A DNA stretch of 40,081 nt, taken from NCBI GenBank assembly GCA_026995555.1, contig JALWOJ010000200.1, forward strand, positions 1 to 40,081. The letters run 5' to 3'. Below the pieces are notes generated by a model that worked only from the letters and a program-made list of their open reading frames with translations, made no database searches and was not told the DNA's origin. Origin of the DNA: Acidilobaceae archaeon. GTDB lineage: Archaea > Thermoproteota > Thermoprotei_A > Sulfolobales > Acidilobaceae. Both the position numbers and the translations under genes were made by a program. Below are positions 1-40,081 of this stretch, in pieces; within the stretch, counting starts at the first letter, position 1, and each line of letters opens with the position of its first letter.

Positions 1-238
1 ATTATTTATTCTAAATCTAAATTCTTTTTATATAAAAATTCCTAGACCTAGAAAATCTTTGATATTTAAGGTTTAGTGCAAAGAAAGATATATTTAGAAA
101 ATTTCTGGAGGAACTTAATTATAATTTATAAATATTGTTTTTGAATATACTCACAAAGATAGTTGTTTGTTTAAAATGACTTGAGAATAAGGTTAAGTAA
201 TAGAGTTATTCATTATTTTAAAGGATTGGTGTTAGCAA

Positions 239-1222
239 TTGGCGAGGATATTGATAATAGCTTCGGGTGGCGGTCACACAGGCTATGCTTTGGCTCTGCT
301 AGAAGCTCTAAAAGAATTAAATTGTAGTGATGCGGATGCGGTTATACCAGAAAATGATGAATGGACAAAATCCCTTATAGAAAAGTACGTAGATAATGTA
401 GTAGAGGTAAAAAAATTAAGGAGACCTGACGAAGATGTGTCAGCTTATCTTAGGAACCTCCCTAAAGCCCTTTTACAGTCTTTGAAACTAGGAAGATATA
501 AGGTTGTCATTGCTACTGGCAGCAACCACTCCTTTCTTCCTGCAATCATTTCAAAGATTAGGGGTGCTCAAGTTTACGTAATAGAGGCTATAGACAGGTT
601 TTGTAGCAGATCAAGGACCGTGAGCCTTCTCACTAAATTTGGTGCCAAACCCGTAGTGCACTTTCTTGAACAAAAATCTTTATATCCTTCATCGATAGTT
701 GTAGGCCCTATCTTGAGAAGACCTCGATATAGTCCTAAGAAGGGAAGGTATATACTGGCCGTAGGGGCTTTTGAGGGAGATAAAGAAATATATGATGCCC
801 TTAGTGAGGCCGGATTTAAAGACGTTGTCATTCAGACAGGGAAGTTGGATCCTGAGCCCTGGCTAAGAAGAAATCCTGGATGGATAGGCTTTAGGTTCGA
901 TCCAGACCTGGAAAGGTGGATCTCTGAGGCCGAGATCGTTATAGGCCACGTTGGTGTAACTATAGCCGAGGCGGCCATACTTTACAAGAAGCCCACAATA
1001 ATTTATGTGAATCCTAGGTGGAGGGGAACAAGTAAATTTGAGGATATAGTGACGTTTGGAAGAAAGTTAAACAGCATCGTCATCACAGATGTAAAAGAAT
1101 TAGTTGATGCCGTCGAAAAGGCAAGATCGTCAAAACCTCCAGAAATAGAGGCGAGGGGAGCGATCAAGCTAGCTGAAATTATTTGTGAAGACATTCAGAA
1201 TAAGATGTCCAGTTCACGATAA
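239..1222 (+). CDS. agl24: Alg14/Alg13-type (Agl24-like) GlcNAc transferase, single-chain fusion
   Basis: TTG start. N-terminal MARILIIASGGGHTGYALALLEAL (Alg14/MurG-like GGGH motif); C-terminal GHVGVTIAEAAILYKKPTIIYVNP (GT28/Alg13-like). 327 aa. Confidence 0.75.
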   Translation: MARILIIASGGGHTGYALALLEALKELNCSDADAVIPENDEWTKSLIEKYVDNVVEVKKLRRPDEDVSAYLRNLPKALLQSLKLGRYKVVIATGSNHSFLPAIISKIRGAQVYVIEAIDRFCSRSRTVSLLTKFGAKPVVHFLEQKSLYPSSIVVGPILRRPRYSPKKGRYILAVGAFEGDKEIYDALSEAGFKDVVIQTGKLDPEPWLRRNPGWIGFRFDPDLERWISEAEIVIGHVGVTIAEAAILYKKPTIIYVNPRWRGTSKFEDIVTFGRKLNSIVITDVKELVDAVEKARSSKPPEIEARGAIKLAEIICEDIQNKMSSSR

Positions 1223-1328
1223 TTTTACTTAAACAGACTCTTAACTTTTATGTTCTCTATAAACGTTTTTCATTATCTGTTTGACATTATTACATATTTT
1301 AAACTCTTTGAACGAGGTCTTTCCCTAG

Positions 1329-2522
1329 GTGAGCACTTTGGCCAGCCCGGAGGCAATGATGCAGAGAAAGAAGCTGAGCCTTCGGGCTATAGTTGAAATA
1401 AACAATGGTATGCTTTTTGCAAACGTGGGAGATGTCGCTGAGACCTTTATAACTGCCTTCTACGTTCCCTACCTGATAGCATATCATGTGATAACAGATC
1501 TCTTACCAGGCCTTGCATCCTTAAGAGGAGGACTCATGAGTAGTATGGCGGCGAGGATATCCACATCAATCTATTTAGGTTCCCTAGAGGCCAAGGTTAA
1601 GGAAATTGCCTCAAGGGAGCTTCCTAGGGTTCTTCCTCTTTCTCTTCTAATGAGTATATATATCCTTCTCCTCGTTTACCCTGGTGCGAGCTTCGAGTTT
1701 TGGAAGGGACTGGCGATCTCCCTCTTAGCATCAATAATAGCCTTTTCTGTCCTCTTTTCATTTACGATATCATTTTCAATATTCGGATTTAAGAAGGGGA
1801 TAAACCTGGACAACGTTATGGCTCCGGTAATAACCGTTGCTGGAGATATAATAACAATACCCTCCTTAGTCTACTCAACTCTTTTGATTTATAGGCTAAG
1901 ACATGGCGTTGAGGGAATCACAAGCTTAGCTCTGTTATGGGTTAGCCTTACGGTTCTCCTTTATGCAGTGAGGATAAAGGAGAACTCTAGAACGATCTTT
2001 GAGAGCATTCCGGCCTTAATTCTTTTAGGGATCCTTGAGGCAGGGGCTGGAAAAGTATTGACCTTTTCAGCAAAGATGTTAAAGGTCGCTGGCGTTCTCC
2101 AAGGTCTTCCAAGTTTTTTAGAGGATACTGGAGCGATAGCGTCTGTTACAGCTTCTAGAATGTCAACGGATATTCATCTTTATGGAAGAAAGTATGTCAG
2201 GGCTTCATTACCCATTTATTTAATTGAGGCTCTTCTAGGCTCCTTTTTAGGCTATACAATGCTTTCTCTCATAGTGGTCTTTGCGGGGAGAACAACTGGA
2301 CTCAGTGAGAATGTGCTCTTGGTGACCTCAATAATACTGATCGGGGGCATAATAGAGACTGTTATTGGAAGTCTTCTAGCATATTTAGTCACCATTGGAA
2401 GTCATAGGTTCGGTTTTGACCCGGACAACGTCAGCATTCCAATACTTACTTCGGCAATGGACTTCTTAGGAACTCTAATTCTTGCATATCTATCAGCTCT
2501 TCTCTACAGATTAATTCTCTAG
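1329..2522 (+). CDS. MgtE/SLC41-like divalent cation transporter, two tandem membrane domains, no CBS domain
   Basis: Internal repeat: LDNVMAPVITVAGDIITIPSLVY and PDNVSIPILTSAMDFLGTLILAY; highly hydrophobic. True start may be ATG 1356 or 1359, preceded by CCGGAGGC. Confidence 0.7.
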   Translation: MSTLASPEAMMQRKKLSLRAIVEINNGMLFANVGDVAETFITAFYVPYLIAYHVITDLLPGLASLRGGLMSSMAARISTSIYLGSLEAKVKEIASRELPRVLPLSLLMSIYILLLVYPGASFEFWKGLAISLLASIIAFSVLFSFTISFSIFGFKKGINLDNVMAPVITVAGDIITIPSLVYSTLLIYRLRHGVEGITSLALLWVSLTVLLYAVRIKENSRTIFESIPALILLGILEAGAGKVLTFSAKMLKVAGVLQGLPSFLEDTGAIASVTASRMSTDIHLYGRKYVRASLPIYLIEALLGSFLGYTMLSLIVVFAGRTTGLSENVLLVTSIILIGGIIETVIGSLLAYLVTIGSHRFGFDPDNVSIPILTSAMDFLGTLILAYLSALLYRLIL

Positions 2523-2548
2523 AAGTTACAGAATGCCCTTGGGCGAAA

Positions 2549-3601
2549 GTGTTGGTAAAGGTCTTAGGAGGGATGATACCTTATCCTTCAGACGATGCCA
2601 GAAAGATCCTTTATGAAAAAGCTCATGTAAATTTGGGAGATCTAGAAAGCTATCCTGAACTTAGGGAGGCTTGGAGGAAGGTCATTGAGTTTTCGTCAAA
2701 ATATTCTTTAGGTAATCTCTATCCTGGAATAATAACAAGCGGTGCAACAGAGTCGAACATTATAGCTATATATTTAGCAAAGCTCTCTGGATCAAGGAGA
2801 ATATTATCGTTTAAGACAGCTCATTACTCGATAGAAAAAGCTTCAAAGTTACTAGGCCTGAGACATATCAAGTTGCCAGTAATTAATGGTTATGAGCCTG
2901 ACCTTTCGTCCCTGGAAAGCCTGATTGAAGAAAAAGATCTTGTAGTTGCAACACTTGGAAATACTTTTACAGGCTACTTAGATCCTGTGGAGGAGATCGC
3001 AAAAATAGCCAGAAGAGCAAATGCTTTCATTCATGTAGATGCCGCATTTGCAGGACCTATTTTATCATTCTTAGATCAAAGGCCTCTGAAAGGTCTAGAT
3101 GATGTCATTAGAACTTTGGCGCTTGACATTCATAAGATACCCGAGGCACCCATAGGTGTTGGAGTGCTTTTAGCTTACTCCGAGAAATATCTTAAAGATG
3201 CGTGGTTTGAGGCACCCTACATACCTTCAGGGAGGCAGGTAGGTCTTCTTGGTACAAGGGCTGGGGCGCCACTTTTGGCCGCTGAGGCGATCGTTGAGAA
3301 ATTAATGGAGGGGGACGACATGAAGAGGCTCTTCGAGAGGCTAATGGATGCAACAAAGAAAATTTATGAAGAGCTTGTTGAGAAAGGACCTTACGAATCT
3401 CCTCACGAACCTCAGATCCCCCTACTATGTCTTTGTCATGATGATCTGAATATAATACTGAAGAGGCTTAAGGATAAGGGTTATAGAGCTTACACGTGTA
3501 GGCCCTTGTTTAACGGAATAAGGCTCGCTGTAATGCCTCATATTTTAGATGAAATAGATGAAATAATAAACTTGCTAAAAGGGGTAGCAACTCTTAGTTA
3601 A
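2549..3601 (+). CDS. mfnA: PLP-dependent amino acid decarboxylase (MfnA/GAD family)
   Basis: HVDAAFAGP and LALDIHKIPEAPIGVGVLL (PLP-lysine motif), SGATESNIIA; 350 aa. Confidence 0.75.
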   Translation: MLVKVLGGMIPYPSDDARKILYEKAHVNLGDLESYPELREAWRKVIEFSSKYSLGNLYPGIITSGATESNIIAIYLAKLSGSRRILSFKTAHYSIEKASKLLGLRHIKLPVINGYEPDLSSLESLIEEKDLVVATLGNTFTGYLDPVEEIAKIARRANAFIHVDAAFAGPILSFLDQRPLKGLDDVIRTLALDIHKIPEAPIGVGVLLAYSEKYLKDAWFEAPYIPSGRQVGLLGTRAGAPLLAAEAIVEKLMEGDDMKRLFERLMDATKKIYEELVEKGPYESPHEPQIPLLCLCHDDLNIILKRLKDKGYRAYTCRPLFNGIRLAVMPHILDEIDEIINLLKGVATLS

Positions 3602-3650
3602 ACAAATATTAGTTAAAGAACCTCTATCCTCGTAATGAGGTAGCACCTTT

Positions 3651-4592
3651 ATGAGAAGGGATAGAATAGTTTTTACGATGGCAATTGTAATAGTCATTGT
3701 AATATTGTTTTCATCCTTTGGGATCTTGAAAACAGATAGACAAAATTCAATTGAGATTAAAAACGATAAAAGCTACTCAGTCAAAATCAACTACAATGTT
3801 TTAAATAAAAGTCTTCTCATTAGATTTTATGAGTCCCAGTTTATAAAAGAGGCTGGGTTACTAAGGGCAGCGGTCACGGCACCATCCGAGAATATATCAA
3901 TCTACATCTCAAATGACAATTTCCTCGCTGTGAGGGCCTTAAGGGTCCTAGGTCTTTATAACCTGTCTTCAATAATAAATAGGACCCTAAAGGAGATATA
4001 TCCTGGCTATATCAATTGTAGATTGGGAGTTCTTTTTGGAAAGCCAATGCCTTCTAAAATCTACGGAACGAATATCATAACTTTTGGTCAAGTATATTCG
4101 AAAAAGTTCAGAGCGTGTTTTATAATAAAAACTGATATGTGTAACCGCTCTAAGATTATGTATGACTGGTTCAATTACTCGGATCTGGTTGTCTATAGAG
4201 CATTAAATTATACGCTAAGCTGTAACTTAAGAAAGGCAATGAATCTTTTTATGAGATTAATAGACATGTGGGACGGTTATGGCTTTAAAGATAATGTTTA
4301 TAACAATACCGGCCTCTACCAGGTGTACAAATGCGCACTTTTCATATACCTTTACAGAACACTTAAGGCAGCGGGTCTCAACTCTATTGATAAATACGAC
4401 AACATTGTAGAGAAATGTCTTAATATAATAAGGGGTGCACAGGACAACGCTACAGGAGGCATTCACACAGATTACAAGGTTATAAATGGAAAAGTAGTCT
4501 TTCCCTCAGACGTTAATGTTGAAACTACAAGCTTCGTAGTTCTTGCATTATATTCTAAATATCCAATAAATCTGGGTGAAATGTGTAGGTAA
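3651..4592 (+). CDS. Putative secreted/membrane-anchored glycoprotein, possible alpha-toroid-like C-terminus
   Basis: N-terminal hydrophobic helix (IVFTMAIVIVIVILFSSFGIL), nine N-X-S/T sequons, seven Cys, C-terminal GGIHTDY...VETTSFVVLALYS. GAGGT upstream of ATG. Confidence 0.6.
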   Translation: MRRDRIVFTMAIVIVIVILFSSFGILKTDRQNSIEIKNDKSYSVKINYNVLNKSLLIRFYESQFIKEAGLLRAAVTAPSENISIYISNDNFLAVRALRVLGLYNLSSIINRTLKEIYPGYINCRLGVLFGKPMPSKIYGTNIITFGQVYSKKFRACFIIKTDMCNRSKIMYDWFNYSDLVVYRALNYTLSCNLRKAMNLFMRLIDMWDGYGFKDNVYNNTGLYQVYKCALFIYLYRTLKAAGLNSIDKYDNIVEKCLNIIRGAQDNATGGIHTDYKVINGKVVFPSDVNVETTSFVVLALYSKYPINLGEMCR

Positions 4593-4619
4593 AATTCAAA
4601 ACAAAAAATAAGTTTAAAC

Positions 4620-6014
4620 TTAGGGGCTTACGGCGTGAAGTATTAGCGGCGCTATCACTCCAAATATTATTGTTATCACTGCTCCAGTAACTAGAGCAGC
4701 CTCAACTCCCGGAGATATTTCTGGGGCTTTCTCCGTTTCGGTGTTACGGGACAGTATGTCCCTCACGGCGAGGGCATAGTATGCTGCGCTTATTCCACTG
4801 TTTATGAGTGCTATGAGGACTAGAGGTATTGAGTACTTGACTGCTGCTAGGAACATATAGAGCTTGCCCCAGAAGCCTAGGAAGGGAGGAACTCCTAGAA
4901 GACTGAAGAGCAGTATTGTTGCTGAGATCGCTGCGATAGGGCTCGACTTGATAAGCCCTTTAAGTCCCTTGAACTCGCTTGTTAATGAGAACAACGGTGT
5001 CTTGCTCATAGAATAGGCGATTGCATGAATAGCTATTGCACCCATTGCTAAGGAAGCGATCTTTGGATCTGTGGGAGCAAAGTAAGCTAATGCCGCTAGA
5101 GCGGTGAAGATATAGCCTATATGGGCAATGCTACTGTACGATAATATTAGTTGTAGTCTCCTTGTTGTTAGTGCGGCAATATTTCCATAGGTCATTGTAC
5201 CAACTGCTAGTGCAGCTAAGAAGAGGGCAACCTTACTCGCTATGTCCATGTTTGTAGAAATTACATAGACGAGCCTAGTTATTGCAGCAATAAATGCCAG
5301 CTTAACCACTCCGGCAACGAGGGAAACAGCCTTCCCATCAGCCTTTCCGTAAACGCTGGGGAGCCACCAGTGGAATGGAACTACTCCTAACTTAAATCCT
5401 AGAGCAGCTACAACAGCAACTATTGCTATGGCTGAAATTCCAGAAGTTGTATAGGGCTTATAGAAGAATCCCTGCATTCCTATTCCTGTATGAAGTGCGA
5501 CCCAGAAGGCCAAGAATATGGTTGCAATCGCTCCCATCATTATGTATCTGACCGAGGCTGCCTTGCTCTCAGGGTCTGGAGGTAGCGCTATAATGATGTA
5601 GCTTGCAACGGAAACTAGCAGCCATGAAGCTAGTAGTACTAGTGCATCCGCGGCGCCTGCCAGATAGAAGAGACCGAAGAGAATTAATGAAAATAGGCTA
5701 TAATAAGCTGGATGGGTCGGCCATTCTGTAGCGAGCTCGCCCATAGCAAGAAGGCTTATGGCTGCAGCGATGGCAGCAGCAAATGTGAGTCCAGCTGTGA
5801 ACTTGTCATGAACTACTAGACCATGATAGAATACTATGGGTTCCCTCGTTGCTGCTCCAACAAAGAGAGCTCCATATCCTATTATCGCAATTGCAGCAGC
5901 AACAGCTGCAAGTATTGTTATGAGACTCCTTCTCTTAGCTGGGATAACAGGTATTATAAGGGAGATAGCAAGTATTGTGTAGACCGTTCCTTCAACAAAG
6001 CCCTCTAGACTCAT
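4620..6014 (-). CDS. nuoN: NADH-quinone oxidoreductase-like subunit N
   Basis: Proton-pump antiporter-like membrane protein; GVVPFHWWLPSVYGKAD, SYSSIAHIGYI; last gene of the nuo operon. Confidence 0.85.
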   Translation of the reverse strand: MSLEGFVEGTVYTILAISLIIPVIPAKRRSLITILAAVAAAIAIIGYGALFVGAATREPIVFYHGLVVHDKFTAGLTFAAAIAAAISLLAMGELATEWPTHPAYYSLFSLILFGLFYLAGAADALVLLASWLLVSVASYIIIALPPDPESKAASVRYIMMGAIATIFLAFWVALHTGIGMQGFFYKPYTTSGISAIAIVAVVAALGFKLGVVPFHWWLPSVYGKADGKAVSLVAGVVKLAFIAAITRLVYVISTNMDIASKVALFLAALAVGTMTYGNIAALTTRRLQLILSYSSIAHIGYIFTALAALAYFAPTDPKIASLAMGAIAIHAIAYSMSKTPLFSLTSEFKGLKGLIKSSPIAAISATILLFSLLGVPPFLGFWGKLYMFLAAVKYSIPLVLIALINSGISAAYYALAVRDILSRNTETEKAPEISPGVEAALVTGAVITIIFGVIAPLILHAVSP

Positions 6015-6019
6015 CTAGA

Positions 6020-8050
6020 TCACCTCAGCCATTCAAGCACAAAGAGCAGAAGTCCTAGAGCTGTCAGTGCAAGGTACATAGCATTATAATACTCAGGCCT
6101 TCCGCGATGTAGTGCTCTTGTGGCAAGGCTCGCCACTCCAGCAAACACCACTAGACCTATGTGGTAGAACCAGTCAATACCAAAGTCAACTGCCCACAGC
6201 ATGTAAGAGACTCCTATGAAGCCAACGACGAACAGCAGATAGATTATTGAGTTTATATACCATCTGTCGAAGAGGAAGTTGAATGTTATTCTGGCGGCAA
6301 CACTCTTCTTTATTAGCTCTCTGAAGTTAACATGCCATACTAAGTAGAGGGCGATCACTATGCCTATAGTCGTTAATGCACCTCCTAGAACCATTGCTAC
6401 GTGTGAGGTTAGATGAACTGCTAGGCTTGCTGGAGATGAGAGTGCTAAGGTCAGTTCGCTAGCTCTTGAAAGCACTCTACCCATGTAGTTCCAAGCAAGT
6501 CCGAACGTCAGCGCTGCGAGTGCAAGTATTGTGTAGGGAACTAGCATCAATGGAGGTGCCTCGTGGGGTTTGTGTTCAGGAGGTTCGTAAGGTGGCATAT
6601 GGAAGACCCTAATTATTAGCCTTGTTGTATACGCAGCTGTCAGAAGTGCTGTAACTGCACCAAGTATATAGACCCATGTTAGCCCTGCATCCTCTGCAGC
6701 CTTTAGCGTTAATTCCTTCGAGAAGAACCCGCTAAGTGGTGGAATTCCCGCAAGGCTTAGGCCAGCAAGCCACATGGATATGGCGGTTACCTTCATGTAT
6801 TTTGCATAATCTCCCATTTTATCTATGAACCTGCTGTGTGCGACGTGAAGTGCCCATCCTGAAATTAGGAACAGGGCTGCCTTGAATATTGCATGGCTCA
6901 TAAGATGAGCCAAGGAGGCAGCTATTCCTGAGGCGAAGAGATATCTGTTAGCCTCCTCTATTATTGCTCCTGCAGCTCCTGCGGCCAAGAACATGTATCC
7001 TATTTGGCTTGCCGTTGAGAAGGCCAGTATCAGCTTGAATTCATTTGATACGAGGGCCATTGTAGCCAGTATAAAGGCGGTGACAGCGCCTATTCCAGCA
7101 ACTATGAGGAAGTACTCTCTGGCCTGTAATATTGCTAAATGACTTCCGGAGAGCAGTGCTCCAGTGAATATTATTGGGGCAAACCTTAGCACGAAGTAGA
7201 TGCCTGCCTTGACCATAGTTGCCGCGTGTATTAGTGCAGAGACTGGCGTGGGACCTGTCATAGCTGTTACAAGCCATTCGTGGAACGGGAACTGGGCGCT
7301 CTTAGCAAAGGCTCCCAGAGTTAGGAGAAAGAGAACCAGCGTTAGCATACCTTTCGCTGCTAATGCTCCAGACCATCCTCCAGCAGCACTTGCTATCCCT
7401 CTTATTGATAAGGTTCCGGTCAGATGATAGAGAACGGCCATCCCAATAAGCATTCCTATATCTCCAAATCTAGTGAACATTATTGCCCTAAGGCCACTGT
7501 GGCTGGGCTCAAAGTACATAGGCAATCCTAGGGCTTTCCTTCCAGGAACTCCAACCCAGTACTCCTCTTCGTCCGTGTACCAGTGGCCTATGAGTGCATA
7601 GCTTGCTAAGCCTGTGCCCTCCCAACCTATGAAGAGAAGCAAGAGGTTCTCTGCGCTCACCACTAGAAGCATACTTCCCACGAAGAACGCGAAGAAGAAG
7701 AAGTATCTTGGGTATCCCCAGTCACCCTTCATGTACTCAACACTATAGACTCCTATGAGGAAGCTCAGCCATGATACAAGCATTGTCATTATCGCTGAAA
7801 GACCGTCAATATATGTTGAAACGTTGACATTTATCCACGGAATCCAGTGATGTACATCAAGTATTGGCTTTCCAGTCTTTAAGACATGAATTCCAACGAC
7901 CGTTGCTATTACAGCTGCAACGAAGAGAGATGTGGTGGTTGTTATGGCGTAAGGCCACTCCTTTCTCACTCCAGAGATGTAAAGTATTGCCATTAATATA
8001 GCTCCAAAATACGGGAAGAGCCATATTAAGCTAGCTAAGAAGGGTTCCAT
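6020..8050 (-). CDS. nuoL: NADH-quinone oxidoreductase-like subunit L
   Basis: 676 aa; LLLLFIGWEGTGLASYALIGHW, AKSAQFPFHEWLVTAMTGPTPVSALIHAATMV, long C-terminal extension. Confidence 0.9.
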   Translation of the reverse strand: MEPFLASLIWLFPYFGAILMAILYISGVRKEWPYAITTTTSLFVAAVIATVVGIHVLKTGKPILDVHHWIPWINVNVSTYIDGLSAIMTMLVSWLSFLIGVYSVEYMKGDWGYPRYFFFFAFFVGSMLLVVSAENLLLLFIGWEGTGLASYALIGHWYTDEEEYWVGVPGRKALGLPMYFEPSHSGLRAIMFTRFGDIGMLIGMAVLYHLTGTLSIRGIASAAGGWSGALAAKGMLTLVLFLLTLGAFAKSAQFPFHEWLVTAMTGPTPVSALIHAATMVKAGIYFVLRFAPIIFTGALLSGSHLAILQAREYFLIVAGIGAVTAFILATMALVSNEFKLILAFSTASQIGYMFLAAGAAGAIIEEANRYLFASGIAASLAHLMSHAIFKAALFLISGWALHVAHSRFIDKMGDYAKYMKVTAISMWLAGLSLAGIPPLSGFFSKELTLKAAEDAGLTWVYILGAVTALLTAAYTTRLIIRVFHMPPYEPPEHKPHEAPPLMLVPYTILALAALTFGLAWNYMGRVLSRASELTLALSSPASLAVHLTSHVAMVLGGALTTIGIVIALYLVWHVNFRELIKKSVAARITFNFLFDRWYINSIIYLLFVVGFIGVSYMLWAVDFGIDWFYHIGLVVFAGVASLATRALHRGRPEYYNAMYLALTALGLLLFVLEWLR

Positions 8051-8056
8051 TTACAA

Positions 8057-9610
8057 TCACCCCCCAAGAGACATGAGCCTGTATGTAGCAGCCTTGAGGT
8101 CGCCAATGACAGGCCCAGCAGCGAAGAACACTATGAGTCCAACAACTACGACTAGGAGTATCGATATGAGAAGGGAAGACTTAACCTCTCTCTTCTCTAT
8201 CTTGCTTCTAGGCTGCCCATAGAAAATTCTTCTCATTGTGACAAATGAATAGGCGGCTGAGACGCTTAACGCTAAGAGGAAAGCAACCGATATCAGCAGC
8301 AGCTGTCCGTAGCTCGACGAATATACCTTAGTGGTTCCAAGGATGATTAACCACTCGCTCCAAAGGCCTGGTGAAGGGGGCATTCCTACAAGGTTCATAA
8401 ATCCGAAGAGGGCGGCGGCAGCGGTTAGTGGATAAAGTTTTGCCATGCCTCCCATCTTTCTTATGTCTCTAAGTCCGTGGAGCTCTGTTATGAAGAGTCC
8501 TGCTGTCATGAAGAGTATGGCCTTACCTATGGCGTGAACCAAGTAGTGAAGCATTGCTCCAGCAATTCCAAAGGCCGTCATTGATGATATTCCTAAAAGA
8601 AGGTATCCCATTTGGCTCACACTGGAATACGCTAGGAACCTCTTGAAGTCTCTTTGCCTTAGCGCGACGAGCCCACCATAGACTATGGTTAGAAATGCCC
8701 AGAAGACAAGGTAATTTCTCCAATCTACTAATATGTCTGGAAATGCCGGAACTAGGATCCTAGCCATAGCATATCCCGCTAAGCCAATGAGGTTTGGAGA
8801 CAAGAGGGCTGAAACGGGCGTTGGCGCTTCTGCATGTGCATAGGGTAGCCACATATGAACTCCGAAGACGGCCATCTTGATCATTAGGCCAAGCATCATT
8901 AAGAAGGCAACTATCTTTGCTGCAGAGCCCAAAATGCCCTCAATGTTACCTAAAGGCTTAAGCTGTGGAACTAGCATATAATCAAAGGTTCCAGTCTTAA
9001 TTCCATAGTAGAGAACTCCTGTAAGAAAGAGTACCGCGCCTATGTGAGTCCAGACGAAGTAGAGCATGCTTATCTTCTTTCTATCACCATAGCCCCAATA
9101 TGCTATGAGTAGATAGGAGGGTATTAGGGTGAGCTCTAAGAACACGTAGAACTCGACAAGGTTTGTTGAAAGGGCAAGGCCTAGCATAGCAGCGGAAAAG
9201 GTGTTATATAGGAAATAGTAAGCTCCCATTCCGGGAACCTTTTCTCCCTCCTTTCTCATTTCCTCAATTCTAGTCCTCATGTACTTTATGCTATAGACTG
9301 CAACGATAGAAGTTATTATAGAAACGCCTGCAACTATTGGGGCTGAAAGGCCATCGACAGCAAGGGCTACAATGCCTCTCTTTCCTAGGTGGAGGTACCA
9401 GGGGTCAAGCACCCCTTGGCTAACTGAACCATTTGCATAGAGAACTATCAAGGCAAAGCCAGGTATAGCTAGGGTCAGCGCTGAGAGGATAGCAACAGCT
9501 TTAACAGCTTTTTCGCTTTCAACCTTTCCAAACCATGCCCCTAAACCAACTATAACTGGAAGCCAGATCGATATCCACCAGAGAGGGAAGCTGAGTTCCA
9601 TCTTACACAC
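8057..9610 (-). CDS. nuoM: NADH-quinone oxidoreductase-like subunit M
   Basis: 517 aa; NLVEFYVFLELTLIPSYLLIAYWGYGDR, FGVHMWLPYAHAEAPTPVSALLSPNLIGLAGYAM. Confidence 0.9.
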   Translation of the reverse strand: MCKMELSFPLWWISIWLPVIVGLGAWFGKVESEKAVKAVAILSALTLAIPGFALIVLYANGSVSQGVLDPWYLHLGKRGIVALAVDGLSAPIVAGVSIITSIVAVYSIKYMRTRIEEMRKEGEKVPGMGAYYFLYNTFSAAMLGLALSTNLVEFYVFLELTLIPSYLLIAYWGYGDRKKISMLYFVWTHIGAVLFLTGVLYYGIKTGTFDYMLVPQLKPLGNIEGILGSAAKIVAFLMMLGLMIKMAVFGVHMWLPYAHAEAPTPVSALLSPNLIGLAGYAMARILVPAFPDILVDWRNYLVFWAFLTIVYGGLVALRQRDFKRFLAYSSVSQMGYLLLGISSMTAFGIAGAMLHYLVHAIGKAILFMTAGLFITELHGLRDIRKMGGMAKLYPLTAAAALFGFMNLVGMPPSPGLWSEWLIILGTTKVYSSSYGQLLLISVAFLLALSVSAAYSFVTMRRIFYGQPRSKIEKREVKSSLLISILLVVVVGLIVFFAAGPVIGDLKAATYRLMSLGG

Positions 9611-9914
9611 CCTCTTCTTCCATAGAGCTGGAGTCTAATGTCTTGGCGATTCTATAGAACGAAACTATCACAGCGACAATTACTATTACCTCACCAGAGA
9701 CAACACTAACTATTATGACGCTTGCAAGGGTGTCTAAAACCGCAATCTGGGATAAATAAGTAACAATAGCTAGGAAAATTCCATTAAAGAGGACTTCAAT
9801 CGAAAGAAGGGTTCTGATCAGGTTCCTGCTGGTGGCAATTCCATAAGCTCCTATTGCGGCAACTATAAATGCAATACCATAAGCAGTTTCAGAGGTCATA
9901 AGGTCCACGTTCAC
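9603..9914 (-). CDS. nuoK: NADH-quinone oxidoreductase-like subunit K
   Basis: 103 aa; GIATSRNLIRTLLSIEVLFNGIFLAIV; position in operon. Confidence 0.85.
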   Translation of the reverse strand: MNVDLMTSETAYGIAFIVAAIGAYGIATSRNLIRTLLSIEVLFNGIFLAIVTYLSQIAVLDTLASVIIVSVVSGEVIVIVAVIVSFYRIAKTLDSSSMEEEGV

Positions 9915-10405
9915 CTCTCCTCACCCCTCCTAGCAATCGAAATCGCTTCAACCAATGTGGCAGCAAGGGCAACGAAGAGGACACCAAGCACAACAAGGTA
10001 CTTAGATAAAAGTATTGATGAAACTGCAGAGAGAGGATGAGGTCCAGGCTTATGATAGGTTTTAACTAAATCAACGGCGACCGCAGAGGCAGCAATTCCA
10101 AGTCCAAAGAGGGTTGCAACAAAAGATCCTCTGAACTCCTCCCTGGTTTCTGTCTCAGTAGGCCTTAGCATAGATACAGATAGAATTATGAACATGACTG
10201 CAGCTCCGACGTAGACAGTAATGACAAATGCGGCGATTACAGGAAAGCCTAGAAGACCAATTATTGCAGCGTTCAGTATTCCAACAAAGGATAATGCTAT
10301 GCTTGAGTAAACTAAGTCTTTAAGTCTAGTGACAGCTATTGCAGCAGCTATCATGAAAAGACCTGTAAAGCCTATTATATACGGAGTGTATTGTCCTACA
10401 TTCAT
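9911..10405 (-). CDS. nuoJ: NADH-quinone oxidoreductase-like subunit J
   Basis: 164 aa membrane protein; AAFVITVYVGAAVMFIILSVSML; 4-nt overlap with nuoK. Confidence 0.85.
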   Translation of the reverse strand: MNVGQYTPYIIGFTGLFMIAAAIAVTRLKDLVYSSIALSFVGILNAAIIGLLGFPVIAAFVITVYVGAAVMFIILSVSMLRPTETETREEFRGSFVATLFGLGIAASAVAVDLVKTYHKPGPHPLSAVSSILLSKYLVVLGVLFVALAATLVEAISIARRGEER

Positions 10406-10977
10406 TTCTTCTCACCCTCCTTTACCCTTACCTTAACAAGACCTCTCTCAGGGTCAAAGACGTATTTTACAGGAATAGCTCCTTCAGCAGCTGCAGGGCT
10501 CACTGGTTCCTTCTGGAAGCTTTCAAGATCCTGTATCATATCGGCCAGGTTAAAGTAAACGACGTCATGGACTGGGACATGGTAAAGGGCTTCAGTCGGA
10601 CATATGTCTACACAGAAGCCACAATATACACAACGCTGATGGTTGATCGTCGGATATTTCGCTATCTTCTTCTTTCCAGGATTCTTAGGGTCTGGAACCT
10701 CGATCTTTATCATCTTCATGGCTCCCGTAGGACAAACCCTTGCGCAGGACTCGCAGCCTATGCACTTGTTCTTGTTTAGGACTATGAAACCTCTGTACCT
10801 CTTGTCGAGGACTATATACTCCCTCGGATACATAAGGGTGAACCTATTTGGCTCAAAGAAGTATTTTAGTCCGAGAACTAAAGCTGAGGCATTCCTGCTT
10901 ATGGCCCCTAAAACACCTATCTTAGGGGTCTTCTTATGAACGAATTTTGCTGGCATGCATATCCTCACCTCCTTCAC
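10402..10977 (-). CDS. nuoI: NADH-quinone oxidoreductase-like subunit I (2x[4Fe-4S])
   Basis: CIGCESCARVCP and CVYCGFCVDICP ferredoxin motifs; position in operon. Confidence 0.9.
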   Translation of the reverse strand: MKEVRICMPAKFVHKKTPKIGVLGAISRNASALVLGLKYFFEPNRFTLMYPREYIVLDKRYRGFIVLNKNKCIGCESCARVCPTGAMKMIKIEVPDPKNPGKKKIAKYPTINHQRCVYCGFCVDICPTEALYHVPVHDVVYFNLADMIQDLESFQKEPVSPAAAEGAIPVKYVFDPERGLVKVRVKEGEKK

Positions 10978-12053
10978 AAGATATATCCTTCAAGTATTGC
11001 AAGGCCAAACCCTGCTATTGCCAGCGCAAAGACGTACTTCCAGCTGACGTGCAGTGCTTGATCTATTCTATATCTTCCGTAGACGGCTCTGAGGAAGCTC
11101 ATTAGTGCCATAACAATTACGGCCTTTGCAGTGACTATTAGGCTTGGAATAAGGTACCCTGTTACATATCCGGCATTGGGAGGGGGTATGTAGGGCCTCC
11201 AACCTCCGAGGAACGCTAATGCTATCAATATTGACATTGCCCACCTCTTTATGTAGGCGCTACCCATGTTAATTCCATACATAAGCCCACTGTACTCCGT
11301 GAAGGGTCCAGCAACTATCTCATTCTCGGCATCTGAAATTTCGAATGGGAAAGCCGACGTTGATATTAATGTTGCTATGAAGGTGGCTAAGAGGGCTAGA
11401 GGGTTTATGAGGCCTAGCCACTTTCCTCCTCCCTGGAAAGCAACAACCTTAGTGAAATCGAACGAGTGGACGGTAGCAACGACTGAGAATAATCCTATGA
11501 CGGCCGAGAGCTCGTAAGCTGTTATTAGGAATGTCTCTCTCATGCTACCTATCGTTGCAAATCTGTTGTTTGAAGCCCATCCCATAGCTACTATGAAGAT
11601 GGGTGAAAGGGTCGTAAGGGCGGCAGCTATTAAAACGCTATATCTCATTGCTGATGGAGTTAAGGGCCAGGTCCACTTTACCGGTGAAACGGGTATAACT
11701 GCTAAGGGAAGTATTGACAGGAGTAACGCGAATAGAGGGGACGTGAGGAATGGCATCAAGTCCACAGTTCTAGGTATTATAATCTCTTGGAATGAATACC
11801 TAATTAAATCTGCGAAGAGCTGGAGATATCCAGCAAGCCTTGGACTTACCTCCCAAGGTCCATATCTCATCTGAACTCTTGCAGCCGCCTTCCTCTCGAA
11901 CCATATTATGGATATAACAACAACCATTGCGGCTGCAAGGCCAGGAATTATAACAAACTGGTAAATAGGGGGCCAAAAGATGAGCTTTACAATTCCCCAG
12001 AAGACTATTGATATCACACGTTCAGTTAAGGTCCAGACCGAGAGATAGGCCAT
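10974..12053 (-). CDS. nuoH: NADH-quinone oxidoreductase-like subunit H
   Basis: WFERKAAARVQMRYGPWEVSP, SAFPFEISDAENEIVAGPFTEYSG. Confidence 0.92.
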   Translation of the reverse strand: MAYLSVWTLTERVISIVFWGIVKLIFWPPIYQFVIIPGLAAAMVVVISIIWFERKAAARVQMRYGPWEVSPRLAGYLQLFADLIRYSFQEIIIPRTVDLMPFLTSPLFALLLSILPLAVIPVSPVKWTWPLTPSAMRYSVLIAAALTTLSPIFIVAMGWASNNRFATIGSMRETFLITAYELSAVIGLFSVVATVHSFDFTKVVAFQGGGKWLGLINPLALLATFIATLISTSAFPFEISDAENEIVAGPFTEYSGLMYGINMGSAYIKRWAMSILIALAFLGGWRPYIPPPNAGYVTGYLIPSLIVTAKAVIVMALMSFLRAVYGRYRIDQALHVSWKYVFALAIAGFGLAILEGYIL

Positions 12054-12064
12054 AGCATCACCCC

Positions 12065-13324
12065 CTACCTATCTGCCTCAGGAGGGAAGTAATCGAAGCT
12101 ACCATAGATCGCAGGAAGGTCAGCAATTCTATGGCCGGGAATTACATATTTGAACATTATAGCGTTTCTGAAGGACGGCGAGACTATTCTAACTCTGTAC
12201 GGTTTGTCCTTCCCGTCGCTTTCAACATAATAAGTTATTTCGCCTCTTGCCGCTTCGGTTCTAGCAAAAGATCTCCCCTTTGGAACTCTAAGTATTGCAA
12301 AGAGAGGCATCAGTTTGACCCTTCCCTCCGCTTCAAAAACCTTTTTGTAGAGTGGCGGTGCCTTGGCCCAGAACCTGTCATGCATTATCTGTTGTCCTTT
12401 TGTTTTATCTAATTTATCCGCAATTTGCTCCAGAATTCTCAAGCTCTGTTTTATCTCTTCAACTCTAACCCAGGCCCTAGCAAGGGAGTCTCCTTCCTCA
12501 AAGACAGGAATTTCGAAGTCTAGCTCATCATAAGCTTCATATGGCTCGATCGCCCTTACATCATATTCCACGCCAGAAGCCCTGAGGTTGGGTCCAACAA
12601 GACCAAGATCGACAGCAACCTTCTTCGGCACTATTCCTACACCTTCCAACCTTCTTCTTATAACCGGGTTGTCTAGGAAGATCTTTCTGTACTCGTCTAA
12701 TCTCTTTCTCAAATATCTTATGGCCTTTCTTAGGTTGTCGGTGAAGTTCTGTGGTGCATCCCTTCTCACGCCTCCAAATATGGGATAAGTGTGAGTTAGT
12801 CTTGCACCAGTAAGTTTTTCAGCAAGCTCGACAAGTACTTCTCTGTCGCCAAATCCCCACATGTACATGGTTGAATGCCCTAAAAACACTCCGAAGATCC
12901 CAAAGCCATAGAGGTGGCTTGCTATTCTGTTTATCTCACAAAGTGCGACCCTTAGGTACTTAGCCCTTTCAGGAGGTTCTAAACCTAAAAGTTTTTCAAC
13001 AGCTTCAACATAAGGTAGTGTGACGTTGCAGGCATCAAGTATGGCCATTCTCTCTACAAGAGGGATTATTTTTATGAACGCCCTGCCCTCAGATAATTTC
13101 TCCATAGTTCTGTGCACATATCCAAGATCAGGATCGGCTTCAACAATAACATCTCCGTCTACTTTAATTATTATTCTCATGTGCCCGCTTCCAGGATGTT
13201 GGGGTCCTATATAAACAACAAACCTTTCCTTACCCAACCTCTTAATTTCCATTCCAGGTAGGTATCTGCTTTCTCCAACTTCCCAAGAACTCATATTTAT
13301 CTTGGGAACCTCACCAGCCTGCAC
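12065..13324 (-). CDS. nuoD: NADH-quinone oxidoreductase-like subunit D
   Basis: GPQHPGSGHMR, DPDLGYVHRTMEKL, CEINRIASHLYGFG, PAIYGSFDYFPPEADR. Confidence 0.92.
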   Translation of the reverse strand: MQAGEVPKINMSSWEVGESRYLPGMEIKRLGKERFVVYIGPQHPGSGHMRIIIKVDGDVIVEADPDLGYVHRTMEKLSEGRAFIKIIPLVERMAILDACNVTLPYVEAVEKLLGLEPPERAKYLRVALCEINRIASHLYGFGIFGVFLGHSTMYMWGFGDREVLVELAEKLTGARLTHTYPIFGGVRRDAPQNFTDNLRKAIRYLRKRLDEYRKIFLDNPVIRRRLEGVGIVPKKVAVDLGLVGPNLRASGVEYDVRAIEPYEAYDELDFEIPVFEEGDSLARAWVRVEEIKQSLRILEQIADKLDKTKGQQIMHDRFWAKAPPLYKKVFEAEGRVKLMPLFAILRVPKGRSFARTEAARGEITYYVESDGKDKPYRVRIVSPSFRNAIMFKYVIPGHRIADLPAIYGSFDYFPPEADR

Positions 13325-13339
13325 GTTTCAATCACCTCC

Positions 13340-13873
13340 TCACCCAGATCGCTTAGAAGATGCCTGCGTCTCTTCCTTCTTAGGAAGCTCTCTATAGATA
13401 CCCTCCTCCTTCACGACAAACTCCTTCCTCATAGGCTTAAGCTCGGCTACAGGTGGTGCTAGAAGTAAAGGTCTTAGGTCTGGATGCCCTTCGAACGTTA
13501 TTCCAAATCCTTCATAGGCCTCTCTCTCTTGAAACTCAGCGCTTGGCCAGACATCAACTAGAGAGGGGACTTGGGGTTTATCTCTAGGAACGTTAGTTAC
13601 AAGCTCAACAACATACTTGGCTAGCTCTTTATTGAGATAACTTGATACGTGATATCCTACCTCAAATACGCCATCCTTTATTCTATCAACCACCGTAAGG
13701 CTTTTTACATGGTCAAATCCCATGTCTTTGAGCTTTTTAGCCGCCTCCTTAAATTTATCTAGCTCAACTTCAACTAGTATGAAGCCCTTATGTATTTCAA
13801 CCTTCTTAGCTAAATCTCCCAAATTTTCCTTCAGTTTCTCTGAAAAATCCTTAAGCTTATCAGTTGAGCTCAT
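13340..13873 (-). CDS. nuoC: NADH-quinone oxidoreductase-like subunit C
   Basis: [36 protein letters not shown]. Confidence 0.9.
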
Positions 13874-13874
13874 C

Positions 13875-14477
13875 CTAACCCCACCACCATGAGCAAGGAT
13901 CTTCCTTAAGTTTAGGAGTTGGCTTGGATCTTGCCATTCCTCTTAGAATGGTCTTGCTGGCCTCTCCCTTCTTGACAATCCTCTGAAGCTCTACTATGGC
14001 TCTCGCCAATGCCTCGGGCCTTGGCGGACATCCCGGAACATAAACGTCAACTGGAATTATTTGCCAAGGTCTTACTATGTTGTAGCTGTTGTAGAATAGA
14101 CCTCCGTCAAGCGCGCAGGTTCCCATGGCTATTGCGAACTTAGGATTGGGCATCTGTTCCCAGCTTACTCTAAGCGCGCAGGCCATTTTCTTGGTTATAG
14201 TGCCTTCAATGACTATGAGGTTCGTCTGTCTGGGGCTGAGCCAAGGAAGAGCTCCATACCTCTCTGCATCGAACCTAGGACCCCAGGTTGCAGCAAATTC
14301 ACATCCACAGCAGCTTGTTGTCAGGTCTATGGGCCAGAGACTAAAGGTTGTTCCCCAGTCTATTATCTTATCTAGTTTAAGTCCTTTGATAAGAAGCTCC
14401 CTAGCCCTTTCAGCCGATTCGTCCAGATTACCAACATAAACCTTACCCTCTCCGTTCGAGTTACTCATGTTAAACAC
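13875..14477 (-). CDS. nuoB: NADH-quinone oxidoreductase-like subunit B ([4Fe-4S])
   Basis: [43 protein letters not shown]. Confidence 0.93.
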
Positions 14478-14481
14478 CTCC

Positions 14482-14901
14482 TCAGCTCAAGAACCACTTT
14501 CTTACATCTTTAGCCTCTTTGATCGCATAGTAAAGTAGGGGCGTATAGACGGCTACGAATATCAGATAAAGTTTTCCTAAGGCCCCCGAGAGGCTCTTCG
14601 GTACTGCGAGGGACAGAGCAAACAGGACAATAGCAGGCTCCACAGCCAGGAAGATTATCAGATAGCCAAGATATTGCATAGGCAATCTCGTTTTTGCAGG
14701 CTCCCTTCTTCGAGGAGGATTGCCAGCCTCATATCTTTCATACCTTAATCTCTCTACATCTATGACGTCGGGCCTGGGGGTGAGTATAAGCTTCAGCAGC
14801 CAGACAGTACCTATTAGTATTAAGAGTATTATTAGTGGTATGACGAACAGTGATGACAGCTCTTTGATTAGGGGCTGATACAGCGTCTCTAACATACTCA
14901 C
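14482..14901 (-). CDS. nuoA: NADH-quinone oxidoreductase-like subunit A
   Basis: 139 aa, three predicted TM segments, RYERYEAGNPPRRR; first gene of the operon. GTG or ATG (14895) start. Confidence 0.8.
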   Translation of the reverse strand: MSMLETLYQPLIKELSSLFVIPLIILLILIGTVWLLKLILTPRPDVIDVERLRYERYEAGNPPRRREPAKTRLPMQYLGYLIIFLAVEPAIVLFALSLAVPKSLSGALGKLYLIFVAVYTPLLYYAIKEAKDVRKWFLS

Positions 14902-14947
14902 CGCCGTTGGTAATCTTAGTTTAGCTTTCAGTATTTAGCTTTGTTTG

Positions 14948-14958
14948 TTTAAATATAA
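14948..14958 (-). promoter_or_regulatory. Putative TATA element of the nuo operon
   Basis: Reverse-strand TTATATTTAAA about 50 nt upstream of the nuoA start, with GGCGGTGAG at the start region. Confidence 0.5.
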
Positions 14959-15195
14959 TGAACTGGCGTAGTTTAATTTTTATAGAAACTGACAAATCAC
15001 AGAGAAACTTAATAGAAAACTTCTGTAAGAAAGGTTTTCGTTTAAAATTTTATAAAAATAACTATTTCTGTTAAAGAAACTAACTTTCCACGAAAAGCAC
15101 CCTTAGTCATTATTACTCTGTTTTAAGATTAAGATCAAGACAAGAAAATGTTTAGGAGGACCAAAAGGCTTATAGAAGGTTAAAGGAAGCGATGT

Positions 15196-17409
15196 TTAAG
15201 GCCCTATAAGATCTTTGACCTCAGGAGGCCTTGGAGGTAGTCCTTTCCTCTCTCTTATCTTTCTTATGAGGTCCTGCAGCATTGAGTCTGGCACGGGAGC
15301 CCATCTGCTGAACTCTGTTCCCCAAAAAGCTCTTCCAGCCGTAGCGCTTCTGAGCTCTCCTGCTAGGTCAAAGGATTCGGCAACAGGAATCTCTGCTATA
15401 ACTCTTGCGACCATTCCAAGATTAAGGACCTCCAGTATCTTTCCACGCCTTCTGGCGAGTACTGCAGCAATGTTGCTTACGTACTCCATGGGAGTTCTGA
15501 TGTCAAGTTTCTGGATCGGCTCAAGAAGCGTCGGCCTGGCAGTTAACATTCCTGCCCATATGGCATTTCTTACAGCAGGGTATATCTGGCCAGGCCCTCT
15601 GTGGACGGGATCTTCGTGGATCACGGCATCATGAAGTATAACCTTTACCCCTCTTACAGGCTCAGCTGCTAAAGGCCCTTCTTTCATAGCAATTCTAAAG
15701 GCAGCTAGTATAGTATCCTTTACCTCTCTCAAATGTTGAACTCCTGTAGTCTTATCGACGAAGACGTTTATGTTTTCATCAATTGACCATATTCTACGAG
15801 CCTCATCATACTCCCAGCCAGCCTTATCTCTGAGGATCTTAGCCCTTTCTCTAAAGTCCTGACCTTCATAGACCTCTCCCTTTTGTATTAACTCTATTGT
15901 TTCCTCATTGAGTGGCTCAACGCTTATGTAGAACTTGTTATGTTTGTTGGGACTTTTACCTTCAAACACCTCGCTGCTGTCCCTTATGGTCTCTCTATAA
16001 ACAACTATAGGTTGGCTGGCCTTTACCTCAACTCCATATTTCTCCTTCATTAAGGTCAGTGCTATTTCGAGGTGAAGGGGTCCCATTCCAGAAAGTAAGT
16101 ACTCTCCTGTCTCCTCATTGATTTTAACCACTAGGTTGGGATCCTCTATGCTCATCTTCTTCAGTGCATCTATCATCTTTGGAAGCTCCTGAATCGACTT
16201 AGGTTCTACGGCTATGGTCACTACAGGCTCGCTAACGTATCTTAGCTGTTCAAATGGGGCTGCTTCATTCACATACTTAGGATCTATAAGGGTCTCTCCA
16301 GCTCTGACGTCTTCAACTCCCATTATGGCTCCTATGTTTCCTGCTGGTATGGCTTTTGTCACCTCTCTGAAGGGACCCATGTAAAGGCTTACTTGAAGGA
16401 TCCTTGCCTTTCTATTGCCCATTATTAAGTATACCTCCTTGCCAGGCTCTAGAGTTCCAGAGAACACTCTGCCCGTCGCAACAAGTCCTGCCTTCTCAAC
16501 CCTAACGTCGTTAACATAAAAGACTAAGGGTCCCTTAGGATCAGCATTTAGCATGGCCTTTCCTATGTCGCTGTCTATTTTTCCTTTCCATATCTTAGGT
16601 ATTCTGTACTTTTGTGCCTCTCTTGGGTTAGGTACGAACTTCACCACCATGTCAAGGAGCGCTTCGTGGAGTGGCATAAGTTTTGCAAGTTCCGCTACCC
16701 TTTCCTTACTCTCACTTTTGTACGCCTCTATTATCTCCTTGAATGTTATGCCCTTCTTCTTGACCATAGGAATGCTTATTCCCCACTTATCCTTAGCGCT
16801 ACCAAAGGCTATGGTACCTTCGGTGGGATTAAGCTTCCACTTTTTCTTAAACTCAGGTTCAGCATAGAGATCAATCAAGTTGTTAACATCTCTTATTATC
16901 TCTGCGAACCTGTCTTGGATCTGTTGTGGTGTAAGCTTAAGCTCTTTAATCAACCTGTCTACCTTGTTTATGAATAATAAAGGTCTCACTCTCTCCTCAA
17001 GTGCCTGTCTTATGACGGTCTCGGTCTGCGTCATAACTCCTTCAACAGCATCGACAACTACTATAGCTCCATCAAGAACTCTGAGGCTTCTCGTGACCTT
17101 TCCGGAGAAGTCGACGTGACCAGGCGTGTCTATGAGGTTAATCACATAGGGCTTACCTTCATATTCGTGATAGAGGCTTATGTTAGCAGATTTAACTGTT
17201 ATGCCCCTCTGCTTTTCGACCGACAGATAATCGAGTACTAAAGCTTCACCAGCTATTCTATACGAAATTATTCCAGCAGCTGCTAACAAAGAGTCACTAG
17301 TGGTTGTTTTTCCGTGGTCGACATGCGCGATAATCCCAATGTTTCTGACCTGTTCCAGATTGCTCATTATTTTCTCGATTTCAGATACCATCTTTACTCT
17401 TGCGCCCAA
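15196..17409 (-). CDS. fusA: Translation elongation factor 2 (aEF-2)
   Basis: [16 protein letters not shown]1 motif, [12 protein letters not shown], diphthamide region [12 protein letters not shown]. Start may be ATG at 17391 ([11 protein letters not shown]...). Confidence 0.95.
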
Positions 17410-17495
17410 AGTAACCCCCGAAGCTTTTACGAATCATGCAGCCCTTTTAACGCTTCAGAACGATTTAGAACCTTAATGCTGGTTACTTTGGCAAG
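17399..17495. repeat. Imperfect inverted repeat at the EF-2 start region
   Basis: CTTGCGCCCAAAGTAACC (17399-17416) pairs with GGTTACTTTGGCAAG (17481-17495): 15 bp with one 3-nt bulge, about 64-nt loop. Confidence 0.6.
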
Positions 17496-17611
17496 TTGAA
17501 GGTTCTCCTGCTATAAACAATAAAATATTTAGTTCCCGAGTAGGTTACGTGGACAAGTTATTGAAATTTGAATGAAGAGCTTGACAGAAATGGTTCAAAG
17601 AGTGGTTTATG

Positions 17612-17725
17612 TTATGCGCCCAAACATGTAACACTTTCGACGTACGCTTCTAGAAGGTCTAGATCTCTCTTTGTTACATGAAATCTCATTTTCCCTTTCT
17701 CTTTCTCCTTCATTCTTACGGACAT
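17612..17725 (-). CDS. Small ORF, 37 aa, unknown function
   Basis: Reverse strand ATG...TAA: MSVRMKEKEKGKMRFHVTKRDLDLLEAYVESVTCLGA. GGGTGAG at 17738-17732, 6-nt spacing to ATG; TTTTATAAA TATA box at 17772-17764. Below the ORF-track length cutoff. Confidence 0.6.
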   Translation of the reverse strand: MSVRMKEKEKGKMRFHVTKRDLDLLEAYVESVTCLGA

Positions 17726-17763
17726 CTTTCACTCACCCATCTATATCTATTAGATGTCGAGAG

Positions 17764-17772
17764 TTTATAAAA
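17764..17772 (-). promoter_or_regulatory. Putative TATA box for the small ORF upstream of EF-2
   Basis: Reverse-strand TTTTATAAA centred about 43 nt upstream of the ATG at 17725. Confidence 0.5.
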
Positions 17773-17894
17773 TAAAGCCATAAACATCCTTCGACAATAG
17801 TCTAACATCAGGGGATCCTGAAAGTAAATAAATCTGTAAGCTGAAAATTTCACATTAGGGTATTACTCTGAAGCGAGACGGCGGTGCTTAGCTC

Positions 17895-20800
17895 TTGTCC
17901 ATCAAGATAAAATTGGAGGAAAGCTGGGGGAGAGGTTCATATAGATTAGCTTGTCCTAACTGTGGGGGCACAATAACAGAGGATAGACTCGCAAAGGGAC
18001 TTCCCTGCGAAAAATGTCTAGCTAGGCCACCAGAGAATCCCACGATTGAAACTATCTATGAGGCTCTAAAAAGGGAAGGGAAGTTAAAGGAGTCCTACAA
18101 GAAGTTATATGAGCTTGAGGTCACCTTTAAGGATTTCGTTTCATTTTTCGAGAAACTTGTTGGCTCAAGGCCTTGGGGTGCTCAGAGAGCTTGGATGAAA
18201 AGGTTAGTTAGAGGGGATAGTTTTTCAATAATAGCTCCTACAGGTGTTGGGAAGACCACTTTTGGCTTAATCGCAGCCCTTTTCTATGCATGTAAGAAGG
18301 GTTCGAAATCGTATATAGTGTTGCCGACAACGACGTTGGTTGTTCAGGCCTATGATAAGATTGAGGCATTTAAAGATGCAGGCGGGAAGGAGTGTTCAGA
18401 GGTACGTGTCCTTGCGGTACATTCAAAGATGGGTGCTAAGGCTAGGAGGGAGGCCATGGAAAGAATAAGGTCTGGAGACTTCGACGTGCTGATATCTACA
18501 TCAGCCTTTATGAGGAAGAACGCTGATGTTCTTAATAAAGCAAACTTTAAGTTCGTTTTTGCTGATGATGTAGATGCAGTGTTAAGAAGTGGGAAAAGCG
18601 TAGATGCGATATTAAAGGTCGTTGGCTTTTCTGATGAGGATATAGAGAAAGGCCTCATGCTTCTAAAGATCTTAAGAGAGCAAGCCTCCTTAGTGGCATC
18701 ATTACAAAGAGCTTCGGGAGAGAGGAAGGAGAAGCTTAAAGCTAGGCTTGTAGACCTTGAAATTAAAGCTAGAGAGTTGAGAAGGGAAATTTCTAAAAAG
18801 AGAGAAAAGGTGGCAAGACTTGTCGTCAGCAGCGCAACTGGAAGGCCTCGAGGCGCCAGAGTGAGACTCTTCAGAACATTACTTAACTTTGAGGCTGGAG
18901 GAAGAAGTGATATAGGACTCAGAAACGTTATAGATACGTATATAAAGCCCAAGGATAGCATTGAGGATGAGGTAGTTAAACTCGTAAAGAAGCTAAAGGA
19001 GGGCATCCTAATTTTCGTTCCTATAGATGTTGGGATTGAAGGAGCTGAAAGGCTTGCGGAGAGGCTTAAGGAGGAGGGAATTAATGCTGAGGCTTATCAC
19101 TCAAAGAAACCGATAAACATTTTGGAGGAGTTCTCTAAGGGTAAAATTCCTGTTCTGGTCGGTGTAGCTAATTATTATGGCACTCTGGTCAGAGGGTTGG
19201 ACCTTCCAAGGATAGTTAAATATGCCATATTTGCTGGGGTTCCAAGACATAAGTTTGGCATGGATATAGGGGAACCGCATCCTGCAAGGCTTTTAAGACT
19301 TCTTTCTCTATTAAGCGAACTGGATATCAAGGAAATAGCTGATGAGGCAAGGGTACACTTAGCAAACATGAGAAAACTTCTCAGAAGGTTAAGCCCTGCA
19401 GCACTTCAGGTGATAGCCGAAAAGGTTTTAGAGGGCGAAGTTGAAGGGGCGGGATCTCCAGCAAGGGTGGTATGGGAAGCATATAATTTCCTTAGAAATG
19501 CTCTTTCTGATAAGGAGGTCTGGGACAAGCTCTCTAAAAGGGAGGATGTCGCTGTTGTTGAGGAGAGTGGTAAACTTTACGTTTTAATACCGGACCCAGC
19601 AACCTACGTTCAAGCCTCTGGCAGAACAAGCAGGCTTTATGCGGGAGGTATAACTAAAGGTCTTAGCATAGTCGTAGTTGATGACGAAAGAGTCTTCAAG
19701 GGTTTAGTTGAAAGGGTCAGGTGGATAACAGAGGCTAAGTGGGTTCCCCTTGAAGACTTAAACTTAGATGATGTAATTAAGGAAATAGAAGAGGACAGAA
19801 AGAAGGTTGGAAGAATACTTTCTGGTAAGTTTGAGGAGAAAGATCTTGTTAAGACAGCTCTCCTAGTTGTTGAGTCTCCAAATAAGGCTAGAACTATAGC
19901 TAACTTCTTTGGACAGCCAAGCATAAGAATTCTTCCAGGTGGCTTAAGGGCCTTCGAGGTGGCGACAGGAGACTATATTCTAACAATAGCGGCAAGTGGA
20001 GGCCATGTATATGATTTAGTCGAGGACGAGATTAAGGATTCAGACGTGCCTGAAAGCATGAAACCTTATGTTAAGAAAAAGGTCTTTGGAGTTATAGTAT
20101 TAGATAAGGATGGGGAGAGAACGTATCACCCTGTTTATACGAGTATAAAGAGATGTCTCATTTGTGGACATCAATTTACTGCAGATACGGACAGATGTCC
20201 AAGATGTGGAAGTACTTTAATAAAGAATTCTAGGGATACAGTCGAAGATCTCAGGAGGTTGGCCTGGGAGGCAGACATAGTTCTTATAGGCACAGATCCT
20301 GACACTGAAGGAGAGAAAATAGGGTGGGACATAGCTTTACTCTTGAGGCCTTATTCTAAATCAATAATGAGGCTTGAGTTCCACGAGGTTACTAGAAGGG
20401 CAATAAGAGAGGCTTTAAGAAACCTTAGGGACTTCAATCAGAGGCTTGTTGACGCTCAGATAGTTAGAAGGATAGAGGACAGATGGATAGGCTTTACATT
20501 AAGCCCTTGGCTATGGTGTGACTTCTGGCCGAACTATTATTGTAGGGGCGATATTGTAAAAGTTGCTGGAAGGGATAGGGAGAGATGTGAGACTTCAACA
20601 TACTTCTATAACCTTAGTGCTGGAAGAGTTCAGACACCTACCTTAGGTTGGGTAGTGGAGAGGACAGACGAGGCTAAAAAGAAGGTCTATCTCTTCACTC
20701 TCTGGATAGACTCTGCTAGAATAGCATTTAGAGAGGATGACGAAGCTTTAGTTGACAGAAGCGGGCTTAAAGATCTTAAAGAGCTTGGCGGTAAGAAGGC

Positions 20801-22016
20801 TCAGGGAGAATTTACAGTCAAGGTAAAGGTTGAAAAGATTGAGGAAAAGGAGGATATCCTGAATCCGCCACCGCCATATACAACAGACGATCTGATAGCG
20901 GATGCTAACAGGTTCTTGGGCCTAGGAGCTCCAGAAACCATGGCTTTGGCTCAAAACCTTTTCGAATGGGGTCTAATTACTTACCACAGAACGGACTCGA
21001 CCAGGGTGAGCGATAGAGGCATTCAGGTTGCAAGGGAGTGGATGGAGCAGAAGTTTAAGGAAAAGGCCAAGGAGCTTTTCAAGCCAAGAACTTGGGGCAA
21101 AGGAGGGGCTCACGAGGCAATAAGGCCCGTAAGGCCTTTGGATGCAGAAACCCTTTCAAGACTCATAGAGGAGGGACTCATAGAAATTCCGGGAGAACTC
21201 ACTAGAAGGCACTTAGCGCTTTATGACCTCATATTTAGAAGGTTCATGGCAAGCCAGATGAGAGAGGCCAAGGTTTTAAAGGCCACTTATAGGGTAAGCA
21301 TTGAGCCCTACAGCCAGAACCTAGTAGTCTTAGAGATAAAGGATCGGATAGTGTCTGTAGGCTCAGGATCTAAGGAGGGTGAGGAAATCGACGTTGAGGC
21401 CGGATTTCTTAACGTTTGGGATCGGTTCTTCAGGGTAGAGGAGCCCGTTCCTGAAGGTGTATTTGAGGCAAAGGTAACATTTAGAAAAGTTAGTAAAAGG
21501 CCGCTGTTCACTCAGGGAGAGATCGTCGAAGAAATGAAGAAGAGGGGAATAGGAAGGCCAAGTACATATGCAAAGATAATAGACACCCTGTTTAAGAGGG
21601 CTTATATCGCTAAGATCAAGGTCGAGAGAAGGCAAGAGAGAGTCGTTGCAACTTCTAGAGGAAAAGCTGTCTATAGGTATCTAACTGACTACCTGAAAAA
21701 TGCCGATAAAAGCGTTTATGGAGATCTTGCTGAGAAGCTAAGAAGAATACCTACTTTGGTGTCTGAGGAAAGAACTAGAATTCTCGAAGAGGCCATGGAT
21801 GACATTGAGGAAGGTAAGAAGACAAGAATTTCTGTGCTTAACGAGATTTATAACGAGATAGCGGAGTTAGCCGATGCTGTAATTGAGGCAATCGAGAACG
21901 TCAGCAAGGGCGAGCTTAAGGCTCCCGAAAAAGAGCTCCTTGCCAGATTCAGGGAGTGCATAAAGGGATTCCTTGAGAGGGAAGGAGGTGATAACAAAAG
22001 ATGGACGTCAGGCTAG
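17895..22016 (+). CDS. rgy: Reverse gyrase (helicase plus topoisomerase IA)
   Basis: N-terminal CPNCGG...CEKC, Walker A APTGVGKTT, LLVVESPNKARTIANFFG, second zinc finger CLICGHQFTADTDRCPRCGS, GLITYHRTDSTRVS active-site tyrosine motif. 1373 aa, TTG start. Confidence 0.96.
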   Translation: MSIKIKLEESWGRGSYRLACPNCGGTITEDRLAKGLPCEKCLARPPENPTIETIYEALKREGKLKESYKKLYELEVTFKDFVSFFEKLVGSRPWGAQRAWMKRLVRGDSFSIIAPTGVGKTTFGLIAALFYACKKGSKSYIVLPTTTLVVQAYDKIEAFKDAGGKECSEVRVLAVHSKMGAKARREAMERIRSGDFDVLISTSAFMRKNADVLNKANFKFVFADDVDAVLRSGKSVDAILKVVGFSDEDIEKGLMLLKILREQASLVASLQRASGERKEKLKARLVDLEIKARELRREISKKREKVARLVVSSATGRPRGARVRLFRTLLNFEAGGRSDIGLRNVIDTYIKPKDSIEDEVVKLVKKLKEGILIFVPIDVGIEGAERLAERLKEEGINAEAYHSKKPINILEEFSKGKIPVLVGVANYYGTLVRGLDLPRIVKYAIFAGVPRHKFGMDIGEPHPARLLRLLSLLSELDIKEIADEARVHLANMRKLLRRLSPAALQVIAEKVLEGEVEGAGSPARVVWEAYNFLRNALSDKEVWDKLSKREDVAVVEESGKLYVLIPDPATYVQASGRTSRLYAGGITKGLSIVVVDDERVFKGLVERVRWITEAKWVPLEDLNLDDVIKEIEEDRKKVGRILSGKFEEKDLVKTALLVVESPNKARTIANFFGQPSIRILPGGLRAFEVATGDYILTIAASGGHVYDLVEDEIKDSDVPESMKPYVKKKVFGVIVLDKDGERTYHPVYTSIKRCLICGHQFTADTDRCPRCGSTLIKNSRDTVEDLRRLAWEADIVLIGTDPDTEGEKIGWDIALLLRPYSKSIMRLEFHEVTRRAIREALRNLRDFNQRLVDAQIVRRIEDRWIGFTLSPWLWCDFWPNYYCRGDIVKVAGRDRERCETSTYFYNLSAGRVQTPTLGWVVERTDEAKKKVYLFTLWIDSARIAFREDDEALVDRSGLKDLKELGGKKAQGEFTVKVKVEKIEEKEDILNPPPPYTTDDLIADANRFLGLGAPETMALAQNLFEWGLITYHRTDSTRVSDRGIQVAREWMEQKFKEKAKELFKPRTWGKGGAHEAIRPVRPLDAETLSRLIEEGLIEIPGELTRRHLALYDLIFRRFMASQMREAKVLKATYRVSIEPYSQNLVVLEIKDRIVSVGSGSKEGEEIDVEAGFLNVWDRFFRVEEPVPEGVFEAKVTFRKVSKRPLFTQGEIVEEMKKRGIGRPSTYAKIIDTLFKRAYIAKIKVERRQERVVATSRGKAVYRYLTDYLKNADKSVYGDLAEKLRRIPTLVSEERTRILEEAMDDIEEGKKTRISVLNEIYNEIAELADAVIEAIENVSKGELKAPEKELLARFRECIKGFLEREGGDNKRWTSG

Positions 22017-22921
22017 CAATAGTGCACACAAGGTTAAGGCTTGGTTATAGAAGAGTTAACATGAGAAAGCTCAACAAGGCGTTCATGGAGGCAAGGGACG
22101 TCAAGGGAGCTGAGATAGTTCTATTGCCCGCATATCCCCTTCTCGGTCCTGTTATTGGCTATTATCCTGAACAAAAGGCTAGGCATTACTTAAGATCCTT
22201 TGCCGAGAGGCTCAGCGGCCCTAGAGAATCACATACTATTTCCGTTCTCTCAAGGTTGGCCAGCAGTTACGGCGTTGAAGTTATAGGTGGCCCTATAATT
22301 GAGAGGGCAGGTCCTAGACTTTACTTAACCGCATTTCACATAGATAGCAATGGTATTCTTAGAGGGAAATATAGGAAGATAATGGTAACTAAGGCTGAAA
22401 AAGATTTAGGCATAAGCTCTGGGAAAACAGCTACTGTTTTTGAAACTGAGAGTGGGCTGAGGGTTGGCATATTTCTTGATGAAGATCTTCTAAGTCCGGA
22501 AGTGTTTAGATACATGCAGTTCGACGATCCCATGATCATGGTAGGGACAATGCTACCATACGAATCCGATTACATAAAGTCTGAGTTCTTGAGAGGTCTC
22601 GAAAGTGTGAAGACCATGAACATCGATGCAGTCAAATCTCTTCTTTGGTCCAGGGCACTTGAATCTGGTCTTCCCATAGTTCTTGTAGGCGGTGCCGTGG
22701 AGTCCCCAACTTTTGGAGTCGATGTGGCTTTCATGCCATCAATCATTACAGATCCTGAAATAGGAATTACGGATAAGTTGATAAAGGGATATGATGATCT
22801 TGATGAAGTTTTCATTGTTGAAGTTGATCCTAGGGTAAGTAGGGCTAAGAGATGTGAGGGTTCCTGCATGAATATCTTTAAAAGCTTATGTTTAAGGGAG
22901 CTCAGAAGGAAGAAGAGTTAA
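22001..22921 (+). CDS. Carbon-nitrogen hydrolase (nitrilase)-fold protein, probably catalytically inactive
   Basis: Nitrilase-like segments AEIVLLPAYPLLG, GKYRKIM, RVGIFLDEDLLSPEV; only the Lys of the Glu-Lys-Cys triad appears retained. Overlaps reverse gyrase by 16 nt. Confidence 0.65.
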   Translation: MDVRLAIVHTRLRLGYRRVNMRKLNKAFMEARDVKGAEIVLLPAYPLLGPVIGYYPEQKARHYLRSFAERLSGPRESHTISVLSRLASSYGVEVIGGPIIERAGPRLYLTAFHIDSNGILRGKYRKIMVTKAEKDLGISSGKTATVFETESGLRVGIFLDEDLLSPEVFRYMQFDDPMIMVGTMLPYESDYIKSEFLRGLESVKTMNIDAVKSLLWSRALESGLPIVLVGGAVESPTFGVDVAFMPSIITDPEIGITDKLIKGYDDLDEVFIVEVDPRVSRAKRCEGSCMNIFKSLCLRELRRKKS

Positions 22922-22930
22922 AAAAGGAAA

Positions 22931-23878
22931 TTAGGCCACAGGTCCTATTACCTCTTTGCCAACGATCTTGTTTATTCTCTCAACCTCTTGATCAACAAGC
23001 TTCTGGATCTTCTCTATCTCCTCTTCTGTTAGATGTCTAAACCTTCCCTGAGGCTTGAGGTACTCCTTGACGGGCTTCCTCTTCTTAACGGGATATGTAA
23101 CCCTGAAAGTCCCATGATCTATTTCGTAGAGGATCCACATGCCCGTCTCAACGGCAAGTCTAGCAAGCTTAATTCCAAGTGAGGGATCGAAACGCCAGCC
23201 CGTCGTACAAGGTATGAGTACGTGTACAAAGGTAGGTCCCTCTTCTAGGTAGTCGAGAGCCTTCTTGAACTTGTTTGCAAGATCTATAGGATATGCAGGA
23301 CTTGCGGTTGCAACGTATGGAACCCTATGGGCCGCAACTATGGCATCTATGTCCTTCTTAGGCCTCCACTCACCTCTCCATACCTTTCCAGCAGGAGTTG
23401 TCGTGGTCCAAGCTCCATATGGGGTGGCACCACTTCTCTGAATTCCTGTGTTCATGTAAGCCTCGTTGTCATAGAGCACGTACATGACCTTATGTCCTCT
23501 TTCCAGCATTCCGCTAAGAGCTTGAAGACCTATGTCTACAGTACCTCCATCACCGCCTATGGCTATGACCTTAATGTCCTTATTTAGCATCCCCTTCTTC
23601 TTCAACATCTTTATTGCGGCCTCAACTCCGGAGGCGACAGCTCCAGCGTTTTCGAAGGCGACGTGTATCCAGGGGTTTCTCCAGCTCGTATATGGATATG
23701 GGGTTGAGGAGACCTCCAGACAACCAGTAGCATTGACTATTATTGCGTCCTTCCCGGCTATTTTTGTCAAAAGTCTCATTACTGGGCCTATGGTACAGCC
23801 AGCACATAGTCTATGACCACTTACAAACCTCTCCTCCCTAGGGAAGTCAAAGAGACTTCTATAGAGCTTCGTGCTCAT
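22931..23878 (-). CDS. porB: Pyruvate/2-oxoacid:ferredoxin oxidoreductase beta subunit
   Basis: [40 protein letters not shown] (TPP motif). Confidence 0.88.
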
Positions 23879-25086
23879 AATCTCACCCCATAGAATATGG
23901 TTCTATCATACTTCTTTGTTCTGGACTCCCAAGCAAGCTTAACCAGATTTTCAAAGTCAGAATCTATCATCCTTCTCTGTCCTATCCCGGCAACAACGCT
24001 CGTCAGGTTCAGCTTTAGGTCCTCCTTCACTATCAACGATGAGAACTCCATGGCTAAGGGGCCCTGAAGAGGAGCTCCATAGCTAATGGCCCTATCTATA
24101 ACCAGAACCGCATCAACCTTATCTAAGATGTTCTTGAAGTCCTCCACCGGGAAGGGTCTGTAAAGCCTCAGCCTGAGAAGTCCAACCTTATATCCCTTCT
24201 CCCACATTTTAGGCAAGATGGTCTTCAGCGTCGCAGCGTAACTGGTTTTTGCAACAATAAGGGCCTCTGCATCGTCGCACATGAAGCACTCATAGATTCC
24301 ATATCCCCTTCCAAAGGTTTTCCTGAACTCCTCATCTATCTCTCTCGCCTTCTCGAGTGCCCTTTCCATGGCCATAACCTGCTGATACTTTATCTCGTAG
24401 AACCAGTTGGGATCTGCGATGGGACCCATTGTGACGGGGTTATCAGGGTCTAACCTATACGGGAAGGGCCTCTTGGGGGCAAACTTCAGCACCTCGTCTC
24501 TGTCCTCAGTTATGACAGGCTCAATTGTGTGACTCATTACATATCCATCATAAGCTACCATGACAGGTAGGAGTATATCTGGGTCCTCAGCAAGCTTAAA
24601 TGCCTGTATTATGGTGTCATATGCCTCCTGAGCGCTGGAAACGAAGTATATTATCCACCCAGCGTCCCTTGCATTCATGACGTCGCTATGATCGTTCCAG
24701 ATGCTGATAGGGGCTGAGAGGGCCCTCATGGCGACACTCATAACTATGGGCATCCTCATTCCACTTGCTATGTGCAAGATCTCATGCATGAGGGCGAGCC
24801 CTTGACTTGCTGTCGCTGTGAAGGTCCTTGCTCCAGTGGCAGCTGCACCTATAGCCGCTGAAAGGGCGCTGTGCTCGCTTTCAACATGGATCATCTCAGC
24901 ATCAAGCTCACCATTTGCTATGAAGTCAGCTATCTTCTCAACAACTGTAGTTTGAGGAGTTATTGGATAGGCAGAGACTACATCAACATCAAGGTCTTTA
25001 ACAGCATAGGCAACAGCTGAGTTCGTGGACAAGGGCTTAGGTTTCTTAACCTCCTTAGCAACCTCAAGCGAGGCCATAACCCTCAC
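23875..25086 (-). CDS. porA: Pyruvate/2-oxoacid:ferredoxin oxidoreductase alpha subunit
   Basis: [50 protein letters not shown]. Confidence 0.88.
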
Positions 25087-25412
25087 CCCTTCTTCTCATA
25101 CTCAGGAACCATCTGTATAGCATTTACTGGGCACTCCTCCGCGCAGATCCCGCAGCCCTTGCAGTAATCATAGTTTACCTTGTAGCTCACCTTATACTTC
25201 CTTCCCTTCTTAGTTACGTACTCCTCATCAACCTCTAGTATTGCTGCATCAGGGCAGTAAACCCAACAAAGCCTACATCTGACACACTTCTCCTGATCGA
25301 TTACAGGCCTTAATACCCTCCAATCCCCAGTCTTATATTCAAGACTACTTCCAGGCTTAGTTATTATACCCCCTATGACTAACTCTGATGCCCCAGGAAG
25401 CTCAGAGGACAA
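25083..25412 (-). CDS. porD: Pyruvate/2-oxoacid:ferredoxin oxidoreductase delta subunit (2x[4Fe-4S])
   Basis: CVRCRLCWVYCPDAAI and CKGCGICAEECPVNAI. Confidence 0.88.
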   Translation of the reverse strand: MSSELPGASELVIGGIITKPGSSLEYKTGDWRVLRPVIDQEKCVRCRLCWVYCPDAAILEVDEEYVTKKGRKYKVSYKVNYDYCKGCGICAEECPVNAIQMVPEYEKKG

Positions 25413-25436
25413 AACATATCACCTCCCAATCATAAG

Positions 25437-26000
25437 TTACTCAAGATCAATAACCTTAGTATTCTCATAGGCGTCCTTCACAGCAGAGGCGTTAGCCTCT
25501 CCAATCTTTCCGGGGAACCTCTCCTTAACTAGGTTGACAACAGTGTCAAGCTTAACTATGCCAGTGGCCTTTATGAGGGCGCCGAGTATTGCGGTGTTAA
25601 CTATTGGAGCCCTAAGCCACTTTAGTGCTATGGAGGTTGCGTCAACGGTTGCAACCCTCACGCCCTCCTTCAGGTTCAACCTTTTAGCGAGGTCCTTAGG
25701 GTCTTCAGGAGCATTTGCAATAACACAGCCATTCTCCTTAAGCCCCTCAACGTAAGCAGGAGTTATTAGTGAAGGGTCCAATATTATGACAATGTCCGGG
25801 CTAACCACAGGGGTCCTTGCGATCTCAGGCTCATCAGTTATCCTTGTATATGCCCTAACGGGCGCCCCTCTTCTCTCGGCGCCAAACTCTGGAAAAGCTA
25901 GAGCGTTCTTACCCTCTAAGATCGCAGCAGCTGCAACTATCTCGCTTGCTGTCACAGCGCCCTGACCTCCTCTTCCATGCCATCTTATCTCTATTCTCAA
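25437..26000 (-). CDS. porC: Pyruvate/2-oxoacid:ferredoxin oxidoreductase gamma subunit
   Basis: IRWHGRGGQGAVTASEIVAAAAI, FPEFGAERRGAPVRAYTRI. Confidence 0.88.
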   Translation of the reverse strand: MRIEIRWHGRGGQGAVTASEIVAAAAILEGKNALAFPEFGAERRGAPVRAYTRITDEPEIARTPVVSPDIVIILDPSLITPAYVEGLKENGCVIANAPEDPKDLAKRLNLKEGVRVATVDATSIALKWLRAPIVNTAILGALIKATGIVKLDTVVNLVKERFPGKIGEANASAVKDAYENTKVIDLE

Positions 26001-26120
26001 GCTCTCAGCCTCGCCACACTTCTCTCAAGTCTAGCAGTGGAGGTTTATCAAAAATAACTTTATTTTATAAGAAAAACGTATTAAAGAGAACTTTGAAGGA
26101 AGCTTATTGAGGGAGCTAAG

Positions 26121-26495
26121 TTGGAGAACATAGAGAAGGCGATCTCAGTCAAGGTATCAAGCCTCGAGGATCTAGCCCGCCTCGCCTCGACCCTTGCCTC
26201 AAGGCTCATAGTCATGCCAATATATAGGTTTAAGGACAATGGAAAGGTGTTCTATTTCATTCAAGCATCATATAAAGATTATTATAAGCAATATGGGCTT
26301 CCAGTCCTCTATTACTACTCGAGACCTGAGGAGAATGACGTTGATGATTCTAAGGCTAAGTATGTTGTTGCAAAGACTGATGAGACGGGGGAGAGGGTCG
26401 AGATAACAGACAAGGTGAGGCCTGGCTATACAGCAATACCCATAGTTAACTTAGCGGAGAGGCCTATCTTCTTCTCAGAGGAGAAAGGTGCCTGA
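26121..26495 (+). CDS. Hypothetical protein, 124 aa
   Basis: Intact ORF (TTG start) with GAGGGAG upstream; overlaps the following Nudix ORF. No motif recognised. Confidence 0.7.
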   Translation: MENIEKAISVKVSSLEDLARLASTLASRLIVMPIYRFKDNGKVFYFIQASYKDYYKQYGLPVLYYYSRPEENDVDDSKAKYVVAKTDETGERVEITDKVRPGYTAIPIVNLAERPIFFSEEKGA

Positions 26496-26964
26496 TATGA
26501 GAAGAAGATTTCCAATAATAACTAGGTCGAGATGCATTATTGTTAACGGCGAAAAAATTTTGGTTCAGAAGGATGAGGAGGGCATATACGGCCTTCCTGG
26601 AGGCAGGCTGGAGTTTGATGAAACGTTACCTTTGTGTGTTGTCAGGGAGCTGAGGGAGGAGGCAGGGATAGAGGTAGATCCCCAGAGGCTTGTCTACATA
26701 GTTGAGTACAGGGGGGTGAAGAAGGGCAAGTATAAGCATGAGATACTCTATTTTTTTAAGTGTAACTATAGGGGGGATGTGAAGTCAAAAAGTAAGGCAT
26801 TAAGCTTTGAGTGGAGGGATCCTTCTGACCTGCTCAAGGAGCCCTTCTGGCCAGAGCCATTGGCTGAAATGCTGGTAAAGGATTATCCTGAATTTAAAAG
26901 GGTAAGGTTCATTGTTTATGTCGAGGGGAAGCTAAGCTATCTGAACACCTTTGAGTTAAAGTAA
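26488..26964 (+). CDS. Nudix hydrolase family protein
   Basis: Nudix box GRLEFDETLPLCVVRELREEAGI. GTG start or ATG at 26497. Confidence 0.88.
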   Translation: MPDMRRRFPIITRSRCIIVNGEKILVQKDEEGIYGLPGGRLEFDETLPLCVVRELREEAGIEVDPQRLVYIVEYRGVKKGKYKHEILYFFKCNYRGDVKSKSKALSFEWRDPSDLLKEPFWPEPLAEMLVKDYPEFKRVRFIVYVEGKLSYLNTFELK

Positions 26965-27005
26965 AAGTAACACTTGGGTTCTACATCAGTATTATCTCGT
27001 AAAGG

Positions 27006-27017
27006 TATATATAAAAA
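27006..27017 (+). promoter_or_regulatory. Putative TATA box of the pilin gene
   Basis: TATATATAAAAA about 45 nt upstream of the pilin start; GGGGTGAG at 27049-27056. Confidence 0.6.
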
Positions 27018-27059
27018 CCTTAGTGGCAATCATAATAACGGAGCTATAGGGGTGAGTAG

Positions 27060-27488
27060 TTGGTGAGAAATAGAAGAGGACTCTCACCTGTAGTCTCGGT
27101 CCTTTTGCTAATATTGATAGCTGTTGCGGCAGCAGTAATCATATATGCATGGTTTAGCGGTGCAGCGAGTAAGAACCCTACTAACGTTCCACAGCTATAT
27201 GAGAGGATAAGCATTGATGCAGTTAAAGTAAATAGCACAGGTACATATGTATTTATCAGAAATATTGGGAGTGTTAGTGCAACAATAGAATCAGCATACC
27301 TAATTAATGCAACAACTAATAGCGTTATTTGCTCAGCTTCTTCAGGTCAGACAATAGGTCCTGGGAGTTCCCTAGTAATAGCTCTTACATCTTGTAATAG
27401 TACAAATTTGCCTCCAGGAACATACGTTGCGAAGGTGGTCACTAAGAGTGGAGTTGAAACAACCTATACGTTCACTTATGCAAAGTAA
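27060..27488 (+). CDS. Archaeal type IV pilin-like protein (class III signal peptide)
   Basis: MVRNRRG|LSPVVSVLLLILIAVAAAVIIYAWFSG: basic leader, Gly before hydrophobic helix; three sequons; two Cys in the head domain. Confidence 0.8.
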   Translation: MVRNRRGLSPVVSVLLLILIAVAAAVIIYAWFSGAASKNPTNVPQLYERISIDAVKVNSTGTYVFIRNIGSVSATIESAYLINATTNSVICSASSGQTIGPGSSLVIALTSCNSTNLPPGTYVAKVVTKSGVETTYTFTYAK

Positions 27489-27499
27489 TGTTCATATCT

Positions 27500-27529
27500 G
27501 TTGAAGAACTCAACACATAACCTTTTTTT
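27500..27529 (+). terminator. Small hairpin plus T-tract after the pilin gene
   Basis: GTTGA-AGAAC-TCAAC (27500-27514) followed by TTTTTTT (27523-27529). Confidence 0.5.
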
Positions 27530-27561
27530 CTTCTGAAAGATAATATTACTCTAATGGGAAG

Positions 27562-29262
27562 GTGCCCTTCTTGCCAAGGTTTTTGATATCCAAAAGAAGG
27601 GATAAAGAAAACGATGGAGGTTATCTAAAGAGCGCAATATCCCGAGCAAATATTAAACTAAACTTCGATACACTTGAATTGATCAAAAACAAAATCGGTA
27701 AAATAAGGCTGAGAGGAGCTCAAAAGGAAGTTCAAACTGCTCAACCTGGCCACGTTAAAGAGAAGATAAGGAGGGTAGGAGCCCAAAACGTTATAGATTT
27801 GTACAGGGTTAACAGGTGGATTTATGCCCTAATCTATTTCGACGAGAAGGGAAGAATTACCTATATGCCCATAGAGCCGTACCTTACTCCAGATCAGAAA
27901 GCTATTTTGGCTGAAGTAAAGGACATAATAGGAAAGGAGCCCATAGGCCTCTTGCCCGAGTACTTCCCTAGCTTTGAGAGGGCGATAAGGTTCTATGCAA
28001 ACTATTTGCTGATCATAGTGAAAAAATATGGAATAAAGGTTCCTGAGGGCGTGTTTGGGATCTCAAAGCTTGCATACTATCTTGCAAGGGACCTTCACGG
28101 TTATGGGGATATAGACCCTCTTGTAAGAGATCCTTGGGTTGAGGACATAGTTGGCGATGGTGGTGGAATTCCTATCTACATATTTCATAGAAAACACGAG
28201 TGGCTAAGGACAACAATAGTTCTTGACGTTGAGGAGATGGAGAAGACCGTTAAGCTTTTAGCATTTAGGGCTAGGAGAAACATAAACGTTGCAACTCCAA
28301 TAGTTGAAGGTAACCTTAAGCCAGAGGGCTTTAGAGTGCATTTAACCTTGGGCGTAGTCTCTGGCAAAGGGAGCACCTTTACAATAAGGAAGTACACAGC
28401 AGAGCCGTTAACGCTTGCGGACCTGGTAAGGTTAAGGAGCATAGACGAGAGGATAGCTGGCTACTTCTGGCTTGCAGTCGATCACATAACAAGCATGCTC
28501 ATAGCAGGCCCTATGGGCTCGGGAAAGACAACCTTGCTCAACGCAATAGCTATGATGATAAAGCCTGAAGCGAAAGTGGTTACGCTTGAGGACACTCCAG
28601 AGCTTAGGCTTCCTCAGGAGAACTGGGTCCCCATGTACACAAGGCCGAGCTTTGAGCCTGGGGTCAAGGACATAGACCTGTTCGAGCTGCTGAAGAGTAG
28701 CTTGAGACAGAGGCCAGAGTACGTTATAGTTGGTGAGATAAGGGGGGCAGAGGCATACACCTTCTTCCAGGCAATAACCATAGGTCACGGAGGCCTTGGA
28801 ACAATTCACGGCGAATCCATAGAGCAGGTGATAAGGAGGCTCCAGACGCCTCCAATGAATGTGCCCAGAGAGCTCATTCCGTTAGTTAGGGTATATGTTA
28901 TGCTGGGGATACTTAAGTCTGGGGAGGGAATAAAGAGGAGGCTCTTGGAGCTGAGGGAGGCCACCGGTTACGACATAAGGAACCAGACCGTGATACTCAA
29001 CGAGCTGTTCAAATACGACCCTGCTGAGGACACGTGGAACCTTATGGGAAGAAGTGCTCTGGTTGAAATGATCTCAGAAAAGACCGGGATGAAGGAATGG
29101 GATGTCAAGGAGGACTGGGCTAGGAGGGCGACAATAATAAAATATCTAGCTTCCAAGAAGGTTAAGTATAGTGAGCTCGCCAGTTACATAAGGAGGTACA
29201 GGTTGAACCCCGAGGCAGTCTACAGGGAGGCAGAGAGCGTGGTTGGCCGTGTCGAAATATGA
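27562..29262 (+). CDS. Type II/IV secretion/pilus assembly ATPase (GspE/TadA-like)
   Basis: Walker A AGPMGSGKTTLL, LEDTPELRLPQ, SLRQRPEYVIVGEIRGAEAYTFFQAITIGHGGLGTIH. Confidence 0.92.
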   Translation: MPFLPRFLISKRRDKENDGGYLKSAISRANIKLNFDTLELIKNKIGKIRLRGAQKEVQTAQPGHVKEKIRRVGAQNVIDLYRVNRWIYALIYFDEKGRITYMPIEPYLTPDQKAILAEVKDIIGKEPIGLLPEYFPSFERAIRFYANYLLIIVKKYGIKVPEGVFGISKLAYYLARDLHGYGDIDPLVRDPWVEDIVGDGGGIPIYIFHRKHEWLRTTIVLDVEEMEKTVKLLAFRARRNINVATPIVEGNLKPEGFRVHLTLGVVSGKGSTFTIRKYTAEPLTLADLVRLRSIDERIAGYFWLAVDHITSMLIAGPMGSGKTTLLNAIAMMIKPEAKVVTLEDTPELRLPQENWVPMYTRPSFEPGVKDIDLFELLKSSLRQRPEYVIVGEIRGAEAYTFFQAITIGHGGLGTIHGESIEQVIRRLQTPPMNVPRELIPLVRVYVMLGILKSGEGIKRRLLELREATGYDIRNQTVILNELFKYDPAEDTWNLMGRSALVEMISEKTGMKEWDVKEDWARRATIIKYLASKKVKYSELASYIRRYRLNPEAVYREAESVVGRVEI

Positions 29263-30148
29263 TAAAGAAGATCCTCTAATACCTCATGTAGAGCTCCCCG
29301 GGCTAACATCTGCATACAAGACAGTTAGGCTTCTGGGCCTTAAGAGATTAGCTGATAGGTTCGCAAGAACCCTTACACCTTATGTCATAGGCTCTGGAAT
29401 GAAGGTCTCTCCTAGGGGTTATGCGTCGTTAGTAGTTCTTTCGGCTTTGGTATCCCCTCTAATATTCTTTGTCATAGGCTATGTTGTTAAAGGAATAATA
29501 TTGGCAATTCCTATGGCCATGGCCTCAGCAATAATACCTGGCACCGTGTATCTTTATCCATTAATGAAGTTCAGAAGCAGGGGGGATATGCTAGACGTCA
29601 AAATACTTAACCTGGAGGCGGCCCTCGCAACATCCTTAATATCATCTGCCTCCCATGAGGAGGCCTTTCTAAATCTCTTGCCTCTCTCCGATGTCTTAGG
29701 CTTTGATGTTGAACTGAGAGAAATAGCTAAGGGTCTAATTCATGAAAGGCTCCCCCTTACGGATGCCCTAATTAGGGCATCTCAGATAACGCCTTCAAGA
29801 ACAGCGGCCCTTCTATTCGAGGGGCTTAAAGGAATAATTGACTCTGGAGCTGGCGTCCTGGAATACATATATTGGATGGCCTCCTCGAGCTACAACGACG
29901 TTGAAGCTAAGTATAGGGCTGCTTTTAACTCCCTTTCAGTGCTAATGGAAACCTACATGGCAGTGGCAGTTCTAATGCCGATAGTAGTTATTGCGGCCCT
30001 AATAACACTCTTTGGCATGGGGAACTTCTTTCCGATAACAGTAAATCCGAGATATTTGACTTCATTAGTCTCATTCTTCCTGACGCCACTCTCAGCTATA
30101 GGTATCTTAATAATTGCAGACTCCATAGTCTCGAGGCTGAGACCTTGA
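29243..30148 (+). CDS. Type II secretion F-domain (TadC/FlaJ-like) platform protein, first
   Basis: T2SSF-like helical region (EAALATSLISSASHEEAFLNLLPLS...) and hydrophobic segments; TTG start overlapping the ATPase gene. Confidence 0.75.
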   Translation: MAVSKYDKEDPLIPHVELPGLTSAYKTVRLLGLKRLADRFARTLTPYVIGSGMKVSPRGYASLVVLSALVSPLIFFVIGYVVKGIILAIPMAMASAIIPGTVYLYPLMKFRSRGDMLDVKILNLEAALATSLISSASHEEAFLNLLPLSDVLGFDVELREIAKGLIHERLPLTDALIRASQITPSRTAALLFEGLKGIIDSGAGVLEYIYWMASSSYNDVEAKYRAAFNSLSVLMETYMAVAVLMPIVVIAALITLFGMGNFFPITVNPRYLTSLVSFFLTPLSAIGILIIADSIVSRLRP

Positions 30149-31077
30149 GGTTTTTACGAAGGAGAAGAAGAGTAACAATATTGGATGTAAGACCCTACGC
30201 TTATCTCTCAGCAATCCTCTTCATAGGATCGTTTTTAGCTATTTACGTATTTTACAGAAAGCCTCTTGAGGAGGGCTTGGCAATAAGGTCTCAGCTCTTT
30301 CCTCCTCCAATACCAGCTATACCTATAGGTAAGGGCTTTCTATGGGCTTTAACTATAATACTTATAGTAGGAACTCTTCCCTTAGCATTGTATTCGAGGA
30401 AAAAGTATAACGTTATGAGGGGGTTGGAGAAGCAGGTTCCTGTCCTGATAAGAGACTTCATAGGCCTTTTGAGAAGCGGTATGAGTGTTGGAGAAGCCAT
30501 TGAAATAATGGCAAGAAGAAGCTATGGACCTTTAAATGCCTTCATAAGGACCCTTTTAGGGCTAATTAGAGCTAAGGTCCCGTTTGAGGACGCTTTTGAG
30601 GAGGCCTCAAAGACTGTACCTAAGAGGCTTGTCAGATACTTAATCCTCATAAGAGAGAGTTATAGGGCAGGAGGAATAAGTTTAGAGCTGGCTGGAAGAA
30701 TAGCTTCCCTCTACGCAGCTATAAGCGCTCTTGATGAGATCAGGGAGAGCAATTTGAAGGCATACGCTTACGTTTTAGCTATGTCAGTATTAATTTATAG
30801 TCTAGGTTCAGGCGCAATAATTTACTTAGCGGGATCCATGCAGAGCACAAAAATAGTCAGGCCCCTTTTGAAACCCGATGAAGTCTTAGGGATTTTATAC
30901 TATACGGGGATCATTTTGGCGTTCATAAGCGGAATTTTTGCAGGGAAACTAATAACAGGGGAGGCATCTGGAGGTCTTTGGTATGCATGGTTTTACATTT
31001 TGTTGACGACATTATCGATATTGCTTTCAGGAAAGCTACTGTCTTTCCACATTTTCGGGCCTAGGCCTCTGAGGTAG
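30145..31077 (+). CDS. Type II secretion F-domain (TadB/TadC-like) platform protein, second
   Basis: VLIRDFIGLLRSGMSVGEAIEIMARRSYGPL; T2SSF-like; 4-nt overlap with the preceding gene. Confidence 0.75.
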   Translation: MRFLRRRRRVTILDVRPYAYLSAILFIGSFLAIYVFYRKPLEEGLAIRSQLFPPPIPAIPIGKGFLWALTIILIVGTLPLALYSRKKYNVMRGLEKQVPVLIRDFIGLLRSGMSVGEAIEIMARRSYGPLNAFIRTLLGLIRAKVPFEDAFEEASKTVPKRLVRYLILIRESYRAGGISLELAGRIASLYAAISALDEIRESNLKAYAYVLAMSVLIYSLGSGAIIYLAGSMQSTKIVRPLLKPDEVLGILYYTGIILAFISGIFAGKLITGEASGGLWYAWFYILLTTLSILLSGKLLSFHIFGPRPLR

Positions 31078-32193
31078 CCCAAAGATGTTTGCAAGTATAG
31101 ATTCTATTAGTTTTTTAACGTTGCTGTAATACTGTGGACAGATCTCGGACTCTAAGCTAGGAAATATAACGGCCTTAGTTCCAAGGAGTATTGAAGGATC
31201 CCCGCTGATGACCTCGTTAAACTCAACAAAGCCTGAACCTTCATATCTCTCTCTCCAGTCGGGCATGGCAATCAGCACATACACCTCTCTACCCTCTCTC
31301 ATTATGTTTGCTTTCAGCCTGGCTATGGCTGCCGATCGGTCCCCAAAGGCTTCATGGAGGAAAGGTTCTGAATCAATATATATTCTGTATATTCTTCTAA
31401 GTCCCACTCTAATCCTTATTTCAATGTTATATGAATAGCCCTCAGCACCAGGTATGGGGGGTCTGGCATTAACTCTAGCCCTATACCCCAGCTCTTCAGC
31501 AACCAACTTAAAGAAGGCAAGCTCCCAAAGTCCACTTCTCCATAGATGAAAGCCTATGTCCGTCGGCTCAAACTTGTAAAGTAGCTCATATTTACCTTCA
31601 AGAGGCTTAAAATTGTTTCCGCAATCCAAGCACTCAATTTCAATTTCTGGATTTCTCTGACGTGCACCGCAACTAAGACACTTGAACACCTCTGCTATAA
31701 CTATATAATCAACACCTTCCTGTTTAAGCTCAAGGCCACACTTAGGACATATTAACCTTTTGCCTTTAGTGAACTCCTCCTCCTCACCAGTGTAACCACA
31801 AACAACGTGTTGTATTAATCTAGTCTTTATAACTAGAGGACTTCCACAGAACCTACAGACAAAATAAGGTCTAAGCCTCGTGGAGCCACATTTAGGACAT
31901 TTTAACACAGCGCTGGCTGGCTCTCTCTTAACCATGCCTAGGTCTTCAAGCAATGATAGCGCCTTTAGGGCATCCTCAGATTTAACATAACTTCCATTAA
32001 GATCATATTCAACAAGTCCGCTAGTTCTATCGATAATGGGGCTTACGGCTTGATTTTTTGATAGGGTCTGAGCACTTAAGCATATATTTTCTATGAGTTC
32101 TGGATCCTCAGAGGATTTCGGTAGGAGAACTTCCTTTATCACCTCTTCGACTCTGGACAACATCTCCCTATCTATTTCAAGACTCTCTGCCAA
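31036..32193 (-). CDS. Multi-zinc-ribbon protein, TackOD1-like domain with uncharacterised C-terminal domain
   Basis: CPKCGSTRLRPYFVCRFCGS...HVVCGYTGEEEEFTKGKRLICPKCG...VDYIVIAEVFKCLSCGAR...IECLDCGNNF; C-terminal roughly 150 aa domain. Confidence 0.6.
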   Translation of the reverse strand: MAESLEIDREMLSRVEEVIKEVLLPKSSEDPELIENICLSAQTLSKNQAVSPIIDRTSGLVEYDLNGSYVKSEDALKALSLLEDLGMVKREPASAVLKCPKCGSTRLRPYFVCRFCGSPLVIKTRLIQHVVCGYTGEEEEFTKGKRLICPKCGLELKQEGVDYIVIAEVFKCLSCGARQRNPEIEIECLDCGNNFKPLEGKYELLYKFEPTDIGFHLWRSGLWELAFFKLVAEELGYRARVNARPPIPGAEGYSYNIEIRIRVGLRRIYRIYIDSEPFLHEAFGDRSAAIARLKANIMREGREVYVLIAMPDWRERYEGSGFVEFNEVISGDPSILLGTKAVIFPSLESEICPQYYSNVKKLIESILANIFGLPQRPRPENVERQ

Positions 32194-32381
32194 GAGGTAA
32201 ACCCCTTTTTGATTCGTTCATGAAAGCTTCCCTAGGCTCCACTCTTACATAGAGGTTTATATGAACTATTAATCGTTTATGTTTTCCTGAAATTGTATCT
32301 TCATTCAACTCTCTTCATTTGGGAGCAGGAAACAAAGTAATAAGATTTGGTTAGTATTGTGTTTTTATTAGGTGCGAATCT

Positions 32382-33098
32382 TTGGTAAAGAGGAAAGGTA
32401 TACCATTAAAGATATGGTTAAGCCAAGAAGATTATCAGTTGGCCAAAGTATTAGCTGAAAAGGAGGGCTTCAACACAGTTTCTGACTTCTTGGCGGAGAT
32501 AATATCTAGGTCCCTTAGAGAAGCTGGCGTAAGCAATAAGGATCTCGAGGGAGAGTTCAAAAGACTAGAAAGATTGATAACTGATCTGCTTAATCCCTAT
32601 ACGGCTAAGATAGATGAAATCTACAGAAGGTTAGGAGAGATAATAGAAATGATCGAGAGTATGACCCAAATGAAGGTTCAAGTGAGTAAGGAGGAGGAAG
32701 AGGCTGTCGTTCAACAGAAACAGAAAAGGGCTGAAAGACCTAGAAGGGCTTCAGCCATAGAGAGGTTAAGATCAGAGGGCGTCGTGTTTCAGGAGGATAT
32801 GGGATGGCTCAAGGCCCCAGAGAAGTTCTTCCAGAAGCTGGAGAGGGAGGGGGCCGTTGTAATAGATACTAATGGTGAAAAGGTTGCCGTCGATAGAGAT
32901 CTTTGGAACAGGTTTAGAGAGGTTATAACTCAGGTCATGGTTAAGGATCCCAACGAGGCGGCTAGTCTTATAGCTGCAGCAGTGGGAAGGCCGATCGTTG
33001 CCAAGCTCTTTAAGAAGCTTGTTAGCTCTGGCCTAGTATATTATGATGAGGAATATGGCAATTGGAAAATCTCTGAGGCTCTATCTAAAAACGAGTAA
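32382..33098 (+). CDS. Ribbon-helix-helix-like N-terminus plus coiled coil plus possible winged-helix C-terminus
   Basis: IPLKIWLSQEDYQLAKVLAEKEGFNTVSDFLAEIISRSLREAG (RHH-like), heptad-rich middle, KLFKKLVSSGLVYYDEEYGNWKIS C-terminus. TTG start. Confidence 0.5.
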   Translation: MVKRKGIPLKIWLSQEDYQLAKVLAEKEGFNTVSDFLAEIISRSLREAGVSNKDLEGEFKRLERLITDLLNPYTAKIDEIYRRLGEIIEMIESMTQMKVQVSKEEEEAVVQQKQKRAERPRRASAIERLRSEGVVFQEDMGWLKAPEKFFQKLEREGAVVIDTNGEKVAVDRDLWNRFREVITQVMVKDPNEAASLIAAAVGRPIVAKLFKKLVSSGLVYYDEEYGNWKISEALSKNE

Positions 33099-34091
33099 GG
33101 TGGCTATACCTACTATAATCTGAAATAACAAAATCGTGAAAACCACTTCATACTCTTTGGCGCCTCTACCTTTAATCTTGTTTATTAGCTTTATAGTTAC
33201 ATGTGTTAAACTATAAGATTTGGGATAAGGTGGGTAAAGAAGACCTTTATCGTCTATCTTTGCGAAGTTCTCTTTATAAATTCCATCCTTTAAACCTCTG
33301 ATAAAGAGGGCAAACTCAATGAAGTACAACAGGAATAGTGTAACTCCAAACTTCTGGAAATCGTCTAGGACAACTAAAGATGCGTAGTAAGCTCCTATTC
33401 CATAGGTGAGGGCATTGCCAGGAAACACTCTGGCAGGATATTTATTGTAATAGAGAAACGAAATTAATGAAGCCATCCCTATTACTGAGGAAACTAAAGT
33501 AAGTTCGAGGGACTTCTCAAAGGCATAGATAGAGGTAAAGAAAAGGAGAAGAAGGCCCATTCCGGCCTCAAGACCATTAAAGCCCGCGAGCATGTTAAAT
33601 GCGTTGGCTGCTCCCAGAATTCCTATAGGAACTATTAATAGTGGATAGAACAGACCGAAGTTTACTACTCCTATGAAGGGTAATTCCATCGTAGAAACGC
33701 CGGCCTTTATAACCATTAGTGGTAACGCTATTGGAAATAGAAAGACTATTCTGCTCCAAACGGGAAGTCCCTTCTTCCATCCCATGAGATCGTCTATGAA
33801 ACCTAGAAATCCTGAGAGCAACAAGGTTACAACTAAAGCAAATATATCAGCACTTCTGTAGAACGATTTATTTATATAGACGAAGAGGGCCTCGAACGTT
33901 AAGATGCCAAAGGAAATTCCGATGAGGACCCATATCCCTCCAGCCTCAGCCACTTTAGGTCTATTAGGCTTATTCATGTCTTTGCCCACGAGCCCCATAT
34001 TTGTGGCAGCTCTAATCCAGAACCTTTCGAGGTAAAAGGTTGTGAAGAACGCGACAAGAGACGCTATTAATATTTTAACGTCTAAGTGCAC
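33081..34091 (-). CDS. aglH: UDP-GlcNAc:(poly)prenyl-phosphate GlcNAc-1-P transferase (GPT/MraY family, AglH-like)
   Basis: DMNKPNRPKVAEAGGIW, GFIDDLMGWKKGLP, NAFNMLAGFNGLEAG, VFPGNALTYGIGA. Confidence 0.85.
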   Translation of the reverse strand: MHLDVKILIASLVAFFTTFYLERFWIRAATNMGLVGKDMNKPNRPKVAEAGGIWVLIGISFGILTFEALFVYINKSFYRSADIFALVVTLLLSGFLGFIDDLMGWKKGLPVWSRIVFLFPIALPLMVIKAGVSTMELPFIGVVNFGLFYPLLIVPIGILGAANAFNMLAGFNGLEAGMGLLLLFFTSIYAFEKSLELTLVSSVIGMASLISFLYYNKYPARVFPGNALTYGIGAYYASLVVLDDFQKFGVTLFLLYFIEFALFIRGLKDGIYKENFAKIDDKGLLYPPYPKSYSLTHVTIKLINKIKGRGAKEYEVVFTILLFQIIVGIATLLVFR

Positions 34092-34441
34092 TTCAAATCA
34101 ACCTCTATTTTCTCTCCTTCCTCCATGATCCTTTCAAGATCCACGATATGTTCCTTAATTACTCTATTATTGATCACCTTGACTCCTTCAAGTTCCAAAA
34201 GCTTCTTCTTTATTTTAGGTCCACCAAAAGAATATCCGCCAAGCCTTCCATCTTTATATATTACTCTATGACACGGAATTACAATCGGATTCTCATTCTC
34301 TTTAAGAATTCTTGCAACGACTCTAGGACTCTTTCCCACCATCTTTGCCAAGCTAGAGTACGTCGTTACCTTTCCCGGAGGAATCAGCTGGACGAGGATG
34401 TAAATAATCTCCTTTAGGACCTCTCTATTGATATTGCTCAC
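34082..34441 (-). CDS. ogt: Methylated-DNA-protein cysteine methyltransferase
   Basis: IPPGKVTTYSSLAKMVGKSPRVVARIL, active site PCHRVI, GGYSFGG. Confidence 0.9.
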   Translation of the reverse strand: MSNINREVLKEIIYILVQLIPPGKVTTYSSLAKMVGKSPRVVARILKENENPIVIPCHRVIYKDGRLGGYSFGGPKIKKKLLELEGVKVINNRVIKEHIVDLERIMEEGEKIEVDLKCT

Positions 34442-34445
34442 CTCC

Positions 34446-35675
34446 TTAAAGGTAAAGTATTACGAAATATATAATAAGCAGGACTAGGCCGAAGGGAACG
34501 CCCAGCTTAGCCCACTCCCTCATAGAGATCTTAAGTCTGCCTGCAGCGACAATGTTAGGTATGTTTCCGGGTATAAGCATTCCGCCTGATATAAGAAGAC
34601 CCAAGAGGGCGCTTCTTATTTGGGCAACCGTCATTGTAGGACTTATCTCTGCTGCCGTTAAAGTTGCGTTGTCAACTACAGCGCTTATCGTGTTAACCCA
34701 GTAGAGTATATGTGCAGGCAGCTTAGTGAAGTACCATATTGTTATTGGGGTCAAGCTTGCGCCTAACAGCTCGAGTGCAGCAACAAATATGTAAACTCTG
34801 AAAGTCCTTATTATCACACCTCTAAGGGTCTCTGAGTAGGTAACGTTCTTCATACTGAACTCTGAAAGCTTTTCTTTATGGCCCCTCATCCTATACGCTG
34901 TAAACGCGGCTACAGCTATGATCCCCGGGATTATGTAGGCCCCCAATACATCTACTAAATACAGAAATGGTGCATTTAACTTGCTTATAGCAATCGTTGC
35001 TAAGGGCTCGCCTACAGGAGTTAAAGCTGCCCCTAAGCCAACTGCGAAGGCTGCATATACAGTAAACTCAAGCTTTCCTCTTCTATCGATCGGCAGAGCA
35101 TAAACTATTTCGGCAAGTATTACAGCAGTTACTATGACGCTTATGAAGCTCGCTATGAGCCCCAATATGGTGACAAGTATAAATGTGAAGATCGGAAGAC
35201 CTACCCTTTCGAGTATATGCCCTATTCCCCTATAGATAGGTTTATAGAAGTACAGAAATATCAGGCCAAAGATGAAGACGACCTGGGTTATGCCTATTGG
35301 ATGACCGTTTATCACAACAGGCGATGTGGCGGCCTTTAAAAATAGTAGCTTAAGGAGGTGGGTATCTTTAAATATGCCAGCTACTACATTGATTAAGACT
35401 CCTAGAAGACCCATGCCAAAGAAGAAATACTCCAGGTTCTCCTCTATTAATCTAGAAGCAAATGGCAAAATTAGGACTAAGGCCAATATGGACATTAACG
35501 CTATTGATAAATGAATTTGTGGGTGCGGAGGTATTTTGCTAATTATTAGGTCGAAGAGAGCTTCGGCCAAGCCTTCTTCCCTCTCATCCAAAGCAATTCC
35601 TCTAATAAAATTTATTCTTAAGCGATAATGGTCCTCCTTACCTCTTGACTTTAGGATAAACACTTTAAATGTCAA
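34446..35675 (-). CDS. DUF1646-like predicted cation transporter
   Basis: Polytopic; SRLIEENLEYFFFGMGLL, AVGLGAALTPVGEPLATIAISKL. Start likely TTG at 35591 (AGAGG upstream). Confidence 0.65.
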   Translation of the reverse strand: MTFKVFILKSRGKEDHYRLRINFIRGIALDEREEGLAEALFDLIISKIPPHPQIHLSIALMSILALVLILPFASRLIEENLEYFFFGMGLLGVLINVVAGIFKDTHLLKLLFLKAATSPVVINGHPIGITQVVFIFGLIFLYFYKPIYRGIGHILERVGLPIFTFILVTILGLIASFISVIVTAVILAEIVYALPIDRRGKLEFTVYAAFAVGLGAALTPVGEPLATIAISKLNAPFLYLVDVLGAYIIPGIIAVAAFTAYRMRGHKEKLSEFSMKNVTYSETLRGVIIRTFRVYIFVAALELLGASLTPITIWYFTKLPAHILYWVNTISAVVDNATLTAAEISPTMTVAQIRSALLGLLISGGMLIPGNIPNIVAAGRLKISMREWAKLGVPFGLVLLIIYFVILYL

Positions 35676-35709
35676 ATAAGGGAGTTATGGAAGAGGTAGC
35701 GGTGATTGC

Positions 35710-37155
35710 ATGAGCAGAGATATATTCGTGTTCAATACGCTCGGAAGGAGAAGGGAGAAGTTTGAGCCCTTTAGCCCTCCAATAGTAAAGATGTATGTAT
35801 GTGGTCTAACAGTATATGATTATATGCATATAGGGCATGCAAGAACATTTGTCGTATTTGATGCAATAAAGAGGTACCTAAAGCTGAGAGGCTATGATGT
35901 CATCTATGTTCAAAACATAACAGATATCGATGATAAGATAATAAATAGGGCTAGGGAGAGAGGAGTAAGCTGGAAAGAGCTTGCTGAGACGTACATAAAG
36001 GACTATATGGATAACATAAAGAAGTTGAACATCAACGTTGACTATCATCCTAGGGTTACGGAGCACATAAGTGATATAATAGATTTTATAAAGGTCTTGC
36101 TGGAGAAGGGTCACGCTTATGTTGCTAAGAGCGCCAGCGTGTACTTCGATGTGTCGTCTTACAAGTTTTACGGAGAGCTCAGCGGGAGGATTTCTAAAGA
36201 TCTTTGGAGACAGGAGGAGGAGTTCGTTTATGAGAAGAAGAACCCTTATGACTTTGCTCTCTGGAAGGCTGCAAAGCCTGGAGAGCCTTGGTGGGAGAGC
36301 CCTTGGGGTAGGGGAAGGCCTGGATGGCACATAGAATGTAGCGTTATGAGTACGAAGTTCTTAGGACCAAGGATAGATGTTCATGGAGGTGGGCAAGATT
36401 TGATATTCCCTCATCATGAAAACGAGAAGGCTCAAAGCGAATGTGCGCTGGGCGTAAGACCTTGGGTAAAATATTGGCTTCATTCAGGCATGCTAACAAT
36501 TAAAGGAGAGAAGATGAGCAAAAGCTTAGGGAACATAATAAGCCTTAAGGATCTTTTCAAGAAGTGGGATCCTAAGGTAATTAGGCTTTGGCTTCTTAGC
36601 TCCCATTACAGAAGCTATTTGGATTTTTCTGAGGAAAGCCTAGAGAGCAGTAAAATACTTTTAGATAGAATCTTAAGGGCTTCTCAGCTTTTATCAAAAA
36701 TGGTCAAGGAATTGGGCCCAGCCTACAAGGTAAACAGTAATGAGGTGTCTATAATCAGAGGCATTGAGAGGACCCTCCTAGAGTTTCATGACGCCTTAAG
36801 TGATGATTTTAACTTTGCCAAGGCCCAGAGTTCTCTGAACAAACTGCTAAACATCATTTTTTCCAAGGTTTCTCAAGTGAATAACTCAGCAGTTGCCATT
36901 GTTGCATTCAAAGCTCTCAAAGATATGAATGAGGTATTTGGGGTTGCAGACGAGTTTCTGGCCCAAGTCCCGCTTGAACAAGGTATACCTGTAGATTCAT
37001 TAATTGATCTGATAGTTGAGATAAGAGCAGAGCTGAGAAGGAGAAAGCTTTATGACCTAAGCGATAAGATAAGGGAGAGGCTCTCCCTTCTAGGAATACA
37101 GCTGATGGATAAAGGTGAGAAAACTGAGTGGTTTATCAAGAAGGTCAAATACTAG
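35710..37155 (+). CDS. cysS: Cysteinyl-tRNA synthetase
   Basis: CGLTVYDYMHIGHARTFVVFD, HGGGQDLIFPHHENE, GEKMSKSLGN. Confidence 0.95.
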   Translation: MSRDIFVFNTLGRRREKFEPFSPPIVKMYVCGLTVYDYMHIGHARTFVVFDAIKRYLKLRGYDVIYVQNITDIDDKIINRARERGVSWKELAETYIKDYMDNIKKLNINVDYHPRVTEHISDIIDFIKVLLEKGHAYVAKSASVYFDVSSYKFYGELSGRISKDLWRQEEEFVYEKKNPYDFALWKAAKPGEPWWESPWGRGRPGWHIECSVMSTKFLGPRIDVHGGGQDLIFPHHENEKAQSECALGVRPWVKYWLHSGMLTIKGEKMSKSLGNIISLKDLFKKWDPKVIRLWLLSSHYRSYLDFSEESLESSKILLDRILRASQLLSKMVKELGPAYKVNSNEVSIIRGIERTLLEFHDALSDDFNFAKAQSSLNKLLNIIFSKVSQVNNSAVAIVAFKALKDMNEVFGVADEFLAQVPLEQGIPVDSLIDLIVEIRAELRRRKLYDLSDKIRERLSLLGIQLMDKGEKTEWFIKKVKY

Positions 37156-37225
37156 CAAAGGTTTTATAGAATCAAAAGCAACAAATAGGCTGTAACCTTA
37201 GTGTTTAACTTAGAGGTGAATTAGG

Positions 37226-37561
37226 ATGCCCAAGCATAAGAAAGGTGGAACTAAGGAGAAGAGTAAGGAGTTTCCTTTGCCTAACGAGGATGAAGGTACT
37301 ATACTTTGCGTCGTTCAGCAGAACTTAGGCGGAGGCTTTTTGCAGGTCCTATGTACAGATGAGCAGATATACAAGGCCTGGATACCAGGAAAGATGAGAA
37401 GAAGGGTTTGGATGAGAGAGGGAGACGTGATCCTCTTCCTCCCTTGGGGAACGAGGGACATGAAGGGAGAAGTCGTCTATAGATATTCTAGGGACCAAGT
37501 TAAGAAGCTTATAGAAATGGGTCTGTTGCCTGAGGAGATGCTAGAGGAGGTCTTAGAATGA
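37226..37561 (+). CDS. eif1A: Translation initiation factor aIF1A
   Basis: Basic N-terminus; GTILCVVQQNLGGGFLQVLCTDEQIYKAWIPGKMRRRVWMREGDVIL (S1/OB fold). GAGGTGA upstream. Confidence 0.92.
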   Translation: MPKHKKGGTKEKSKEFPLPNEDEGTILCVVQQNLGGGFLQVLCTDEQIYKAWIPGKMRRRVWMREGDVILFLPWGTRDMKGEVVYRYSRDQVKKLIEMGLLPEEMLEEVLE

Positions 37562-38364
37562 GATGGAGAAGTAGGTGGCTGAAAAGAGAAAGAGAAGAAT
37601 TACTTGATAGGAGAAAGGATAGAGATCTCATAAAGACCGTAGAGGAGGTCTTTGATTCGATAACGCTTGGCCATCTTTACAGGTTGGAAGCTAAGGGCAT
37701 TATCTGGGAGATAAAGGGGGTTGTCAGTTCAGGTAAGGAAGCTAGGGTCTACTGGGCAAAATCAAAAAACGGTGAAGATCTGGCCGTTAAAATATACCTA
37801 TCTTTCACTGCAGAGTTTAGAAAGAGTATAAAGAAGTATATAGAAGGAGATCCAAGATTTGAAAAAGTTCCAAAAAATGATTTTCGAAAGCTTATCTATG
37901 AGTGGACCCGGAAGGAGTTTAGAAATCTTAAGAGGCTAAAAGAGGTAGGCGTGAGGGTGCCCAAGCCAATAGCTTTTCAAGGCAATATTTTAGTTATGGA
38001 GTTTCTTGGAGAGAATGGATATAGAGCACCTCTCCTTGTTGAAGTGGTTGACGATCTCTCCGATGATGAACTTTTTAAAATATGGGAGGATGTGCGTGAG
38101 CAGGTATCGAAAATAGTGTGCGAGGCCGGGCTAGTTCATGCAGATCTAAGTGAATATAATATAATGGTTTGGAAGGAGAAACCTTGGATAATTGATGTTG
38201 CCCAAGCAGTTCACTTAGAACACCCACTTTCTGTAGAGTTCTTGGAGAGGGATCTCAGAAATCTAAAGTATTTTTTTGGTGAAAGGCTCGAAATAGAGGA
38301 TGAGATAGAGAAACTCAGAGGTGATCTCTTGAAATGCCTCAGGAAGGAAGCGCACAGCCAGTAA
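37558..38364 (+). CDS. rio1: RIO1-type serine kinase
   Basis: SSGKEARVYWAKSKNGEDLAVKIYLSFTAEFRK, LVHADLSEYNIMVWKEKPWIIDVAQAV. Confidence 0.92.
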   Translation: MRWRSRWLKREREELLDRRKDRDLIKTVEEVFDSITLGHLYRLEAKGIIWEIKGVVSSGKEARVYWAKSKNGEDLAVKIYLSFTAEFRKSIKKYIEGDPRFEKVPKNDFRKLIYEWTRKEFRNLKRLKEVGVRVPKPIAFQGNILVMEFLGENGYRAPLLVEVVDDLSDDELFKIWEDVREQVSKIVCEAGLVHADLSEYNIMVWKEKPWIIDVAQAVHLEHPLSVEFLERDLRNLKYFFGERLEIEDEIEKLRGDLLKCLRKEAHSQ

Positions 38365-38936
38365 GGCCTAGGATGTACGTTAAAGTACCACCAGATAGAT
38401 TAGGTGTTGTTATAGGAACTAAAGGCGAAGTCAAGAAAGAACTTATGGAGAGAACGGGAACTATCATAAATGTTGATACAGAAAATGGTGTTGTAATTGT
38501 AGAGGGTGAGTCTTCAAGGACAAGTCCCATAAACGTTATGAAGGCAGCTGAGGTCGTTAAAGCTATTGCCTATGGTTTCCCTCCGGAGAAGGCCTTTAAG
38601 CTGTTAGATGAAGATAAAGTTTTGGTAATTGTAGACCTCAAAAATATTGTAGGTGATAGTCCAAACCATCTGACAAGGATTAAAGGTAGAATAATAGGTG
38701 AGGGCGGTAGGGCGAGAAGAACTATAGAGGAGATGACGGGGACTGATATTGTCGTCGGAGATACCTATGTTGCAATTATAGGAGATTACGAGAGGGCTAT
38801 GGTTGCTAAGGAGGCTGTAGAGATGCTTGCTGAGGGTAGAATGCACAGCACTGTTTACAGAAGAATAGATCAGCTCATGAGAGAAATTAAGAGAAGAGAA
38901 AGGTTGAGATTGTGGGAAGATAAGGGCCAGTTTTAA
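38334..38936 (+). CDS. KH-domain protein (archaeal Dim2/Pno1-like)
   Basis: GVVIGTKGEVKKELMERTGTIINVDTENG and RIKGRIIGEGGRARRTIEEMTGTDIVVGD; adjacent to rio1 and aIF1A. Confidence 0.88.
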   Translation: MPQEGSAQPVRPRMYVKVPPDRLGVVIGTKGEVKKELMERTGTIINVDTENGVVIVEGESSRTSPINVMKAAEVVKAIAYGFPPEKAFKLLDEDKVLVIVDLKNIVGDSPNHLTRIKGRIIGEGGRARRTIEEMTGTDIVVGDTYVAIIGDYERAMVAKEAVEMLAEGRMHSTVYRRIDQLMREIKRRERLRLWEDKGQF

Positions 38937-38961
38937 CTTGGAACCTTCAGGTTGAAGAAGG

Positions 38962-39687
38962 TTATTCCTCAAGTGTGTAATAAAGCCTTTTCCTTCTTCT
39001 TCCCTTGCTTTCGATTTTAAGTATCTTAATTCTTCCTATTTCACATGTATTCTTGACGTGGGGGGCTCCATCGAGTTGTATGTCAATTCCAGGGATCTCA
39101 ACAACTCTAACAACCTCAACGTTTGGAGGGGCTCTTTCGGCCAGCTTAACTATTCCAGGTATCTTAAGCGCCTCCTCTCTTGAGAGCCAATAAACTTTAA
39201 CTTCAATACATTTCAAAGCTATGGAGTTGGCCTCCTCAACAGCCTCCTCTAAAGCCCTTTTCCAATCCTCAACGTTACTGAGGTCGAAATCATCTCTAGC
39301 CATCTCAGGGGTTATGTGTCCTCCCGTGACCTTAGCGTTGTACTTCTTATAAAGGAGTGCTGTAATTATATGGCTTGCTGTATGCAACTTCATCATTCTA
39401 TATCTTCTCTCCCAATCAATAATACCTTTAACTTTCATATCTGTCTTTAATGCAGAAGCATTATCGACTCTATGTGCAACTTCATCGTTTTCGATAAAAG
39501 TATCAATGACTCTCACCTTAATATTAGTCGATGGAATTAAGAGAAAGCCTGTGTCAGCATCAAGACCTCCAGAAGGTCTTGGATGAAATGCCGTCTGATC
39601 TAGGAAAACTTTATCATTTTCTATCTTTTTGATCGTAGCTTCAAATTCCTTCAAGTAGCTATCATATTGAAAAAGAAGTTTTGTCAA
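38962..39687 (-). CDS. alaX: Alanyl-tRNA editing protein AlaX
   Basis: MKLHTASHIITALLYKKY (HxxxH), DIQLDGAPHVKNTCEIGRIKILKIESKGRRRKRLYYTLE. Confidence 0.88.
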   Translation of the reverse strand: MTKLLFQYDSYLKEFEATIKKIENDKVFLDQTAFHPRPSGGLDADTGFLLIPSTNIKVRVIDTFIENDEVAHRVDNASALKTDMKVKGIIDWERRYRMMKLHTASHIITALLYKKYNAKVTGGHITPEMARDDFDLSNVEDWKRALEEAVEEANSIALKCIEVKVYWLSREEALKIPGIVKLAERAPPNVEVVRVVEIPGIDIQLDGAPHVKNTCEIGRIKILKIESKGRRRKRLYYTLEE

Positions 39688-39736
39688 ACTGTACCACCTC
39701 TCTTTATAAAAATTGAAAAATAATAAAAATAAAAAA

Positions 39737-40081
39737 CTATTCTTCTAGAGACCTGTCAGCAAATCCTAGTACAACCCTCTTCGGCAGCAAAGCAGACACT
39801 ATATAGTCAAAGGCTGCCTGGGGGTCGCTCTCATGACCGCACGTATAAACATCTACCGTAGCGAAGTTGTATTCTGGCCATGTGTGAATAGCTATATGAC
39901 TTTCAAGAACTATAGCTACAAGACTAACGCCTTCACCTATTTTCCACGATTTAATGTCTAGCAATGTCATCTTACCGATCTTTGCAGCGTTCATAGCGAC
40001 TTTCTCTAGCATTTCAGGATCTCTTAAGAGCTCTTTGTTACGGCATTCGTAGAGATTGCCATAGACGTGTTTACCATAAAC
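39737..40081 (-). CDS. speD: S-adenosylmethionine decarboxylase proenzyme, 5' end beyond window
   Basis: [23 protein letters not shown] cleavage-site motif. Frame is open from 40012 to the window edge ([23 protein letters not shown]...), so the 91-aa ORF in the track is a truncation. Confidence 0.92.

Follow-up and report, generated by a model that had tools for sequence, protein, structure and literature searches.

A nitrilase-fold pseudoenzyme gene linked to TopR1-type reverse gyrase genes in an archaeal order

Directly downstream of a TopR1-type reverse gyrase gene, and on the same strand, the 40,081-nucleotide stretch of DNA analyzed here (the window) carries a gene for a protein with a predicted nitrilase fold. 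Sequence comparison places this protein in a family of nitrilase-fold pseudoenzymes that have lost the catalytic Glu and Cys. We tentatively favor the reading that this is an ancient pseudoenzyme, co-expressed with TopR1, that works through binding instead of catalysis, probably in the response of DNA topology to heat. Reverse gyrase is the hallmark enzyme of hyperthermophiles. A class-wide gene that is tied to TopR1, has shed its catalytic residues and has been retained by selection is a concrete candidate for the control of TopR1 activity. The features of the locus are as follows.

17895..22016, + strand: TopR1-type reverse gyrase gene (1373 aa; TIGR01054 at 1447.7 bits; on the TopR1-like side of the paralogue tree, outside the TopR2-like clade)
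21984..21992, + strand: Shine-Dalgarno sequence GGAGGTGAT for the downstream pseudoenzyme gene, within the 3' end of the reverse gyrase gene, read directly from the sequence
22001..22921, + strand: nitrilase-fold pseudoenzyme gene (306 aa; PF00795 at 61.6 bits; AlphaFold2 pLDDT 95.3, pTM 0.92; Foldseek PDB matches are nitrilases and amidases)
22130..22132, + strand: Ala44 codon, at the catalytic Glu position (Glu in 17/17 outgroup nitrilases and 0/123 scorable family members)
22376..22378, + strand: Lys126 codon, at the catalytic Lys position, kept (Lys in 117/124 family members and 17/17 outgroup nitrilases)
22478..22480, + strand: Asp160 codon, at the catalytic Cys position (Cys in 17/17 outgroup nitrilases and 0/124 family members; Glu or Asp in 112/124)

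Fold and catalytic positions of the pseudoenzyme family

The window protein scored well above the cut-off of 23.2 bits for the Pfam CN_hydrolase profile (PF00795), which also matched 67/67 members of alignment A2. Structure prediction had been proposed as a check in the first-pass annotation of this DNA. The AlphaFold2 model, for which the 67-sequence alignment was the input, supports the alpha-beta-beta-alpha nitrilase fold, and a Foldseek comparison of this model with the PDB returned nitrilases and amidases at E ~1e-17. A divergent member, L136, which also lacks the Lys, has the same predicted fold (pLDDT 88.9). Because both proteins model as nitrilases, the fold appears to have been retained though the chemistry is gone. 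A phage or viral origin was considered and rejected, as Foldseek against viral structures gave a single general CN-hydrolase homologue of similar length.

The nearest known system is the Pyrococcus nitrilase/amidase (PH0642, PDB 1J31/6YPA; hyperthermophilic nitrilase 3IVZ), which resembles the window protein in fold and length and shares its KYRK motif. It was the top PDB profile match and was also among the Foldseek matches. Unlike this enzyme, the window family has replaced the active Glu and Cys, has its own GPIIERAGP motif and is linked to reverse gyrase. The window protein likewise differs from the enzymes of the nitrilase superfamily at large (PF00795, NCBIfam NF040852, deaminated glutathione amidase, AguB) in that the catalytic triad is absent and the score lies far under the cut-offs of the enzyme-level (equivalog) NCBI models (33.9 vs 500 bits). 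It is easy to annotate such proteins as nitrilase or amidase although they are without the residues for that work, and the annotation is corrected here.

The initial reading of the triad was that Glu had become Ala, Lys was kept and Cys had become Asp. We compared 124 aligned family members from the window's order (123 of them scorable at the Glu column) with an outgroup of 17 archaeal nitrilases that have Glu-Lys-Cys at the same columns and include L001, a paralogue from the window genome. This comparison confirmed the three calls at Ala44, Lys126 and Asp160. The profile alignment to Pyrococcus PH0642/1J31 agrees, with LP[S/A] falling on LPE, GKYRK on GKYRK and [E/D] on the active-site Cys. 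Family members carry Ser, Ala, Pro, Tyr, Gln, Thr or Gly at the Glu position. Among 14 further members found by profile only, the 11 scorable at all three columns had neither Glu (0/11) nor Cys (0/11); the other three, from family f2, have a gap at the Glu column and Leu at the Cys position. The description of the protein as a pseudoenzyme is thus backed by the alignment, the structure model and the family-wide loss of Glu and Cys.

The triad could have been supplied from other positions, an outcome that the first-pass annotation had named as a refutation and that did not materialize among the 124 aligned members. No replacement Glu lies within three columns of the lost Glu in any of them, and a replacement Cys lies within five columns of the lost Cys in just 2/124. 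The f2 members do have a Cys four residues upstream, yet they lack the Glu and, in most cases, the Lys too. This near-absence of neighboring Glu and Cys speaks against a relocated triad.

An improbable alternative is that the protein is a repurposed enzyme whose pocket, with the Lys and a new acidic residue, runs a different reaction. The high frequency of both residues (117/124 and 112/124, respectively) and the conservation of family-specific residues would fit such a reading. However, one f3 genus has Gln for the Lys and Ala for the Cys, several f2 members have changed all three positions, the Glu position is variable and no conserved new triad was seen.

A protein search found relatives in 155/197 genomes of the window's order, and a profile search added members adjoining reverse gyrase in genomes that the protein search had missed. 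The family is ancient, and in the phylogenetic tree it is monophyletic against the 17 triad-bearing nitrilases (SH-like support 80). Among the genomes searched outside the class, no match scored over 133 bits; the 16 that were read are triad-bearing nitrilases.

Loss of catalytic residues would also be expected of the decaying remnant of a former nitrilase. This explanation is refuted and has next to no probability. Intact, full-length ORFs are found across the class, even beside decayed TopR1 genes, and 11 residues are invariant across 67 members. Some of them (His9, Pro98, Ala103, Gly104, Gly230 and Pro246) are fixed in the family and are absent or variable in active nitrilases. The closest relative, L003, has the same gene order and a protein 84% identical to that of the window. 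Nonsynonymous divergence between the two is low (dN 0.084), and since synonymous sites are saturated, only this low dN, not dN/dS, can be used.

Linkage to the TopR1-type paralogue

The first-pass annotation had reported a 16-nt overlap with the reverse gyrase gene, and the ORF coordinates bear this out. The pseudoenzyme ORF starts with ATG, and a longer start is unlikely because the frame upstream of this codon is open for only two codons. The Shine-Dalgarno sequence GGAGGTGAT is a perfect match 8 nt ahead of the ATG, and the pattern occurs three times in the window against 0.33 expected. From the overlap in the window and the short gaps elsewhere, we infer that the pseudoenzyme gene and TopR1 are co-transcribed and translationally coupled.

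The same arrangement, with the pseudoenzyme gene directly 3' of a TopR1-type reverse gyrase gene, recurs in ten of the order's families and, elsewhere in the class, in at least two more. Across 97 measured same-strand loci, the median gap between the two genes was +4 nt (36 overlapping, 45 at 0-50 nt and 16 above 50 nt, with a maximum of 201). The 14 loci found by profile in f2 and f9 are arranged likewise, as are three loci from two families elsewhere in the class. Reverse gyrase was the neighbor in 98/120 loci, and the next most conserved neighbors reach 36. Because the triad losses and the adjacency both recur, across ten of the order's families and others in the class, they are more than chance. 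The adjacency, whose absence from all relatives had been offered as a refutation, is present in nearly all of them. The suggested link to topology control holds up as an operon-type association with TopR1 and not as a demonstrated function.

A 124-aa protein encoded at 26121-26495 (+) of the window, with no Pfam or NCBIfam match, recurs near the locus (36 loci, six families). In several f9 genomes, its gene lies directly 3' of the pseudo-nitrilase gene.

Genomes of the order generally have two reverse gyrase paralogues, and the pair recalls the TopR1/TopR2 paralogues of Crenarchaeota (PMC6878951, PMC8185306), with the pseudo-nitrilase gene traveling here with the TopR1-type copy. One clade of the reverse gyrase tree holds 18 copies, none with a nitrilase-fold neighbor; all 46 linked copies fall on the other side, together with seven unlinked ones. 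A scan of the 18 TopR2-type loci found no pseudo-nitrilase beside any of them (0/18). The second zinc finger is intact in 18/18 copies of the unlinked clade and its losses are confined to the linked side, a pattern that agrees with the published TopR2-like and TopR1-like proteins (PMC6878951). Divergently upstream of the linked reverse gyrase gene in family f11 lies a CDC48 gene (TIGR01243). This matches the order in Sulfolobus islandicus, where SiRe_1582 is CDC48 (PMC5682000) and SiRe_1581 is TopR1 (PMC5535833). The side of the tree, the zinc-finger pattern and this gene order together identify the linked partner as TopR1. The S. islandicus counterpart of the pseudoenzyme, judging by gene order, should be SiRe_1580 in strain REY15A.

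The TopR1 copies of family f7 (L200, L201, L274, L275, L278) are unusually long, at ~1420-1470 aa. Their profile matches fall in several separate stretches, as if the topoisomerase half had inserts.

Uncoupling from TopR1 and the proposed role

Strict co-occurrence of the gene with TopR1 was not found. Within f1, the family of the window, eight genomes keep the gene (G037, G046, G054, G062, G081, G148, G173, G190) with a TopR2-like enzyme as the sole reverse gyrase over the cut-off, and five of the eight are 99% complete. Two f9 genomes have lost TopR1 in place. In G158 (L131), internal stops interrupt a TopR1 remnant (4847-5895) that has an intact pseudo-nitrilase gene directly 3' of it. In G150 (L134), TopR1 is reduced to roughly its final 50 codons (6137-6295), and an intact pseudo-nitrilase gene follows directly. 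In some f7 genomes, the two genes are at least 13 kb apart. Conversely, family f6 has TopR1-like genes without a pseudo-nitrilase neighbor. Orphan pseudo-nitrilases are nested within linked lineages in the tree, and their evolutionary rate is close to that of their linked relatives. Together, the orphans and the f6 genomes indicate that the linkage is ancestral and the gene valuable on its own, and they disfavor an obligate complex with TopR1. Distances of the gene correlated with those of TopR1 or TopR2 in 15 genomes gave partial correlations that change sign in the jackknife and favor neither paralogue.

An obligate subunit, forming a stable complex that TopR1 needs for its activity, would account for the adjacency, the overlap and the Shine-Dalgarno sequence within the reverse gyrase gene. 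We nevertheless consider it very improbable given the eight genomes that keep the gene with only a TopR2-type enzyme and the f6 TopR1 genes that stand without it. Moreover, purified recombinant S. solfataricus reverse gyrases have been described as active in vitro (PMC4183072, PMC8185306).

The main rival is a real possibility: the gene may encode a non-catalytic nitrilase-fold housekeeping protein, such as a metabolite sensor or a structural subunit of another complex, that is co-expressed with TopR1 and shares its operon by chance. The orphans lend this explanation real weight, as the gene outlasts a neighboring TopR1 that is lost or decays, with no change in its rate, and as their neighbors differ, being a family-B DNA polymerase gene judged by its motifs, a gene that reads as a HerA-like ATPase or an aconitase-like gene. 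Neighboring genes can also share expression for reasons apart from function. Against it stands the near-zero-gap linkage across many families of the class, far above that of any other neighbor.

Under the favored reading of a co-expressed binding factor, the pseudoenzyme would act without catalysis, binding a small ligand or else a protein, either reverse gyrase itself or some other chromosome factor. In the DNA-supercoiling response to heat that TopR1 drives, it may have an accessory or regulatory part. In genomes without TopR1, it could work with the remaining TopR2-type enzyme or with a shared partner. The persistence of the gene in such genomes argues that it is not an obligate subunit. 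TopR1 is described as the reverse gyrase of supercoiling homeostasis in Sulfolobus (PMC8185306), and its mRNA drops after heat shock (PMC8185306, PMC10653856); this homeostatic role and response would make a co-expressed binding factor plausible. A bolder proposal, which we regard as rather unlikely, is that, from early in the history of the class, the dead nitrilase has served crenarchaeal reverse gyrase as its dedicated regulator, tuning positive supercoiling by binding the topoisomerase or by sensing a metabolite or stress signal.

The pseudo-nitrilase is apparently unstudied as a TopR1-linked gene. In the open-access literature on reverse gyrase TopR1/TopR2, we found no mention of a downstream nitrilase-like gene. 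Open-access searches on reverse gyrase with nitrilase, on topR1-adjacent locus tags and on nitrilase pseudoenzymes returned nothing relevant; a passing mention elsewhere is possible. Sulfolobus genetics makes the role directly testable.

The surroundings of the orphan loci vary. In L034 (3944-5815) and L035 (4463-6175), in the orientation of the pseudo-nitrilase, the large upstream gene reads by motif as a putative family-B DNA polymerase, and in the f7 orphan L073 (4063-6210) the upstream gene reads as a HerA-like ATPase. Five reverse gyrases from families f5 and f9 (L174, L179, L186, L265, L266) form a distinct unlinked clade on the TopR1 side of the tree. The genomes that carry them have an orphaned pseudo-nitrilase, and this clade is possibly a replacement of the original TopR1.
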